Below are positions 1 through 64,000 of a stretch of 64,000 nucleotides of DNA, in pieces. The position numbers and the translations under genes are program-made. Within the stretch, counting starts at the first letter, position 1. Each line of letters starts with the position of its first letter. The notes beneath the pieces are model-generated. The model worked only from the letters and a program-made list of their open reading frames with translations. It had not been told where the DNA came from and made no database searches. The DNA is from Pacificibacter marinus (GTDB taxonomy: Bacteria > Pseudomonadota > Alphaproteobacteria > Rhodobacterales > Rhodobacteraceae), in NCBI RefSeq assembly GCF_018860505.1, contig NZ_JAHKPU010000019.1:375773-439772 (forward strand). Direction: 5' to 3'.

Positions 1-1
1 T

Positions 2-1510
2 GTTGAGGCTGTTGAGGCTGCAAATGACGTACCTCTACCTGACGCAAGCGATGATGAGCCTTCGGTCGATTCTATTTTGTCTGCTCTGGGAAATGAGGCA
101 GTGCAAGAAACACTCCAAACCGACCCAGTGGCCACAACCGATGGCGCACAAACCGACATGCCTCATGTGGATGCGGATCAAGCCTTGCACGATATGGACC
201 CAACTTTGGCCGCAGACATCGCCGAAGCCACACGCGCTCCTGAACAATCAGCCCCCGAAGCCACTGAACAGCCTGACCCATTGCGCCGCGTGCGCGCACG
301 CGTGATCAAAATGCGCCGTTCAGATGTAGACGTGGATCAAGATCAAGCGGAACCAAACCTGCCTGAGACAGAGGTAGACGTAGAGGCAGAAACCGAATCA
401 ACAGACGTCAACGTAGAAAGCCTATCCGCCAAAATGGACTTGGCTTCTCAGACTGACGATGCCGAGGCACAAGCAGAGGAAGACGATCTGGCAAAGTTGC
501 TGCGCAAAGAATTGGGCACATCTTCGCTGGACGACGACGCCGAAGATGAACTGATGCGCGAATTGGCTGAGGTCACGTCATCAACAACGACGCAATCTGA
601 AGTTGCCGCTGATATTCTCTCTGACGAGAACGATGATGAGGATACAGATGCTGACTTTTCTGACGTTGCGGCAAAGGTTGCTCAACCGTCTGACGACGTC
701 GCACCGGAAAATGAATTCCGTCTTGATGGTATTCTTACAGATGAAGACGACGATGATGACGACGGCGACGAGACCCGCAACATGTTTGATACGTCTGACG
801 ACTCTGTCTCGCGCCTGCTTGATACAGCGGAACGCGAAATGGGAGACGGTGAAAACGTGCGTCGCCGCAATGCGATCCAACATCTCAAAGCGGCTGTTGC
901 CGCAACCCGCGCAGAGCAGGCCGAACAGCCAGACACAACGGACGCCCAAGACGCGGCTCAAGTTGACCCCTACCGCGAAGATCTCGCGCGTGTGGTTCGC
1001 CCGCGCCGCCCAATTGAAGCTGTCGCTCAAGGAGTGCGTCGCCTTGCACCTTTGATGTTGGTTTCAGAGCAACGCATTGACGCGCCACAAGACTTGCCCA
1101 TGGGCGCGAACATTACGCCTGTGCGTCCACGCCGTATTTCCTCTGCTGCTTTGGCAGTTAAAGAAGACGAACAGTTCTCACCTGAGCTCGATGAAGCGGC
1201 AGAAACGCCGATGAAGAATGAGACCGCCGGTACCTTTGCCGATTACGTGGAAACTGTCGGTGCCGAGGGCCTGAATGACCTGCTGGAAGCCGCAGCGGCC
1301 TATTCAAGCTTTATCGAGGGACGCGAAACAGTCACACGCCCGCAGATCATGCGTTTGGCCAGCCAAGCGATGCCTGAAGAGTTCCCGCTGGAAGAACGCC
1401 TTCGCTCTTTCGGGCAACTTCTACGCCAAGGTAAAATCCGCAAAATCAAACGCGGTCACTTTACTGTCGCAGATGGCACACGTTTCAAACCAGAGGCCGC
1501 CGCCAGCTAA
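2..1510 (+). CDS. Acidic hypothetical protein, 5' end outside window
   Basis: The frame is open from the first bases of the window to the stop at 1510, so only the last ~502 residues are visible and the true start lies upstream. Most of the visible part is low-complexity and very rich in Asp and Glu, including a run of six Asp encoded near 745-765, with Ala, Thr and Gln between. The last ~100 residues (from about 1220) look like a compact folded module ending in a basic stretch (KIRKIKRGHF). I do not recognise the family and assign no function. An in-frame TTG at 77 could be mistaken for a start, but the acidic composition continues upstream of it. A strong terminator follows. Confidence 0.75.
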   Translation, partial: VEAVEAANDVPLPDASDDEPSVDSILSALGNEAVQETLQTDPVATTDGAQTDMPHVDADQALHDMDPTLAADIAEATRAPEQSAPEATEQPDPLRRVRARVIKMRRSDVDVDQDQAEPNLPETEVDVEAETESTDVNVESLSAKMDLASQTDDAEAQAEEDDLAKLLRKELGTSSLDDDAEDELMRELAEVTSSTTTQSEVAADILSDENDDEDTDADFSDVAAKVAQPSDDVAPENEFRLDGILTDEDDDDDDGDETRNMFDTSDDSVSRLLDTAEREMGDGENVRRRNAIQHLKAAVAATRAEQAEQPDTTDAQDAAQVDPYREDLARVVRPRRPIEAVAQGVRRLAPLMLVSEQRIDAPQDLPMGANITPVRPRRISSAALAVKEDEQFSPELDEAAETPMKNETAGTFADYVETVGAEGLNDLLEAAAAYSSFIEGRETVTRPQIMRLASQAMPEEFPLEERLRSFGQLLRQGKIRKIKRGHFTVADGTRFKPEAAAS

Positions 1511-1540
1511 AGGTTTCCCAACACACAGCATTACAAAAAA

Positions 1541-1565
1541 GGCCGCTCAATCGAGCGGCCTTTTT
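1541..1565 (+). terminator. Rho-independent terminator after acidic protein gene
   Basis: GGCCGCTC pairs with GAGCGGCC across a short loop and is followed by TTTTT. The A-run before the stem means it may also act on the convergent DUF2842/purA transcript. Confidence 0.85.
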
Positions 1566-1584
1566 AAATAGTCATATTAATATT

Positions 1585-1821
1585 TTATGCGTCGTCTTGG
1601 TTGTGATCGGCCTGATCATCCAGCTGGCCAATCCCCATGAAAACCGATTTCAACGGAATCGCCCAAAGAACACCCATACCGACATAAATCGCCAATTCCA
1701 CCCACATAGAGGGGCGCTCGAACAGGCTGACCAGCTTGAGGCACAAAGCGATGTAAACAGGCAGCCCCACCACCAGAACCAAAAGGGCCACGCGTCTGCG
1801 GGCTTTGTACGATAGGGCCAT
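1585..1821 (-). CDS. DUF2842 family small membrane protein
   Basis: This 78-residue protein starts MALSYKARRRVALLVLVVG and matches the DUF2842 family of alphaproteobacteria: a short basic N-terminus, two hydrophobic segments (about residues 11-30 and 42-62) and a polar Asp-rich tail. The N-terminal positive charges suggest the tail end faces away from the cytoplasmic basic patch, but topology is inferred. It lies 20 bp downstream of purA on the same strand and is probably co-transcribed with it. The biochemical function of the family is unknown to me. Confidence 0.85.
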   Translation of the reverse strand: MALSYKARRRVALLVLVVGLPVYIALCLKLVSLFERPSMWVELAIYVGMGVLWAIPLKSVFMGIGQLDDQADHNQDDA

Positions 1822-1841
1822 CTGCGATCACTCCTCTTGTA

Positions 1842-3134
1842 TCAATCTTCAAACGGATCAGTGACGAGGATCGTATCTTCGCGTTCTGGCGATGTGGACA
1901 ACAACGCCACAGGACACTCGATTAGCTCTTCAACACGTTTGACATATTTGATCGCATTGGCGGGCAAATCATTCCATGAACGGGCACCTTCTGTGGTCTC
2001 GGACCAACCGGGCATTTCTTCATAGATCGGTGTGCACCGCGCTTGGGCATCTGCGGCTGTTGGCAGGTAATCCACACGGGATCCGTCCAAATCATAGCCG
2101 ACACAAATCTTCAACGTCTCGAAACCGTCAAGCACATCGAGTTTGGTCAGACAAATCCCGTTCATGCCTGAAGTTGCGCAGGTCTGGCGCAGCAAAGCCG
2201 CATCAAACCAACCACACCGGCGCTTGCGGCCAGTTGTTGTGCCAAACTCATGACCACGTTCGCCAAGGCGTTGCCCATCGGCATCGTCGAGTTCGGTCGG
2301 AAACGGGCCTTCGCCCACGCGCGTGGTGTAGGCTTTCACGATCCCAAGCACATAATCAATCGCCCCTGGTCCCATGCCAACGCCCGTCGCGGCTTGGCCT
2401 GCGATCACGTTGGAAGACGTCACAAACGGGTATGTGCCAAAATCGATATCCAAAAGCGCACCTTGGGCACCTTCGAACAAAATACGTTTGCCCGCTTTGC
2501 GTTGTTCGTTCATCACTTTCCAAACAGGCCCAGCGTAGGGCAGGATTTTCGGCGCGATTTCAGTGAGTTTAGCGATCAGGTCATTGCGGTCGATTTCTTC
2601 AAGACCCAGACCACGACGCAACGCATTGTGATGCACAAGCGCGCGATCAACCCGCAACTCAAGCGTTGCAGGATCAGCAAGATCGGCCACACGAATCACA
2701 CGACGGCCAACTTTATCTTCGTAAGCTGGTCCAATGCCACGACCGGTTGTGCCGATTTTTGCAACTGCGTTTTGGTTTTCGCGGGCGCGATCAAGCTCTC
2801 CGTGGAATGGCAGAATCAGCGGCGTATTTTCCGCAATCATCAAAACATCTGGTGTGATTTCGACACCCTGCGCACGGATCGTTTCGATCTCGCCAAGCAA
2901 GTGCCACGGGTCAAGCACAACGCCGTTACCGATCACAGACAGCTTACCACCACGCACAACGCCAGATGGCAAAGCGTGCAGTTTGTAGACTTTGCCATCC
3001 ACAACAAGCGTATGACCTGCATTGTGGCCGCCTTGAAAGCGCGCAATCACATCTGCACGCTCGGACAACCAGTCCACAATCTTGCCTTTACCTTCATCGC
3101 CCCATTGGGCGCCGACCACGACGACGTTTGCCAT
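1842..3134 (-). CDS. purA: Adenylosuccinate synthase
   Basis: PurA joins IMP and aspartate using GTP to make adenylosuccinate, the first committed step to AMP, in the cytoplasm. The 430-residue length is normal. The N-terminal P-loop-like motif GDEGKGK (residues 12-18) carries the catalytic Asp13, and GGHNAGHT contains His41. The central [14 protein letters not shown], the [21 protein letters not shown]-type IMP/GTP region and [10 protein letters not shown] near the C-terminal third are all present and intact. DUF2842 follows closely on the same strand. The upstream ada gene is divergent. Confidence 0.98.
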
Positions 3135-3308
3135 ATCCTAATTCCTTTGGATTGGATGAAACCCGCGTCGGTATAGCCATAGGTTCGCGCCGATGAAACC
3201 TTAAAACGGCATTGAAGCGATCTAAGCGTCATCTGTTTTGTACAATTGCGTGCAATAAACGCCTGATTTACGGCGGACAGTCTGCACTGCTGGGTCTAGG
3301 ATGCTTTT

Positions 3309-4364
3309 ATGGAACTGTTTGATCTGCCTGATTCCGATACGCTTTATACCGCCCTTGTGGCACGTGACCCATCCTATGAGGGGCGCGCCTTTGTGGGCGT
3401 GAGTTCCACTGGTATTTTTTGCAGATTCACCTGCCCTGCGCGCAAGCCCACACACGAGAATTGCAAGTTTTATAACACCATTGGCGCCTGTATCGAGGCG
3501 GGATTTCGCGCTTGTAAGCGCTGCCATCCTTTGCGGCCTGCAACCGAATCCGAGCCGGTGATCAAGATTTTACTTGAGGCATTGGAAACGCGCCCCGATC
3601 ACAGATGGTTTGAAAGCGACATCACCGCCATGGGGTTGGACTTGCCTACGGTGCGCCGCGCTTTCAAACGTCACTTTGGTATGACCTTTTTGGAATTGGC
3701 CCGCCTCGAGCGTCTGCGCCGCGGCTTTGAGATTTACAATGACAGCGGCAAAGTCATAGACGCACAGTTGGAGGCTGGGTTCTCATCCTCCTCCGCCTTT
3801 CGCAGCAGTACGACCCGTTTGCTGGGCGCGGCGCTTGGCACGCTGTCTAAAAAACCGTTACTGTGCATCGATTGGATCAACACCCCCTTGGGGCCGCTGA
3901 TTGCAGTGGCAGATACATCAGCACTGCACCTGCTTGAATTCATGGATAGAAAAGCCCTGCCCGCCGAAATGAAAAAGCTGACGGCGGGGGCCAATGGCGC
4001 GATTGGGTTTGGGCACACAGCTATTCACGACCAATTGGCCGAACAGCTTGACGCATATTTCAGTGGGACATCCGCCGACTTCACTGTGCCATTACGATAT
4101 CATGGAGGCGGATTTGCGGGGCGCGTTTGGGATGCCTTGCGGCGCATCCCTGCGGGGCAAACGCTAAGTTATGGTGCCTTGGCAAAATCCATCGACCAGC
4201 CCACAGCCACGCGTGCCGTCGCCAAAGCCAACGGAGCCAATCAAATTGCGATTTTAATCCCCTGTCACCGTATTCTTGGCGCTGATGGGGCCCTCACCGG
4301 CTATGGGGGCGGGCTATGGCGCAAACAACGATTGATCGAGATAGAGGCAGGCTTTGCCCAATGA
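3309..4364 (+). CDS. ada: Bifunctional Ada DNA-repair methyltransferase and transcriptional activator
   Basis: Ada removes methyl groups from phosphotriesters with its N-terminal Cys and from O6-methylguanine with its C-terminal Cys. The methylated protein activates alkylation-repair genes. The 351 residues contain the N-terminal zinc module with Cys38, Cys42, Cys69 and Cys72 in the classical spacing, a central AraC-type helix-turn-helix (about 90-170) and a C-terminal methyltransferase domain with the PCHR active-site motif followed by GADGALTGYGGG. All three parts are intact, so both activities are expected. The gene is divergent from purA. A 10-bp inverted repeat (TTGCGTGCAA, 3246-3255) lies just upstream and could be an operator, but this is a guess. 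Confidence 0.95.
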   Translation: MELFDLPDSDTLYTALVARDPSYEGRAFVGVSSTGIFCRFTCPARKPTHENCKFYNTIGACIEAGFRACKRCHPLRPATESEPVIKILLEALETRPDHRWFESDITAMGLDLPTVRRAFKRHFGMTFLELARLERLRRGFEIYNDSGKVIDAQLEAGFSSSSAFRSSTTRLLGAALGTLSKKPLLCIDWINTPLGPLIAVADTSALHLLEFMDRKALPAEMKKLTAGANGAIGFGHTAIHDQLAEQLDAYFSGTSADFTVPLRYHGGGFAGRVWDALRRIPAGQTLSYGALAKSIDQPTATRAVAKANGANQIAILIPCHRILGADGALTGYGGGLWRKQRLIEIEAGFAQ

Positions 4365-4369
4365 GCCAG

Positions 4370-4912
4370 CTACGCCAAATTAGAGCGCGCAGGCCAGCCA
4401 TAGGCAACTTCGCTCACGGTCCCATCCGCCGAGGCCTCAACACGTTCAGTGATAAACGTGCCCCCTAAAGCCGTGTAAAACGCACGCGCGGTTTCATTTT
4501 CGGACAAGACCCAAAGCGCTGAGCCATTCAAGCCCATCTTTGCCATAGCCTGCGCGCATGACTGCATCAAAGCACGCCCGATACCGCTGCGCTGATGATC
4601 GCCTTGCACATAAATGGCTGTGATTTCACCAGCATAATCGGCGCTGAGGCCTTCATCACGCTGCGCCCCGCAAGACGCAAAACCTTGCACTGTGCCGTCG
4701 ATTTCGGCCACAAAACATGTCCCGCGTCCGGTTTCTGCAAAGCTGTTTAAAATAGTGGTCCAGCCTTTTTCGCGATCTGCGACAGTCATGCGCTCGATCA
4801 AGGCCTCTGGCACAAGACCTTTATAGGCGCTGTTCCAAACGGCGACTTGCACATAAGCAATGGCTTGGGCATCTGACACGGTGGCGGGGCGGATATGCAG
4901 TGTGTTTTCCAT
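4370..4912 (-). CDS. GNAT family N-acetyltransferase
   Basis: The 180-residue protein has the GNAT fold pattern: an N-terminal beta strand (LHIRPATVSDAQAIAYV), a central strand ending in EITAIYV, and the acetyl-CoA pyrophosphate loop QRSGIGRALM (motif A). ALWVLSENETARAFYTALG is the typical motif B region. The acceptor substrate cannot be deduced. It converges on ada with only 5 bp between the two stops and is transcribed away from secG. The start chosen gives the standard beginning of the family. Confidence 0.9.
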   Translation of the reverse strand: MENTLHIRPATVSDAQAIAYVQVAVWNSAYKGLVPEALIERMTVADREKGWTTILNSFAETGRGTCFVAEIDGTVQGFASCGAQRDEGLSADYAGEITAIYVQGDHQRSGIGRALMQSCAQAMAKMGLNGSALWVLSENETARAFYTALGGTFITERVEASADGTVSEVAYGWPARSNLA

Positions 4913-5119
4913 AAATCTATCTCTAGCAAATCAAATTCAAATGACAACGACCATGCGACTGGCGCGCTCAGATGCGGATCGGGCACAGGTCAGATACAGG
5001 CTTGGCACCGCTAATCTTCAAAAATTTGAGAACATTTCCCCAAGACCAAGGTCAAGGGGTTGCGCGTCCCCCGCATATTTCCTAAATACCAGCATCGAAC
5101 TCATCCGAAAGCCTCTCCC

Positions 5120-5479
5120 ATGGAAAACGTCATTCTTATCGTCCACCTGATCCTCGCGCTGTGCCTGATCGGTATTGTGCTGCTTCAGCGTTCTGAAGGC
5201 GGTGGTCTTGGCATGGGTGGCGGCGGTGGCGGCGACGTCATGAGTGGCCGCGCTGCAGCTTCTGCACTTGGCAAACTCACATGGATCTTTGCGATCGGGT
5301 TCATCTGCACATCCCTCACCCTGACAGTTTTGGCGCGCCGCGATGCTGCGAACTCGTCTGTTGTGGACGGAATCACGCTGGAAGATGCAACACCAGTGAC
5401 ACCAAGTTTGCCTGACGCAAGCTCGTTGCTGCCGCCATCTGCAGCCGATGCACCTTTGGCGCCCCCACGCGCTGAATAA
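5120..5479 (+). CDS. secG: Preprotein translocase subunit SecG
   Basis: SecG is the small subunit of the SecYEG channel in the inner membrane and assists SecA-driven export. The 119 residues show two membrane segments (about 3-22 and 52-71) separated by the Gly-rich loop LQRSEGGGLGMGGGGGG characteristic of SecG. The C-terminal tail is Ala/Pro/Asp-rich and poorly conserved in the family. I use the ATG at 5120; the frame extends 20 codons upstream, but that extension is not SecG-like. pyrG follows 165 bp downstream, a neighbourhood commonly seen in Rhodobacteraceae. Confidence 0.95.
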   Translation: MENVILIVHLILALCLIGIVLLQRSEGGGLGMGGGGGGDVMSGRAAASALGKLTWIFAIGFICTSLTLTVLARRDAANSSVVDGITLEDATPVTPSLPDASSLLPPSAADAPLAPPRAE

Positions 5480-5644
5480 ACAAATCTAACGATACCTTGG
5501 GCATAGCGGATTTTCATCCGCAAGATGTTGCGGTTCGGTTGTGCGGGACGTCCGAATCTGTTAGTCCATAAATCCCGTGAACATGGCGTTTTTAAGCGCC
5601 ATGTCTCAATATGATTTTGACCACTCACGGGAGCTACACCCACT

Positions 5645-7288
5645 ATGGCACGTTACGTTTTCATCACCGGCGGTGTTGTTTCCTCACTCGGCAAGGGCCT
5701 TGCCTCTGCTGCTCTTGGCGCTTTGCTGCAAGCACGCGGATACACAGTTCGGTTGCGCAAACTTGATCCTTACCTCAACGTTGATCCGGGCACGATGAGC
5801 CCGTTTGAACACGGCGAGGTTTTTGTCACAGATGACGGCGCTGAGACCGATCTTGATTTGGGCCACTACGAGCGTTTCACTGGCGTCGCAGCCCGCAATA
5901 CAGATTCGATTTCATCAGGCCGCGTTTACACGAACGTTTTGGAAAAAGAGCGTCGCGGCGACTATTTGGGGAAAACCATTCAGGTGATCCCGCATGTGAC
6001 CAATGAAATCAAAGATTTTATCGATATCGGCGATGATGAAGTAGACTTCATGCTGTGCGAGATTGGCGGCACCGTGGGCGATATCGAAGGCCTGCCCTTC
6101 TTTGAAGCGATCCGTCAGTTCGCCCAAGACAAGCCCCGCGGTCAGTGCATTTTCATGCACCTCACGCTGTTGCCCTACATCGCCGCCTCAGGTGAGTTGA
6201 AAACCAAGCCGACACAGCACTCTGTCAAAGAATTGCGCACCATCGGTTTGCAGCCAAATGTTTTGGTCTGTCGTTCTGAGCATCCGATTCCAGAAAAAGA
6301 GCGCGAAAAAATCGCCCTATTCTGTAACGTGCGCAAAGAAGACGTGATCGCAGCGCCTGATTTGAAATCCATCTATGAGGCACCACTGGCGTATCACCGC
6401 GAAGGTCTTGACCAAGCTGTGCTGGACGCCTTCGGCATCGCCCCTGCCCCCAAGCCCGATCTGACGGTTTGGCATGATGTGGCAGATCGCGTGTTCAACC
6501 CAGAAGGCGAAGTTAAAGTCGCCATCGTTGGCAAATATGTGCAACTTGAGGATGCGTATAAATCCATCGCTGAAGCGCTCACACATGGCGGCATGGCCAA
6601 CCGCGTTAAGGTGAAGGTGGAATGGGTCGACGCCGAATTGTTCGAACGCGAAGACGCCGCGCCCTATCTTGAAGGCTATCACGCGATCTTGGTCCCTGGT
6701 GGTTTTGGCGAACGCGGCACCGAAGGCAAAATCAAAGCGGCACAATTCGCGCGTGAACATAAAATCCCCTACCTTGGCATCTGTCTGGGCATGCAAATGG
6801 CTGTCATTGAAGCGGCGCGTAATTTGGCGGGCATTGATGCGGCTGGCTCAGAAGAATTTGACCACGAAGCGGGTAAAAAGCGTTTCGAACCTGTGGTGTA
6901 CCACCTTAAAGAATGGATTCAGGGCAACCATAAAGTGCGCCGCAAATCCACCGACGACAAGGGCGGCACCATGCGTTTGGGCGCATACACGGCAACACTT
7001 ACAGCGGGATCACGTGTGGCTGAGGCTTATGGCGCGACAGAGATCGAAGAACGTCACCGTCACCGCTATGAAGTCGACACCAAATACCGCGAACAATTGG
7101 AAGAAAACGGTTTGATTTTCTCAGGCATGTCCCCTGATGGACGCCTGCCAGAAATCGTCGAGATCAAAGATCACCCATGGTACATCGGCGTTCAGTTCCA
7201 CCCAGAATTGAAATCCAAACCCTTCGCACCAGCGCCATTGTTCAAAGACTTCGTCCGTGCGGCGAAAGAAAATTCACGTTTGGTCTAA
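5645..7288 (+). CDS. pyrG: CTP synthase
   Basis: PyrG converts UTP to CTP using ATP and glutamine-derived ammonia, the last step of pyrimidine nucleotide synthesis. The 547-residue length is standard. The synthetase domain begins with [10 protein letters not shown] and contains [11 protein letters not shown] and the CTP/UTP-binding [12 protein letters not shown] region. The class I glutaminase domain has the nucleophile Cys380 in GICLGMQ and the His-Glu pair in GVQFHPE. No key residue is missing. It has its own intergenic region after secG and ends at a strong terminator. Confidence 0.98.
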
Positions 7289-7308
7289 GCCCAGAAATAG
7301 GCCATATC

Positions 7309-7340
7309 AAAAGCGCACCTTTGCACAGAGGTGCGCTTTT
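7309..7340. terminator. Bidirectional terminator between pyrG and paiB-like gene
   Basis: A 12-bp perfect stem (AAAAGCGCACCT with AGGTGCGCTTTT) encloses an 8-nt loop. A-run and T-run flank the stem, so it can end both pyrG and the convergent gene. Confidence 0.85.
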
Positions 7341-7363
7341 GCGTTAAAGATCAAAACAATAGA

Positions 7364-7987
7364 CTAGTCGAGATAACCAGCCAAGGCTCCTGCGATATGG
7401 CTGCCAGCTTCGCTTTCGCGTGACAACCCATCGATAGTACCTCGTTTATCGACATCAGATTTGTCCTGGTTGACCTTCCATTTGCCCTCAAGCTTATGGA
7501 CGGTCAAACGCAAGCCAACGATGCCGCGTTTCAACGCAGAGAGATAGGCCACGGGCGCTTCGTTCATCTGCCAAGGTTTGGGGCGCCCTCCCTCATGATG
7601 TTGGGTCAAAGCCTCAAGGTGCTCGGCAATCCATTTGGGGTCTTCCACCGCTTCCAAAACACCATGTGCATGCACCGTGATGTAAGCCCAAGTTGGCACG
7701 ACACGTCCATCCTCAGCTTTGGACGGGTAAAACGATGGCGAGACATAGGCGTGCGGGCCTTGAAAAACCGCGGTCGACGCGAAGCCATTCATCCGCCAAT
7801 GCGGATTGGCCCGCGCGACATGCGCCTCTAAGATCACAGTCCCACCCTCATTACGCACCAGCCATGGCAGATGATTGATTTCAATCCCCTCAGAATGCGG
7901 CGTCACAAGAGCGGCAAAATTAATCTCTTGGATGGCAGCGCAAAGCACATCTGGGCGTCGCTCGCCAGTTCCTGCTGGGATATACAT
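7364..7987 (-). CDS. PaiB-type FMN-binding negative transcriptional regulator
   Basis: The 207-residue protein begins MYIPAGTGERRPDVL and has the PaiB pattern: HLPWLV, HVARANPHWRM, the FQGPHAYVSPSFYP stretch and VPTWAYITVHAHG, which form a split-barrel flavin-binding fold. PaiB of Bacillus is described as repressing protease and sporulation genes; in proteobacteria the role is unclear and these proteins may be flavin enzymes. No clear DNA-binding helix-turn-helix is visible to me. It converges with pyrG and its upstream region is shared with no other gene. Confidence 0.88.
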   Translation of the reverse strand: MYIPAGTGERRPDVLCAAIQEINFAALVTPHSEGIEINHLPWLVRNEGGTVILEAHVARANPHWRMNGFASTAVFQGPHAYVSPSFYPSKAEDGRVVPTWAYITVHAHGVLEAVEDPKWIAEHLEALTQHHEGGRPKPWQMNEAPVAYLSALKRGIVGLRLTVHKLEGKWKVNQDKSDVDKRGTIDGLSRESEAGSHIAGALAGYLD

Positions 7988-8092
7988 CTGCGTCTCCTGC
8001 TATGTTCGCAATTTTGCTAACATGCGATGCGCGCCGCGCACAGACGAAAGCGCAAGCCGTTACATAGGGCGGGGGTTTTGGCGAATCTTCGC

Positions 8093-8536
8093 TTAAGCGC
8101 GCATGTCTTTGGGGCTTTCCATAACGATATAAGAAGTGATCGAGTTCACCTGCGGCAGCACGCCCAAGACATCGGTGTGAAAGATCTTGTATGCCCCTAA
8201 ATCAGCGGTTTCGACTCGCAAGATATATTCAAAGACACCTGTCACATTGTGACATTCTTTGACCTCAGGCGCACGGGCGATTGCACGCTCAAAGGCCTGT
8301 TGTGATTCTTTAGTGTGTTTGGACAGACCCACGGTGACATAAGCCAAAAAACCGATACCGACTTTGTTGCGATCAATCACGGCACGATAGCCTGCAATCA
8401 CCCCACTACGTTCCAAGTCCGCTACACGGCGCGATGTGGCCGAAGGAGACAGCCCGATATGATCGGCCAGTTGCAAATTGGTCAGGCGACCATCTCGCTC
8501 AAGGGTGCGCAATATTTTATCGTCTATATGGTCCAT
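8093..8536 (-). CDS. Lrp/AsnC family transcriptional regulator
   Basis: This 147-residue regulator has an N-terminal AsnC-type winged helix-turn-helix (DDKILRTLERDGRLTNLQLADH then LSPSATSRRV) and a C-terminal RAM/ligand-binding domain with GVFEYILRVE. I start at the ATG at 8536 (MDHIDDKIL), the usual family start; the frame continues 27 codons upstream with a Cys-rich non-family sequence that would overlap the exporter promoter. It is divergent from a LysE-type exporter, a classic arrangement in which the Lrp protein senses an amino acid and controls its efflux. Confidence 0.93.
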   Translation of the reverse strand: MDHIDDKILRTLERDGRLTNLQLADHIGLSPSATSRRVADLERSGVIAGYRAVIDRNKVGIGFLAYVTVGLSKHTKESQQAFERAIARAPEVKECHNVTGVFEYILRVETADLGAYKIFHTDVLGVLPQVNSITSYIVMESPKDMRA

Positions 8537-8617
8537 ATTCGAAATATATTGCAAATAATTGCACAAACAAGATGATTTTGCACAGGAATACGCTGCACAG
8601 AACTCTATATTAGCCAA

Positions 8618-9211
8618 ATGGATATGACCTTATTTCTCGCCCTTTTGGGCTTTGCCTTTGTCGCCTCGGGCACCCCTGGGCCAAACAATCTGATGCTTTT
8701 GGCCTCAGGGGCCAACTTTGGCTTGCGGCGCACGGTGCCGCATATGCTTGGTATTTCGCTGGGGCATTCGTTCATGGTTTTTGTGATCGGGCTTGGATTG
8801 GCGCAAGTCTTTCACCGGCTTCCGATTCTACAAATAATACTGACCATCATCTCAATGGCCTATATGCTGTGGCTGGCGTGGAAAATTGCTCATGCGACTC
8901 CCCCCAAGGAAGGCGAAATCGGTGGCAAACCGTTCACATTTTTGCAAGCTGCCGCCTTTCAATGGGTCAATCCGAAAGCCGTGATCATGGCCATCACTGC
9001 GCAGACCAATTATGCGCAAGGCGACACGTGGGCGGCGGCTTTGGCCGTGGGGCTTGGGTTTTTGATGGTCAATTTTCCCGCCATCACCCTTTGGGCATGG
9101 TTGGGGACAGAGTTACGCCGTTTTTTAACCAATCCACGTCGTTTGACAGTGTTCAACTGGACCATGGCGGGACTTTTAGTGATTTCTATGGTGCCAATCT
9201 TATTTCATTAA
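8618..9211 (+). CDS. LysE family amino acid exporter
   Basis: The 197-residue integral membrane protein shows six hydrophobic segments and the family signature ASGTPGPNNLMLLASGANFG near the N-terminus, with the conserved FQWVNPKAV later. LysE/RhtB proteins export amino acids or derivatives by proton antiport across the inner membrane. The divergent Lrp gene is 81 bp away and is the likely regulator. An alternative start two codons later (8624) cannot be excluded. The transported substrate is not determined by the sequence. Confidence 0.92.
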   Translation: MDMTLFLALLGFAFVASGTPGPNNLMLLASGANFGLRRTVPHMLGISLGHSFMVFVIGLGLAQVFHRLPILQIILTIISMAYMLWLAWKIAHATPPKEGEIGGKPFTFLQAAAFQWVNPKAVIMAITAQTNYAQGDTWAAALAVGLGFLMVNFPAITLWAWLGTELRRFLTNPRRLTVFNWTMAGLLVISMVPILFH

Positions 9212-9278
9212 GAAACTGTCATATTTCCCTGATTTAAGGCACAGTTGCACCATAGCGGCACCAGAAGGATCACGACAC

Positions 9279-10190
9279 ATGACATTTGACAAAGATGCAC
9301 AAGATTGGCTCGAAGCGGAACTTGCGGATTCACTGGATGAGGAATTCGAGCTTGAGCTGGAAGACGCACTTTTGTCTCAGGAAATCAAGAAAATCTACCA
9401 AAAAGCCCATCCCAATGCCCTGTCCCGTCATGAATATTTCTACGACCTTTTGCGCTTGCAAGCAGAGCTGATCCGCCTGCAAGACTGGGTACAACACTCA
9501 GGCGAAAAGATCGTTGTGTTGTTTGAAGGCCGCGATTCTGCTGGCAAAGGCGGTGTGATCAAACGCATCACCCAACGCCTTAATCCACGGATCGTGCGCA
9601 CAGTGGCCCTACCCGCGCCATCTGACCGCGAGAAAACCCAGTGGTATTTTCAACGCTACGTGCCGCACTTGCCTGCTGCAGGCGAAATAGTTCTGTTTGA
9701 TCGGTCTTGGTACAATCGTTCCGGCGTTGAGCGGGTGATGGGCTTTGCAGATGAAGATCAGGTTGAGCAGTTTTTCCAAGACGTTCCCGATTTCGAACGT
9801 ATGTTGGTGCGTTCAGGCATCAAGGTGGTGAAATACTGGTTCTCGGTCTCTGACGAAGAACAGCAAATGCGGTTTTTGATGCGCATTCACGACCCGATGA
9901 AACAGTGGAAACTCTCGCCAATGGATTTGCAATCGCGGGTTCGCTGGGAACAATACACCAAAGCCAAGGAAGAGGCGTTCGCGCGCACAAATATTCCTGA
10001 GGCCCCGTGGTATATTGTTGAGGGCAACGACAAAAAACGGGCGCGTTTGAATTGTATCGATCACCTGCTGTCGCTGTTCCCCTACGAGGACGTGCCCCAC
10101 GAGGAAATCACCCTGCCAGAACGCGTGTACAACAAAGATTACGAGCGTGCTGTATTGCCGCCCGAACTGTATGTGCCATCAAAATATTGA
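9279..10190 (+). CDS. ppk2: Polyphosphate kinase 2
   Basis: PPK2 transfers phosphate between polyphosphate and nucleotides, usually making NTPs from polyphosphate. The 303-residue protein has an acidic N-terminal extension (about 1-35), then the PPK2 core with Walker A GRDSAGKGG (about 84-92), lid residues and Walker B in FDRSWYNR (about 140-147). The single-domain length fits class I/III enzymes. The nucleotide preference (ADP/GDP or AMP) is not decided by eye. It is preceded by a good AGAAGGA ribosome site and stands as a single gene or leads to the TerB-like gene 57 bp downstream. Confidence 0.95.
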   Translation: MTFDKDAQDWLEAELADSLDEEFELELEDALLSQEIKKIYQKAHPNALSRHEYFYDLLRLQAELIRLQDWVQHSGEKIVVLFEGRDSAGKGGVIKRITQRLNPRIVRTVALPAPSDREKTQWYFQRYVPHLPAAGEIVLFDRSWYNRSGVERVMGFADEDQVEQFFQDVPDFERMLVRSGIKVVKYWFSVSDEEQQMRFLMRIHDPMKQWKLSPMDLQSRVRWEQYTKAKEEAFARTNIPEAPWYIVEGNDKKRARLNCIDHLLSLFPYEDVPHEEITLPERVYNKDYERAVLPPELYVPSKY

Positions 10191-10247
10191 CGATCATGTG
10201 ATTGTCTCCGGCTTTTCCTTTGGGCTTGTGGGGCTTATGGTAATCGT

Positions 10248-10691
10248 ATGTTTGCAGATTTTCTCAATCGGCTGATTCAGCCGCAGCCGCAGCGCTTGTC
10301 GGGCGCAGATTCCAATTTGGCCTTGGCGGCGCTTTTGGTGCGGGTCGCGCGTGCGGATGGCCATTATGATGCAGGCGAAGCGGCACGGATTTTGTCAGTG
10401 CTGCGCGAACGCTATGCTCTGGACGAAACGGCGGGATTGGCATTGCGTGCAGAAGCCGAAGTGCTTGAGGCCGAGGCCCCCGACACTGTGCGCTTTACCC
10501 GTGCCATCAAAGATGCGGTGCCATATGAAGATCGCGCTGACGTGATCGAAGGGCTTTGGTCCGTGGTCTTGACCGATGGGCATCGCGACCATGCTGAGGA
10601 TACATTCTTGCGGCTGGTGGCAAACCTGTTGGGGGTCAGCGATGTTGACAGTGCCTTGGCGCGCCAACGGGTTGCCCAAAATCTGAGCTAA
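10248..10691 (+). CDS. TerB family protein
   Basis: The 147-residue protein has the TerB/DjlA-like helical-bundle pattern: two similar halves with LALAALLVRVARADGHYDAGE and LWSVVLTDGHRDHAEDTFLRLVANLLG, each with acidic residues placed for metal binding. The family is linked to tellurite resistance in some bacteria but occurs widely with unknown roles. There is no signal peptide, so it is cytoplasmic. It follows ppk2 on the same strand; whether they share a transcript is uncertain. Confidence 0.85.
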   Translation: MFADFLNRLIQPQPQRLSGADSNLALAALLVRVARADGHYDAGEAARILSVLRERYALDETAGLALRAEAEVLEAEAPDTVRFTRAIKDAVPYEDRADVIEGLWSVVLTDGHRDHAEDTFLRLVANLLGVSDVDSALARQRVAQNLS

Positions 10692-10847
10692 ATCGCCTCA
10701 AATGCACGCTAAAGCTGTGCATAAACGGATGACATCCGCCCATATTGATGAATCCCACGACATTCGCACGGTTTTTAAGCTGTGACGTGGGGGAATTTCA
10801 TCAAAGTCTGTTGCATCTGGCACAGAATCTCAGCTTACTCAGTTTCA

Positions 10848-11636
10848 ATGTTGACCAAAGACTCAAAAACCTCGCCCGTGATCGAAATCCGTGATTTGCA
10901 TAAATCCTACGGCGATCTTGATGTGCTCAAAGGCGTCTCGCTGACGGCTGAACGCGGACAAGTGATTTCGCTGATCGGCTCATCGGGATCCGGAAAATCA
11001 ACGCTTTTGCGGTGCGCCAATTTATTGGAAGACAGCCAAAGCGGCGAAATCCTGTTTGAGGGCGAACCGATCTCGTGGAAAGGCAGCGGTCATATGCGCC
11101 GCCCACGTGACCGCAAACAGGTCATGCGCATCCGCACCAATCTGTCGATGGTGTTTCAACAATTCAATTTATGGGCTCATATGACAATTCTTGAAAATGT
11201 CATGGAAGCCCCTGTCACGGTTTTGGGCCGCGATAAATCCGAGGTCGAAACCTCAGCCCGCGCCTATCTTGATCGTGTAGGCATCGGCGACAAATGCGAT
11301 GTCTATCCTGCCCAAATGTCAGGCGGCCAACAGCAACGTGCAGCGATTGCCCGCGCGTTATGTATGGAACCGAAAGCCTTATTGTTTGATGAACCCACCT
11401 CGGCGCTTGACCCTGAGTTGGAACAAGAAGTGGTCAAGGTGATCAAATCCTTAGCCGCTGAAGGGCGCACGATGATGATCGTCACCCACGACATGCGCAT
11501 GGCGGCCGATATTTCGGACCATGTTGTTTTTCTTCACCAAGGCTTGATCGAAGAGCAAGGCCCGCCTGCCGCACTTTTCGGCAAACCAAAATCAAAACGT
11601 TTGCAGCAATTTCTAAGCTCAACTGTATCTGCCTAA
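10848..11636 (+). CDS. Polar amino acid ABC transporter ATP-binding protein
   Basis: This HisP/GlnQ-type ATPase energises import by the neighbouring permeases. The 262 residues contain Walker A GSSGSGKST (44-52), the Q-loop in SMVFQQFNLW, the signature MSGGQQQR, Walker B LLFDEPTSALD and the switch His in MIVTHDM. The ATG at 10848 puts the protein in register with homologues; the frame extends 22 codons further upstream with unlikely sequence. It is the first gene of a four-gene importer (ATPase, binding protein, two permeases). Confidence 0.95.
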   Translation: MLTKDSKTSPVIEIRDLHKSYGDLDVLKGVSLTAERGQVISLIGSSGSGKSTLLRCANLLEDSQSGEILFEGEPISWKGSGHMRRPRDRKQVMRIRTNLSMVFQQFNLWAHMTILENVMEAPVTVLGRDKSEVETSARAYLDRVGIGDKCDVYPAQMSGGQQQRAAIARALCMEPKALLFDEPTSALDPELEQEVVKVIKSLAAEGRTMMIVTHDMRMAADISDHVVFLHQGLIEEQGPPAALFGKPKSKRLQQFLSSTVSA

Positions 11637-11684
11637 AACAAACACAATCAATAAAAACCACCACCAGTCTGGGAGACCAAAACT

Positions 11685-12401
11685 ATGAAAAAACTAATTC
11701 TCTCCACCGCCCTATTGGCCATCACTGCGACTGCGTCTTTCGCAGACACCGTGCGTATGGGCACCGAGGGCGCCTACCCTCCCTACAACTTTATCAATGA
11801 TGACGGCGAAGTTGCTGGTTTCGAACGTGAAGTCGGCGACAAACTTTGCGAAATCGCCGAACTGACCTGTGAATGGGTGACAAACGAATGGGACACCATC
11901 ATCCCGAACCTGTTGTCTGCCAACTACGACACCATCATCGCAGGCATGTCCATCACAGAAGAACGTGAAGAAGTCATTGACTTTACACAAGATTACTACC
12001 CGCCAACAGCATCTGCCTATGCCTCTGTGTCAGACGGCGTCGATTTGATGGGCGGTGTGATCGCAGCGCAGACATCCACAATCCAAGCAGGTCACGTGGC
12101 CACAACAGGCGCAACCTTGGTTGAATTTGCCACATTGGACGACACCATTGCGGCCGTGAAAAATGGCGAAGTGGATGCTGTATTTGCAGATAAAGACGCG
12201 CTTGTGCCCTTCGTGGAAGAACAAGACTTTATGTTCCTCGGCGACGATGTGCCACTGGGTAAAGGTATCGGCATGGGCTTGCGCGAAAGCGACGCCGAAC
12301 TGAAAGCCAAGTTTGACGCAGCAATCGACGTGATGAAGGCCGATGGGTCTTTGAACGCTTTGCTGATCAAATACTTCGGCGAAGAAACAGCGACTTACTA
12401 A
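11685..12401 (+). CDS. Periplasmic amino acid-binding protein
   Basis: The 238-residue protein has a cleavable signal peptide (about 1-20, ending ATASFA) and then the family 3 solute-binding sequence VRMGTEGAYPPYNFIND, with NEWDTIIPNLLSANYDTIIAGM and ITEEREEVIDFT. These resemble lysine/arginine/ornithine, histidine or opine-type binding proteins, so a basic amino acid is the likely ligand; this is an inference. The gene sits between the ATPase and the permeases, and a terminator-like hairpin follows it, as expected for a subunit needed in excess. Confidence 0.95.
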   Translation: MKKLILSTALLAITATASFADTVRMGTEGAYPPYNFINDDGEVAGFEREVGDKLCEIAELTCEWVTNEWDTIIPNLLSANYDTIIAGMSITEEREEVIDFTQDYYPPTASAYASVSDGVDLMGGVIAAQTSTIQAGHVATTGATLVEFATLDDTIAAVKNGEVDAVFADKDALVPFVEEQDFMFLGDDVPLGKGIGMGLRESDAELKAKFDAAIDVMKADGSLNALLIKYFGEETATY

Positions 12402-12408
12402 GCGTTTT

Positions 12409-12436
12409 TCGGGGCCGGTACGCTGGCCCCGATTTT
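12409..12436 (+). terminator. Intra-operon hairpin after binding-protein gene
   Basis: TCGGGGCC pairs with GGCCCCGA around a short loop and is followed by TTTT. It lies between the binding protein and permease genes and probably reduces downstream expression instead of ending the operon. Confidence 0.65.
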
Positions 12437-12440
12437 CATT

Positions 12441-13319
12441 ATGTTCGCATCTTGCACAGACCCATCCACGCTTGACGGCCTCAATTGGCTCGCCTGTTAT
12501 TTGACAACGGGCAAGCATGTTTTGTTCTACAAAAGCTTTATCGTTGTGCTCACGCTTTTGGCCGTGACCGCCCCGATTGCGCTTGGCGTGGGGTTTCTGG
12601 GGGCCATTGCTGCGCGGTCCAAAGTCGCGCCTGTGCGCTGGTTTGGGACGCTTTACACCTCGATGGTGCGCGGTGTACCGGATATCGTTTTCTTTCTTTT
12701 CGTCCCCTTGGCGATGGATCAAGGGTTTGAATGGACCCGCCACAAGATTTTGTGCCCCGATTGGTCTGAACCGATCCGCCAAGGCAATGACTTTCTAGTC
12801 TGTTCTGCAGCCAAACTTCCCTTAGGGTCTGCCCCGCAAACCACTCATGAAATCTATGGCTTCATTCTGGCTGTGATCGCCTTTTCCATCGTCTTTGGGG
12901 CCTTTGCGGCCAATGTGCTATCGGGCGCGATGTCCGCCGTGCCCCGCGCGCAGATGGAAACCGCCGAAGCCTATGGTATGTCCCCACGTCAAAGTTTCTG
13001 GCGTATTCTAGTGCCGCAAATGTGGATCTATGCCCTGCCCGGTCTGTCAAATCTTTGGATGATTTTGATCAAGGCCACGCCCCTGCTGTTCTTGCTTGGT
13101 GTCGAAGATATCGTATATTGGGCGCGTGAACTTGGCGGCGCAAAAACCAGCCATTTCGATTATCCGCATCCCGACTGGCGCTTGTGGTATTTCCTTGGGC
13201 TATTGGTGTTTTATCTCGCTTTTACAAAGATTTCCGAAATCGTATTGGACCGTCTCACCATCCGTTTGTCACGCGGCCAAGCCACTGTCGCGGGTGAGCA
13301 GATGAGGAAAGCCGCATGA
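12441..13319 (+). CDS. Amino acid ABC transporter permease (HisQ-like)
   Basis: The 292-residue inner-membrane protein has the HisM/GlnP permease signature: membrane segments near residues 32-55, 70-95, 135-160 and 195-260, the motif GTLYTSMVRGVPDIVFFLFV and the EAA loop METAEAYGMSPRQSFWRILVPQ that docks on the ATPase. The ~60-residue insertion between the first segments is longer than in short GlnP-type permeases. The stop overlaps the next permease gene by 4 bp (ATGA), indicating translational coupling. Confidence 0.93.
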   Translation: MFASCTDPSTLDGLNWLACYLTTGKHVLFYKSFIVVLTLLAVTAPIALGVGFLGAIAARSKVAPVRWFGTLYTSMVRGVPDIVFFLFVPLAMDQGFEWTRHKILCPDWSEPIRQGNDFLVCSAAKLPLGSAPQTTHEIYGFILAVIAFSIVFGAFAANVLSGAMSAVPRAQMETAEAYGMSPRQSFWRILVPQMWIYALPGLSNLWMILIKATPLLFLLGVEDIVYWARELGGAKTSHFDYPHPDWRLWYFLGLLVFYLAFTKISEIVLDRLTIRLSRGQATVAGEQMRKAA

Positions 13320-14143
13320 GTTGCCTGCAAACCATTTCCGATTATGCGTTTCGTTCCATCGGTTACGGCCCCCGTCTTTTGCCCAAATCCGACATCACCC
13401 TGTGCGAACAAGTGACCTTGATCGGCTCAGGCATGTTGTGGAACATCTATTTCGGTGTGCTGGCCTTGGCCTTTGGCTTTGTCTTTGCAACCCTGTTGGC
13501 GGTTGCCAAAAATACCCCCAATCCTTGGCTGCGCAAACCGGCTGAATGGTTCATGTTTCTGTTTCGCGGCTCGCCCTTGTTCATTCAATTTTTCTTGGCT
13601 TACGAACTTTTCGTTCAATTGCCCAAAGCGGGCATCGAACTCTTTGGCATGACCTTGGAAACCGGCAATCTGACCCGCGCTTGGGCGGGGGCTTTGATCG
13701 TGTTGTTCCTCAACACTTCGGCCTATTCTGCTGAAATATTTTATGGTGCGTTGCGCTCTGTCCCCAAGGGCGACATGGAGGCTGCGGACGCCTACGGCAT
13801 GGTTGGCTGGACGCGGTTTCGACGGGTCACTTGGCCTACTATGTTGCGTCTTGCTTGGCCGTCATACACCAACGAGGCGATTTTTCTATTTCACGCCACC
13901 GCTTTGGTGTTTTTCTCAGGCTTTCCAGCCTGGCAGCAAAAGGGCGATGCGCTGTATTACGCGTCGTATTTTGCCGAAAAAACGTTCAACCCCTTTGTGC
14001 CCTATCCAATCGTTGCGGGGTATTTTGTGGTGTTGATCGTGATTGTGATTGGTATTTTTAACATCATCAACACTCGGCTTAATCGTCATCTGCCCATTGA
14101 GCGCCGCCCGCGCCTTAGGTTTAAACCGCAGATCATTCGGTGA
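13316..14143 (+). CDS. Amino acid ABC transporter permease (HisM-like)
   Basis: The 275-residue partner permease carries FMFLFRGSPLFIQFFLAYELF and the EAA loop MEAADAYGMVGWTRFRRVTWP, with about five membrane segments. It overlaps the preceding permease by 4 bp. Together with the ATPase and binding protein it forms a complete importer of the polar amino acid class. No gene for an associated catabolic enzyme is in the same operon, though an aminotransferase gene starts 235 bp downstream. Confidence 0.93.
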   Translation: MSCLQTISDYAFRSIGYGPRLLPKSDITLCEQVTLIGSGMLWNIYFGVLALAFGFVFATLLAVAKNTPNPWLRKPAEWFMFLFRGSPLFIQFFLAYELFVQLPKAGIELFGMTLETGNLTRAWAGALIVLFLNTSAYSAEIFYGALRSVPKGDMEAADAYGMVGWTRFRRVTWPTMLRLAWPSYTNEAIFLFHATALVFFSGFPAWQQKGDALYYASYFAEKTFNPFVPYPIVAGYFVVLIVIVIGIFNIINTRLNRHLPIERRPRLRFKPQIIR

Positions 14144-14281
14144 TTTAAACGCCATGCTTGCGTGCCTTCTCGTGCCGCAGATGCGTCGTTTGTGATTGTT
14201 TTTTTTTGGTATTTGCTCAGGCGTAAAGCGCCGCCACATCACCGCCTGACCATTCCCCACCCCACCTAAAACCTGCCCTCA

Positions 14282-14355
14282 ACTGTAACGATTATGCGAA
14301 TTTTTCCGCCGACGCATTTACAGTGGTAGATTTTTACGCGCCGCACACTTACAGT
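14282..14355. promoter_or_regulatory. Cluster of TTACAGT heptamers before the aminotransferase gene
   Basis: The heptamer TTACAGT occurs at 14318-14324 and 14349-14355 (31 bp apart, about three helical turns) and its complement ACTGTAA at 14282-14288. A fourth copy lies at 16661-16667 upstream of the neighbouring LysR gene. This looks like a regulator-binding array ending close to the start codon at 14379. The binding protein is inferred, with the LysR product as the first candidate. Confidence 0.45.
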
Positions 14356-14378
14356 TATGCTGAAAAGATATTTTATAA

Positions 14379-15596
14379 ATGGTGAAAGTCATGACTGCAG
14401 GTCCGAACGTATACGATTCAGAGCCCATTCCACAGGCAGCACGCGCAGAAATAGAGCGTTTGCTCAGTTCAGGCGACCTCTTTCGCTACACCGCACCCGA
14501 AAACGCCCCCGTCACCTTGTTAGAACGTGAATTTGCCGCAATGCTCGGCGCGAAATATGCGCTGGCCGTATCCTCTTGTTCCGCCGCGCTATTCTTGTCT
14601 TTGAAAGCGCTTGACCTGCCCCGTGACGCGAAAGTTCTTATCCCTGCCTTTACCTTTGCGGCCGTGCCTTCAGCGGTTGTCCACGCAGATTGCATCCCTG
14701 TTTTGGTCGAATGCGGCGATAATTACCGGATAGATTTGGACGATTTGAAAGCGAAACTCGACGATGATATCAGCGCTGTTTTAATTTCTCATATGCGCGG
14801 TCACACCTCTGATATGGATGCGATTGTGGCGCTCTGCGACACGCATAATGTGCCGCTTATTGAAGATGCCGCGCATTCACTGGGCACGGTTTGGGATGGT
14901 CAAAACATTGGCACTATTGGCAAAATCGGTTGTTTCTCGTTCCAGTCTTACAAGCTGTTGAACGCAGGTGAAGGTGGCATTTTGATCACCGATGATGAAG
15001 ACATCATCGCGCGCGCTGTGATCATGTCCGGTGCCTATGAGCACAATTGGAAAAAACACAACGCATCCCCAAGCTCCGCATTGGATGCAGCCTTTGATCG
15101 CGTGCAAAATCAGCTGCCGCTTTACAATCAACGTCTGTCAAATTTGGCCGCTGCCGTCGTGCGCCCACAACTGGCCGAAGTGCCACGCCGGGTGCAAGAT
15201 GGCCGTGCCAACCACGATTATGTCGCGGCTCAATTACAATCCACGCCATTTCTGACGGTGCCAGACAAACTTGAAAAAGAAGTTCGGGCGCCTGACAGTC
15301 TACAGTTTAACTTGGTCGATTTCTCGCCAGAAGAAGCTCTGAGCTTTCAATCTGCCGCCAAAGCCCGCGGCGTTTCGGTTCAGGTGTTTGGCCTGTCTAC
15401 AGACAACGCCCGTGCCTTTTGGAACTGGCAGTTCTTAGGCGACACGCCCGATTTGCCCAAGACCCGCGCTATGCTGTCCAAAGCCTGTGACACGCGATTG
15501 CCTGCGCGTCTGCAAAAAGCGGATTTGGACTTTATCGCAAGCGCTTTGATCGAGGCTGCATCAGACGCCAAGGGCATGGTACAAGCGGCGGAATAA
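14379..15596 (+). CDS. DegT/DnrJ/EryC1 family PLP-dependent aminotransferase
   Basis: The 405-residue protein is a fold-type I PLP enzyme of the sugar/amino-cyclitol aminotransferase family. Visible marks are the N-terminal ALAVSSCSAALFLSL cofactor-binding segment, IEDAAHSLG with the PLP-contacting Asp, and the Schiff-base Lys in FSFQSYKLLNAGEGG. Such enzymes usually aminate keto-sugars, but no nucleotide-sugar genes lie nearby, so the substrate is open. An alternative start at the ATG four codons in (14391) is possible. It faces a LysR gene across a shared hairpin terminator, and the upstream region holds TTACAGT repeats. Confidence 0.9.
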   Translation: MVKVMTAGPNVYDSEPIPQAARAEIERLLSSGDLFRYTAPENAPVTLLEREFAAMLGAKYALAVSSCSAALFLSLKALDLPRDAKVLIPAFTFAAVPSAVVHADCIPVLVECGDNYRIDLDDLKAKLDDDISAVLISHMRGHTSDMDAIVALCDTHNVPLIEDAAHSLGTVWDGQNIGTIGKIGCFSFQSYKLLNAGEGGILITDDEDIIARAVIMSGAYEHNWKKHNASPSSALDAAFDRVQNQLPLYNQRLSNLAAAVVRPQLAEVPRRVQDGRANHDYVAAQLQSTPFLTVPDKLEKEVRAPDSLQFNLVDFSPEEALSFQSAAKARGVSVQVFGLSTDNARAFWNWQFLGDTPDLPKTRAMLSKACDTRLPARLQKADLDFIASALIEAASDAKGMVQAAE

Positions 15597-15622
15597 TCCG
15601 TAGTCCTCAAAATACAAAAATA

Positions 15623-15648
15623 CCGTCCAGACGTATGGGCGGCGTTTT
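15623..15648. terminator. Shared terminator between aminotransferase and lysR genes
   Basis: CCGTCCA pairs with TGGGCGG (one G-T pair) and TTTT follows. It overlaps the end of the convergent LysR gene, whose stop is at 15647-15649. Confidence 0.6.
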
Positions 15649-16603
15649 AGCTGAGAACTTTGAAATGTCCAGACAACCAAGAGTTTGCTGCCACGGCAGG
15701 TTGGACAAGCTGTGTTTCGATCAAGGGACGCAAACGTGCCGCAATATCGTCAGCCATGTCTTCCATCCCGTCTTTGCGCACGAAAACGGAAATACGGCGA
15801 GACATCGGGGCAAAGGGCAGCGGGTGAAGGTCAATGTCTTCGGCATAGCGCCCTGCTTGCTGTGCGCCCATCGCGGTGAGAATAGTCCAGCCAGTCCCGC
15901 CCGCGACCATCGCCATCATCGCACGGTAGCTGTCCAATTCAAATCGATGCACCAAATTGACGCCTTCGGCCGTCAAATGCTGGGCCAATTCGCGCCCCAT
16001 TGCATGGCGGCGCGTGTATTCGATAAAGGAAACATCTTTTAGGTCGTCCAACGATGCCCCGTGCCCGTTGGCGGTAACAACAACAAAAGGATCATCCAGC
16101 AAGGGTAAGCTTTTCATCCAGTTTGACTTAGAAATATCGGCTGCGACAATGACATCCAGACTGCGATGTTCCAAGTGATCTAGCAGCCGATGAGATGGGC
16201 CCGTTTCCAACTCGAAACGCGTGTGCGTCAACGTATCGGCCATACCCGACAACAGAATTGGCGTCACTGAAGCCTCGAAATCTTCGATCATTCCTAAGCG
16301 CAATGACCCCAATTGAGACAGATCGAGACCCGCGATCTCTGAGCGTGCGTGGGAGGCCTCGCTGACAATCGTCAGCGCGCGTTTGCGTAATATCCGCCCC
16401 GCAGGCGTCAATGTCATCGGGCGTTCGCGGCGGTTCAACAGCTCGGTTCCCAAAGCCGTTTCCAAATTGGAGATTTGCTGAGACACCGAAGAGGGGGAAG
16501 CTCCAAGTCGTTTGGCCGCAGCAGAAACCGATCCATCTTCGGCGGCGGCCAAAAATACTTCAATCCCCCACAGACTGAACCGCCCAATCGTATCGTTCAT
16601 CAT
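15647..16603 (-). CDS. LysR family transcriptional regulator
   Basis: The 318-residue protein begins with a LysR winged helix-turn-helix (FLAAAEDGSVSAAAKRLGAS then SSVSQQISNLE, about residues 14-50) and continues with a periplasmic-binding-like effector domain (about 95-300). The effector is unknown. It converges with the DegT-type aminotransferase gene. A TTACAGT heptamer at 16661-16667, upstream of this gene, repeats the motif found before the aminotransferase, which suggests that this regulator controls both itself and that enzyme. Confidence 0.93.
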   Translation of the reverse strand: MMNDTIGRFSLWGIEVFLAAAEDGSVSAAAKRLGASPSSVSQQISNLETALGTELLNRRERPMTLTPAGRILRKRALTIVSEASHARSEIAGLDLSQLGSLRLGMIEDFEASVTPILLSGMADTLTHTRFELETGPSHRLLDHLEHRSLDVIVAADISKSNWMKSLPLLDDPFVVVTANGHGASLDDLKDVSFIEYTRRHAMGRELAQHLTAEGVNLVHRFELDSYRAMMAMVAGGTGWTILTAMGAQQAGRYAEDIDLHPLPFAPMSRRISVFVRKDGMEDMADDIAARLRPLIETQLVQPAVAANSWLSGHFKVLS

Positions 16604-16710
16604 TACACCCTTTACAATTCTCAGTAACGCTAGGGTGCAGACGCTAAATTGTCAGCCCCGTTACAGTATAAAATCACTTTTGAACGACATTGTGATCTTC
16701 GTTAAAGACA

Positions 16711-16740
16711 AAAGGCCCACCAAAATGGATGGGCCTTTTA
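16711..16740 (-). terminator. Terminator of phaR
   Basis: AAAGGCCCA pairs with TGGGCCTTT across a 10-nt loop, with a T-run on the minus strand after the stem. It lies about 20 bp beyond the phaR stop. Confidence 0.75.
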
Positions 16741-16759
16741 TACAGTTAAATCCTAACGA

Positions 16760-17302
16760 CTAGAGCTTGGATAGTTTTTCTTGCAACTCGGCAAGCTGCC
16801 GTTTGATGTCACCTAAGTCTTCTTTGTCTTCCGTTTTGGAAGACGATGGTCTGGTGGGCCATGCGCCAGGTATTCCGCTTGTCATCGCCTTCAAAAACGC
16901 TTCTTGCTGCGCTTGAATGGCTTCCAACCCCGGAATTGTCGGGATGCTCGTTCCCATATTTTCCATCATGGTCGCAGAGCCACCGCGTAGCATTTCAAAG
17001 CTTTGTGCCAAAAATTGGGGCACCACAGAATTTACTTCTGTTGTGTAGCTGCGCACCAAATCGGTCAGCACCCCCAAAGGCAAAACACTTTCGCCACGCC
17101 CCTCATGTTCGGCAATGATTTGAAGAAGATACTGGCGGGTCAAATCATCACCTGATTTCAAATCAATGATCTGCACCTCGCGTCCAGCACGAATAAACCC
17201 AGAGATGTCTTCGAGTGTCACATAGTCAGATGTCTCGGTGTTGTATAAACGCCGTGACGCATACCGCTTGATCAAAAGCGTCCCGCTTTTTGAGTCAACC
17301 AT
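16760..17302 (-). CDS. phaR: Polyhydroxyalkanoate synthesis repressor PhaR
   Basis: PhaR represses phasin and PHA genes and is released when it binds nascent PHA granules. The 180 residues show the N-terminal PHB/PHA accumulation regulator DNA-binding domain (IKRYASRRLYNTETSDYVTLEDI, about 11-33, through the following 40 residues) and the PHB_acc domain near 75-115. The C-terminal third is variable and ends in a short Glu/Leu/Lys helix. It is the last gene of the phaC-phaP-phaR series. A TTGC-N3-GCAG near-palindrome at 17322-17332 upstream is a candidate autoregulatory operator. Confidence 0.95.
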   Translation of the reverse strand: MVDSKSGTLLIKRYASRRLYNTETSDYVTLEDISGFIRAGREVQIIDLKSGDDLTRQYLLQIIAEHEGRGESVLPLGVLTDLVRSYTTEVNSVVPQFLAQSFEMLRGGSATMMENMGTSIPTIPGLEAIQAQQEAFLKAMTSGIPGAWPTRPSSSKTEDKEDLGDIKRQLAELQEKLSKL

Positions 17303-17321
17303 GGGCGCCCCTCCCTAAATA

Positions 17322-17332
17322 TTGCATTGCAG
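17322..17332. promoter_or_regulatory. Candidate PhaR operator before phaR
   Basis: TTGCATTGCAG is one mismatch from CTGC-N3-GCAG, the type of site reported for Paracoccus denitrificans PhaR. It lies 20-30 bp upstream of the phaR start. Confidence 0.5.
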
Positions 17333-17409
17333 AAAGCCTATGCCCACGATTTTGGAAAAGCAAAAGAAAAGGCAGGTTTATATGAAACAGATTGTTCATA
17401 AAGACAGGC

Positions 17410-17500
17410 GAACAAAAACGGGCCCGCTCAAATGAGGGGCCCGTTTTGGTGCAATCTGTACGCAGGGAGGAGGAGGGAGGAGGCGCGCACAGGTTGCCAA
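17410..17500 (-). ncRNA. Candidate CcsR/cuckoo-like RNA in the phasin 3' region
   Basis: On the minus strand, just after the phasin stop, a 13-bp imperfect stem (17485-17497 with 17451-17463) holds a 21-nt loop made almost only of C and T, containing CCTCCTCCC and CTCCTCCTCCC. A strong terminator follows at once. C-rich loops of this kind, complementary to Shine-Dalgarno sequences, define the CcsR or cuckoo RNAs of Rhodobacteraceae, which are normally processed from the 3' region of DUF1127 genes. Here the host gene is a phasin. Processing to a separate RNA is inferred. Confidence 0.6.
17415..17447 (-). terminator. Terminator of phasin gene or its 3' RNA
   Basis: AAAACGGGCCC and GGGCCCGTTTT form an 11-bp perfect stem, extended by CTC/GAG towards the loop, with TTTTT on the minus strand. 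Confidence 0.85.
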
Positions 17501-17505
17501 AGAGA

Positions 17506-17949
17506 TTACTTAGCTGGTGCAGTCGCTTTTTTAGCGGCTTTCGTAACTTCGTCAGTTGCTTTTTTAGCAGCTGCAGTCACGTCTTCGCCCATGTCTTTGC
17601 CAGCGGCAAGCATCAGTTCAACAGTTTCCATTTGTACTGTTTTTGCAACTTCAGCAAAGGCAGCCATGTTTTCAGCGGCAAGCTCGGCTTGAGCAGATGC
17701 AAAATCTGTGAACGCTTTTGAATAGTCAGCAGGCTCAGCTTTTGCACCTGTGACGTCAGCCACTTTTGAGAGTGTTTCTTTTGTCCATTTGGAAGAAATC
17801 TCGGAAGATTTCTCAGCTGCAGCGATTGCAACTTTAGACATTTTATCGCTGAGCGATGCATTGGTTTTGAAACCGTCTTGGAATGCAGTCATGTCAACGG
17901 GGAATGCGCCCATCATGTCTTTCATGATTTTTGTGTAGTCTTCAGCCAT
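17506..17949 (-). CDS. phaP: Phasin
   Basis: Phasins coat PHA granules in the cytoplasm and set granule number and size. This 147-residue protein is largely helical, rich in Ala, Lys and Glu, with no Cys, and ends in an Ala/Lys-rich tail (KKATDEVTKAAKKATAPAK) typical of the family. I choose the ATG at 17949 because AGGAG stands 8 bases before it; the ATG two codons upstream is too close to that site. Two CTGC-N3-GCAG palindromes (18039-18049 and 18067-18077) lie upstream and are likely PhaR operators, so expression should rise when granules sequester PhaR. Confidence 0.92.
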   Translation of the reverse strand: MAEDYTKIMKDMMGAFPVDMTAFQDGFKTNASLSDKMSKVAIAAAEKSSEISSKWTKETLSKVADVTGAKAEPADYSKAFTDFASAQAELAAENMAAFAEVAKTVQMETVELMLAAGKDMGEDVTAAAKKATDEVTKAAKKATAPAK

Positions 17950-18038
17950 GATCATATCTCCTGAACTTATGTTCTGTGCGGAGGTGCTGGCCCTATGGCA
18001 GCAGATCCGCTTTGCTTCGTCTACAGTCAATATGGATG

Positions 18039-18049
18039 CTGCACCGCAG
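18039..18049. promoter_or_regulatory. Candidate PhaR operator 1 before phasin
   Basis: CTGCACCGCAG is a perfect CTGC-N3-GCAG palindrome, about 90 bp upstream of the phasin start and 28 bp centre-to-centre from a second copy. Confidence 0.7.
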
Positions 18050-18066
18050 CAAATCAAGTGAAGTTT

Positions 18067-18077
18067 CTGCAACGCAG
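18067..18077. promoter_or_regulatory. Candidate PhaR operator 2 before phasin
   Basis: CTGCAACGCAG is a second perfect CTGC-N3-GCAG palindrome in the phaC-phaP intergenic region, next to an AT-rich stretch (18079-18090). Confidence 0.7.
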
Positions 18078-18102
18078 CATATTTTTTCAAAACCAAACGG
18101 AA

Positions 18103-19896
18103 TCAGAGAGTTCCACGCGCTGTTACATATGTGCCTGGCGCCGGAGCCAGCTCAACCGCACCCGAATCACCAATATTGCGCGCAGGGATCATGTCGCCGG
18201 AACGCCCCTTGAGCCATGTTTCCCACCGCGGCCACCAACTGCCCTCGTTAAATTTGGCAGCGTCTTTCCACTCCTGAGGGGGCAGGCTCATGTCATCATT
18301 GGTATAATGGCCATATTTCTTTTTGCTGGGCGGGTTCACGATGCCAGCGATATGGCCTGATTGGGACAGAATAAAGGTTTTGTCCTCAGCCCCCATCTGA
18401 CGCACACCGTTATAGGAACTGGACCACGCCGCAATGTGATCGGTTTCGCAGCCAATCGCGCAAACAGGGACATCGACTTCGGACAGGTGCACGTGGGTGC
18501 CACAGATCGGAAAGCCCGTCGTCGCCAATTTATCGCCTTGGCAAAGGTGACGCAGATACTCGACCGCCATTTTGCCCGGCAAATTGGTGCCATCCCCGTT
18601 CCAATACAGCAAATCAAAGGCTGGTGGCGCTTCGCCCAACATATAGGACCGGATCGCAGGTTGATAAATCAGATCATTGGCACGCAGATACGAAAACGTG
18701 CGTGACATATAAAGAGAACTCATAATGCCTGTGCGTCTGGCCTCGACTTCGATCCCATCAACAAAGTCATCATCCAAGAACACGCCGACTTCGCCTTGAT
18801 CAGAAAAATCTGTCAAAGTGGTAAAGAATGTGGCCGAATTGACAGAAGTATCTTTGCGCTGTTTCAGCAGACCCAGCGTGATCGACAATGTGGTGCCTGC
18901 AATGCAATATCCCGTGACGTTGATCTTTGGCGCGCCAGTGATTTCTTTTACTTTATCGATCGCGGTTAAGAACCCCTCTTCGACATATTGATCCATCCCG
19001 ACCTCGGCATAGCTTTCGTCAGGATTCACCCAAGAGACCACGAACAACGTATAACCCTGATCCACGACCCACTTGATCAGCGAGTTTTTATCTTTGAGGT
19101 CAAGCACATAGAATTTGTTGATCCAAGGCGGGAACAACAACAACGGCACGTCATGCACCGTTTCGGTGCTTGGCGCATATTGGATCAGCTCGAACATCCG
19201 ATTGCGAAAGACCACAGATCCTTTCGTGGTGCCAAGATTGCGCCCCACTTCAAAAGCTTCCGTATCGGCCAAGCTGACAATCATTTGCCCGTCATGTGCC
19301 TCGATATCGCGCACAAGGTTTTCCAGCCCCGTCACCAGACTTTCGCCATTGGTGGCAACGGCTTGCTCAAGCGCATCTGGATTGGTGGCCAAAAAATTGG
19401 TGGGCGCAAGCATGTCAACGATCTGGCGCGTGAAATAATCAATACGTTTGCGATCACGCGCGTCCAAACCTTCGATGTCTTGCACAGCATCCGTCATCGC
19501 CTGCGCGTTGGCGACATATTGTTGTTTGATGAAATTGAAAAAGGGATGCGTATCCCACAAGGGGTTTGCGAAGCGGCGGTCTTTGGGCGTCTCATCATTT
19601 GGCGGCGTCAGGTCGCCTTTGGACAACCGGCTTTGCGCATCCGCGAAATGCGCCAGCGTTTTGCCCCAATAACCGATTTGATGCTCGATAATCTTTGCAG
19701 GATTGTTAATCATCTCGGCGGCATAGGCCGAAGCCGCCTTGACAAACAGATCATCGCTTGGGCCTTGCAGTGCTTTGGGAATCGGTTTTGAGCGCGACAT
19801 GGCGGCCGCAAGTCGTGTGGAAAGCTCTTCGATCTTGGCGATATTGGCGTTCATCACATCCAAATCACGGATTTCACTGTCTTCTTTCAGCGTCAT
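18103..19896 (-). CDS. phaC: Class I poly(R)-hydroxyalkanoate synthase
   Basis: PhaC polymerises (R)-3-hydroxyacyl-CoA, mainly 3-hydroxybutyryl-CoA, on granule surfaces. The 597-residue length fits class I synthases. The N-terminal PhaC_N domain includes FNFIKQQY and the catalytic core has the lipase-like box GYCIAG with Cys331. The catalytic Asp (ETDHIAAW) and His (SGHIAG) follow in order. It is divergent from phaZ and followed by phaP and phaR on the same strand, a layout known in Paracoccus and Rhodobacter. The start has a strong GGAGGTGA ribosome site. Confidence 0.97.
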   Translation of the reverse strand: MTLKEDSEIRDLDVMNANIAKIEELSTRLAAAMSRSKPIPKALQGPSDDLFVKAASAYAAEMINNPAKIIEHQIGYWGKTLAHFADAQSRLSKGDLTPPNDETPKDRRFANPLWDTHPFFNFIKQQYVANAQAMTDAVQDIEGLDARDRKRIDYFTRQIVDMLAPTNFLATNPDALEQAVATNGESLVTGLENLVRDIEAHDGQMIVSLADTEAFEVGRNLGTTKGSVVFRNRMFELIQYAPSTETVHDVPLLLFPPWINKFYVLDLKDKNSLIKWVVDQGYTLFVVSWVNPDESYAEVGMDQYVEEGFLTAIDKVKEITGAPKINVTGYCIAGTTLSITLGLLKQRKDTSVNSATFFTTLTDFSDQGEVGVFLDDDFVDGIEVEARRTGIMSSLYMSRTFSYLRANDLIYQPAIRSYMLGEAPPAFDLLYWNGDGTNLPGKMAVEYLRHLCQGDKLATTGFPICGTHVHLSEVDVPVCAIGCETDHIAAWSSSYNGVRQMGAEDKTFILSQSGHIAGIVNPPSKKKYGHYTNDDMSLPPQEWKDAAKFNEGSWWPRWETWLKGRSGDMIPARNIGDSGAVELAPAPGTYVTARGTL

Positions 19897-19917
19897 CTCG
19901 TCACCTCCCTAAACACT

Positions 19918-19929
19918 TTGCACTTGCAG
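19918..19929. promoter_or_regulatory. Candidate PhaR-like site between phaC and phaZ
   Basis: TTGCACTTGCAG (TTGC-N4-GCAG) resembles the CTGC-spacer-GCAG sites upstream of phaP and lies in the divergent phaC/phaZ region. The match is weaker. Confidence 0.35.
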
Positions 19930-20025
19930 CAATTAAATATACTGTAAGACTATGAGATCACGATAGTGCGACTTTTCCAATAGGGAAGCTCAGCAAGGCC
20001 GAAACTTCGGCAGAACGGAGACCAG

Positions 20026-21327
20026 ATGCGATTCATGGCAAGCTATGACTTAATGGAAACCCTACGCACCACCAATCAGTGGTTCGGGGCGACTGCACAG
20101 GCGCTCGGCTCTTACCCTGCGGCCTCAATGACGGTGAACCCTGCATTGCAAATGATGGCAGCTTGGGGCGAAGTGACAGAACGATCTTTCGCGCGCATGG
20201 CGACCAAACCCGATTGGGGCATCGCCAGCGTTGTTGGCACAGACGGACGCGATCACATCGTTGATATCAATATCGAGATGACCAAACCCTTTGGCGATTT
20301 GATCCATTTCAACGTGCAAGGTCGTGATGAAATGCCGCGCAAGGTGCTAATCGTGGCCCCCATGTCAGGCCATTACGCCACCTTGTTGCGCTCCACCGTT
20401 GTGTCTTTGCTGCCCGATTGCGAAGTCTACATCACTGATTGGCACAATGCCCGTGATATTCCAGTGTCCGAAGGCAAGTTCGACATCGAAGATTACACAC
20501 TCTATCTCGTTGAGTTCATGAAATATATGGGACCACAAACCCATGTGATTGCCGTGTGCCAACCCGCCCCATTGACCTTGGCGGCAACAGCCTATCTGGC
20601 CGAAGAAGATCCCGCCGCGCAACCACGCACGCTGACATTGATCGGTGGGCCAATCGACCCAGATGCCACCCCAACGGATGTGACAGACTTTGGCAACCGT
20701 GTCACCATGGGCCAGCTTGAACAAAGCATGATTCAGCGCGTTGGGTTCAAATACAAAGGCGTCGGGCGCAAGGTCTACCCTGGCCTTTTGCAACTCTCAT
20801 CGTTCATTTCCATGAACGCTGAGACCCACGCCAAAGCCTTTACTGATCAAATCAGCCGCGTCGCCAAAGGCGAAGCCAGCGATCACGACAAGCACAACAA
20901 ATTCTACGACGAATACTTGTCTGTGATGGATATGACGGCTGAGTTTTACCTCTCAACGGTGGACCGCATTTTCAAAGGGCTTGAAATCGCCAAGAATGAA
21001 TTTGTTGTCGATGGCAAAAAAATCGACATCGGCAAAATCACCGACGTGGCGGTCAAAACTGTCGAAGGCGAGAACGACGACATCTCTGCCCCTGGCCAAT
21101 GTGTCGCGGCGTTGGACCTGTGTACAGGCCTACCAGACAGCAAAAAAGCCTTTCACCTAGAACCAGGTGCAGGTCATTACGGGATATTTGCAGGCCGAAG
21201 CTGGCGCAACAACATCCGGCCATTGGTTTTGGACTTTATTGACCAGAACTCAGGACCGCGCGTTGTGGCTGGCACGCAAACGGCCCCTAAAGCAAAGGCC
21301 AAGGCCTCTGCCAAAAAGGCGAGCTAG
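20026..21327 (+). CDS. phaZ: Intracellular polyhydroxyalkanoate depolymerase
   Basis: PhaZ degrades native PHA granules inside the cell to release 3-hydroxyacids. The 433-residue protein has the intracellular depolymerase pattern: an N-terminal region (SYDLMETLRTTNQWFGA), an alpha/beta hydrolase core with the nucleophile Cys178 in AVCQPAPL, a Cys in place of the usual Ser, and the late His in EPGAGHYGIFAG. The C-terminus ends in a Lys/Ala-rich tail (about the last 15 residues). The ATG at 20026 has GGAG 6 bases upstream; the ATG three codons later is an alternative. It is divergent from phaC. Confidence 0.95.
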   Translation: MRFMASYDLMETLRTTNQWFGATAQALGSYPAASMTVNPALQMMAAWGEVTERSFARMATKPDWGIASVVGTDGRDHIVDINIEMTKPFGDLIHFNVQGRDEMPRKVLIVAPMSGHYATLLRSTVVSLLPDCEVYITDWHNARDIPVSEGKFDIEDYTLYLVEFMKYMGPQTHVIAVCQPAPLTLAATAYLAEEDPAAQPRTLTLIGGPIDPDATPTDVTDFGNRVTMGQLEQSMIQRVGFKYKGVGRKVYPGLLQLSSFISMNAETHAKAFTDQISRVAKGEASDHDKHNKFYDEYLSVMDMTAEFYLSTVDRIFKGLEIAKNEFVVDGKKIDIGKITDVAVKTVEGENDDISAPGQCVAALDLCTGLPDSKKAFHLEPGAGHYGIFAGRSWRNNIRPLVLDFIDQNSGPRVVAGTQTAPKAKAKASAKKAS

Positions 21328-21329
21328 GT

Positions 21330-22043
21330 TTAACGTAAAACCAGCGGCGCTTCGATTTTAAGCCAAGATTGAAGCGCCCGAGACATCGCGCGCGGTGCCT
21401 CAAGCATCGGCAAATGCCCTGCCCCTTCTATTTGCACATACTCAGCACGCGCCATCAATTCGGCCATGAATTGCTGACGGCGTGGCGGCACAAGCGTATT
21501 GGCAGCCCCCCCGATCACCATGCAAGGCAACCGCGCACGGCGCAGCACGTTTTGCATATCGGGACGGCGTTGGATGATCTTTGATTGACACAAATAAGTT
21601 TCAGCACCTATCTCCAGCGCCATATCGATCCAATGATCTCGAATAGCATTGCGATACTCCGTGTCTGCCAAGGTCGTACTTGGCATCTCCTCCATCAAAA
21701 CTTCGCCCAAACGTCCCGCTTTTGCGCGCACGATGCGCGGCTCACGCGCAGCGGCCGCGCTTGGAGTTTCCCCTTGGGCCGAGGCACAAATCAATGCAAG
21801 CCGTGTCACGCGCTTTGGCGCACGGCGCAAAATTTCTGTGGCGACAGTTGCCCCAAGATCGTGGCCCGCAATTGCAAACGTCGGCGGGGCGGTGGCCAAG
21901 ACAGACTCGGCCATTTCCTCAAGACTGTTGCCAAGCAAAGGCGCCACCTGCACGGCATGTGCGCCGCTTAAATCGGCAACCTGATCAACGAACACACGTC
22001 CGTCAGACATAAACCCAGGCAGCAACACCACAGCTTCGTTCAT
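21330..22043 (-). CDS. Alpha/beta hydrolase with Asp at the nucleophile elbow
   Basis: The 237-residue protein begins MNEAVVLLPGFMSDGRVF and has a clear alpha/beta hydrolase fold. The nucleophile elbow reads AIAGHDLGATVA, so Asp replaces the Ser normal for esterases; the triad His is in GAGHLPMLEAP. Asp nucleophiles occur in haloalkane dehalogenases and epoxide hydrolases, but overall similarity to those is not obvious by eye. I start at the ATG at 22043, where the conserved core begins, although the frame extends 23 codons upstream. The stop is 3 bp from the convergent phaZ stop. Its substrate is unknown. Confidence 0.85.
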   Translation of the reverse strand: MNEAVVLLPGFMSDGRVFVDQVADLSGAHAVQVAPLLGNSLEEMAESVLATAPPTFAIAGHDLGATVATEILRRAPKRVTRLALICASAQGETPSAAAAREPRIVRAKAGRLGEVLMEEMPSTTLADTEYRNAIRDHWIDMALEIGAETYLCQSKIIQRRPDMQNVLRRARLPCMVIGGAANTLVPPRRQQFMAELMARAEYVQIEGAGHLPMLEAPRAMSRALQSWLKIEAPLVLR

Positions 22044-22151
22044 TTCTCGCCCCGTTTTACAAACAACAACTCGCGCCCTCAGATTGCGAAGGAACGCCCC
22101 AGCGTCAAGCACTCACCTGACATGAAAGCCGATATCCGCGCAGAATTGCAG

Positions 22152-22895
22152 TCACAAACGCGACAACACCTCTAAAATGGCCGTTTCGATGATGTCCATA
22201 CAGTCCGGCGTCGAAAAGCTATGATCCGCGCCTTTGACAAATTGTAGGCGCACGTCATCGCCATCTGCGTGATCCAACAGACGAAGAGCAACAGAACGTT
22301 TCACCGAACTGTCATGCGTCCCTTGCAAAAAGCGCACCGGAAACGGCAACCGTAAAGGCGTGCGTAGCACTAGGTTTTGCCGCCCATCTTCAATCAATTT
22401 GGCTGTGATCGGATAGGGTTCGCCATAGCCCGAGGGCAAAAGCACCACACCGTTGTCACTCAGCTCGGCCTTTTGCGCAGGCGTGAATCCCGCCCACATA
22501 CTGTCTTCGGTGAAATCGGGGGCTGCGGCGATACCCACCAATCCCGCGATCTTTTGTGGCATGTTTTGCGTCAACAGCAAGGCAATCCAACCGCCCATAG
22601 ACGACCCGACCAAGACTTGCGGCCCATCTGTCAACGCCTCAATCGCAGCTTTCGCATCTTCGGCCCATTCGCCAATAGAGCCATCCGTAAACACCCCCTC
22701 GCTTTGACCATGCCCTGAATAATCAAAGCGTAGAAACGGGCGCCCCTGTGCTTTGGCCCAGGCTTCAAGCCTGACAGCTTTTGTACCCTCCATGTCAGAC
22801 ATAAATCCGCCAAGGAAAACAATGCCAGTACCAGTGCCTGCGCTTCGATTATAAGCGATGCGCCGCCCCGAATCTGTGTTCAAATACTCTGTCAT
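22152..22895 (-). CDS. Alpha/beta hydrolase (carboxylesterase type)
   Basis: The 247-residue protein has a full catalytic set: the oxyanion region FLGGFMSDMEGTKA, the nucleophile Ser in VGSSMGGWIA, the Asp in GTHDSSVKRS and the His in GADHSFS. The sequence FDYSGHGQSEG is typical of the family near the core. It resembles the ABHD10-like hydrolases of alphaproteobacteria, for which thioesterase activity has been proposed. It is transcribed with the next hydrolase gene (108 bp gap) and shares the opening MSDMEG/MSDGR pattern with it, which suggests a distant paralogue pair. Confidence 0.88.
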   Translation of the reverse strand: MTEYLNTDSGRRIAYNRSAGTGTGIVFLGGFMSDMEGTKAVRLEAWAKAQGRPFLRFDYSGHGQSEGVFTDGSIGEWAEDAKAAIEALTDGPQVLVGSSMGGWIALLLTQNMPQKIAGLVGIAAAPDFTEDSMWAGFTPAQKAELSDNGVVLLPSGYGEPYPITAKLIEDGRQNLVLRTPLRLPFPVRFLQGTHDSSVKRSVALRLLDHADGDDVRLQFVKGADHSFSTPDCMDIIETAILEVLSRL

Positions 22896-23271
22896 AACGC
22901 CTCATATCTGTTGTTTGACTGACCTATAATAGTCTGCGACCGAATTGGGAAAGCCCAACCATGTGCCCAGACCACACTTTGCATCAACCTTCGGCTGATC
23001 GTGATCAGGATTTGCTCTGACGGGTTTGCCCATGTGTTCGTCTGGCCATGTGTTAAATGCGTCCATGAACCGCGCATGAGTGCCGTCTCAACCGGTCTAT
23101 ATCCTGCGTGTTTGCATCTGATGCTTCAAGCGGTTTTGCCACATCAATACCGCTTATGCCCCCCATCAAATTTATCCGCGTTGACAATGTCGCGACACAA
23201 AGCGAAAAAGCGCGCACATAAAACCCGCAACCGGGCGCTTAGTAGGCGCCAAAACGACGAGGAACGCCCAG
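22896..23271. other. Intergenic region upstream of thrS
   Basis: This 376-bp stretch separates a minus-strand hydrolase gene from thrS. I see no convincing gene: the longest frame across it (23001-23327) has no family resemblance and runs into thrS. TTGACA at 23181-23186 could be a -35 element, but no good -10 stands 16-18 bp away. Confidence 0.5.
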
Positions 23272-25224
23272 ATGGCCCCAGTCACAATCAAACTTACCCT
23301 CCCCGATGGCTCTGTTCGCGAATATGACGCAGGCATTACGCCTGGCGAAGTGGCGACAAGCATCGCGACCTCTTTGGGGAAAAAGGCGATCTCTGCCACT
23401 GTGAACGGCGCGCATTTCGACCTGCAATGGCCGATCCATGCCGACGCTGATATCGCGATCCACACCCTGCAAGACGACGATCAAGCGCTTGAGCTGATCC
23501 GCCACGATTTAGCACACATCATGGCCCGCGCCGTGCAAAATATTTGGCCAGATGTTAAAGTCACCATCGGTCCTGTGCGCGACCACGGCTGGTTCTACGA
23601 TTTCGACCGCAAAGAGTCCTTCACCCCCGAAGATCTTGGCACGATTGAAGCCGAGATGAAAAAGATCATCAACGCGCGTGATGCGGTGAAAACCGAAACT
23701 TGGGACCGCGCCCGTGCGATCAAATTCTATGAGGACGCAAATGAGCCCTTTAAAGTCGAGCTGATCAACAAAATCCCCGAGGGCGAAGACCTACGCATGT
23801 ACTGGCACGGCGACTGGCAAGATTTGTGCCGTGGCCCGCATTTGCAAAACACCGGTCAAGTGCCTGCGGATGGGTTCAAATTGACCCATGTTGCTGGAGC
23901 TTACTGGCTGGGTGACAGCACGCGCCCGATGTTGCAGCGCATCTACGGCGTCGCGTTCAAAAACCGCAACGACCTAAAAGCCCACATGACTATGCTGGAA
24001 GAGGCAGCCAAACGCGACCACCGCAAACTGGGCCGCGAAATGGATCTGTTCCACATGCAAGAAGAGGCCCCTGGCCAAATCTTCTGGCACCCGAATGGCT
24101 GGAAAATTTACACACAATTGCAAGATTATATGCGCCGCATGCAAGACGCAGACGGCTATGTCGAGGTGAACACCCCGCAAGTGGTGAACCGCGTGCTGTG
24201 GGAAAAATCCGGCCACTGGGACAATTACCAAGAAAATATGTTCATCGTTGAAGTCGACGAAGATCATGCCCGCGAGAAAACAATTAACGCACTCAAACCG
24301 ATGAACTGCCCCTGCCACGTGCAGGTCTACAACCAAGGCATGAAATCTTATCGCGACCTGCCTTTGCGTATGGCCGAGTTCGGATCGTGTAACCGCTACG
24401 AACCTTCAGGCGCTTTGCATGGGATCATGCGTGTGCGCGGGTTCACCCAAGATGACGCGCATATTTTCTGCACAGAAGAACAAGTCGAAGAAGAAACCAA
24501 GAAATTCGTGATTTTTCTTGCGAAAGTTTACGCAGATCTTGGGTTTGATCAGTGGAAGGTGAAACTGTCCACGCGCCCTGAAAAGCGTGTTGGCACTGAG
24601 GAAAGCTGGGATGCGGCCGAGGAAGCCTTGGCCAACGGGATCAAAGCCGCAGGATATGAGTATGAAATTCAAGAGGGCGAAGGCGCTTTCTATGGACCAA
24701 AGCTTGAGTTCGTATTGACCGATGCAATTGGTCGCGACTGGCAGTGTGGCACGCTGCAAATCGATCCGAACCTGCCTGAACGCCTTGACGCATCATATAT
24801 CGGCGCCGACGGGAACAAACATCGCCCGATCATGTTGCACCGCGCCGTTTTGGGATCATTCGAGCGCTTCATCGGCATCTTGATCGAATCTCATGCAGGC
24901 AAGCTGCCATTCTGGTTGGCCCCCCGTCAGGTGGTGGTTGCGACGATCATTTCTGACGCCGACGACTATGTGCATGAGGTTGTCGCGCAACTGCGTGCCG
25001 CTGGTGTGCGTGCAGAGGCAGACACCCGCAATGAGAAGATCAACTACAAGGTTCGTGAGCACTCTTTGAGCAAAGTTCCTGTAATATTGGCCGTTGGCGC
25101 GCGTGAGGTCGAAGAACGCACTGTTTCAGTCAGACGCCTTGGTGAGAAACAAACCTCGGTCTCGCCACTGGATGAATTGGTGGCGAAACTGAAAATCGAA
25201 GCCCTTGCGCCAGACCTTCAGTAA
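23272..25224 (+). CDS. thrS: Threonyl-tRNA synthetase
   Basis: ThrRS charges tRNA-Thr with threonine and edits serine. The 650-residue protein contains an N-terminal TGS domain (about 1-62), the editing domain with the HDLAHIMAR His pair, and the class II catalytic core. The zinc-binding Cys lies in [10 protein letters not shown], motif 2 follows in [19 protein letters not shown], and motif 3 is near [16 protein letters not shown]. The anticodon-binding domain fills the last ~100 residues. Everything expected is present. A terminator follows directly. Confidence 0.98.
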
Positions 25225-25248
25225 ATCGTAACCTATTGAAAATAAAAG

Positions 25249-25277
25249 AAGGCGGTCAGGATTTGGCCGCCTTTTTT
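25249..25277 (+). terminator. Terminator of thrS
   Basis: AAGGCGGTC pairs with GGCCGCCTT (one G-T pair) and is followed by TTTT. Confidence 0.85.
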
Positions 25278-25338
25278 ATGTCTAGATCACACGCAACTCA
25301 CGTTTTCGTTTGTTACAACACCTGACACACGCGTGGGA

Positions 25339-25350
25339 CACAGGCCTGTG
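25339..25350. promoter_or_regulatory. 12-bp perfect palindrome upstream of the bufferin operon
   Basis: CACAGGCCTGTG is fully self-complementary and lies 83 bp before the bufA1 start. A second palindrome, CACGCGTG, is at 25328-25335. They are candidate operators for the metallophore operon; no regulator gene is adjacent. Confidence 0.4.
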
Positions 25351-25368
25351 AATGGTATGAAAGGGGCA

Positions 25369-25407
25369 TTTGCGCCAAAGTGTCTACACCGCCAAATACG
25401 GCGCAAA
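25369..25407 (+). promoter_or_regulatory. Inverted repeat in the bufA1 leader
   Basis: TTTGCGCC (25369-25376) and GGCGCAAA (25400-25407) are perfect inverted arms 23 bp apart. They could be a wide operator or a stem in the 5' untranslated RNA, ending 25 bp before the start codon. Confidence 0.4.
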
Positions 25408-25432
25408 CGCATATCACTTAGGGAGACTATCA

Positions 25433-25735
25433 ATGTCCAAACACACAAAATCACTCGCTCTTGCTGGCGCTCTTGCTGCTGCTCTTTCTGCTCATGCAAC
25501 AACTGTGTCTGCTCAAGAAACTGAAAAATGTTACGGTGTTTCTCTCGCTGGCGAAAATGACTGTGCAGCTGGCCCAGGCACAACATGTGCAGGGACTTCT
25601 AAAGTTGACTACCAAGGCAACGCTTGGTCTTTGGTTCCGGCTGGTACTTGTGCAACAATCGAACTTCCAGCAGACGCTGACGGCATGATGCGCCACGGTT
25701 CCATGGAAGCCCTTGATCGCGACATGGCGTCTTAA
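25433..25735 (+). CDS. bufA1: BufA1 family periplasmic bufferin-type metallophore precursor (DUF2282)
   Basis: Bufferins are ribosomally made, enzymatically modified peptides that bind copper in the periplasm. This 100-residue precursor has a long signal peptide (about 1-27, ending TVSA-Q) and a DUF2282 core with four Cys at 33, 44, 52 and 73 in the contexts EKCYG, NDCA, TTCAG and AGTC, as in known BufA1 proteins. The Cys are the residues modified by the MNIO enzyme in characterised bufferins. The start at 25433 has a GGGAG ribosome site. It leads the operon bufA1-bufB-bufC-doxX. The acidic, Met-rich tail (from about 80) may add metal ligands. Confidence 0.92.
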
Positions 25736-25747
25736 GCTCAAAATTCC

Positions 25748-25773
25748 GATCGCCGCGTTTGTGCGCGGCGATC
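25748..25773 (+). other. Perfect hairpin between bufA1 and bufB
   Basis: GATCGCCGCG and CGCGGCGATC form a 10-bp perfect stem with a 6-nt loop and no T-run. It probably stabilises the bufA1 message or damps transcription into bufB, giving more precursor than enzyme. Confidence 0.6.
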
Positions 25774-25795
25774 ACACTCTAAAAGGGGAAACATC

Positions 25796-26644
25796 ATGAC
25801 GCGTAGCATAAATTCTTTGCCAAAAGGCGTTGGCGTCGGTTACAAACCCCAGCATTTTTCTGATATTTTAAATGACCCCGCCCCAGTGACTTGGCTGGAA
25901 ATCCATGCCGAAAACTACATGGGGGCTGGTGGACGTCCCTTGGCGCAACTGCGGGCATTGTCTGACAAATTCCCAATTTCTGTGCATGGTGTAGGCCTGT
26001 CGATCGGTTCCGAAGGACGCCTTGATCCAGACCATCTTGCACGTCTCAAACACCTAAACACTTGGCTCGAACCTGCCTCGTTCTCTGAACATTTGGCATG
26101 GTCGACCCATGACATGGGGTTTTACAACGACCTTTTGCCCCTGCCCTATACCGAGACAACATTGAAAACGGTCGGCGATCACATCGATGAGGTCCAAGAC
26201 AACTTGGGGCGGCAAATGTTGCTTGAAAACCCATCCAGCTATTTGGCCTTTGCTGAAAGCAGCATGGACGAAATTGCCTTTTTGCGCGAAGTCACCAAAC
26301 GCACGGGCTGTGGTTTGTTGCTGGATGTGAACAATGTCTTTGTCTCTGCCACCAATTTGCAGATGGATGCGCGCGCTTATATCGACGCCTTTCCACTTGA
26401 TAAAGTTGGTGAAATTCATTTAGGCGGTCATGATGAGGACGAAGATGATCACGGCGCGCCACTCTTGATAGACAGTCACGGACGCGAAGTGGCTGATCCC
26501 GTTTGGGCGCTCTTCGCCCATACAATTAAAAAAGGCGGCGTCAAACCCACTTTGATCGAATGGGACACCGACGTCCCTGACTGGTCGGTTTTGGTGGATG
26601 AGGCCAAGCGCGCAGTGGCACATCTTTCGCCGGTGCCAGCATGA
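25796..26644 (+). CDS. bufB: BufB: DUF692 multinuclear non-heme iron oxidase
   Basis: The 282-residue protein is a DUF692 (MNIO) enzyme, which uses a di- or tri-iron centre and oxygen to modify Cys residues of precursor peptides. Visible family marks are GVGVGYKPQHF, WLEIHAENYMG, ISVHGVGLSIGS, SEHLAW, LLDVNNVFVSA, IHLGGHDE and LIEWDTDVP, whose His, Glu, Asp and Asn residues match the metal site of the fold. In bufferin operons this enzyme is thought to convert core Cys to thiooxazoles. The stop overlaps bufC by 4 bp, so the two are translationally coupled. Confidence 0.93.
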   Translation: MTRSINSLPKGVGVGYKPQHFSDILNDPAPVTWLEIHAENYMGAGGRPLAQLRALSDKFPISVHGVGLSIGSEGRLDPDHLARLKHLNTWLEPASFSEHLAWSTHDMGFYNDLLPLPYTETTLKTVGDHIDEVQDNLGRQMLLENPSSYLAFAESSMDEIAFLREVTKRTGCGLLLDVNNVFVSATNLQMDARAYIDAFPLDKVGEIHLGGHDEDEDDHGAPLLIDSHGREVADPVWALFAHTIKKGGVKPTLIEWDTDVPDWSVLVDEAKRAVAHLSPVPA

Positions 26645-27381
26645 TGCCCAACGTCAGCCAATCCGCCTTTATCCAAGCCGCGATGAATCCTGATCTTGAA
26701 ACGCCGCACGGCATCGTCGGCCCCGATGGCTTGCCTGCCCCAAAACGGTTTTCGGTCTATCGCAACAATATCATCGTCAGCCTGAAAGAGGCGATGAATG
26801 ATGGGTTCCCTGCGGTGGCCTCTTTGGTTGGTGAGGCATTTTTTACTGCCATGAGCGACATTTATATTCGCCAAAATCCGCCAAAATCACCCATTCTGGC
26901 CCTGTATGGCGCAAGTTTTCCTGAATTCATTGCAGAATTCGAACCTGCGGCCTCGCTACCTTATCTTAAAGATGTCGCAGGTCTGGAATACGCTTTAAGG
27001 CATGCCTATCACTGTGCGGATGCCACGCCTGTCGATCCCCAAGCTTTTGCAAATGCAAACATTTTTTCTGCAACACTGTCCTTTGCGCCGAGTGTCAGTG
27101 CCTTGCGTTCTGATTACCCCGTCACTCAGATTCGCACCGCCGCCTTGGGTGGGCCGCAGCCGACGGGGGGAGCAGAGGATATCCTGATCACCCGGCCAGA
27201 TTTAGACCCGATTGCGACCGCATTCCCAAGCGGAACAGCGACAATCATCGATGCATTGCACGCGAAATTACCCTTTGGCGAGGCCATCGAAGCTGGTCCA
27301 GAAGGACTTGATCTGCCCGCCTTTATCGGCACCCTGATTTCAGGCGGCGCCATTACAAAATTGGAGTACGACAATGTTTGA
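26641..27381 (+). CDS. bufC: BufC: DUF2063 MNIO partner protein
   Basis: The 246-residue protein has the N-terminal DUF2063 domain (FIQAAMNPDLETPHG, then RFSVYRNNIIVSLKEAMNDG and FPAVASLVGEAFF, about residues 8-75). Older annotation calls this a putative DNA-binding domain, but in RiPP loci it is the partner that delivers the precursor to the DUF692 enzyme. The C-terminal half is less conserved. It overlaps bufB by 4 bp and the DoxX gene by 8 bp, so the three proteins are made from one tightly coupled unit. Confidence 0.9.
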   Translation: MMPNVSQSAFIQAAMNPDLETPHGIVGPDGLPAPKRFSVYRNNIIVSLKEAMNDGFPAVASLVGEAFFTAMSDIYIRQNPPKSPILALYGASFPEFIAEFEPAASLPYLKDVAGLEYALRHAYHCADATPVDPQAFANANIFSATLSFAPSVSALRSDYPVTQIRTAALGGPQPTGGAEDILITRPDLDPIATAFPSGTATIIDALHAKLPFGEAIEAGPEGLDLPAFIGTLISGGAITKLEYDNV

Positions 27382-27910
27382 ACGCTTTGAAACAGCCCTG
27401 AGCCGCCTCAACGCCTTCACTGCTGCCAACTTGCCGCTGTTGGCACGCGTCATATTTGCCGCTGTTTTGGCACGGTATTTTTGGGCCTCGGCCATAACCA
27501 AACTTGATGGTGTTTTCACGCCGGCCTTGGGCGCATATGCACAAATTTTTCCACGTCAACTCGAAGCAGCAGGCTATGACACATCCGGATTTGGCGCGTT
27601 TCACTGGGTGATCATCATGGCTGGCACCTATGCAGAATTCGTCTTACCTGCCTTGTTGATCATAGGCCTAGCCACGCGCCCTGCAGCTTTTGCCATGGCT
27701 GGATTTATCGTTGTACAAAGTCTTACAGATATCATTGGCCACCACGCCGACCCCGCCACAATCGGGATGTGGTTTGACCGCGCCTCTGATGCATTGATCC
27801 TAGATCAACGCGCCTATTGGATGCTGGGGCTGCTCACCTTGATCGGGCTTGGCGCTGGACCTCTATCTGTCGATAGCCTGCTCAAGAAACGTCTGTCTAA
27901 ACCAAGCTAG
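27374..27910 (+). CDS. DoxX family membrane protein of the bufferin operon
   Basis: The 178-residue protein has four hydrophobic segments and the DoxX pattern (LLARVIFAAVLARYFWASAITKLDG, about 23-47, and GTYAEFVLPALLIIGLATRPAA, about 85-106). DoxX proteins often accompany DUF692/DUF2063 genes. A role in redox support or export of the modified metallophore is proposed, but not shown by the sequence. It starts 8 bp inside bufC and its last 4 bases overlap the 3' end of the convergent arsC-like gene, leaving no room for a terminator between them. Confidence 0.88.
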   Translation: MFERFETALSRLNAFTAANLPLLARVIFAAVLARYFWASAITKLDGVFTPALGAYAQIFPRQLEAAGYDTSGFGAFHWVIIMAGTYAEFVLPALLIIGLATRPAAFAMAGFIVVQSLTDIIGHHADPATIGMWFDRASDALILDQRAYWMLGLLTLIGLGAGPLSVDSLLKKRLSKPS

Positions 27911-28221
27911 ATCCCACAAGCCACTTGGACATCTTTGCCCCAACCTAAGTACAATTTGCCATCTAAATCGATCACCGGACGCTTCATCAGTGTTGGGTGA
28001 TCGGTGAGCAGCTCGATGGGATCACGGGCGCGCTCAACGTCATCAAGCCCGCGCCACGTCGTAGATTTCTTATTGACCAATGCCTCACCAAATTCAGCTT
28101 GGAACCGCTGCAATTGCACGACTGAGAGCGGCTCGACCCTAACATCATGCAGCGTTGCCTGAAGCGATTTGAGCGCCTTGCGGCACGTGTCACATGTTTT
28201 AATGCCGTAAACGATTGCCAT
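27907..28221 (-). CDS. ArsC/Spx family reductase-like protein
   Basis: The 104-residue thioredoxin-fold protein begins MAIVYGIKTCDTCRKALK, with a CxxC pair at Cys10 and Cys13. The later KRPVIDLDGKLYLGWG is the conserved ArsC/YffB region with its active-site Arg. Members reduce arsenate with glutathione, or act as Spx/YffB-like proteins of unknown target; the KRPV form is seen in both. I start at the ATG at 28221 with GGGGAA upstream. It converges with the bufferin operon, overlapping the doxX stop by 4 bp. Confidence 0.87.
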   Translation of the reverse strand: MAIVYGIKTCDTCRKALKSLQATLHDVRVEPLSVVQLQRFQAEFGEALVNKKSTTWRGLDDVERARDPIELLTDHPTLMKRPVIDLDGKLYLGWGKDVQVACGI

Positions 28222-28491
28222 CTGTATTCCCCGAACTGACGTCAAAATGAACTCTTTCGCTAAGATTTACGCGAATAGAGACCATAAGGCAGCCCAAAAT
28301 AACATCTTTTTCGTTTTTTTGGGCGATCGTTACAAACTTGTGGCTTGCGTTTATATAGACTTGAGGCAGAATTATTGTGTGACTGCTACCTTCTGGACGA
28401 TCCGCTCGCACCCCGAGCAGCTACCCCCCTTGAAGACTTAGCTGCACCGGAGGCCGCACGTTGCGGCAAAACTAGTGAGAGGAAACAACAC
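28222..28491 (+). other. Long leader region of the cold-shock gene
   Basis: No gene is visible in these 270 bp. The stretch holds an AT-rich block with T-runs near 28300-28320 and a TATATA element at 28352-28357. The remaining ~135 bp form a GC-rich leader before the csp start, as in cspA-type genes whose folded leader responds to temperature. The promoter position is inferred. Confidence 0.4.
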
Positions 28492-28698
28492 ATGCCAACA
28501 GGCACGGTTAAATGGTTTAACACGACAAAAGGCTTTGGTTTCATTGCGCCAGATGGAGGCGGCAGTGACGTCTTTGTCCATATTTCTGCTGTGGAACGCG
28601 CAGGTTTGACTGGGCTCGCTGACAATCAAAAGATCGGCTATGAGTTGATCGAAGGCCGCGACGGCCGACAGTCTGCAGGCGAATTGCGCGCGATTTAG
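28492..28698 (+). CDS. Cold shock protein (CSD domain)
   Basis: This 68-residue single-domain protein binds single-stranded RNA or DNA and acts as an RNA chaperone. It has RNP1 KGFGFIAPD and RNP2 DVFVHIS in the normal order after the start MPTGTVKWFNTT. The ATG at 28492 has GAGAGGA upstream. The frame is open 49 codons further upstream, but that part is leader sequence. The long leader suggests post-transcriptional control. A hairpin terminator follows at 28724. Confidence 0.96.
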   Translation: MPTGTVKWFNTTKGFGFIAPDGGGSDVFVHISAVERAGLTGLADNQKIGYELIEGRDGRQSAGELRAI

Positions 28699-28723
28699 TC
28701 GCAAAACAACAGCTTGAATTTTG

Positions 28724-28754
28724 ACGGCTCCCATCGCATGAAGGGGGCCGTTTT
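28724..28754 (+). terminator. Terminator of cold-shock gene
   Basis: ACGGCTCCC pairs with GGGGGCCGT (one G-T pair) and TTTT follows. The next gene starts about 20 bp on. Confidence 0.75.
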
Positions 28755-28775
28755 ATTATGCGCCAAGGAGGCCCC

Positions 28776-29414
28776 ATGCCCACCATTTTGTGCTTTGGAG
28801 ACAGCAACACATACGGTCTCGCGCCGATTGTGGATTTTGACAACCAAGAACCGCGGTATACGCGCCGCTGGCCTGTGGTTATGGCCGAAACGCTGGGCTG
28901 GGATCTTGTTGAAGAGGGCCTTCCCGGACGGACGTTTCAGTTTCCCTGTCCGATGATGGGCCCGCATATGGATGGCCGCATCGGCCTGTTCATGGCGCTT
29001 GAAAGCCACGGACCGGTTGATGCCATCACCATTATGCTTGGCACGAACGATCAAAAGGCACATTTTGATGCCGCCCCTGAGGATATCGTCGCAGGGGCCT
29101 CATTCTTGTTGGATGTGTGTCTGTCCGATGAAATGCAAGCGCGTCATGGTGGTTTTGAACCCATTTTGATAGCGCCCCCTGCCCCAGCCGAACGCGGTCT
29201 GTTGGCAGAAGAGTTTACAGGCGCGAATGCAAAAGCCCAACTGGTGACAAACGGATTGCGTGACCTTGCACACGCGCGAGATGTCACCTTTTTTGATGCA
29301 GGATCGGTTATCGAGACATCACAGACAGACGGCATTCATTTCAACGAAGATGATCATGCGGCTCTAGGAAACGCCATGGCACGTTTCATTCTCGATGAAA
29401 CTGCACCTGAGTGA
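28776..29414 (+). CDS. SGNH/GDSL-type hydrolase
   Basis: The 212-residue enzyme carries the four SGNH blocks: block I FGDSNTYG with the catalytic Ser, block II Gly in the EEGLPGRTF region, block III GTNDQK with Asn and block V DGIHFNEDDH with Asp and His. It has no signal peptide and is probably a cytoplasmic esterase or acylhydrolase of the arylesterase-like group. The ATG at 28776 has AAGGAG 5 bases upstream, which decides against the ATG six codons earlier. Confidence 0.9.
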   Translation: MPTILCFGDSNTYGLAPIVDFDNQEPRYTRRWPVVMAETLGWDLVEEGLPGRTFQFPCPMMGPHMDGRIGLFMALESHGPVDAITIMLGTNDQKAHFDAAPEDIVAGASFLLDVCLSDEMQARHGGFEPILIAPPAPAERGLLAEEFTGANAKAQLVTNGLRDLAHARDVTFFDAGSVIETSQTDGIHFNEDDHAALGNAMARFILDETAPE

Positions 29415-29433
29415 ACCGGTCCGCGCGCTGTTT

Positions 29434-29832
29434 TTATGTCACAGCGCGCGTGATCATCACGCCTATGACGGCGGATGTCCCCGTGAGAACGCCCCCCCAA
29501 ATCACATCGACAGCGACCATCGTAGGGTCCCATCGCGTGAGGGTCGCATAATTGGTAAACTCGTAAGTGCCATAAGCCATCATGCCAAGCAGTGCTGCTT
29601 TGGCAAAGACAGTGAAAATCGATCCATTTTCGAGAGCGGGCCAAGACACAAAAAACAATAGCCCACCGATATAGGCAAAATAGAACACGGCCGCGGGGCC
29701 TATTCTAAAGTCTTGCAGCAACCAGTCATCCAAACGCGATTCAAAAATCGGGCGCATAACAGTTTTCAAAAAAACAACATCAATGCCCAAGAACACAATG
29801 ACCGTTGAAATGTAGAGAATGATGATCTGCAT
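29434..29832 (-). CDS. DUF2177 family membrane protein
   Basis: The 132-residue protein has four hydrophobic segments (about 2-22, 47-66, 76-95 and 105-128) and the DUF2177 pattern GIDVVFLKTVMRPIFE, AKAALLGMMAYGTYEFTNYATL and DVIWGGVLTG. The family is an uncharacterised inner-membrane protein. The RBS GGAGG lies just before the start. It converges with the SGNH hydrolase gene. Confidence 0.88.
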   Translation of the reverse strand: MQIIILYISTVIVFLGIDVVFLKTVMRPIFESRLDDWLLQDFRIGPAAVFYFAYIGGLLFFVSWPALENGSIFTVFAKAALLGMMAYGTYEFTNYATLTRWDPTMVAVDVIWGGVLTGTSAVIGVMITRAVT

Positions 29833-29876
29833 AGCGCCTCCTGTTATAAAGAGTACGCGTCACATCGCCTTTTGGA

Positions 29877-30182
29877 TCACGTCCCGTCGAAGGAATTTGG
29901 GCTTTTGCCCATCGGGATTTGTGACGGCGTGTAATATGGCGCGGACCGTCGCACTGTACGGTGCACAGCAGGCGCGTCAGAATATCCCGTCGCAGTTGGT
30001 ACGCCACAGCAGACAACGCCATTGTAACGGATCGGTTGCGTACCTGACGGACAGAAGTTCTCAACATTTTTTTCATAGCCAAATAACGTGACATTTGGAC
30101 TATAGGGTTGGGTTTCACCTGCAAATGCGGGGGCCGACACAGAGGCCAATGCAAGGGCAACCAAAGTAGATTTCAACATCAT
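29877..30182 (-). CDS. Hypothetical secreted protein
   Basis: The 101-residue protein has a clear signal peptide (about 1-21, ending SAPAFA) and a short mature part with three Cys (CPSG and a CC pair), many Pro, Ser and Tyr, and no recognised domain. The CC-containing segment YNGVVCCGVPTATGY suggests disulphides in the periplasm. GGAG stands 7 bases before the first ATG. I do not recognise the family. It lies 44 bp upstream of the DUF2177 gene on the same strand. Confidence 0.75.
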   Translation of the reverse strand: MMLKSTLVALALASVSAPAFAGETQPYSPNVTLFGYEKNVENFCPSGTQPIRYNGVVCCGVPTATGYSDAPAVHRTVRRSAPYYTPSQIPMGKSPNSFDGT

Positions 30183-30343
30183 TTCTTTACTCCAACCAAA
30201 ACCGAATTCAACTTAACCTCTTTCTAGGCTATCCTACGAGATGTGGTGGGTCAATTTTCGTCTGCCACGAAATCCCCCCTATTGGCCCGAATTAGGAAAC
30301 CTTTACTGACAAATGACTGGATTGTTCGGAAACCGTCAACACT

Positions 30344-30823
30344 CTATCGTTTGCGAACCAATTCGACCAATTCGCATTTGGGATCTGCTGCCCGATGGAT
30401 GCAGCGACCGATTTCCACCCATTCGGCGGGGTCAAACTCAGGGAAAAACGTCTCAGCTCCGTCAACGTCCAAATCGACTTCGGTGATCAAAAGCCGATCT
30501 GCCATCGGCAGCATCGCGTCATAAATACCAAACCCACCCATGCCGTAAATCCGCGCATAGATGCTTTGTTCGGCAAATGAGATCGCGTCATCAAGCGTTG
30601 GGAACACATGTTCATGATCGACACCTTGACTGGAGACCACCAAGTTCAGTCTGTTTTTGAGCGGTTTGAACGGCAAGCTGTCCCATGTGTTGCGGCCCAT
30701 GATGCAAGCGCCGCCCATGGTTTCACGCTTGAAAAATCCAAGGTCTTCAGGCGCATACCACGGAATTTCATTATCCTTACCGATAGCCCCCTTGCGGTCG
30801 CGGGCGACGATCAATGTAATCAT
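30344..30823 (-). CDS. folA: Dihydrofolate reductase
   Basis: FolA reduces dihydrofolate to tetrahydrofolate with NADPH, regenerating the cofactor oxidised by ThyA. The 159 residues contain IVARDRKGAIGKDNEIPW near the N-terminus, the catalytic acidic residue after the PWYAPEDL loop, MGRNTWDSLP and the GMGGFGIYDAMLP cofactor loop. The gene starts 12 bp after thyA on the same strand, the usual thyA-folA pair. Confidence 0.96.
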   Translation of the reverse strand: MITLIVARDRKGAIGKDNEIPWYAPEDLGFFKRETMGGACIMGRNTWDSLPFKPLKNRLNLVVSSQGVDHEHVFPTLDDAISFAEQSIYARIYGMGGFGIYDAMLPMADRLLITEVDLDVDGAETFFPEFDPAEWVEIGRCIHRAADPKCELVELVRKR

Positions 30824-30835
30824 GTCAAGTATCCT

Positions 30836-31669
30836 TTAAACGGCGACGGGCGCTTTGATCATCGGGTCGGGATCGTAATTGAGCACCTCGAAATCCTCAT
30901 ACTTGAAATCAAACAAGGATTTCACATCGGGGTTCAATCGCATTTGAGGCAGGGCTTTGGGCTTACGCGACAGCTGTAGATCGACCTGTTCCAGATGGTT
31001 CGAATAAATATGCGCATCGCCGATAGAATGGACAAAATCACCGGGTTCATAGCCTGTGACTTGCGCGAGCATCAGCAGCAACATCGAATAAGACGCGATG
31101 TTGAACGGCACGCCAAGGAACATATCGGCAGAGCGTTGGTAGAGTTGTAGATGCAGTTTGCCGCCTAAAATTTTAACCTGCCAAAGCGTATGACAGGGCG
31201 GCAAAGCCATGTTCGGCACATCAGCGGGGTTCCATGCGGACACCATCAAGCGGCGGCTGTCAGGCGATGTCTTGATCACATCCAACAGGTTTTGAATTTG
31301 ATCGACTGAGTTAGCAATAAACAAAGGTTCGCCGTTCAAAGTCTCGTTGGTTTTCTCAAGCGCTGGAAATCGACGCCATTGATGGCCGTAAACCGGACCA
31401 AGATCGCCGCGCTCATCCGCCCATTCATCCCAGATTGAAACGCCGTTGTCTTTGAGGTATTTGATGTTCGTATCGCCAGCCAAGAACCATAAAAGTTCAT
31501 GCATAATGGACCGCAGATGCAATTTCTTGGTGGTCACCAAGGGGAATCCATCAGCCATGGAATAGCGGGCCTGCAATCCGAAGTATGAGATCGTGCCTGT
31601 GCCTGTGCGATCGGTCGTCCGCTCGCCTTTTTCCAAAATGGTTCTTAATTGATCGTGATACTGCTGCAC
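30836..31669 (-). CDS. thyA: Thymidylate synthase
   Basis: ThyA methylates dUMP to dTMP with methylene-tetrahydrofolate. The 277-residue enzyme has [13 protein letters not shown] for substrate phosphate, the catalytic Cys in [11 protein letters not shown], the [17 protein letters not shown] stretch and HIYSNHLEQ. The length is close to the E. coli enzyme. A short insertion after [11 protein letters not shown] is within family range. folA follows immediately. The divergent VOC gene starts 136 bp upstream. Confidence 0.97.
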
Positions 31670-31805
31670 CTGTTGCCCCCTATTTGGCGTTGCCCGACAG
31701 TTGTAGGGACAATCGCGCGATGTGCAAAGGGGCTGTTCGATGTTTCCACTTAGATTCTGTTTGCCGCTGCGCTAAGGTCTGGCAAAGACACAAAGGAAGT
31801 CAGTT

Positions 31806-32228
31806 ATGAAATATCTACACACGATGGTACGCGTGAAGGATTTGGAAAAATCCATGGCGTTTTTCGAACTTTTGGGCCTCAAAGAGATCAAACGCTCCGA
31901 CCACGAAGCTGGACGATTCTCGCTTATATTCATGGCGGCTGAAGGCGACGAAGGTTGCCCCGTTGAGTTGACCCACAACTGGGATGGCGATGATGCCTTG
32001 CCCGCTGACGGGCGGAACTTTGGCCACTTGGCCTATGAGGTCAAAAACATCTATGAGCTTTGCCAAACACTTATGGACAATGGCGTGACGATCAGTCGCC
32101 CGCCACGTGATGGGCACATGGCATTTGTGCGCTCGCCCGACAATATTTCGATCGAATTGCTGCAAGAAGGTGAAGCCCTTGCCCCAGCAGAGCCTTGGGC
32201 CTCGATGCAAAACACCGGCCACTGGTAG
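31806..32228 (+). CDS. gloA: Glyoxalase I-like VOC family protein
   Basis: GloA isomerises the methylglyoxal-glutathione hemithioacetal to lactoylglutathione. The 140 residues form two beta-alpha-beta-beta-beta modules with metal ligands in the expected places: His in YLHTMVRV, Glu in CPVELTHN, His in FGHLAYEV and Glu in SIELLQ. DPDG-type glutathione contacts appear as SPDNISIEL. The last ~20 residues (EPWASMQNTGHW) extend beyond E. coli GloA. It is divergent from thyA. Confidence 0.9.
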   Translation: MKYLHTMVRVKDLEKSMAFFELLGLKEIKRSDHEAGRFSLIFMAAEGDEGCPVELTHNWDGDDALPADGRNFGHLAYEVKNIYELCQTLMDNGVTISRPPRDGHMAFVRSPDNISIELLQEGEALAPAEPWASMQNTGHW

Positions 32229-32375
32229 GCATTTAAGGATGGCATCTGACGTTACAGACGCCTAAATTTCACAAAAAAATGGCGCTCTCGCTCTTATCGG
32301 CGGGGCGCTTACATATGAATGAGACGATTTAAGAGATGTGCGACGGAATGGACATTCTGTCCAAAATCACATCGT

Positions 32376-32870
32376 TTAGTAGATATAACGGATTTGATCG
32401 GTCCAATACCGTTCAACACGGCGTAGGGATATATTGATCTCATCGATGTCCGCTGGCGTCAAAACGGCTCTTTTTTCAAGACCTTGAGCATGGCGCTCGA
32501 AAAGATCTGTGACAGTATCGGACACATGACGGCCCTTTTCTGTCAGCTTTACGCGTACAGAGCGGCGATCAATTTCGCAGCGCTGGTGGTGCATATAGCC
32601 CATATCGACCAGTTTTTTCAGGTTATAACTGACATTCGATCCCTGATAGTATCCGCGGGATTTCAGTTCGCCTGCCGTCACTTCATTTTCGCCCACATTG
32701 AACAAAAGAAGTGCCTGTACGGCATTTATTTCGAGAACGCCCACACGTTCGAATTCATCCTTGATCACGTCAAGTAAAAGTCGGTGCAATCGTTCCACCA
32801 AAGAGAGGGCTTCTAGATATTGCCCCATAAAAGTTTCGTTCGATTTTGAAATCGTTGAATGCATACTCAT
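32376..32870 (-). CDS. MarR-type winged helix regulator (LdtR-like)
   Basis: The 164-residue protein has a winged helix domain (VTAGELKSRGYYQGSNVSYN then KLVDMGYM, about 68-100, with the wing RCEIDRRSVRVKLTEKG) flanked by long helices for dimerisation. The RGYYQGSNVSYNL recognition helix is characteristic of the alphaproteobacterial LdtR group, which in Liberibacter and rhizobia controls L,D-transpeptidase and cell-envelope genes. The assignment to that subgroup is from memory of the family. It stands alone between convergent and divergent genes. Confidence 0.85.
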   Translation of the reverse strand: MSMHSTISKSNETFMGQYLEALSLVERLHRLLLDVIKDEFERVGVLEINAVQALLLFNVGENEVTAGELKSRGYYQGSNVSYNLKKLVDMGYMHHQRCEIDRRSVRVKLTEKGRHVSDTVTDLFERHAQGLEKRAVLTPADIDEINISLRRVERYWTDQIRYIY

Positions 32871-33037
32871 TCGTCACTCCGCCTTAGGCTTGTAGGCGTT
32901 CAATTTGACTGCAATTTCCCAAAATTCGGTTAAACGTCGTCGCTTTTTTTAAACAAAAACGAGTTTACCGTAATATGGTTAATCAAAATCAATGTTCGTG
33001 AACAAATTCATACACTTATTTATCGTATTGGGCGGCG

Positions 33038-34653
<1,616 letters not shown>

Positions 34654-34670
34654 GCTTTCTATGGCCGTGC

Positions 34671-34701
34671 CGCTTTGGGGCTGTTAGCATGTCCCAAAGC
34701 G
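34671..34701 (+). other. Hairpin after the aminotransferase gene
   Basis: CGCTTTGGG and CCCAAAGCG form a 9-bp perfect stem with a 13-nt loop. There is no T-run, so it is a weak terminator at best. Confidence 0.5.
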
Positions 34702-34753
34702 AAACATTCGCAAAACACACTGGGTGACCCCCAAGTAACGATTGAGATTTGGC

Positions 34754-35161
34754 ATGAGTGCAGAACTGCCCAACTACTATTTTCGAGTGCGCGAGAATGG
34801 CGCTTTTGTCTACCGTGTGGACACAGAAAATCGTCAGCGCCGCATAGAGATGGATCAAATCGCTGTTGTGAACATCAAAAACGGCGATGTGAAACCCCAT
34901 GGAGGACGTGATCTATCTGAGCAAGATATGTTGGCGATCGACAATTGGATGGCTGATCGCGTGGCCTTACTGGCACAGCGTGACATCGATGATATTCACC
35001 GTGCCGTTGATTACCTAAACCTGACAACGCATTGGGCACAATCGCGTGCCACGCCGGATCAGCTTGAAAACGTCACCGATGCGCTGTTGTTGGCGATGCA
35101 TGATCTGCGCACTGTTTTGGTGCGCAAAAAAGCGGATCGCATCCTTAAAACAGACGACTGA
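34754..35161 (+). CDS. Conserved hypothetical protein
   Basis: The 135-residue soluble protein starts MSAELPNYYFRVRENGAFVY. The first ~60 residues look beta-rich (FRVRENGAFVYRVDTENRQRR, QIAVVNIKNGDVKPHG) and the rest helical, with no Cys and no membrane segment. I do not recognise a named domain, although similar short proteins are common in Rhodobacteraceae. It follows the aminotransferase gene after a hairpin and converges on a MATE pump gene. The ATG at 34754 is preferred over an in-frame TTG at 34742. Confidence 0.8.
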   Translation: MSAELPNYYFRVRENGAFVYRVDTENRQRRIEMDQIAVVNIKNGDVKPHGGRDLSEQDMLAIDNWMADRVALLAQRDIDDIHRAVDYLNLTTHWAQSRATPDQLENVTDALLLAMHDLRTVLVRKKADRILKTDD

Positions 35162-35179
35162 TCACCCTTAGGATACCAC

Positions 35180-36577
35180 CTAAGAGGACGAAGATATCCG
35201 AGATTTATAGCGCCAAAACCGTATCCCCATCAGCACCCAAGCGACACTGAGACCCACCAAAAGACCGACCCAAACGCCGCTCGCGCCCCAATTGATCACA
35301 AATCCGAACAGATAGGCCACGGGCAAACCGATGGCCCAATAGGAAAACGTCGCTTGCCACATTGGCACAGCAGTGTCTTGCAGGCCGCGCAACAATGACA
35401 AGGCGATAACTTGCCCGCCGTCTGAAAATTGAAACAGCGCGGAGAACACCAAAAGAACCACTCCAATGCGCAGCACTTCTGCGCGCGCGGGCTCATCCGG
35501 CGCAATAAACAACCCGACTAAAGCTTCCCCAAAGGTCAGATAGACAAGACAGGTCACAGTTGCCATGACGAAGGACATGCACGTCACGACCAATGCACCA
35601 CGGCGCAAATCAGCTTCATCGCCGCGACCAAAAGCATTGCCTGCACGAATGGTTGCAGCCTGCGCCAATCCGAGCTGCATCATAAAGGCGATGGCTGACA
35701 ATTGCAGCGCAATCCCGTGCGCCGCCAAGGTCGCCGTTCCAATCCAGCCCATCATAATGGCTGCGACATTGAACAAGCTCACTTCGGCCAAAGATGTCAG
35801 ACCAATTGGCAACCCCATTTTAAAGACAGTGCTGAAGATGTCCCAATCAGGTTTGAACAAATTGCGAAACAATTCATTTTCAGGCGTGGCAATCTGGGCA
35901 TAAATGACCAAGCCGATCATCATCAATGTGCTGACAATGAAAGACGCCAATCCCGCGCCCAACATGCCCATTTCAGGAAAACCAAAGTTGCCAAAAATAA
36001 ACAGGTAATTCAGGCCAAAATTCACCACAACAGCCGCCATGACAGCCATTAAAACAACCCGCGTCCGTTCAAGCGCTGAGAAATAGGACCGAAACACTTG
36101 CACGATCAACGCCGGAGCCATTTCAAACCCTGTGATCATCAAATAGGGCTGTGCCAAGGCTGCGATATGCGGCTCTTGGCCCAGCGCGATCAATGCCGCT
36201 TCTGAGAACAAAAAGATCGGATAGACCAGCACTGCGAAAATCACCGACAACCACATCGCCATACGCGTGGCACGGCGCACCAAAGTGGTATTTTGCGACC
36301 CCAAAGCCTTGGCCACGATTGGCATGACGGCAAAAGCAAAACCGCAAAGCAAAATAAACGTCACAAACCAATATCCCGACGCCAACACAAGGGCCGCCAA
36401 TTCATCCAGCCCGTACCAGCCCATCATGATGACGTCTGTCATATGCACCGCAAATTGCGCCAACTGACTGCCAGCAAGCGGCAAGCCAAGCGTCAATACA
36501 GAACGCACATGCGTGCCGTAACTGCGTTGTGGAAACGTGCTTTGATCTAGAGCGGGTTGGTTGTGTATCTGTGTCAT
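35180..36577 (-). CDS. MATE family multidrug efflux transporter
   Basis: The 465-residue membrane protein has about 12 hydrophobic segments in two similar halves, the MATE/NorM layout. Marks include LGLPLAGSQLAQFAVHMTDV at the first helix, MGWYGLDELAALVLASG in the first half and MGLPIGLTSLAEVSLFNVAA at the start of the second half. MATE proteins expel cationic drugs or metabolites using sodium or protons. The substrate is not predictable. It ends 18 bp from the convergent hypothetical gene. Confidence 0.95.
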   Translation of the reverse strand: MTQIHNQPALDQSTFPQRSYGTHVRSVLTLGLPLAGSQLAQFAVHMTDVIMMGWYGLDELAALVLASGYWFVTFILLCGFAFAVMPIVAKALGSQNTTLVRRATRMAMWLSVIFAVLVYPIFLFSEAALIALGQEPHIAALAQPYLMITGFEMAPALIVQVFRSYFSALERTRVVLMAVMAAVVVNFGLNYLFIFGNFGFPEMGMLGAGLASFIVSTLMMIGLVIYAQIATPENELFRNLFKPDWDIFSTVFKMGLPIGLTSLAEVSLFNVAAIMMGWIGTATLAAHGIALQLSAIAFMMQLGLAQAATIRAGNAFGRGDEADLRRGALVVTCMSFVMATVTCLVYLTFGEALVGLFIAPDEPARAEVLRIGVVLLVFSALFQFSDGGQVIALSLLRGLQDTAVPMWQATFSYWAIGLPVAYLFGFVINWGASGVWVGLLVGLSVAWVLMGIRFWRYKSRISSSS

Positions 36578-36713
36578 ACCCAGCCTATACGTTTAAAAAC
36601 TTGGACCGCCGAGTCAAAAATGATCCCAGCGGCCCGACAAATTCAAATAGATTTCATCACATTTTGTGACGGCTGCGGTTTTTTAGAGGCCCTTCAATGT
36701 GTATTCTCTTGAT

Positions 36714-37232
36714 TTAACGCCGCCGCGCAGGGCGCAAGCGCGTCACGTCAAAACCGTTCCATGTCAAAATATCCCGCGCCGCTTTGCGTTTGTCAGACGG
36801 AATATCAAGGCTGCGACTGAGCACATGTGCCTTGCCAGTCGGCGTTGCAATCACGGCCACATCATAGGTCTGATCGACCCAGAGCACCCATAATGCGTCG
36901 TCTGCGAATTCAAAGCGCCCCGGCCCCACACGTTTGGCCACGCCGCGCCGCAAATCACCATCGGCACAAGGCCCCTCGGTAAGAATCATATCGCCGCTTG
37001 ATTGCTGACTGAACGTCACAGCCCCCAGCACGCAAGAGGCGCCCTCGGGTACATAAGCCTCAACCTCATACCAGCGCCCAGAAAATTTGGCGGAATCAAA
37101 ATTTGCAATCGACGACATCGCAACCGATTGGTCGCGCGTGCCCTGCGTTTGACTTGGCGTACCTTGCAAACAGCCTGACATCGCAAAAGCAAGCGTCGCC
37201 GTACACGCAGCGCGCATGATCAATCCACGCAT
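36714..37232 (-). CDS. Lipocalin-like outer-membrane lipoprotein
   Basis: The 172-residue protein has a lipoprotein signal (about 1-21, lipobox MSGC) and then a lipocalin barrel starting FSGRWYEVEAYVPEGAS, with the conserved GxW near the first strand and YDVAVIATPTGKAHVLSRS as the later strands. Bacterial lipocalins of the Blc type bind lipids at the outer membrane. The start at 37232 has AGGTGA upstream and overlaps the preceding small lipoprotein gene by 13 bp, so the two are coupled. Confidence 0.85.
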   Translation of the reverse strand: MRGLIMRAACTATLAFAMSGCLQGTPSQTQGTRDQSVAMSSIANFDSAKFSGRWYEVEAYVPEGASCVLGAVTFSQQSSGDMILTEGPCADGDLRRGVAKRVGPGRFEFADDALWVLWVDQTYDVAVIATPTGKAHVLSRSLDIPSDKRKAARDILTWNGFDVTRLRPARRR

Positions 37233-37585
37233 AACGTCACCTCGCGGCCTGAGCTGTCCAAAATAGAGTTGCAACCAAACAAGGGAGTTACAGGCGCGCA
37301 AGACTTGCTGCGCGACAAGCACTGACTTTCGCAATCTGTTGACTTACGGCATGATTTTCCCGCGTCTTGCGGCCTTTCGAAACACACTTTCAAGCCTGCA
37401 AGCCCGCCCACCGCATATTGCCCACCTCTGGCCAAGCAGTTTTGCTCGGCTTGGGCCGCGGCAGCCGGATTGTAGCCTGCCAAACCGTAATCTTGTGTTT
37501 GCGAGGTGTCGTCTGATGGCACACATGCGGCGAGCGCCACAATGGCGGACAACGCCACCATTTTAAGACGGGCAAACACGCCCAT
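37220..37585 (-). CDS. Cys-rich putative lipoprotein
   Basis: The 121-residue protein has a lipoprotein signal peptide (lipobox ALAAC, about residues 16-20) and a mature part with eight further Cys in a regular pattern (NCLARGG, KVCFE, KSCRKSTDCESQC, KSCAP, FGCN, LCVD), suggesting several disulphides in the periplasm. I do not recognise the family. The ATG at 37585 overlaps the stop of the aldo/keto reductase (TGATG), and the end overlaps the lipocalin gene, so all three are probably one transcript. Confidence 0.8.
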   Translation of the reverse strand: MGVFARLKMVALSAIVALAACVPSDDTSQTQDYGLAGYNPAAAAQAEQNCLARGGQYAVGGLAGLKVCFERPQDAGKSCRKSTDCESQCLSRSKSCAPVTPLFGCNSILDSSGREVTLCVD

Positions 37586-38625
37586 CAAAACGGCAACGCA
37601 TGGGCGCGATACGCCGCGGTGATGTCGTCCAACACATCGTCAGACAGTTCAAGCGTCGCGCCGTCTATCGATTTTTTCAACTGCTCAACAGAGGTGCCGC
37701 CGATGATGGGCATCACTTTGAAAGGCCGCGTCAATGTCCAAGCAATCGCCATCGCCGTTGGATCAAGACCATGCTTGGCCGCCACATCGACATAGGCCTG
37801 CGTCGCGGCCCATGTTTGCGCAGAGACACGCCCGCCAAGATTGCCATTAATCGCCAAACGCGTGCCCTCAGCCACGGTGGTCCCGCCATTGTACTTGCCG
37901 GTCAAAAGACCGCAACCCAAACACGAATAGGCCAGCAGCGTGACGGTCTCATGCACAGCCAACTCGCCAAGATCGTTGTCATACATACGGCACAGCAAAG
38001 AATATTCGTTTTGAATGGTTTCCATACGTGGTCCGCCGGTTTCTTCGGCCACACGCAGCCAATTGGCCATGCCCCATGCAGATTCGTTCGACGCGCCAAA
38101 AGCGCGCACTTTGCCCGCCTTTTGCAGTTCTGACATTTTCTCGGTCACGGCACGCAAGTTGTCCAAGATCTGTTCTTTGGGCGGCTGCTGTGATGGATCA
38201 AAGGTCCAGTGCTGGCGGAAATGATAAGAGCCGCGATTGGGCCAGTGCAATTGGTACAGATCAACGTAATCCGTCTGCAACCGCTTGAGCGAGGCCTCCA
38301 AATGGCTTTCAAGCGATGTGGGTGTGATCTCTTCAGGTCCGAAAAAACCAGGGCCTGTGATCTTGGTCGCCAGCACCCAGTCTTTGCGCTTGCCAGAACG
38401 CGCAAAATAATCGCCGATTATGCTTTCAGTCCCTCCTGCAGTCTCAACCTTCAGCGGGTTCACCGGATACATTTCTGCGGTATCCATGAAATTTATGCCC
38501 GCATCCAAGGCGTGATCGATCTGCGCGTGCCCCTCAGCCAATGTGTTTTGCGTGCCCCATGTCATAGACCCCAAACAGATTTCAGAGACGTTGATATCGG
38601 TCTTGCCAAGTGTGCTGTAGCGCAT
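37585..38625 (-). CDS. Aldo/keto reductase (Tas-like)
   Basis: The 346-residue NADPH-dependent oxidoreductase starts MRYSTLGKTDINVSEICLGS and has the AKR tetrad: Asp and Tyr in FMDTAEMYP, Lys in WVLATKITG and His in YQLHWPNRG. The C-terminal IIGGTSVEQL binds NADP phosphate. It resembles E. coli Tas and related reductases whose natural substrates are unknown. I use the ATG at 38625 with AAGGA 8 bases before it; the frame is open 43 codons further up. Confidence 0.93.
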   Translation of the reverse strand: MRYSTLGKTDINVSEICLGSMTWGTQNTLAEGHAQIDHALDAGINFMDTAEMYPVNPLKVETAGGTESIIGDYFARSGKRKDWVLATKITGPGFFGPEEITPTSLESHLEASLKRLQTDYVDLYQLHWPNRGSYHFRQHWTFDPSQQPPKEQILDNLRAVTEKMSELQKAGKVRAFGASNESAWGMANWLRVAEETGGPRMETIQNEYSLLCRMYDNDLGELAVHETVTLLAYSCLGCGLLTGKYNGGTTVAEGTRLAINGNLGGRVSAQTWAATQAYVDVAAKHGLDPTAMAIAWTLTRPFKVMPIIGGTSVEQLKKSIDGATLELSDDVLDDITAAYRAHALPF

Positions 38626-38847
38626 GGATGCGTCCTTAAGTTCAGTCAAAAATGTCTGCGCCATCCTATTGGTAAGTTGCCAGAACTCAAGGCACCATTG
38701 GCCGATCACCTGTAAAGAAATCGTGGGGCATAACTCCTCAGTGAATATGGTCAATTCAGGCTGTGAAACACAAGCCTCTGGCCCTTTTGTCCAAGGACCG
38801 TTAGGACAGGGAAATCAATTCACATGACGCACCGCACGGGACTTATC

Positions 38848-40569
38848 ATGGCACGCACGCTCATCACATCCGCCTTGCCCTATATCAATGGCATCAAACA
38901 CCTTGGAAATCTTGTGGGCTCGCAATTGCCTGCCGATCTATACGCACGCTATTGCCGTGCGCGTGGGGATGAGGTCTTGTTTTTGTGCGCGACAGATGAG
39001 CATGGCACGCCGGCTGAAATCGCCGCCCAAAAAGCGGGAAAACCCGTGGCAGAGTATTGCGCCGAACTGCATGAGGTTCAGGCCGAGATTGCCGCAGGGT
39101 TTCGTTTGTCCTTTGATCATTTCGGGCGCTCTTCCTCAGATCAAAACCGCAAACTGACACAGCATTTTGCCAAGTGCCTGTTCGACGAGGGCCTTGTAGA
39201 GGAAGTGTCCGAGACCCAAGTCTATTCCGAAACAGATGGCCGTTTTTTGCCAGACCGCTATATCGAAGGCACCTGCCCGAACTGTGGCTACGATTCCGCG
39301 CGTGGCGATCAATGTGACGACTGCACCAAACAGCTTGATCCAACAGATTTGATCAATCCACGCTCAACCATTTCCGGTGCCACGGATTTGGAAGAACGCG
39401 AGACCAAGCACTTGTACCTGCGCCAGTCAAAAATGCGCAAGGCGCTCAACACTTGGATTGACGCGAAAAAAGACTGGCCGGTCCTGACCACCTCCATTGC
39501 CAAAAAATGGCTCAATGACGGGGACGGTTTACAAGACCGCGGCATCACCCGTGATCTCAAATGGGGCGTGCCTGTGCAAAAAGGCGATGCACCATGGGAG
39601 GGCATGGAAGGCAAAGTGTTCTACGTTTGGTTCGATGCGCCAATTGAATACATCGCATGTGCAAATGAATGGACCGATGCGAACGGCTTGACGGATGCCG
39701 ATTGGGAACGTTGGTGGCGCACCGACAAAGGGGCCGATGATGTGCGCTATGTACAATTCATGGGCAAAGACAATGTGCCCTTTCACACCCTATCTTTTCC
39801 TGTGACCATGCTTGGGTCCAACGAGCCATGGAAGATGGTCGATTACATCAAATCGTTCAACTACCTGAACTACGATGGAGGGCAATTCTCGACCTCTCGT
39901 GGACGTGGGGTGTTCATGGACCAAGCCTTGTCTTTGCTGCCTGCGGATTACTGGCGCTGGTGGCTCTTGTCCCATGCTCCTGAAAGCTCGGATTCTGAAT
40001 TCACGTGGGAAAATTTCCAGCAATCCGTGAACAAAGACCTGTCAGATGTGCTGGGCAACTTTGTGTCGCGCATCACCAAATTCTGTCGTTCTAAATACTC
40101 TGAAGCGGTCCCTGAGGGCGGGACGTATGGCCCAATCGAGGCTGCACTTATCGCAGATTTGACAGAAAAATTAAAGACGTATGAGACCCACCTGTCAGAT
40201 ATGGAAGTGCGCAAATCCGCCAATGCTCTGCGCGCAATCTGGGTTGCTGGCAATGAATACCTGCAAAACACAGCCCCTTGGGCGACGTTCAAAACCGATC
40301 CTGATCAAGCCGCAGCGCAGGTGCGTTTGGGTCTGAACCTGATCGGGCTTTATGCGCGCCTGTCGGCTCCTTTCATCCCTGATACAGCCGACAAAATCAA
40401 AACGGCATTGAACATGTCCGATCTTGATTGGCCCACAGACATAGCAGCCACATTAAGCGAATTCAAAGAAGGCCATGCGTTTACCGTGCCAGAAAACCTG
40501 TTTGTCAAAATTGACGACGATCAGCGTGTAGAATGGCAAGAAAAATTCGCAGGCAAACGCGAAGACTAA
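38848..40569 (+). CDS. metG: Methionyl-tRNA synthetase
   Basis: MetRS charges initiator and elongator tRNA-Met. The 573-residue enzyme has the class I HIGH-type motif as KHLGN in [19 protein letters not shown], a single zinc knuckle with four Cys (CPNC and CDDC around residue 145-165), the KMSKS-equivalent FSTSRG and a C-terminal anticodon-binding helical domain. It lacks the dimerisation domain, as usual for alphaproteobacteria. I prefer the ATG at 38848 (MARTLITS); the ATG at 38824 would add eight residues and cannot be excluded. Confidence 0.96.
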
Positions 40570-40602
40570 TCCGCGCAAAGCGTTCGATTAAGTCAAGTTA
40601 AG

Positions 40603-40626
40603 TCCCTCGCCTTGGCGAGGGATTTT
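40603..40626 (+). terminator. Terminator of metG
   Basis: TCCCTCGC and GCGAGGGA form an 8-bp stem with a 4-nt loop, followed by TTTT. Confidence 0.85.
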
Positions 40627-40805
40627 GCGTTCACGCGTCTGGATTGAGCGCCATAATGCAAATCACATCCGCCTATCCGCGCATTATCCCTTAAGCCAGA
40701 CAGCCCTAAACAAATGGCACTAAGGAGATATGGGAATACGAAGGGGGATACGCACACAACACAGCGATCTAAGCTTTTGTTGTGTTGTAGAATTAATGTG
40801 TAAAA

Positions 40806-40880
40806 TGGTGCTGCTAGGGAGAATTGAACTCCCGACCTCGTCATTACCAATGACGCGCTCTACCACTGAGCTACAGCAGC
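40806..40880 (-). tRNA. tRNA-Thr (GGT)
   Basis: The minus strand folds as a full cloverleaf: acceptor GCTGCTG/TAGCAGC, D-arm GCTC/GAGC, anticodon stem CGTCA/TGACG with loop TTGGTAA (anticodon GGT) and T-arm GGGAG/CTCCC with TTCAATT. CCA is encoded at 40808-40806. Confidence 0.97.
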
Positions 40881-41085
40881 ACTGTGGGGCGCTAATTAGC
40901 TTTGAACGGGGGGCTGTGCAAGAACCTTTTCGTTAAAATCGACTTTGCCGCGCGTTTTTATCTGGCGGCATCACCAACAGCACAGAGCTGACAAAGCTCA
41001 GAAGGCCACAGCTTGAGCAGAATTCCCCTATAAAATGCGTTCTGCGGCACTGGACGCGATTGCAGACATTGGCTACACGTCAAGC

Positions 41086-41241
41086 ATGGAAAATAAATCT
41101 GTCCCCCAAAAGCCCGCCAAAAAACCTGTATCGGCTCGTGATGCGCGCCTCAAAGCAGCGCTCAAGGCCAATTTAGGACGGCGCAAGCAATTGAGCCGCG
41201 CCAAAGCGGCCTCGGATAAGACAGAGACACAGAGCGAGTGA
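41086..41241 (+). CDS. Small basic protein upstream of murA
   Basis: The 51-residue protein starts [20 protein letters not shown] and continues with a basic helical segment ([21 protein letters not shown]). It is hydrophilic, without Cys or membrane segment. The stretch [19 protein letters not shown] is, as far as I recall, conserved in small proteins encoded before murA in Rhodobacteraceae, which supports it as a real gene. It ends 10 bp before murA. The function is unknown. The frame is open 17 codons upstream of the chosen ATG. Confidence 0.75.
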
Positions 41242-41251
41242 GGCACGAGTA

Positions 41252-42517
41252 ATGGATTCTATTTTGGTAAGAGGCGGCGGGCCGTTGAGTGGCGACATCG
41301 AGATCGCAGGCGCAAAGAACGCTTGTTTGACTTTGATGCCCGCGACGCTGTTGTCGGACGAGCCTTTGACGCTCACCAACGCGCCGCGCCTGTCAGACAT
41401 CAAAACGATGACAGCCTTACTGGAATCGCTGGGGGCCGAAATCAGCTCGATGCAAGAGGGCAAAGTGCAAACTATGTCCTGTCACGGCGATTTAAACCCG
41501 ATCGCAGATTACGAAATCGTACGCAAAATGCGGGCGTCCAATTTGGTGCTTGGGCCGCTTTTGGCGCGCCTTGGTCATGCGGTTGTATCCCTGCCCGGTG
41601 GCTGCGCGATTGGTGCCCGCCCGATGGATTTGCACGTTGATGCGCTGACAGCCCTTGGCGCAGAGATTGAGTTGCGTGATGGGTATCTGCACGCCAAAAC
41701 CCAAGGCGGCCTCAAAGGTGCGGTGCATAAGATGCGCTTTGCCTCAGTTGGTGCGACCGAGAACTTTGTGATGGCGGCAACGCTGGCCAAAGGGACGTCT
41801 GTGTTGGAAAACGCAGCTCGTGAGCCTGAGATCGTTGATCTTGTGTCCTGTTTGAAAAAGATGGGCGCGCAGATTGAAGGCGAAGGCACCTCGCGCATAG
41901 AAATTCAAGGCGTTGATCGTTTGCACGGCGCCACGCATCCCGTGGTTACGGATCGTATCGAGCTTGGTACTTTCATGCTGGCTCCTGCGATTTGTGGCGG
42001 CGAGGTCACCTGTTTGGGCGGCAAGATGTCTTTGGTCGAAAGCTTTGCTGAAAAACTGGACGCGGCTGGTATTTCCGTTGTGGAAAATGCCCGTGGCCTG
42101 ACTGTGTCGCGCAAAGGCGACCGTGTTCAAGCCGTCGATGTTGTGACAGAACCATTCCCCGGTTTTCCGACCGATTTGCAGGCGCAAATGATGGCGCTTT
42201 TGTGCACGGCTGAGGGCAGCTCGCACTTGGAAGAGACTATTTTCGAGAACCGCTTTATGCACGCACCAGAATTGACGCGCATGGGGGCGAATATCGAAGT
42301 CCACGGCGGCAAGGCCATCGTACACGGCGTCGAGCGTCTCAAGGGCGCACAGGTCATGGCCACCGATTTGCGTGCTTCTGTATCGCTGATCCTTGCGGGA
42401 CTGGCGGCTGAGGGCGAAACTCTGGTCAGCCGTGTCTATCACTTGGATCGCGGGTATGAATTTGTTGAGAAAAAACTCTCAGGCATTGGCGCACAAATAG
42501 AACGGGTTCAATCGTAA
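41252..42517 (+). CDS. murA: UDP-N-acetylglucosamine 1-carboxyvinyltransferase
   Basis: MurA transfers enolpyruvate from PEP to UDP-GlcNAc, the first committed step of peptidoglycan synthesis. The 421-residue length is standard. Lys22 and Asn23 in AGAKNACL bind PEP, and Cys118 in [11 protein letters not shown] is the catalytic and fosfomycin-reactive residue. Asp and Arg residues of the C-terminal half ([18 protein letters not shown]) are in place. It follows the small basic gene and precedes a DUF2948 gene by 3 bp. Confidence 0.98.
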
Positions 42518-42520
42518 ATC

Positions 42521-43000
42521 ATGACAGAAGATGCGCGTTTCGAAGATGGCGGCGATCAACCTTTGCGCCTCAAAGCCCTCGACACCGAGGACTTAAAAAT
42601 CCTATCTGCACTCTGCCAAGACGCTGTCGTGCCGATGGGGGAAATTTCCTATGACGCAGGGCAGCGCCGGTTCGCGATGTTGCTCAACCGGTTCCGCTGG
42701 GAAGACGCAGATCGTGCGGCCAAACGATCCCGACCAGTGGAACGTGTGCAGTCGGTGCTGTTGTTTGACGACGTTATGTCCGCGAAATCATCAGGCGTTT
42801 CATCTGCCGACAAAGACACCATTATTTCGGTGTTGGCCGTGACGTTTACAGCAGGCGAAGACGGTGCGGGCGCGGTTCAGATCACTTTGGCTGGGGATGG
42901 CGACATTTTGCTTAACGTCGAGGCGCTGGACGTGACGCTGAAAGACGTGACACGCCCCTATATTGCCCCATCCAAGAAACAGCCGGATCACCCCGCGTAA
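42521..43000 (+). CDS. DUF2948 family protein
   Basis: The 159-residue protein matches DUF2948 of alphaproteobacteria: LRLKALDTEDLKILSALCQDAVVP near the N-terminus, then RRFAMLLNRFRWED, and VQSVLLFDDVMSAKSSGV. It is soluble and probably mixed alpha/beta. Its function is unknown. The start lies 3 bp after the murA stop, so it is part of the murA operon. Confidence 0.9.
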   Translation: MTEDARFEDGGDQPLRLKALDTEDLKILSALCQDAVVPMGEISYDAGQRRFAMLLNRFRWEDADRAAKRSRPVERVQSVLLFDDVMSAKSSGVSSADKDTIISVLAVTFTAGEDGAGAVQITLAGDGDILLNVEALDVTLKDVTRPYIAPSKKQPDHPA

Positions 43001-43203
43001 TCGCTCCAAGTCATCACGGTCTGTCGCTTCAAGACTGCGCAGAACACTATTTCGCAACAGCACATATCGCATCGGCTCATAAATGTGCCCCTTGCCCAAG
43101 ATGTATAAGTTTTGGATGATATAACACCACCAAGTGCTGCGAAAGACAGCCCGCGCTTGAGCCTCACGCCTTGCCAAGCTATGTGAAGATCAAGGAGAAC
43201 GTG

Positions 43204-44517
43204 ATGCCACATTTTTTGAACACCCAAGACGCCGATTTTGAAGCCCGCTTTGTAGAGCTGCTCGCGATGAAACGCGAAGACAGCCCGGATGTGGATCATA
43301 TCGTGGCTGGCATCATTGCAGATGTGCGCGCACGCGGTGACGAAGCGGTGCTTGAACTCACGGCCAAATTCGACCGGATGCCCCTGACGGCTGAGGGCCT
43401 GCGCTTCACTGACGACGAAATTGACGCCTATTGCGCTCAGGTGTCGCCAAAAGATCGCGCAGCCCTTGAGCTGGCCGCAACGCGCATCCGTGACTATCAC
43501 ATTCGCCAAATGCCTGACGACAAAATGTGGACGGATATGGACGGGGCCACGCTGGGCTGGCGCTGGACGCCTGTCTCAGCGGCGGGACTTTACGTGCCTG
43601 GTGGCGTTGCGACTTACCCAAGTTCCGTTTTGATGAACGCCGTGCCCGCCAAGGTTGCGGGCGTCAAACGGCTGGCCATCACAGTGCCCACACCTGATGG
43701 CGTGGTCAATCCGCTTGTTTTGATGGCTGCACGGATTGCTGGCGTTGACGAAATCTACCGCATCGGCGGCGCGCAAGCGATTGCCGCGCTGGCTTATGGG
43801 ACTGACACCATTCCGCCTGTCGATAAAATCACCGGACCAGGCAATGCCTTTGTTGCAGCCGCCAAGCGACGTGTCTTTGGCAAGGTTGGCATCGATATGA
43901 TCGCTGGCCCTTCTGAGATTTTGGTAATCGCAGATGCAGATAACGACCCAGATTGGATCGCGGTTGATTTGCTATCGCAAGCCGAACATGACGAGAGCGC
44001 GCAATCTGTTTTGATCACCACTGATGCAGGCTTTGGCGCGGCTGTGGCCGCTGCGGTAAACAAACGTCTTGAAACACTCGAACGTCGTGTGATCGCGGGG
44101 AAATCTTGGGCCGATTTTGGTGCCATTATAGTGGTGAAAGATCTGGATGAAGCTGTCACCTTATCAGACCGCTTTGCGCCTGAGCACTTGGAACTGTGTG
44201 TTGCGGATCCTGATGAGTTGTCTTTGGGCATCAGCCACGCGGGTGCTATTTTCTTGGGCGCCTACACGCCTGAGGCCATCGGCGATTATGTTGGCGGCCC
44301 CAACCACGTTTTGCCAACAGCACGCTCGGCGCGATTCTCGTCAGGCCTGTCTGTTTTGGACTTCCTCAAACGAACAACATTGGCCAAGATGTCTCCATCT
44401 GCGCTGAAAGCCATTGGTCCGGCCGCCGAACGTTTGGCCAAATCTGAAAGCCTAGAGGCGCATGGTCTGTCGATACGCGCACGGCTGGACCGATTGAATG
44501 GTGAGGGTGATGAGTAA
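43204..44517 (+). CDS. hisD: Histidinol dehydrogenase
   Basis: HisD oxidises histidinol to histidine in two NAD-dependent steps. The 437-residue enzyme has YVPGGVATYPSSVLMN, GPGNAFVAAAKR, the GPSEILVIAD segment, the catalytic Glu-His in FAPEHLEL, and a zinc-binding Gln/His in LSQAEHDE and GPNHVLPT. The GTG immediately before the ATG at 43204 is an alternative start. AAGGAG stands upstream. Its last 8 bases overlap the UPF0262 gene. Confidence 0.97.
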   Translation: MPHFLNTQDADFEARFVELLAMKREDSPDVDHIVAGIIADVRARGDEAVLELTAKFDRMPLTAEGLRFTDDEIDAYCAQVSPKDRAALELAATRIRDYHIRQMPDDKMWTDMDGATLGWRWTPVSAAGLYVPGGVATYPSSVLMNAVPAKVAGVKRLAITVPTPDGVVNPLVLMAARIAGVDEIYRIGGAQAIAALAYGTDTIPPVDKITGPGNAFVAAAKRRVFGKVGIDMIAGPSEILVIADADNDPDWIAVDLLSQAEHDESAQSVLITTDAGFGAAVAAAVNKRLETLERRVIAGKSWADFGAIIVVKDLDEAVTLSDRFAPEHLELCVADPDELSLGISHAGAIFLGAYTPEAIGDYVGGPNHVLPTARSARFSSGLSVLDFLKRTTLAKMSPSALKAIGPAAERLAKSESLEAHGLSIRARLDRLNGEGDE

Positions 44518-44989
44518 ACTTGTAGCAATAGACATTGATGACCGTGGGCTTACAGCGCCCACGCCCGAAATAGAACAAGAGCGCAAGGTCGCGATTTTCG
44601 ACCTATTGGAAGACAACAGCTTTACCCTGCCCCAGCGGAATGACCGCGATGTGCCCAAAGGGCCATTTAAGCTGTTGCTTTGCATCAAAGAGCGCAGGCT
44701 TGTGTTCGATTTGTCCAATGAGACAGATGTCACCCAAGCGGAATTTCATTTGTCACTCGGGCCGTTTCGCCAAGTCGTCAAAGATTATTTCCAGATTTGC
44801 GAAAGCTACTTTGACGCTGTGAAACACATGGCTCCCGGGCAGATAGAGGCCATCGACATGGCACGGCGCGGCATTCACAATGAAGGCGCGCGCGTGCTGC
44901 AAGAACGTCTTGAAGGCAAAGCCGATGTTGATCTGGACACAGCGCGGCGATTGTTTACACTGATCTGTGTATTGCATTGGGGAGCGTAA
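44510..44989 (+). CDS. UPF0262 family protein
   Basis: The 159-residue protein begins MSKLVAIDIDDRGLTAPTPE and has the UPF0262 features EQERKVAIFDLLEDN, LCIKERRLVFDLS and AIDMARRGIHNEGARVLQERL. It is soluble and of unknown function, regularly found after hisD in alphaproteobacteria. It overlaps the hisD end by 8 bp. I use the ATG at 44510 with GAGGG upstream; the ATG at 44498 is less likely. Confidence 0.9.
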   Translation: MSKLVAIDIDDRGLTAPTPEIEQERKVAIFDLLEDNSFTLPQRNDRDVPKGPFKLLLCIKERRLVFDLSNETDVTQAEFHLSLGPFRQVVKDYFQICESYFDAVKHMAPGQIEAIDMARRGIHNEGARVLQERLEGKADVDLDTARRLFTLICVLHWGA

Positions 44990-44992
44990 GGT

Positions 44993-45457
44993 TTGGCGAC
45001 AAAAATGCCCAGTTCGATCCTATTTTGCTGCGATCATAATGCATTGCGATCGCCTATGGCCGAAGCCATGATGAAGCAGCTTTATGGCACCGACGCCTAC
45101 GTCCAATCCGCAGGTGTCATGAACGATTTGGATATCGATGGTTTTGCCGTCTACGTGTGTCAAGAAATCGGAGTTGAATTGTCACGCCACAAAGCACGGT
45201 CGTTTCAAGATTTGCAAGAGATTGGCGAACACATGTCATCTTATGATCTGATCATCGCGCTCTCGCCCGCGTCGCATCACAAAGCGTTAAACCTGACCAA
45301 GCTGTTTCATATCGATGTCGAATACTGGCCCATCACGGACCCAACGGGTTCAGGTGAAAATCGCGAGACCAAACTCGACGCTTATCGCAGCACCCGTGAT
45401 CAAATTAAAACGCGTATGATCGAACGCTTCGGCCCGCCCAAACATCCTACGCCCTAG
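44993..45457 (+). CDS. Low-molecular-weight phosphatase family protein
   Basis: The 154-residue protein has the LMW phosphatase fold: the P-loop reads FCCDHNALRSP, fitting C-x5-R with the second Cys as nucleophile, and the general acid is in ITDPTG. The P-loop lacks the usual CxGNxCRS sequence, so substrate choice (phosphotyrosine or arsenate) is unclear. I start at TTG 44993, which has GGGGAG about 8 bases before it; the ATG at 45005 has no ribosome site. It sits 3 bp after the UPF0262 gene, a conserved neighbour order before infA. Confidence 0.85.
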   Translation: MATKMPSSILFCCDHNALRSPMAEAMMKQLYGTDAYVQSAGVMNDLDIDGFAVYVCQEIGVELSRHKARSFQDLQEIGEHMSSYDLIIALSPASHHKALNLTKLFHIDVEYWPITDPTGSGENRETKLDAYRSTRDQIKTRMIERFGPPKHPTP

Positions 45458-45641
45458 ATTCGATAGGTTTTGATGCTTCAAATGGGGGGTAAATTTCCAT
45501 TTTCTGTTGCTCAGGCGACAGATTTGGTAAAAAAGCATCCTAAAATCCCCACCCTGCCCTAAATGACGCTTGAAAAGCGCAAGCCAAAGGCGCATTTACT
45601 GCACGCCCACACTATGGTGGGTGAATTTTACAGGAGTGAAC

Positions 45642-45860
45642 ATGGCCAAGGAAGAAATGCTCGAATTTCCCGGTGTCGTTAAGGAACTCTTGCCGAACGC
45701 GACATTCCTGGTCGAGCTGGAAAACGGCCATACGATCATCGCTCACACGGCAGGCAAAATGCGTAAGAACCGTATCCGCGTTCTCGCAGGTGACAAAGTT
45801 CAAGTCGAAATGACGCCATACGATCTGACCAAGGGTCGGATCAATTACCGCTTCCGTTAA
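45642..45860 (+). CDS. infA: Translation initiation factor IF-1
   Basis: The 72-residue S1/OB-fold protein binds the ribosomal A site during initiation. The sequence [38 protein letters not shown] and the C-terminal [10 protein letters not shown] are standard for alphaproteobacterial IF-1. The ATG at 45642 has CAGGAGTG upstream. The maf gene starts 19 bp after its stop. Confidence 0.98.
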
Positions 45861-45879
45861 TCGGATCGCAGCGGTTCAC

Positions 45880-46458
45880 ATGAAACTGATCCTCGGTTCA
45901 GGCAGCCCGCGCCGGAAGGAACTTCTGGCGCAGCTCGGCCTTACCCCCGATGACATCCGGTCTCCTGACATTGATGAGACGCCCCTCAAAGGTGAATTGC
46001 CGCGCCCTTATTGCGCGCGCATGGCCCGCGAAAAGGCGCAAGCCGTGCCCCGTGCAAAAGACGAAGTTGTCTTATGCGCGGATACCACTGTTGCCCTTGG
46101 GCGTCGCGTCATGGGAAAACCACAAGACGAAAAAGAAGCCGCAGAATTTTTGCTGGCCATGTCTGGGCGTCGCCACAAGGTGATCACTGCCGTGGCCGTG
46201 GCGCGTGGTGATTTGGTCTATGAGGCCGATGTCGTCACAGTCGTGAAAATGAAGCGTCTGTCTGATGTTGAGCTCAACACCTATTTGGCTTCAAACGATT
46301 GGCAAGGCAAAGCGGGCGGCTATGGCATCCAAGGGCTTGCGGGGGCGTTTATCCCGTGGATCCAAGGCAGCTATTCCGCCGTGATGGGCCTGCCTGTGGC
46401 TGAAACAGCCACCCTGCTCACCGCAGCTGGCTACCCCGTATACGGAGATCCCTCATGA
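45880..46458 (+). CDS. maf: Maf family nucleotide pyrophosphatase
   Basis: Maf hydrolyses non-canonical or canonical nucleoside triphosphates to monophosphates. The 192 residues have the N-terminal [16 protein letters not shown], the metal and catalytic region CADTTVALG with Asp, [12 protein letters not shown] and [10 protein letters not shown] near the C-terminus. It overlaps the RNase E/G gene by 4 bp, as in many Rhodobacteraceae. Confidence 0.94.
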
Positions 46459-47498
46459 TCGGTACAGTCATCGCCCTAGGCATGATCAAAGACCAAAAAG
46501 CCGCCGCCTATATCATAGACGGCCGCTTGGAAGATCTCATTGTTGACGCCTCTGGCGACGATGCTCCGCCCGCGATTGGCTCGATTTATCGTGCCCGTGG
46601 TGGACGGATGCTCAAAGGCATGGGCGGCGCGATGCTGGACATGCCAAATAATGAGAGCGCTTATTTGAAAGGCAACAAAGGCCTAAAACCCGGCGCCCCA
46701 ATGCTGGTGCAGGTCACGCATATGTCCGAGGATGGCAAAGCCGTTCCGGTCACAACGCGTCTGATTTTCAAATCGAAATATGCCATCATCACGCCTGACG
46801 CGCCAGGCTTGAACATTTCGCGCGCGATTCGCGACGACGACGAGTTGCTGCGCCTGCATGATCTGGCCAATGCGGGTATGGAAGACGCGAACGATACCAT
46901 GGGGCTTATTTTACGGTCAGCCTGTGATGGTGCAGACAGCGCGGAGATCGCCGATGACATCGCCAATATGCGCGGTCTGGCCGAAGCTGTGACCGCCGAC
47001 GTGGCAGGCAACCCTGAATTGTTGCTTGATGGTCCTGATGCTTGGGATGCAGCTTGGCGCGACTGGGACAAGCCCGATGTATTTGACGACTCCGAGGACG
47101 CCTTTGACAATTACGGCGTTTACGAGTTGATCGATGATGTGATTTCCACACGTGTATCGCTGAAAACCGGTGGTCACGCCTATATCGAACCGACCCGCGC
47201 TTTGGTCTCGGTCGATGTGAACACAGGTGGTGAGTTTTCTGCCGCTGCGGGCCTGAAAGCCAATATGGCACTGGCCCGTGATTTGCCGCGTCAGCTACGC
47301 CTGCGCGGTCTTGCCGGCCAAATCACCATCGACTTGGCCCCTATGCCGAAAAAAGAACACCGTGCCTTTGAACAATCCCTGCGTGCGGCCTTCAAAGCCG
47401 ATGGGTCTGAAGTCGTTTTGGCGGGTTTCACCCCCTTGGGTCACTACGAGATCCAAAAGAAACGCGAGCGTGTTCCTCTTCAGGACATCCTGAAATGA
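46455..47498 (+). CDS. Short ribonuclease E/G family protein
   Basis: The 347-residue protein is a compact RNase E/G relative. It has a reduced S1-like N-terminus ([20 protein letters not shown]), the 5'-sensor/RNase H-like region and the catalytic Asp residues in VSVDVNTGG and ITIDLAP. It is shorter than RNase E or G (about 490 residues or more) and shows no zinc-link Cys pair, so oligomeric state and activity may differ. This short type regularly follows maf and precedes yacG in Rhodobacteraceae. It overlaps both neighbours by 4 bp. Confidence 0.88.
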
Positions 47499-47713
47499 GT
47501 TGTCCGATCTGTCAAAAAGAGGGCGATGTCAAATATCGCCCTTTTTGCTCGAAACGTTGCGCTGATGTTGATCTTTCCCGTTGGCTAAGCGGGACTTACG
47601 CCGTGCCAAGTATGCGTGAAGAAGACCCAGAAGAGGTCATGCGCGCCTATGAGGAAAGCCAACGTGATGCTCAAAATGGTCTGTTGGATAGCTTTATAAA
47701 AAAACCCCACTAA
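47495..47713 (+). CDS. yacG: DNA gyrase inhibitor YacG
   Basis: YacG is a small zinc protein that binds GyrB in E. coli. The 72 residues show the four-Cys zinc finger as CPIC and CSKRC in FCSKRCADVDLSRWLSG. The C-terminal half is acidic. It is the last gene of the infA-maf-rne-yacG series, overlapping the RNase gene by 4 bp, and is followed by tRNA-Phe. Confidence 0.92.
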   Translation: MSCPICQKEGDVKYRPFCSKRCADVDLSRWLSGTYAVPSMREEDPEEVMRAYEESQRDAQNGLLDSFIKKPH

Positions 47714-47792
47714 ATGTGCACTTTACCTCTGGACACCACCCGTAACGAAGACTAAACAACGCGAACCCAGAACGCGCAAGTGTTCATCCGGT

Positions 47793-47867
47793 GCCCGGGT
47801 AGCTCAGGGGTAGAGCAGTGGATTGAAAATCCTCGTGTCGGTGGTTCGATTCCGCCCCTGGGCACCA
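47793..47867 (+). tRNA. tRNA-Phe (GAA)
   Basis: The sequence folds as a cloverleaf with acceptor GCCCGGG/CCTGGGC, D-arm GCTC/GAGC, loop TTGAAAA (anticodon GAA) and T-loop TTCGATT. CCA is encoded at 47865-47867. The anticodon stem GTGGA/TCCTC contains a T-T mismatch at positions 28-42, where the usual pair is G-C or C-G. Confidence 0.95.
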
Positions 47868-48200
47868 TTTTTAAACTCTTTCATTACAGTATCTTACTAT
47901 GCATTCAGCTTCGGCTGAATTTGCCAAGGTTTCATTGTACTTTAGCTCAGTGGCAAACCAGTAGCGCAAAAAGCCTTAGCTATAAATTGCAGTTTGATAA
48001 TTTGACCCACCCCATTGCCGTTAGCGCAGGCGGGTCCGCTTTTGTGGTGCCCCATAGTGATGCATAGATCACGCACAGCATAGAATTTGCACAGGCCGCT
48101 CGACCAAATGCACGCCTCAGCGGAACCTTTCATCCCCTCAAGCGTTTCTCAATGGTTATCCATTATTTAAATAAGCCGCGTTGCGCGAAAGGACCCTAGC
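47868..48200. other. Intergenic region with UUCG hairpin
   Basis: No gene is visible in this 333-bp stretch. ATTCAGC-TTCG-GCTGAAT (47903-47920) is a perfect UUCG-tetraloop hairpin that may end the yacG/tRNA-Phe transcript. TAGCTCAGTGG near 47943-47953 resembles a tRNA D-arm, but no complete tRNA fold follows. An EcfG-type promoter lies at 48122-48146. Confidence 0.5.
48122..48146 (+). promoter_or_regulatory. EcfG-type promoter before exoD-like gene
   Basis: GGAAC, a 16-bp spacer and CGTT match the -35 and -10 of alphaproteobacterial EcfG promoters. It lies 55 bp before the exoD-like start. Confidence 0.7.
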
Positions 48201-48803
48201 ATGTCAACCGACTCAGCCCCCTGCGATACTGTCAGCGGAATCGTCGATAAAGGCATAGAGGTCGCCCATGGGCGTGACCAAGTCTGCGTATCCCAGATCG
48301 TCGAAGCCTTGGGCAAGCAAGTGCTCTTATCAATGCTCATGCTACCTGCCTTGGCCGTGGTGACCCCGCTCAGCGGCATTCCGGGTCTTTCATCTCTCTG
48401 CGGCATCATCATTGCTCTTGTTGCATTGCAACTGCTTTTAGGCCGAGACACCATTTGGTTACCAAACTGGATGCTGCGCAAGAAATTGCCAGCTGCACGA
48501 TTGGAAAAATCCGTCAAATGGTTCGGCACTATGGCACGATGGTTCGATAAAGTAAGCCGAGAGCGGTTATTGTTTTTGGTTGAAAAACCCGGGGCAATTT
48601 TGCCGCAATTGATGTGCGTCTTATCTGGCGCAGCTATGCCGTTTTTAGAACTTGTGCCCTTTAGCTCATCCATGTTGGGATTGGCGGTCAGCCTGTTTGC
48701 TGTGGGCTTGGTGATGCGCGATGGTCTATTTGTTTTGGCTGGCATTTTGATGGTCACAACCGCTGGCGGACTGGTCACCTTTTTGGCGGGTCTGATATTT
48801 TAA
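48201..48803 (+). CDS. ExoD family membrane protein
   Basis: The 200-residue protein has the ExoD pattern: a polar N-terminal segment (about 1-40), then hydrophobic segments LLSMLMLPALAVVTPLSG, CGIIIALVALQLLLG and two at the C-terminus. RDTIWLPNWM lies between. ExoD of Sinorhizobium affects exopolysaccharide production and alkaline tolerance, but its biochemical function is not known. A GGAAC-N16-CGTT promoter upstream suggests control by the general stress sigma factor encoded 5 kb away. Confidence 0.9.
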   Translation: MSTDSAPCDTVSGIVDKGIEVAHGRDQVCVSQIVEALGKQVLLSMLMLPALAVVTPLSGIPGLSSLCGIIIALVALQLLLGRDTIWLPNWMLRKKLPAARLEKSVKWFGTMARWFDKVSRERLLFLVEKPGAILPQLMCVLSGAAMPFLELVPFSSSMLGLAVSLFAVGLVMRDGLFVLAGILMVTTAGGLVTFLAGLIF

Positions 48804-48816
48804 TTCAAAAATGTTG

Positions 48817-48842
48817 GGAACGGATTTGGATGGAGCCGCGTT
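48817..48842 (+). promoter_or_regulatory. EcfG-type promoter before PRC-barrel gene
   Basis: GGAAC, a 17-bp spacer and CGTT lie 60 bp before the start of the PRC-barrel gene. Confidence 0.75.
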
Positions 48843-48902
48843 ATTACTTCAACCGAGCGGGACAAACCCGCCGGATGTGAAAACACCGTAAGGAGACATC
48901 AA

Positions 48903-49772
48903 ATGCGTACTATGATTACTTCCAGCGCCATCGCACTTATGCTTGCAACACCAGCACTTGCGACATCTGTTGACACACCCAAAGACACAACGACAATGAC
49001 CACAACCGCCGAAAGTCCGATCCAAGTCGAGACTTCGATCTTTTTGGAAAAAGCACAGGTGAACGATATGTTCGCCAGCGATTTGATTGGTAAATCCTTG
49101 TATGCCGCTGAACGCGATGCGACAGGAGCCAATAAAACTGCGCTTGACCAAGATTGGGATAACGTTGGTGAAATCAACGACTTGCTGCTTGGTGGTGACG
49201 GTGAAGTAAAAGCCGTACTGCTTGATATTGGCGGCTTCCTTGGCCTCGGCGAAAAAACAATTGCCGTGGATATGTCAGAACTGACTTTCATTCCTGACGA
49301 AGGTGCCGCAGGCGATTACTTTGTCACCGTGGCCTTGTCCCGCGACGCTCTTGAGGCTGCAGCTGAATTCACCCCTATCGATTTCGATGCGCCTGTAATG
49401 TCACTGGATCACCTGATGATGGGCGCGGCATGGGATCGCCCGACTTCTGAACGTGAGGGCTATGTCGAAGTGATGGATGACGACGTGATCGCAGCCGACT
49501 TGCAAGGCGCACCGATCTATGGCGCCAACGATGAACGCTTAGGCGAAGTTGAAGAATTGGTCATCAATGAGAACGGCAAAGTTGAAGCCGCATTTGTTGA
49601 TATCGGCGGTTTTTTGGGGATGGGCGAGCACCGCATCGCGATGTCTTACGATGAATTGCAGATCATGAAAGATGCCGATGGTGACGATCTACATATCTTT
49701 GTCAGCGCCACACAAGAGCAATTGGAAGAACGCCCAGTGGAGACCCACATGGACGATGAAGTGACCAATTAA
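48903..49772 (+). CDS. Exported protein with two PRC-barrel domains
   Basis: The 289-residue protein has a signal peptide (about 1-20, ending ATPALA) and two related PRC-barrel repeats. The first (about 58-128) contains NVGEINDLLLGGDGEVKAVLLDIGGFLGLGE, in two parts, and the second (about 198-255) contains LGEVEELVINENGKVEAAF and VDIGGFLGMGE. The shared IGGFLGxGE loop marks them as internal duplicates. The protein is acidic. PRC-barrel proteins in alphaproteobacteria are often stress-induced and periplasmic. An EcfG-type promoter precedes it and a terminator follows. Confidence 0.88.
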   Translation: MRTMITSSAIALMLATPALATSVDTPKDTTTMTTTAESPIQVETSIFLEKAQVNDMFASDLIGKSLYAAERDATGANKTALDQDWDNVGEINDLLLGGDGEVKAVLLDIGGFLGLGEKTIAVDMSELTFIPDEGAAGDYFVTVALSRDALEAAAEFTPIDFDAPVMSLDHLMMGAAWDRPTSEREGYVEVMDDDVIAADLQGAPIYGANDERLGEVEELVINENGKVEAAFVDIGGFLGMGEHRIAMSYDELQIMKDADGDDLHIFVSATQEQLEERPVETHMDDEVTN

Positions 49773-49789
49773 GAGATTACGCATTATCA

Positions 49790-49815
49790 GGCCGCCCAAT
49801 TCGGGCGGCCTTTTA
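49790..49815 (+). terminator. Terminator of PRC-barrel gene
   Basis: AGGCCGCCC and GGGCGGCCT form a perfect 9-bp stem with loop AATTC, followed by TTTT. Confidence 0.88.
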
Positions 49816-49908
49816 TGTGTGGAGTTCTCATGTGTATGTGGAGTTCATAAAGTGGCCAACGTGTCAATCAGCCCCCCAAATGAGGTTGCGTTCAAACAGG
49901 TCTTCAGA

Positions 49909-51459
49909 TCAAACCATCGGTTCAGGCACACCGATGACACGGCGACCAAACTTACGGGCTGGCGTCAAACGATACGGAACAATAAAGCCACGTTGATCTT
50001 TTGGGGTACAGGTTTCATTTTCTGCGGCCCACTCAGCCCAAGTCTGCTGCGCAATCCCAAGATCCCAGAAACTGTCGGGACTATTTTCGGGCAACCAATG
50101 TCCCAAAACCAGACGCCTCACCTGAGCGACATCTTGCGGATGTTCAAGTACAACCCCCGCCTCAGAATCCCAGTTTAAGCTACGGCCATTCAAATTTGCT
50201 GACGACACGATTGCAGTTGTATCATCAAAAACCGAGACCTTAGCATGGACGTAAACCAGCGGCGCACCAGACAGCTGCGCACGGTCTTCGTTTACGTCGT
50301 CGTCAGACATCGAGCGCGGCTGCACGGGCGATCCGACAAAAATCCGCGCCCCAAAGGCACGGCGCAACATAGCAATGCAACGCGCTTGTAGGCTTTCACC
50401 AAAACGCGCCTCAAGGGCGCCTGAACCGCGAAAGGCAACATCCTCTGGCGCGCCAGGCAAAATGACAATCAAGCGCAGGTCGGGATTGCTTTTGGCGGCG
50501 CGGCATAAGGCGCGCGCGATGCTGCGGTCCCGCAAAAATTGCGTTTCCAGATAGATCAGCTTCTCTGCCTGTGCGATGTGCTTTAGATGCGCAGCACGAA
50601 TTTCTCGTAGCTTTGAGTAAGGTGAAATGAAAGCCCCAGCACGACGTCGCTGCGACAGACTGCGCACAAAAGCCTTTGGGGCCGCCGGCGGCTCTGCCCC
50701 AGAAACCATATCACCGAGCTGTAAAAGATAGTCCTGCCCTGCACGCGCCAACTCAGGATCGCTAAACATAAGCTGTACATCGTGCCAAGTTTGCTGAGCG
50801 GCTTGATCATGCTGCGGATTGTCATAGCGGCGATTATTGAGATCCAAACCACCGATGTACAACCGCATGCCATCAAAAACTGCGAGTTTATGGTGATGAC
50901 TGACAGGGTGCTGATGCGGTATCGCACCCGCTCGTAACCTTGCTATGCCATCTGTCATTTGCACCCAAGGGCGAAGCCTTGGCGCAGTGGACAAAATATC
51001 TTCTCCAGCGTGATTAGCCTGCCGCAAAATAGCGCGTATTTTCTTGCGTGCGACAGGGGCAAAAATGAGACGCGGCACAGGGCCAATTTTAGCTGGATGT
51101 AGCAACGCGCAAAATGTAAATTTGCCAGCATGGGGTGCAAGCGTTTCCGCCAGCGCGTTCAGTTTTTTTAAGGATTCAGTCGTACCTCGATGCAAATCCG
51201 TTGCATTAATCGGATCAAAATCACCGATAAAAATCGATACATCAACACCTCTATCAAGCGTATGCCTTAAGAGATCAGACCATGTTTTCCCGATATCTCG
51301 CCCACGCTCAGATCGCAACGTTGTTTGCGGGTCAAAGACGCGAAACCCCAAAACTACCGTTTTTTGGGCGTCTAGAAATGCAGCCTCCAAAACTGGAAAA
51401 GCTTGTTGGGCGGTGATCAAAACCTCAAGGTCTTGAAGTTGTTTTGGAGGCTGTGCCAT
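49909..51459 (-). CDS. Phospholipase D family protein
   Basis: The protein (516 residues from the ATG at 51459) has two HKD motifs, HHKLAVFD near residue 190 and HAKVSVFD near residue 410, each fitting HxKxxxxD. The two halves form one active site, as in phospholipase D and cardiolipin synthase. There is no signal peptide or membrane segment. An in-frame TTG at 51480 overlaps the stop of the histidine kinase gene (TTGA) and would add seven residues; translational coupling makes it a real alternative. It is the fourth gene of nepR-ecfG-kinase-pld, so a role in stress-related lipid turnover is inferred. Confidence 0.88.
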   Translation of the reverse strand: MAQPPKQLQDLEVLITAQQAFPVLEAAFLDAQKTVVLGFRVFDPQTTLRSERGRDIGKTWSDLLRHTLDRGVDVSIFIGDFDPINATDLHRGTTESLKKLNALAETLAPHAGKFTFCALLHPAKIGPVPRLIFAPVARKKIRAILRQANHAGEDILSTAPRLRPWVQMTDGIARLRAGAIPHQHPVSHHHKLAVFDGMRLYIGGLDLNNRRYDNPQHDQAAQQTWHDVQLMFSDPELARAGQDYLLQLGDMVSGAEPPAAPKAFVRSLSQRRRAGAFISPYSKLREIRAAHLKHIAQAEKLIYLETQFLRDRSIARALCRAAKSNPDLRLIVILPGAPEDVAFRGSGALEARFGESLQARCIAMLRRAFGARIFVGSPVQPRSMSDDDVNEDRAQLSGAPLVYVHAKVSVFDDTTAIVSSANLNGRSLNWDSEAGVVLEHPQDVAQVRRLVLGHWLPENSPDSFWDLGIAQQTWAEWAAENETCTPKDQRGFIVPYRLTPARKFGRRVIGVPEPMV

Positions 51460-51476
51460 CTTCGATTTTATACGCC

Positions 51477-53225
51477 TCAATTGAGTGCTGAATAGTCATT
51501 ATCGGTATGTGTTTCATCAAAGTTTGCAATCGGAAACTCAACGACAATTCTATAAAAGTCGCCCTCATCGTTTACCTCGAGTGTCCCACCGACCTGACGC
51601 GCGAATGCGCCAATCAAACCACGCCCAAGGCCCGTACCTTGAGCTTGTTCTGGCGGAATAATGGGCGTGCCTTTACTGTTTTCGATCGTCAAACAGGCCA
51701 GTTCAGGCGTGAGCTTTGCAAGACTCACCGTTATACAGGGCGCCCCACCGGCGGGGCGTCCAATATATTTCAAAGAGTTCGTGATACATTCAGAAGCCAG
51801 TAAAGACAAAGGCACAGCTTGATCTGGGTAGAGGATGATCGGGTCATATTTTTGCTCTGATTTCAGACGGATATCGTTAGGCAAGCCCGCCGACAGCAAG
51901 GTGCCGATGATGCTGCTTAACAATTCATCTGCACGTACGCGCCCTTCCGTGCTGGTTTCATACAGACTGCGATGCACCATCGAAATGCTCATCACGCGCC
52001 CCTGCACTTCTTTCAATGCGATGCGCGCCTCCGGACTACGCGCCTTACGCATTTTCATACTCACGATTGACGAGATCAATTGCAGGTTATTCTTAACACG
52101 GTGATGCACTTCTTTTAGCAACACGGTTTTATCGTGAATAGTACCTTCCAACTCAGCCTCATCACGCACGATTTTTTCAGCCAGATCCCGCCAAGCCTCA
52201 TCAATTTCGCGCAACTCATAAGGGGCGTTTTCATCCACAAGACTTTCATTGTGACGCCGTGTTTGGGTGAAACGCCGCATATCACGGCCCAAACGACGGA
52301 TGTGTTTGATCACCAACCTGTGCACAGCAAAATATGCGACGCCAAGACTGGTCAACCACATCACGATAGGAAAAATCATCGGTGTCGCCATGGACAACCC
52401 TGGTGCAACGGATAGGTTTGTACGCGACCAACTGCCAATGGCATAAATCTGGTTCGGCAAAATCGAAACGACAGCAAAAACGCGCCCTTCGCCACCACGG
52501 GTTTCCCCCGAAAAAGAGGTGCGCTTTTGCAAGGCAAGATCCGCCAACCGTTTGCCCGCCGGTAGATGTGTATTAACGTCTTTCAAACCGCCTTCTGCGC
52601 TCAACACTTCTCCGTCTTTGTTAAAGGTTACAAGCGTCACGGGGCGATCTTCGGGAAGGTTTTCACGGTTTACGCTCATTTCCCGATGCGGCAAAGAAAC
52701 GGCGACATAACCTGAAAAAACATTGTCCCTATAAACTGGCGTTGACAGCACAATCACTGTGGTTTTGCTGATGGGGCCAAATCGCACAAGGTCACTGCGA
52801 ACAGCCGGCTCTTTCAGCATGCCCAAATAAACTTCATTGTCAGTAAAGTCGAACCCTTCCATAGATGAGCCACATAGCAAAATACCATCAGAGCCAACAA
52901 ACCCTGCGAAGGAAAAGTCTGAATTCTCGGCGATAAAGTTTGTAAAAACTTGACTACAGGTCTCAGAATCATCCACCACGGCCCCTATGACTGCGGCAAG
53001 GGCGTTTGAGCTGCCAAAGCCCGCTCGGATCAAGGATTCTTGAGTTTGAGCAGCCTGTGCCGTGAGTGCCAAAAGGGCGGCTTCGGCACGTTGATCGGCT
53101 GCCTGCCCAAATTGGTGGGTGAGGGAAACAGAAATCAATCCAATCGGAAAAAGCGCCAGAGACAAGAGCGCCGCTATGCGAAACCACAAGCGATGGATTA
53201 TGCCAGTGCGGCGCACTTTTGTCAT
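51477..53225 (-). CDS. HisKA_2 sensor histidine kinase of the general stress response
   Basis: The 582-residue membrane kinase has an N-terminal membrane segment (about 13-35), a periplasmic sensor region (about 36-275) that looks like a double Cache domain, a second membrane segment (about 285-305) and a HAMP-like linker. The HisKA_2 phosphoacceptor follows as LLKEVHHRVKNNLQLISS, then a HATPase with SECITNSLKY and GTGLGRGLIG. This kinase class phosphorylates PhyR in alphaproteobacteria. The ATG at 53225 overlaps the ecfG stop by 4 bp. The sensed signal is unknown. Confidence 0.92.
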   Translation of the reverse strand: MTKVRRTGIIHRLWFRIAALLSLALFPIGLISVSLTHQFGQAADQRAEAALLALTAQAAQTQESLIRAGFGSSNALAAVIGAVVDDSETCSQVFTNFIAENSDFSFAGFVGSDGILLCGSSMEGFDFTDNEVYLGMLKEPAVRSDLVRFGPISKTTVIVLSTPVYRDNVFSGYVAVSLPHREMSVNRENLPEDRPVTLVTFNKDGEVLSAEGGLKDVNTHLPAGKRLADLALQKRTSFSGETRGGEGRVFAVVSILPNQIYAIGSWSRTNLSVAPGLSMATPMIFPIVMWLTSLGVAYFAVHRLVIKHIRRLGRDMRRFTQTRRHNESLVDENAPYELREIDEAWRDLAEKIVRDEAELEGTIHDKTVLLKEVHHRVKNNLQLISSIVSMKMRKARSPEARIALKEVQGRVMSISMVHRSLYETSTEGRVRADELLSSIIGTLLSAGLPNDIRLKSEQKYDPIILYPDQAVPLSLLASECITNSLKYIGRPAGGAPCITVSLAKLTPELACLTIENSKGTPIIPPEQAQGTGLGRGLIGAFARQVGGTLEVNDEGDFYRIVVEFPIANFDETHTDNDYSALN

Positions 53226-53812
53226 GCAACGTCTCCCCGCACAGGGCGCTCGGCCCCGAGTACAGCTTTGGTTTGTTGATCTGTTAAATCCAAAGGTTCG
53301 CCATCTTTCAGCTCTAGGATTTCGCCTAATTTTTGGCGTGCTCGGTTCACGCGACTTTTCACAGTCCCCAAGGCAACGCCACAAGTCAGCGCAGCTTCTT
53401 CGTAGGAAAACCCCATAGCCCCCACCAACATCAAGGCTTCGCGTTGTTCGGTCTTGAGTTGCACAAAGGCTTGTTCAAACTCTGCCATTGCAAGACGGCC
53501 ATCGTGATCAGGTTTTTCAGATAGGGTAGCTGCAAAATTTCCGTCTGTGTCTTGGACTTCGCGTTTACGTTTACGTTGGTCGGAATAAAATGTGTTGCGC
53601 AAAATTGTAAACAGCCACGCACGCATGTTTGTTCCGGCTTGAAAACTGTTCAGATTTTCCCAAGCCTTCATGATCGCATCTTGCACCAAATCATCCGCAT
53701 GACTGGAATTGCGCGTCAAACTGAGCGCAAAAGCACGCATCGCAGGCAAATGCTGGACGATTTCCTGCGATGGGTCGATCAAGGTTTGATCGGCATCCGC
53801 AATATCACCCAT
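53222..53812 (-). CDS. ecfG: General stress response sigma factor EcfG
   Basis: EcfG directs RNA polymerase to stress genes and is held inactive by NepR. The 196-residue protein has sigma region 2 (FALSLTRNSSHADDLVQDAI, MRAWLFTILRNTFYSDQRKR) and region 4 with the helix-turn-helix FSYEEAALTCGVALGTVKSR. I start at the ATG at 53812, with AGGA 8 bases upstream inside nepR and an 8-bp overlap with the nepR end; the ATG three codons earlier is less well placed. It overlaps the kinase gene by 4 bp. Confidence 0.94.
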   Translation of the reverse strand: MGDIADADQTLIDPSQEIVQHLPAMRAFALSLTRNSSHADDLVQDAIMKAWENLNSFQAGTNMRAWLFTILRNTFYSDQRKRKREVQDTDGNFAATLSEKPDHDGRLAMAEFEQAFVQLKTEQREALMLVGAMGFSYEEAALTCGVALGTVKSRVNRARQKLGEILELKDGEPLDLTDQQTKAVLGAERPVRGDVA

Positions 53813-53957
53813 GACTTTCATCCTGCTGACGCAGCTTTTCAATCAGGTCCAAAAATCGATCTGGAACCTGTTCTTCGAGCGTCTTTTGATACACTTTGCG
53901 TAGATTTTCTTCGATTTGTTCTTCGAGAGAAGTTTTTGGCCCGTCTTGATCCATCAT
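53805..53957 (-). CDS. nepR: Anti-sigma factor NepR
   Basis: NepR binds and blocks EcfG, and is removed when phosphorylated PhyR binds it. This 50-residue gene starts MMDQDGPKTSLEEQIEENL and contains the family core, a first helix (LEEQIEENLRKVYQKTLEEQ) and the conserved VPDRFLDLIEKL. The end overlaps ecfG by 8 bp, so the anti-sigma and sigma factor are co-translated. The second ATG (53954) is an equivalent start. Its promoter is the minus-strand half of the inverted repeat at 54002-54034. Confidence 0.93.
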   Translation of the reverse strand: MMDQDGPKTSLEEQIEENLRKVYQKTLEEQVPDRFLDLIEKLRQQDESHG

Positions 53958-54001
53958 TCCGCCTAAATCCTACATCCATCAGATGTTTTTTCACATATTA
54001 C

Positions 54002-54027
54002 GGAACCTAACGCATAAGGTCTGCGTT
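54002..54027 (+). promoter_or_regulatory. EcfG-type promoter of phyR
   Basis: GGAAC (54002-54006), a 17-bp spacer and CGTT (54024-54027) read toward phyR. They are part of a perfect 13-bp inverted repeat (54002-54014 with 54022-54034). Confidence 0.85.
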
Positions 54028-54034
54028 AGGTTCC
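54009..54034 (-). promoter_or_regulatory. EcfG-type promoter of nepR-ecfG
   Basis: On the minus strand GGAAC (54034-54030), a 17-bp spacer and CGTT (54012-54009) read toward nepR. Because of the inverted repeat it nearly coincides with the phyR promoter, so each -10 lies inside the opposite promoter. Confidence 0.85.
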
Positions 54035-54060
54035 AGAGAAAACACAAAAAGGACGAAAAA

Positions 54061-54873
54061 ATGTCGACAGCTCCAACGGAGACCTCTTTGGCCACAGTCG
54101 TGGCAAACCTTTTGCCATACCTGCGCCGCTATGCTCGCGCCCTGACAGGAGATCAGGACACTGGAGACAAATACGCAGCTATCACGCTAGAGGCACTTTT
54201 GAGTGACCGCACTGTGTTTGAGCAAATCGAAAGCCCCAAAGTGGCGCTGTTTCACGTTTTTCACCTGATTTGGTCCAGCGCAGGCGCACCAACAGGCCAA
54301 GACGAAACGGGGATCGCCAAACGCGCGCAGGCTCATTTGCGTCGTTTGACACAAAACACCCGAGAGGCTCTCTTGCTGCGCACCATCGAAGGGTTCACTC
54401 TTGATGACATCGCGACAATCATGGCGACTGACATTGACGACGTGGACCACCTGCTGACTGTTGCGCAAAATGAAATGTCCGAAAGCGTTTGCGGTCGTGT
54501 GATGGTGATCGAAGATGAAGCCATTATCGCGCTTGATCTGCAAGGAATCGTATCTGACATGGGGCATAAAATCACTGGCGTGGCGACCACACGCACCGAA
54601 GCTCAAACACTATTCACACAAGACAAACCAGATTTGATCTTATCAGACATCCAATTGGCGGATGGGTCTAGCGGCATTGATGCGGTCAACGACATTTTGA
54701 AAACACATGCTGATGTGCCTGTGATTTTCATCACCGCCTTCCCTGAACGTTTGCTGACAGGCGACCGCCCAGAGCCCGCGTTCGTCATCACCAAACCTTA
54801 TAGCGAAGACCAAGTGACCTCTGCCGTCAGCCAAGCAATGTTCTTTTCAAGCACAGAAACGCTTAACGCTTAA
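54061..54873 (+). CDS. phyR: General stress response regulator PhyR
   Basis: PhyR joins a sigma-like domain that mimics EcfG to a receiver domain. When phosphorylated, it sequesters NepR and frees EcfG. The 270 residues show the sigma-like part (about 1-135, with REALLLRTIEGFTLDDIATIM) and the receiver (about 145-265) with acidic Glu151-Asp152, phosphoacceptor Asp196 in LSDIQLADG, Thr225 in FITAFPE and Lys245 in TKPY. FITAFPERLLTG is the FATGUY-type variant typical of PhyR. It is divergent from nepR-ecfG. Confidence 0.95.
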   Translation: MSTAPTETSLATVVANLLPYLRRYARALTGDQDTGDKYAAITLEALLSDRTVFEQIESPKVALFHVFHLIWSSAGAPTGQDETGIAKRAQAHLRRLTQNTREALLLRTIEGFTLDDIATIMATDIDDVDHLLTVAQNEMSESVCGRVMVIEDEAIIALDLQGIVSDMGHKITGVATTRTEAQTLFTQDKPDLILSDIQLADGSSGIDAVNDILKTHADVPVIFITAFPERLLTGDRPEPAFVITKPYSEDQVTSAVSQAMFFSSTETLNA

Positions 54874-54935
54874 AAGCCAAATCAGTTTGCGCACTCAGCC
54901 AAGATTGAATGCGCAAATACTCAAGGTGCTCAGAC

Positions 54936-55050
54936 ATAAAAATACCCCGCCAGATCACTGTACGGGGTATTTTTACGTGCTCACGTATCATCACCCTATC
55001 TGGCGCAAATCTTTGGGGAGGAACTTAGATTTGCGCCAGTTAGGGCAATC
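54936..55050 (-). ncRNA. Candidate cuckoo-like hairpin RNA downstream of DUF1328 gene
   Basis: On the minus strand, after the DUF1328 stop, a 19-bp stem with one mismatch (55045-55027 with 55012-54994) presents a 14-nt loop containing TTCCTCCCC, complementary to Shine-Dalgarno sequences. A terminator follows at 54974-54938. The layout (hairpin with C-rich loop, then terminator, in a 3' region) resembles CcsR/cuckoo RNAs. The parent gene has an EcfG-type promoter, so the RNA would be stress-induced. A separate mature RNA is inferred. Confidence 0.5.
54938..54974. terminator. Bidirectional terminator between phyR and DUF1328 gene
   Basis: AAAAATACCCCG and CGGGGTATTTTT form a perfect 12-bp stem with a 13-nt loop, with A- and T-runs at both ends. 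Confidence 0.88.
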
Positions 55051-55062
55051 GCAAAGACCCAA

Positions 55063-55236
55063 TTAAACGGGCGGTTTACCACGCACTGCACGGGCAATCA
55101 TCGCGACCACAAACAGGACAACGAATACAAAGAACAAGAACTGCGCAATCCCTGCAGAGGCACTGGCAATCCCGCCAAAGCCGAACACGCCGGCGATGAG
55201 TGCAACGATTAGAAAAGTAATGGCCCAACCTAACAT
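55063..55236 (-). CDS. DUF1328 small membrane protein
   Basis: The 57-residue protein starts [20 protein letters not shown] and has two hydrophobic segments, with [19 protein letters not shown] between and ending [10 protein letters not shown]. This is the YtjA/DUF1328 family, often found among stress-response genes; its function is unknown. AGGAG lies before the ATG at 55236. An EcfG-type promoter is 54 bp upstream on the same strand. A hairpin with a C-rich loop lies in its 3' region. Confidence 0.9.
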
Positions 55237-55289
55237 AGCTATACTCCTATATGTATTTTACGCGCCGAATTGGCGCCTTCTGAGATACC

Positions 55290-55315
55290 AACGCAACGCG
55301 TCACGAATTGGTTCC
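55290..55315 (-). promoter_or_regulatory. EcfG-type promoter of DUF1328 gene
   Basis: On the minus strand GGAAC (55315-55311), 17 bp and CGTT (55293-55290) point to the DUF1328 gene. Confidence 0.75.
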
Positions 55316-55339
55316 AGCTTTTTATAATTCATTTTTTTG

Positions 55340-55365
55340 GGAACATTACTGGCCCACTCTGCGTT
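55340..55365 (+). promoter_or_regulatory. EcfG-type promoter of DUF883 gene
   Basis: GGAAC (55340-55344), 17 bp and CGTT (55362-55365) lie 34 bp before the DUF883 start. It is back-to-back with the minus-strand promoter at 55290-55315. Confidence 0.75.
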
Positions 55366-55399
55366 GAGTTTGCGAAACCAGATACAAAGGAGAGCCATC

Positions 55400-55726
55400 A
55401 TGGCCCGCACTCAAACAGCTACCCCAGTTGAAAAAACAACCGCCGATTTGGAAAAACAAATAGCAACACTCAAAGCTGATGTCGCATCACTGACATCTAC
55501 TTTGTCAGACTACGGACAGGCACAGACACACCAATTGAGTGAAGCCGCGTCAGAGACAATGGATGTCGCTCGTCAAAAAGGGATTGAGGCCGCAGAGCAC
55601 GCGCGTCAACAAACCCGTGATGCGATCGCAACGGCAGAAAAAACCGTTCGCTCGAACCCCAGTGCCTCTGTAGGTGTCGCGGCAGCCGTAGGTTTTGTTG
55701 CGGGTATTTTGGCCACGCGTCGCTGA
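55400..55726 (+). CDS. DUF883 family (ElaB/YqjD-like) protein
   Basis: The 108-residue protein has a long helical, coiled-coil-like region (about 12-75) and one C-terminal membrane segment (SVGVAAAVGFVAGILATRR, ending in RR), as in E. coli ElaB and YqjD, which are inner-membrane proteins that bind ribosomes in stationary phase. The family role here is inferred. I use the ATG at 55400 with AAGGAG upstream. An EcfG-type promoter precedes it and the holin-like gene follows by 8 bp. Confidence 0.9.
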   Translation: MARTQTATPVEKTTADLEKQIATLKADVASLTSTLSDYGQAQTHQLSEAASETMDVARQKGIEAAEHARQQTRDAIATAEKTVRSNPSASVGVAAAVGFVAGILATRR

Positions 55727-55734
55727 GGTGTAAA

Positions 55735-56073
55735 ATGATAAACACCTTGCAAGAAAAAGCAGCCCAAGGCGCAAAACGCGCGGCTTGGGCGACGATGGGA
55801 ACGGTATTGCTCTGTGTGGGGATTGCGTTTTTAACCACCGCCGCGTGGATGGTTCTAAGCACCCTGCAAGATACGTTATTTGCGGCATTGGTCATCGGCT
55901 TTGTCTACACAGGCCTCGGTGGCATTGCGGTCGCTCTAGGCGCCTCATCAAACCGCCCCCCCAAAAAAAGTGCCACTCCGCTTGCGCCCCCTGCTCGCAA
56001 GGACGACACATTTGAGCGGATGGCAGCTGCATTTTTAACAGGGTTTCAATCTGCGAAAGACTATCGTCGTTAA
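55735..56073 (+). CDS. Phage-holin-superfamily-like membrane protein
   Basis: The 112-residue protein has an amphipathic N-terminus (about 1-15), two membrane segments (about 20-42 and 47-68) and a polar, Pro-rich C-terminal part. This matches the YqjE/holin-superfamily proteins that accompany DUF883 genes. It is 8 bp after the DUF883 gene, so both share the EcfG-type promoter. It is not part of a phage. Function is unknown. Confidence 0.82.
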   Translation: MINTLQEKAAQGAKRAAWATMGTVLLCVGIAFLTTAAWMVLSTLQDTLFAALVIGFVYTGLGGIAVALGASSNRPPKKSATPLAPPARKDDTFERMAAAFLTGFQSAKDYRR

Positions 56074-56533
56074 GCCTAACTTTGAATAGACATAGCAAAC
56101 ACAAAACGCCGAAGACGGAGTATTCCGACTTCGGCGTTTTGTCGTCTTTAGCCCACGTCATCAATCTTGCGATTATTCAGAAGCGACCTTTGCAATCTCA
56201 TTCAGCAGCATGTCATAGGCGGATTTCCCGCCTACACCAGCCGCAGTGGTGGTCATAAGGCTCTTCGCGCCTATAGGGAGGGGCAAGAATCTGCTGCAAA
56301 TTGACTGTTTATTCGGCTGTCGCGGTTTTAAAGTTCACGTTGCATCCACTATGGTCAAACCAGCAACGTCAACCGCATTCCACAAGTTACAGGTCGTTGG
56401 CTTCACGATAAGTAAAGCTCCATTGTCGGCACTCTGAGCCCTTTTGAAATGAGCTAACACTTCCGAAGGCCATCACAAAGGGGACATAAAAAGGTTCGGC
56501 ACGCCAGCGTATGAGGGCGTGCCGAAAGCCAAA
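56074..56533. other. Intergenic region with possible gene remnant
   Basis: This 460-bp stretch holds a terminator (56103-56140). On the minus strand a short open frame from about 56335 ends at 56173 in GKSAYDMLLNEIAKVASE, which reads like the C-terminus of a protein but has no clear start or domain. I treat it as a possible decayed gene, not as a feature of known function. The remaining ~200 bp before aldA show nothing I can support. Confidence 0.35.
56103..56140 (+). terminator. Terminator of DUF883/holin operon
   Basis: AAAACGCCGAAG and CTTCGGCGTTTT form a 12-bp perfect stem, with further pairs toward the loop, ending in TTTT. Confidence 0.88.
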
Positions 56534-57970
56534 TTACGTTTGCAAGTACACCATGTGGGTCTGTGTAAATTCTAATAGACCGTGCTTGCCATCAGCCCCA
56601 CCGATGCCCGATTTGCGCACGCCTGCGTGGTAACCTTGCATCGCTTCAAAGTTGTTGCGATTGATGTAGGTCTCGCCAAATTTCAATTCATTCGCAGCCC
56701 GCATCGCGTTGCCGATATCATTCGTATAAATCGATGACGTCAAACCGTATTCACTGTCATTTGCGCGCGCAATTGCCTCATCCATACCACTGACGACATT
56801 GACAGGCAGCACTGGACCAAAGACCTCTTTTTGCATAATTTCAGCATCTTGCGCCACCCCAGTGATCACCGTTGGCTGATAATAGTTGCCGACAGGTGTA
56901 TCGGCCACCGCGCCACCCGTGGTGACGGTGCCCCCCGCGGCAATGGCGCGTTCGACCATACCTGCCACTTTATCTAAGCCCTCTTTGTTGATCATTGGGC
57001 CGTAATCGACGGTACGATCTTTCATCGGGTCGCCAAATTTGGCGGCCGCCATGGCTTTGGTCAGCTTGGCCACAAATTCATCTTCGGCAGCGGCTTCGAC
57101 ATAGACGCGTTCGGCACAGTTACACACCTGGCCAGAATTGATCACGCGCGATGCGACAATGGCTGCGACCGCTTTGTCCATGTCAGCATCGGCCATCACA
57201 ATCGCTGGCGCTTTGCCGCCCAATTCCAAATTGACCTTGGTGATATTATTCGCCGCAGCATGCATGATACGTGACCCTGTGCTAACAGAGCCTGTGAAGG
57301 TCAAAAGCCCAACATCAGGGTTGTCGCACAGTGCTGCCCCCGTCGAGCCCCCTGCCCCGTAGACAAAGTTCGCGACACCTTTGGGCAAATCGGTCTCGTC
57401 CATCAGTTTGGCGAACAAGGCCGCGTTGTTTGGGGTTTCTTCCGAGGGTTTGATGACGATGGTGTTGCCCGTCAACAGCGCTGGCGCCAATTTGCGCGCG
57501 ATCAAGAAGAACGGGAAATTCCAAGGCAAAATACCGCCGACAACCCCAATCGCCTGACGGAACATAAAGATGTTTTCGCCTCGGTTGTCAGATGGCAGAA
57601 TTTCGCCCTCCAAACGCCGCGCCCATTCAGCGGTGTAATCCATATAATCGGCGGTAAAATTGACCTCGACTTCGGCCAAGCCCATGGTTTTACCTTGCTC
57701 TTTCACAATCGTCTCGGCAAGCAGTGGCACGTTTTCACGCAGCTTTTGCGCGATGGCCCGCAAATGGCCAGCACGTTCAACCGCTGGCGTTGCTTCCCAC
57801 GCGCGCTGTGCTGCTTTCGCAGAATCCACAGCATCGCCGACGATGCCGCCCTGCGTGTCTGGAATTTCAGACAGAGTTTCCCCCGTCGCAGGGTTTAGAA
57901 CGGGGATCCATCCGCCGTCATTTGAATCAATAAAAGTGCCGTTGATGTAATTTTGATGACGCAGAGTCAT
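56534..57970 (-). CDS. aldA: NAD-dependent aldehyde dehydrogenase (AldA-like)
   Basis: The 478-residue enzyme resembles lactaldehyde/glycolaldehyde dehydrogenase AldA. It has GGILPWNFPFFLIARKLAPAL, the NAD-binding GSVSTGSRI, the catalytic Glu in NLELGGKAPAIV and the nucleophile Cys in NSGQVCNCAERV. The end of the protein includes the family sequence GYHAGVRKSGIGGADGKHG. AldA oxidises the lactaldehyde formed from deoxysugars such as fucose and rhamnose. Its place as the last gene of a sugar-import operon supports this role, but the sugar is not known. Confidence 0.93.
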   Translation of the reverse strand: MTLRHQNYINGTFIDSNDGGWIPVLNPATGETLSEIPDTQGGIVGDAVDSAKAAQRAWEATPAVERAGHLRAIAQKLRENVPLLAETIVKEQGKTMGLAEVEVNFTADYMDYTAEWARRLEGEILPSDNRGENIFMFRQAIGVVGGILPWNFPFFLIARKLAPALLTGNTIVIKPSEETPNNAALFAKLMDETDLPKGVANFVYGAGGSTGAALCDNPDVGLLTFTGSVSTGSRIMHAAANNITKVNLELGGKAPAIVMADADMDKAVAAIVASRVINSGQVCNCAERVYVEAAAEDEFVAKLTKAMAAAKFGDPMKDRTVDYGPMINKEGLDKVAGMVERAIAAGGTVTTGGAVADTPVGNYYQPTVITGVAQDAEIMQKEVFGPVLPVNVVSGMDEAIARANDSEYGLTSSIYTNDIGNAMRAANELKFGETYINRNNFEAMQGYHAGVRKSGIGGADGKHGLLEFTQTHMVYLQT

Positions 57971-58055
57971 AGCTATCTCTCCTTGTTATTCAATTTTCAC
58001 TTCGAATACTGTTCGTTTTATTGCGCAACCCCAGTGGTATCCCTTGGGCCATGCT

Positions 58056-59126
58056 TCACGCGGCCTGAATGGCTTGACCGTTTGGTGCAAAAAAGAGGCA
58101 TTTATTGGGGTTGATATTTAAGGTTGCAGTGGCGCCTTTGGCCAGTGGCAGGCGTTCGACAACCGACACGTTGACGATATTATCGCCAACACGCACCTCC
58201 AAAATCGTCCGCTCCCCCGTACATTCCATCGCCTCGACATCCCCTTCAGCGTTGGCAGTCTGAGCACCTTCGGCGATTGAGATATCTTCAGGGCGAATAC
58301 CCATCGTCACCGGACCTGCTGCCCAAGTGTTCGGCTGCAAAGGCACCCGAATGCCATCAGCGACAAATGCGCTTTGCGAACCCGACTTGATTTCGCCTTT
58401 GATCAAATTGATCGGCGGCGACCCCACGAAGGCCGCAACAAATGTACTGCTTGGGTGATCATACAGCTCAAGCGGCGGGCCAAATTGTTCGATTTTGCCA
58501 GCGTTCATCAACATGATCCGATCCGCCATTGTCATAGCCTCGATCTGATCGTGGGTCACATAGATCGCGGTAGTGCCAAGTTCTTGCTGCAACGTGCGAA
58601 TGTCAGAGCGCATTTGCACCCGTAATTTGGCGTCAAGATTGGACAGGGGTTCGTCAAACAAGAACACCTTGGGATCGCGCACAATCGCCCGCCCCATCGC
58701 AACACGCTGGCGTTGCCCGCCTGACAAGTCCTTTGGCTTGCGTTGCAGATAATCGCCCAAGTTGAGCATATCGGCTGCACGGCTCAGATGTTTCTTTTGC
58801 TCCGCGTCAGACATGCCCGCCAGTTCAAGCGGGAAACAGATGTTTTTTTCGACAGTCATATGCGGGTAGAGCGCATAGCTTTGAAACACCATGGCGATAT
58901 CGCGATCCCGTGGCGAAAGATCGTTGACCACCTTGCCGCCAATTTCCACTTCGCCGGATGTGATATCTTCTAACCCTGCGATCATGCGCAGTAAGGTCGA
59001 TTTCCCACAACCGCTTTCGCCCAAAATCGCCACGAACTCGCCCTCGTGGATCGAGGCATTTAAGCCATGCAGAACTGGAAACTCTCCGTAAGACTTTCGA
59101 ACGTTCCTTAAAGTGACAAACGACAT
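58056..59126 (-). CDS. Carbohydrate ABC transporter ATP-binding protein (MalK/UgpC type)
   Basis: The 356-residue ATPase has Walker A GESGCGKST (about 35-43), the Q-loop in MVFQSYALYPHM, signature LSGGQRQRVAMGRAIV, Walker B FLFDEPLSNLDAKLR and the switch His in YVTHDQ. The C-terminal TOBE/regulatory domain (about 240-356) has MGIRPEDI, as in MalK and UgpC. It serves the two permeases and binding protein encoded upstream in the same operon, separated from them by the sulfatase and epimerase-like genes. Confidence 0.95.
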   Translation of the reverse strand: MSFVTLRNVRKSYGEFPVLHGLNASIHEGEFVAILGESGCGKSTLLRMIAGLEDITSGEVEIGGKVVNDLSPRDRDIAMVFQSYALYPHMTVEKNICFPLELAGMSDAEQKKHLSRAADMLNLGDYLQRKPKDLSGGQRQRVAMGRAIVRDPKVFLFDEPLSNLDAKLRVQMRSDIRTLQQELGTTAIYVTHDQIEAMTMADRIMLMNAGKIEQFGPPLELYDHPSSTFVAAFVGSPPINLIKGEIKSGSQSAFVADGIRVPLQPNTWAAGPVTMGIRPEDISIAEGAQTANAEGDVEAMECTGERTILEVRVGDNIVNVSVVERLPLAKGATATLNINPNKCLFFAPNGQAIQAA

Positions 59127-59175
59127 GTTTTCTCCTTGCAGTGTCTTTTGGATGTTTTAACGAGGGCGACCTCAG

Positions 59176-60684
59176 TTAAAATCCAAGTCTGGTGTACGCC
59201 TCTTGGGGCGCCGCATTCTTTTGCATTTGGTCTTTGATCTGGGCCGCAAGGCGCGCTTCTAAATCGGCATCTTGCAGAGGCGACAACTGGGCTGCATCTG
59301 TATCCAAATCAAACAGCACGCTGTTGCAATCTGCCATGCCACCCGGCCCGTGCGAATTGAACCAATGAGAGTTTTCATGCACAGGCACCCGCAACACAGG
59401 GAAACCATTGGCATAATTTAGATTCTCGCAAAACGTCGCTTGCTGCAACTCTTCTTTAGAAAAGGGCGCAAGCATATGCGCAGGCATCAACGTATATTCA
59501 TTCAAATTCGTCGCCGACATATTTTCGGGATAGCGCATATAAGTGTAACGCCCATCCGTGACGTTCACAGCACCGCCGAAATAGCCGTAGATAATGACAT
59601 CGCGCAGCTTTTCCTCAGGATTTTCCAATGTCGGCAATATCGACCGCGCGGTTGATCCGATGTCGCAAGGTTGCTCAAAGCAATCAAGCAAAGTCGGCAT
59701 GATATCGATGGTCTGTGTCAGGGTTGCGCGGCGGGTGCCGGCCTGATCTGCATGATCGGGATGATGGACAAACAGCGGAATATGCGCGACTTCGTTGTAG
59801 CACGGCATCCGGTTTTTCGCCCACCATTCATGTTCGCCCAGCAAGAACCCGTGGTCAGTGGTCGCGATCAAAATCGTATCGTCCCACATGTTCAAGGCGT
59901 CCATCTTGTCCAATAGGCGTCCAAGCTGGGCATCGCAATGGGCGATCAAGGCTTTATAATTGTTCCGCAACAGCTCGTTTTCAGGCAAGCCATCAATGTA
60001 GCGATCATAATGCGGCCAATCGAAAATCGGTTCCTTATCGGTTTGAAATTCCGCGCGATATCCGGGAGGGGCCATGAAAGGTTCATGCGGATCAAAAGTT
60101 TCGATCTGCAACACCCAGTTGTCGGCTTTCGACTGGTCATCAAGAAATCGCTCAGCGTCGTCAAAACACTGGGTCGATGAAAAATCTTCTTCGCCTTCAA
60201 TACGCTCGCGATTGGCCATGTTTTGCATTTGCAAAGACCCTGTCGTGAAGTTGTGCTGCTTTTCGTGGTACTGGCGTTTCCATTTCTCAATCGGCGGATC
60301 AAGCGTTGGCACCCATTTGTCGCCTTCTTGACCGCGCAAGAAATCATAGGAATCATAGCGTGTGTGATAGTTCCCCGCACCATCTTCAAAGTAATGATAA
60401 TGGTCGGTGATCAGATGCGAATAGACGCCCTTATCACGCAGGGTTTCAAACACGGATGTGTCAAACGGCTCAAGCGGCCCCCAACTGCGATGCAGAAAAC
60501 TGAGACGTCCTGTGTGAATGTCACGACGCGCAGGCATGCACGGCAGGCTGCCGACATAGTGATTGTCATAGGTCACGGTTTTTTGCGCCAAACGATCAAA
60601 GTTCGGCGTGGCAATTTCTGTGCCGCCATAACATTGCAAGGCATGGCGATTGAGGGAATCAAAGATGAGTAAAATGGCACGCAT
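59176..60684 (-). CDS. Cytoplasmic Cys-type sulfatase
   Basis: The 502-residue protein is a type I sulfatase. The signature CMPARRDIHTG begins at Cys49 and fits CxPxRxxxxTG, so the Cys must be oxidised to formylglycine. Metal ligands are expected at Asp9 (IFDSLNRH) and in ATTDHGFLLGEHEWW. There is no signal peptide, so it acts in the cytoplasm on an imported substrate; most sulfatases of polysaccharide degraders are exported. It lies inside an ABC sugar-import operon, which points to a sulfated small sugar or related metabolite. No formylglycine-generating enzyme gene is in the window. Confidence 0.92.
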   Translation of the reverse strand: MRAILLIFDSLNRHALQCYGGTEIATPNFDRLAQKTVTYDNHYVGSLPCMPARRDIHTGRLSFLHRSWGPLEPFDTSVFETLRDKGVYSHLITDHYHYFEDGAGNYHTRYDSYDFLRGQEGDKWVPTLDPPIEKWKRQYHEKQHNFTTGSLQMQNMANRERIEGEEDFSSTQCFDDAERFLDDQSKADNWVLQIETFDPHEPFMAPPGYRAEFQTDKEPIFDWPHYDRYIDGLPENELLRNNYKALIAHCDAQLGRLLDKMDALNMWDDTILIATTDHGFLLGEHEWWAKNRMPCYNEVAHIPLFVHHPDHADQAGTRRATLTQTIDIMPTLLDCFEQPCDIGSTARSILPTLENPEEKLRDVIIYGYFGGAVNVTDGRYTYMRYPENMSATNLNEYTLMPAHMLAPFSKEELQQATFCENLNYANGFPVLRVPVHENSHWFNSHGPGGMADCNSVLFDLDTDAAQLSPLQDADLEARLAAQIKDQMQKNAAPQEAYTRLGF

Positions 60685-60696
60685 AAAGGTATTCCC

Positions 60697-61746
60697 CTAA
60701 GTGGTCTGCGGTTTGGTGAGGCTTATCGAAAGGTCGTAGTCTCGCTTTTGCGTCGGCTGCAAGATGATCATGTCGCCAGCCGCGCGCGCGTCTTGCCGCG
60801 TCCGACCGCCTGCGGTGCAAGGCTCGATCCCGATGCCGTAAATGCCGGGGCTTTGCATACGCAACAACTGGCAATAGGGCAGCTGATCAGATGGGTACTC
60901 GAAAAGAACGCCATGATTGGTTTGCCTGTTATCGACACGCACCTGTGCCGTTGCGGCCTTATGTTTGAAAACCGAAATCACGTTTTGCGCTTGCGGATCG
61001 GGGGCAACAAAAGGCGCCAACGCATCATGTGGCGTGGAATGCCAAATGGGGGCACTATCGCTCATCTTCAGTTCCGTACCAGATGCAACCAAAGGAAAGC
61101 CGAGGTTGAAATGATACAAAAGCATATGCGTTGCAGCCACTGTACCAATATTGCACACTTCGTCGTGGAGGGTGATGTGACGTGATCCCACGGCAATCTC
61201 GATACGTCTGCGCAACCGCAATGTGGTGCCAAAACTGATCGCTTGCACGCATTCGATTTCACAAAACACATACGGCGTCTCGACCTCATCGTTCAGGCCA
61301 TAACCACGGATCACGCAGGGCTGGAATGCGCCTTTCCCATGCAACGGAAAGCTTTGCCGCGCCAGTTCGGTAGGCGTATCAGAAAGGGCATTGTCCTGAT
61401 CTGGCTGACGGATATGATCGAACCCGCAGGTGTTCAAGAACCCGCCATAACCACGCAAGAACCCTTGGCCAGCGTCGCCGTCAGCATCCATAAGCCACGG
61501 CGATCTCAGCCCCCCTGCCGCATGCCACGATAGCGTTTGCCCGTCACAAGACAGCCGTCCGATGTCGCCACAGCGATCCACGATCACATCAAAGTCAAGC
61601 CCGCCGCCCGAGCGGATTTCAATCACGCGCATGCCGCGTTCTGCGCCATCTTCCAAGGTTACAAGGCGTGCTCCGGCATAGGTGCTCATCCCTGCGCTGA
61701 CCTCGTGCAGCGTGCTGGGGGCGCGATCTGAGAGACTAAAGCTCAT
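60697..61746 (-). CDS. DUF4432 family aldose epimerase-like protein
   Basis: The 349-residue protein has the galactose mutarotase-like beta-sandwich pattern: GMRVIEIRSGGGLDFDVIVDR, LSWHAAGGLRSPWL, RRRIEIAVGSRHITLHDEVCN and LLYHFNLGFPLV, with IEPCTAGGRTR near the end. These match DUF4432, which is related to aldose 1-epimerases. A likely role is conversion between anomers of the imported sugar. It overlaps the upstream permease gene by 4 bp and is 12 bp upstream of the sulfatase gene. Confidence 0.88.
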   Translation of the reverse strand: MSFSLSDRAPSTLHEVSAGMSTYAGARLVTLEDGAERGMRVIEIRSGGGLDFDVIVDRCGDIGRLSCDGQTLSWHAAGGLRSPWLMDADGDAGQGFLRGYGGFLNTCGFDHIRQPDQDNALSDTPTELARQSFPLHGKGAFQPCVIRGYGLNDEVETPYVFCEIECVQAISFGTTLRLRRRIEIAVGSRHITLHDEVCNIGTVAATHMLLYHFNLGFPLVASGTELKMSDSAPIWHSTPHDALAPFVAPDPQAQNVISVFKHKAATAQVRVDNRQTNHGVLFEYPSDQLPYCQLLRMQSPGIYGIGIEPCTAGGRTRQDARAAGDMIILQPTQKRDYDLSISLTKPQTT

Positions 61747-62585
61747 TTCACCGCCCCTGCGGTCAAGCCACGCACAATGAACCGCTGCCCGAACAACAGC
61801 ACCAGCAAAGCAGGCAAAGCTGACAGGACCGAGGCCGCCGCCATTTGCGTGTATTTGATCTCTTCCTCTTGTGCGTATTTGGCAATAGCCACAGGCACAG
61901 TGCCTGTATCATTGTTGGTCAAAGCCAATGCGACTGGGAACTCGTTCCAACTGAACACGAAAATCAAAATCCCCGTCGCCATCAATCCGGGCATCATCAG
62001 CGGTGTCACCACGCGGCGCACAAGCGTCACGAATGATGCCCCATCCACATAGGCGGCATCTTCCAATTCACGTGGAATTTCGCGGAAAAACGACGCCAAC
62101 AACCACAGCGCCATCGGCAAATGCAGCGTCATATGGGCAAGGATCAAAGCGATATAGTCGTTGTTCAATCCGACCGAGCGCGCCAAATCATACCAAGCAC
62201 TGGCCAGCGTTACCGATGGGATCAGGTTAAAGGCCATCGACCAGATCAAAAAGATGTTCACAACATAGGTGGGCCACCGCATGCGGAACAAAGAATAGCC
62301 CGCGAAGAAGGCGATCACGACCACCAAGGACGTGCTGATCGATGTGACCACGACGCTATTGGTGAAGTTCTGCAAATAGTCAGATGTACGGTCGAACAGC
62401 ACCTCGTTATAATTCATCAATGTCGGCGTAAAAGTAACATCGCCCATCAGCAGTGAAATCTGCGTCTTAAACGACGACATCGCGATATAGACAAAGGGCG
62501 CAAGGGTGGTGAACACAGCCAGCACCAAAAAGCCGATCAGATAATTGGTTGTGCGTTTGTAACGTTTAGAAACAGCTTGGTTCAT
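61743..62585 (-). CDS. Carbohydrate ABC transporter permease (MalG/UgpE type)
   Basis: The 280-residue permease has six hydrophobic segments, beginning with LIGFLVLAVFTTLAPFVYIA. The EAA loop ELEDAAYVDGASFVTLVRRVVTPLMMPG is the contact for the ATPase. MalG-type proteins form the channel with a MalF-type partner. It overlaps the upstream permease and the downstream DUF4432 gene by 4 bp each, so the four genes are tightly coupled. Confidence 0.93.
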   Translation of the reverse strand: MNQAVSKRYKRTTNYLIGFLVLAVFTTLAPFVYIAMSSFKTQISLLMGDVTFTPTLMNYNEVLFDRTSDYLQNFTNSVVVTSISTSLVVVIAFFAGYSLFRMRWPTYVVNIFLIWSMAFNLIPSVTLASAWYDLARSVGLNNDYIALILAHMTLHLPMALWLLASFFREIPRELEDAAYVDGASFVTLVRRVVTPLMMPGLMATGILIFVFSWNEFPVALALTNNDTGTVPVAIAKYAQEEEIKYTQMAAASVLSALPALLVLLFGQRFIVRGLTAGAVK

Positions 62586-63460
62586 TGCGACAACCCTTTG
62601 CTTTTGTTGGCATTCAAAGCGATCACGATGATGACCGAGACGACAAATATGATCGACACAGACAAGGCCGAGCCATAGCCTGCGTTGTCTTGCAAAAAGT
62701 AGCGTTGAAAGATGGTAAAGCTGACCACTTCTGTCGATGTCCCCGGCCCCCCTCCTGTCAGTAAGAACACTTCGTCAAAGATTTTTGAGGCCATGACAGC
62801 GCGGAACAAAAAGGTCATGAAAATAGCAGGGTACAACAACGGCAACGTCACTTTACGGAACTCTTGCCATGCGGTTGCACCGTCAATTTTGGCCGCTTCT
62901 GAGACATCGCGGGGCAAAGATTCCACAGCCGCCAGCAGTAGCAAAAACGCAAATGGCATCCAGTGCCATACGTCCACAACAATCACCGCCGCCAGCGCGG
63001 TGCTTGAGGAGCCGAGCCAATCATGCCCCGACAGGCCAATGGTCTCCAAAACCAAATTGAAAATCCCAAATTCGGAATTGTACATCAGTCGCCAGATCGC
63101 GCCGATAACGATACCAGGTATAAGCAGCGGCAGAATAATCAGTGCGCGAAACGGGCGGCTTTTATCCCCGACAGATGAGCAAGCCAGTGCCAAGCCAAGG
63201 CCGATAACGACCTGAGCCGTCGTGGCCACCAAAACCACAATGATCGTGTTGAACACACCTGCTTTGAACAGGGGGTCGTCGCCGATGGCCACGTAATTAT
63301 CAACACCCACCCAGTCCATTTGCTTGGTGCCACCAAGCCATGAAATTTCATGAAAACTGACGATGAAAAGATTGATAACCGGTAGCAAGGCGAGAAACGC
63401 AAAGATCAACACCGCAGGGGTCAGGGATAGAACTTTCCCGAGGGAATTATGATGGGCCAT
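62582..63460 (-). CDS. Carbohydrate ABC transporter permease (MalF/UgpA type)
   Basis: The 292-residue permease has an N-terminal membrane segment (about 14-34) followed by a periplasmic loop, then further segments and the EAA loop DVSEAAKIDGATAWQEFRKVTLPLL. It pairs with the MalG-type permease encoded immediately downstream with a 4-bp overlap. The binding-protein gene lies 162 bp upstream, separated by hairpins that should reduce permease expression relative to the binding protein. Confidence 0.93.
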   Translation of the reverse strand: MAHHNSLGKVLSLTPAVLIFAFLALLPVINLFIVSFHEISWLGGTKQMDWVGVDNYVAIGDDPLFKAGVFNTIIVVLVATTAQVVIGLGLALACSSVGDKSRPFRALIILPLLIPGIVIGAIWRLMYNSEFGIFNLVLETIGLSGHDWLGSSSTALAAVIVVDVWHWMPFAFLLLLAAVESLPRDVSEAAKIDGATAWQEFRKVTLPLLYPAIFMTFLFRAVMASKIFDEVFLLTGGGPGTSTEVVSFTIFQRYFLQDNAGYGSALSVSIIFVVSVIIVIALNANKSKGLSQ

Positions 63461-63498
63461 GGGGTAACGGCTGCTCCGTGAAAAAGGAATGGGATGAT

Positions 63499-63524
63499 AT
63501 GATGCAAGGATCCCCCTGCATCAT
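63499..63524 (-). other. Intra-operon hairpin before permease genes
   Basis: ATGATGCA and TGCATCAT form an 8-bp stem with a 10-nt loop in the gap between binding-protein and permease genes. Confidence 0.45.
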
Positions 63525-63575
63525 TTGACACACCACTGAATTGGTAAAATTGTATAGACCATCTTGGCCAAAATT

Positions 63576-63606
63576 ATGGGGCGCAGCACTGTGTTCCACG
63601 CCCCAT
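63576..63606 (-). other. Hairpin after binding-protein gene
   Basis: ATGGGGCG and CGCCCCAT form an 8-bp stem about 17 bp beyond the binding-protein stop. It has no T-run and likely stabilises the upstream message. Confidence 0.5.
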
Positions 63607-63622
63607 AGACAGTGATGAAACG

Positions 63623-64000
63623 TTACTTGAGATCAGGAAGGCGTCCCGTTTCATACCCTGCATCTGCAAGGATTTTCTCAAGATCGGCTGCCATAGAATT
63701 GAGCGCATCCACGACTGAGATTTCACCAGCAACGGCACGGTTCAAACCAAGCTCCATAACGGCGGCCAGTTCGGCACCCTCGGGAATGGTCCACATGCCT
63801 TTCGCCAAAGGCGAGGCCACGCGCATCGCTTGCATGTAACGGTTTTCAGGACGCTCAGCGAAATCAGATTCATAAGCTGCCGCAGACACCGGCGCACCAC
63901 CAAGTTCGGCGTAGTGAACTTGTGTTTCTGGCTGCTGGAACCAATCTAGGAAAGCGAGGGCTGCCTCTTTGTTTGCGTCTGGAATGTTTTTCGGAATGCC
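63623..64000 (-). CDS. Sugar ABC transporter substrate-binding protein, C-terminal part
   Basis: The frame is open from the right edge of the window to the stop at 63623, giving the last 125 residues of a family 1 solute-binding protein. Visible features are IPKNIPDANKEAALAFLDWF, the typical C-terminal lobe helix, YAELGGAPVSAAAY, and the terminal helix ADLEKILADAGY. The N-terminal part with the signal peptide lies outside. It is the first visible gene of the minus-strand sugar operon. Confidence 0.9.
   Translation of the reverse strand, partial: GIPKNIPDANKEAALAFLDWFQQPETQVHYAELGGAPVSAAAYESDFAERPENRYMQAMRVASPLAKGMWTIPEGAELAAVMELGLNRAVAGEISVVDALNSMAADLEKILADAGYETGRLPDLK

Follow-up and report, generated by a model that had tools for sequence, protein, structure and literature searches.

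A conserved hairpin at the 3' end of phasin mRNA, a candidate anti-Shine-Dalgarno regulator of phaR in Rhodobacteraceae

We herein describe a hairpin that closes the phasin mRNA of Pacificibacter marinus; it is real and under selection, and represents a known loop type in a solo form hosted by a phasin gene. Given its structure, conservation, stem covariation, genomic context and pairing potential, along with the unusual leader of phaR, all of which we observed, we tentatively favour the reading that the phasin 3' end serves as an anti-Shine-Dalgarno RNA regulator, which would silence phaR within a double-negative loop that reinforces storage.

Results

The phasin hairpin and its terminator within the PHA locus

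The element lies in a PHA locus of the window (the whole 64,000-nt stretch of DNA that was analyzed), where phaC, phaP and phaR all occupy the minus strand and phaZ is divergent:

20026..21327, plus strand: phaZ, PHA depolymerase, context (NCBIfam TIGR01849)
18103..19896, minus strand: phaC, class I PHA synthase, second candidate target here (NCBIfam TIGR01838; leader AGGGAGGTG)
18040-18049 and 18068-18077, minus strand: two PhaR-box-like CTGCNNTGCA sites before phaP (pattern scan)
17506..17949, minus strand: phaP, phasin coding sequence, host of the element (Pfam PF09361 Phasin_2)
17451..17497, minus strand: hairpin with anti-Shine-Dalgarno loop at 17465-17483 (fold, family motif count, covariation)
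17415..17447, minus strand: intrinsic terminator stem followed by a U tract (fold)
17323..17332, minus strand: PhaR-box-like site CTGCNNTGCA before phaR (pattern scan)
17308..17316, minus strand: phaR ribosome site AGGGAGGGG, proposed pairing site with 9 bp to the loop (pairing energy)
16760..17302, minus strand: phaR, PHA synthesis repressor, proposed target (NCBIfam TIGR01848 equivalog, 142.7 bits)

The sites near phaP and phaR were located with what we take to be the PhaR-box pattern, which yields 11 sites in the whole window vs. 4.9 expected. This pattern agrees with the sites given in excerpts of PMC12542648.

The fold of 17390-17520 places the hairpin at 17497-17451 on the minus strand, with 4 + 9 pairs around one mismatch, and the terminator stem at 17447-17415, followed by a U tract. 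Thus, the 13-bp stem described in the initial annotation, as well as the terminator directly after it, was recovered, whereas the loop comprises 19 nt in the MFE fold (17483-17465, CCUCCUCCCUCCUCCUCCC, in which CCUCCUCCC is present twice) instead of the 21 nt reported there. The same annotation had named the host a phasin, in line with the Pfam PF09361 match of the protein (26.4 bits, cut-off 24.9); NCBIfam gave no match for it. The minus strand of 17390-17520 folds at an MFE of -44.2 kcal/mol, as compared with -27.1 +/- 3.3 kcal/mol for shuffled sequences (z = -5.1; 0 of 200 shuffles equal). Since the terminator stem is bulged, a simple consensus scan partly missed it and returned just a partly overlapping site at 17427-17408. 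A single motif hairpin was found by folding at the phasin 3' end of the window, and a scan for sigma-70-like promoters revealed none belonging to the hairpin itself within 17200-18150. No Rfam family matched the hairpin at the gathering score in the window, nor at the locus itself, searched up to E = 1.

Conservation of the loop and covariation of the stem

Phasin matches were obtained in 19 of 20 same-genus genomes and in 264 of 295 family genomes (approximately one per genus). In total, 3' regions came from 140 of these 264 (those matching best and those matching most weakly), as well as from same-genus and further loci; in the first set, removal of 19 duplicates and one truncated region reduced 187 phasin loci to 167 distinct 3' regions of sufficient length. 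The loop motif, defined as CCTCCC, CTCCTCC or TCCTCCC at most 92 nt from the phasin stop, was present in 159 of the 167 (including one, L166, with CCTCCC beyond the terminator and no true hairpin) and was situated inside a predicted hairpin loop in 150, while shuffling of the same 3' stretch set the chance level at 8.6% (288/3340). A diverged sample of 55 genomes, drawn from the weakest matches to offset near-relative bias, was reduced by five that were not orthologous (G283, G078, G149, G228 and G191; E 5e-19 or worse); the motif was found in 37 of the other 50, in 35 of them within a hairpin by stem score. Overall, 196 of the 217 distinct 3' regions carry the motif behind the phasin and 21 lack it, so that the check on C-rich loop conservation set beforehand came out in favour of the initial annotation. 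Under a stricter rule (a 147-nt fold with the loop required ahead of the first T-rich run) the count of motif loops was 145/217, below the 196 regions with the motif. Loss of the motif was commoner at the diverged end (13/50 vs. 8/167), and one same-genus relative (L004) has kept the terminator with the motif hairpin gone. Two motif hairpins after the phasin were seen by the strict rule in just three of the 217 relatives (L092, L309 and L338); in L092 the second one is the terminator itself. As far as the genomes compared here tell, the phasin is a nearly fixed host of the hairpin within the family.

The stem score around the motif averaged 19.8, as opposed to 11.0 with shuffled flanks, and reached at least 15 at 148 of 159 real motif sites vs. 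385 of 3180 with shuffled flanks. Covariation was calculated on 37 of the 39 one-register hairpins scoring at least 15 (158 were scored; two near-identical ones were omitted), with shuffles and slides as controls. All nine stem pairs show changes on both sides, and hence the compensatory changes looked for in the stem are present; the covariation value was 0.660, in comparison to 0.252 +/- 0.027 for shuffled alignments (0/500) and at most 0.198 with the partner slid. Because these hairpins were chosen for the motif and a good stem, their invariant loop letters are no proof and their pairing percentage is favoured. A further alignment with variable stems out of register was excluded from pair counts. 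Across relatives, the loop of the phasin hairpin stays, while its stem sequence drifts with compensation.

The phaR leader as pairing target

The loop is predicted to pair with the phaR leader AGGGAGGGG over 9 bp at -16.7 kcal/mol (16S tail, -11.3). In a ranking of loop pairing among the 64 ORFs of the window phaR came first and phaC third; since a longer phaC leader, AGGGAGGTG, reaches -16.0 vs. -16.7 kcal/mol for phaR, phaC is the second candidate target in this genome. Among relatives, 76 of 134 phaR leaders contain GGGAGG and 102 of 134 contain GGGAG (counts from orthologues, hence non-independent trials), against a background of GGGAGG in 8 of 657 neighbouring ORFs, the starts of which were called mechanically. 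Moreover, in 28 of 45 loci phaR placed among the top 10% at its locus. Controls gave low counts: phaR of other families, sampled from 40 of 106 other-family genomes with a match (mainly the better scoring ones), carries GGGAGG in 1/40 and GGGAG in 8/40 leaders, and other PHA genes of the family carry GGGAGG in 1/56 (phaC, the start of which could be used at 56 of 165 loci), 0/56 (phaZ) and 0/167 (phaP) leaders. The leader counts and their controls therefore indicate that the phaR leader of this family is a closer match to CUCCC than to the usual anti-Shine-Dalgarno sequence, and phaR is the likeliest target of the loop. The initial annotation had proposed GGAGG-led messages in general; this range narrows to GGGAGG-type sites, phaR first.

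The phasin loop and the phaR site seem to vanish together, but only weakly. GGGAG is found in the phaR leader of 115 of 159 genomes with the loop motif and 9 of 20 without it (p = 0.019, uncorrected for kinship), and GGGAGG in 85/159 and 6/20, respectively (p = 0.059); the loop-phaR pairing energies differ little between the two groups (p = 0.050). A loop paired with its own leader hardly outperforms permuted partners (8 of 200 permutations were as good). A letter-by-letter fit of loop and leader between species was considered as well and hardly any was found. Possibly, a DUF1127 array with the same loop could preserve the phaR site in genomes devoid of the phasin loop.

Similar hairpins elsewhere in the same genome

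Such an array exists in the genome under study, on a different contig from the phasin locus (L188, positions 872-1540 of that locus, on contig C49), where a DUF1127 gene (71 aa) is followed by approximately nine motif hairpins and a final terminator whose loop is again UCCUCCC. It scores below threshold with both ar14 (53.0 bits, threshold 58.8) and CcsR1 (38.1 bits, threshold 65.3). We note that it resembles an unusually long CcsR/cuckoo-type array; the published cuckoo family reportedly comprises 2 to 4 adjacent motif hairpins. The likeness to CcsR/cuckoo RNAs proposed from the window sequence is borne out by this array, since its hairpins present such loops within one and the same genome.

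Two solo hosts were also found. The DUF1328 gene of the window (55063-55236) is followed by a 22-pair hairpin (55049-54990, minus strand) whose loop contains UUCCUCCCC; together with a strong terminator it forms an element at 55049-54935 on the minus strand (fold z = -7.5). Another solo hairpin with a UCCUCCC loop and a terminator lies after chpT, a histidine phosphotransferase gene (L196/L217, contig C14, approximately 18880-18975). The hairpin is poorly kept at both hosts, occurring in 1 of 30 chpT loci (the genome's own) and 2 of 21 DUF1328 loci. Within 58 stretches (1.84 Mb, both strands), 37 of 55 motif hairpins adjoin a phasin gene, as do all 28 that pass the terminator rule, a rule that missed the DUF1328 hairpin.

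Searches of the own genome with hairpin models yielded incomplete host lists. The model of the hairpin alone gave eight matches, of which three belong to the DUF1127 array and several others run antisense to ribosome sites with GGGAGG, and failed to recover the long-loop phasin hairpin of the window; the model of hairpin plus terminator, built from 29 sequences, gave 21 matches, mainly plain terminators. We also observed a terminator-like hairpin with the loop CUCCUCCUCCC at approximately 213420-213464 on the minus strand of contig C34 (L191). Model matches at L189, L192, L193 and L215 are antisense to GGGAGGA before an ATG and mark candidate further targets; one of these genes resembles, by eye, a putative acetyl-CoA synthetase gene.

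Discussion

Relation to known RNAs

The phasin element shares with CcsR1-4 of R. sphaeroides and the cuckoo RNAs (RF02791, CcsR1) the C-rich CCUCCUCCC loops, the 3' UTR origin and the terminal terminator, and also stems that vary in sequence and are kept by compensation, as seen in 37 relatives selected for motif and register. It differs in being hosted by a phasin gene instead of DUF1127 and in consisting of one hairpin, whereas theirs number two or more; the CcsR1 and ar14 Rfam models do not match at the phasin locus. NfeR1/ar14 of Sinorhizobium meliloti (RF02344) likewise exposes CCUCCUCCC loops, but it has three hairpins, its own promoter and ntrBC as a target (excerpts of PMC10746234). 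According to the same excerpts, these loops block ntrB translation starts in a double-negative loop with its own regulator, NtrBC. For L092, a relative with two motif hairpins after the phasin, the ar14 model scores below threshold (31.3 bits of 58.8, E 0.035). In R. sphaeroides, SorX (RF02784) is similarly derived from a 3' UTR (PMC8625941, in the part available) and has a CCUCCC stretch and a terminator, although its host gene is different; sub-threshold SorX matches occur at L048, L049 and L082 (20.9 to 26.8 bits, threshold 46.6), and a further weak one at L098 on the reported minus strand. As would be expected of an anti-Shine-Dalgarno riboregulator, the phasin loop is predicted to pair, through 9 bp, with the ribosome site of phaR as a plausible target. 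MmgR is a small RNA of PHB control repressed by AniA/PhaR (PMC12542648, PMC8401924; both in excerpt); in contrast to the phasin element, MmgR of S. meliloti (RF00519) is a stand-alone gene that lowers phasin. Membership of the phasin hairpin in that family was considered and rejected, with no match in the window or at the locus itself; a weak match is present in one relative, L137 (23.6 bits of 41, E 0.6).

The pairing of phasin host and anti-Shine-Dalgarno loop had been put forward as new, and our search is consistent with this: among the listed matches, no title or abstract start mentions a phasin-hosted anti-Shine-Dalgarno RNA, although the cuckoo and CcsR papers (Reinkensmeier and Giegerich, 2015; CcsR, 2015), which lie outside that scope, might list phasin hosts. 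A word search for phasin and polyhydroxy- returned nothing in the main texts of small-RNA surveys of Ruegeria pomeroyi (PMC4809877) and Paracoccus denitrificans (PMC5107571), nor in the R. sphaeroides RNase E paper (PMC6238624).

Proposed mechanism and alternative explanations

We postulate that the 3' end of phasin mRNA would be an RNA regulator whose loop, of the CcsR/cuckoo/ar14 type, exposes an unpaired anti-Shine-Dalgarno sequence. This regulator would arise with every transcription of the phasin gene and be preserved by the adjoining terminator. Its acting form may be either the intact phasin mRNA or a cleaved fragment of ~80-90 nt; release of 3' UTR RNAs dependent on RNase E has been described for SorX and CcsR (excerpts of PMC8625941). 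By pairing with ribosome sites of the GGGAGG type, chiefly the phaR site, the loop would block translation. Phasin genes are under repression by PhaR, which in R. sphaeroides also represses its own gene (PMC12542648, in excerpt). PHA granules would titrate PhaR and thereby derepress both phasin and the autoregulated phaR, upon which the phasin 3' end would hold PhaR synthesis down with no rebound of the repressor. The double-negative loop between the phasin 3' end and phaR would thus render storage self-reinforcing, and the enrichment in phaR leaders together with the 9-bp pairing suggests such a loop, resembling that of NfeR1 and NtrBC, the nearest precedent that has been worked out. We infer small-RNA release, pairing in the cell, the translational block and the physiological outcome. 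The high abundance of the phasin transcript assumed in the initial annotation has a published parallel in the relative D. shibae, where it accounts for 10.1 and 12.4% of reads (PMC4069834, in the part available).

The presence of the same loop motif at several hosts within one genome could also mean that the phasin 3' end merely joins a pool of RNAs (from the DUF1127 array, DUF1328, chpT and phasin) that silences many GGGAGG-led messages, phaR being just one among them. This explanation, which we regard as doubtful, would accommodate the fit of the phaC leader, the model matches antisense to GGGAGGA leaders of other genes and the GGGAGG kept in phaR leaders of 6 of 20 genomes without the phasin loop, and ABC-transporter mRNAs are likewise predicted targets of NfeR1 (excerpts of PMC10746234). 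However, of the three solo hosts tested only the phasin is nearly fixed, and it is this host that adjoins phaR, whose leader fits the loop best among the ORFs of the window.

A distinctly improbable alternative is that the element serves stability or protein binding, e.g., for a DUF1127 protein such as CcaF1, with a loop that pairs with no mRNA. It does lie next to the phasin terminator, and the phasin message reaches very high levels in D. shibae (PMC4069834, in the part available); moreover, CcaF1 is reported to be an RNA-binding protein in CcsR maturation (excerpts of PMC10253847); yet plain stability requires no fixed loop above a drifting stem, and the loop is complementary to the unusual phaR leader, though the element may still bind a protein. 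Slightly less probable still is an action in cis, in which the loop would pair with the phaR site in a phaP-phaR read-through RNA, phaR being translated from its own promoter only. The short distance between phasin stop and phaR start (median 155 nt in 178 loci, below 400 nt in 162) and the single operon from phaC to phaR suggested by read coverage in D. shibae (PMC4069834, in the part available) would suit this mode, but a strong terminator separates phaP and phaR, and a pair acting in cis would be expected to co-vary between species, which it hardly does.

Returning to the silencing of phaR by the phasin 3' end, we consider it possible, with somewhat greater reserve, that phasin mRNA has a double function in this family, encoding the granule coat and silencing, through its 3' end, the granule-sensing repressor phaR. 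Should this hold, a widespread bacterial family would have an RNA arm in its carbon storage, for which our literature searches listed no test and in which the message of a coat protein controls its own repressor; a message able to reach a tenth of all reads would carry a feedback that lowers this repressor, through the type of loop employed by rhizobia in the NfeR1-NtrBC circuit. It would further explain the odd GGGAGG leader of phaR and could offer a handle on PHA (bioplastic) yield. Finally, it would show anti-Shine-Dalgarno hairpins reaching new hosts, yet becoming nearly fixed at one.
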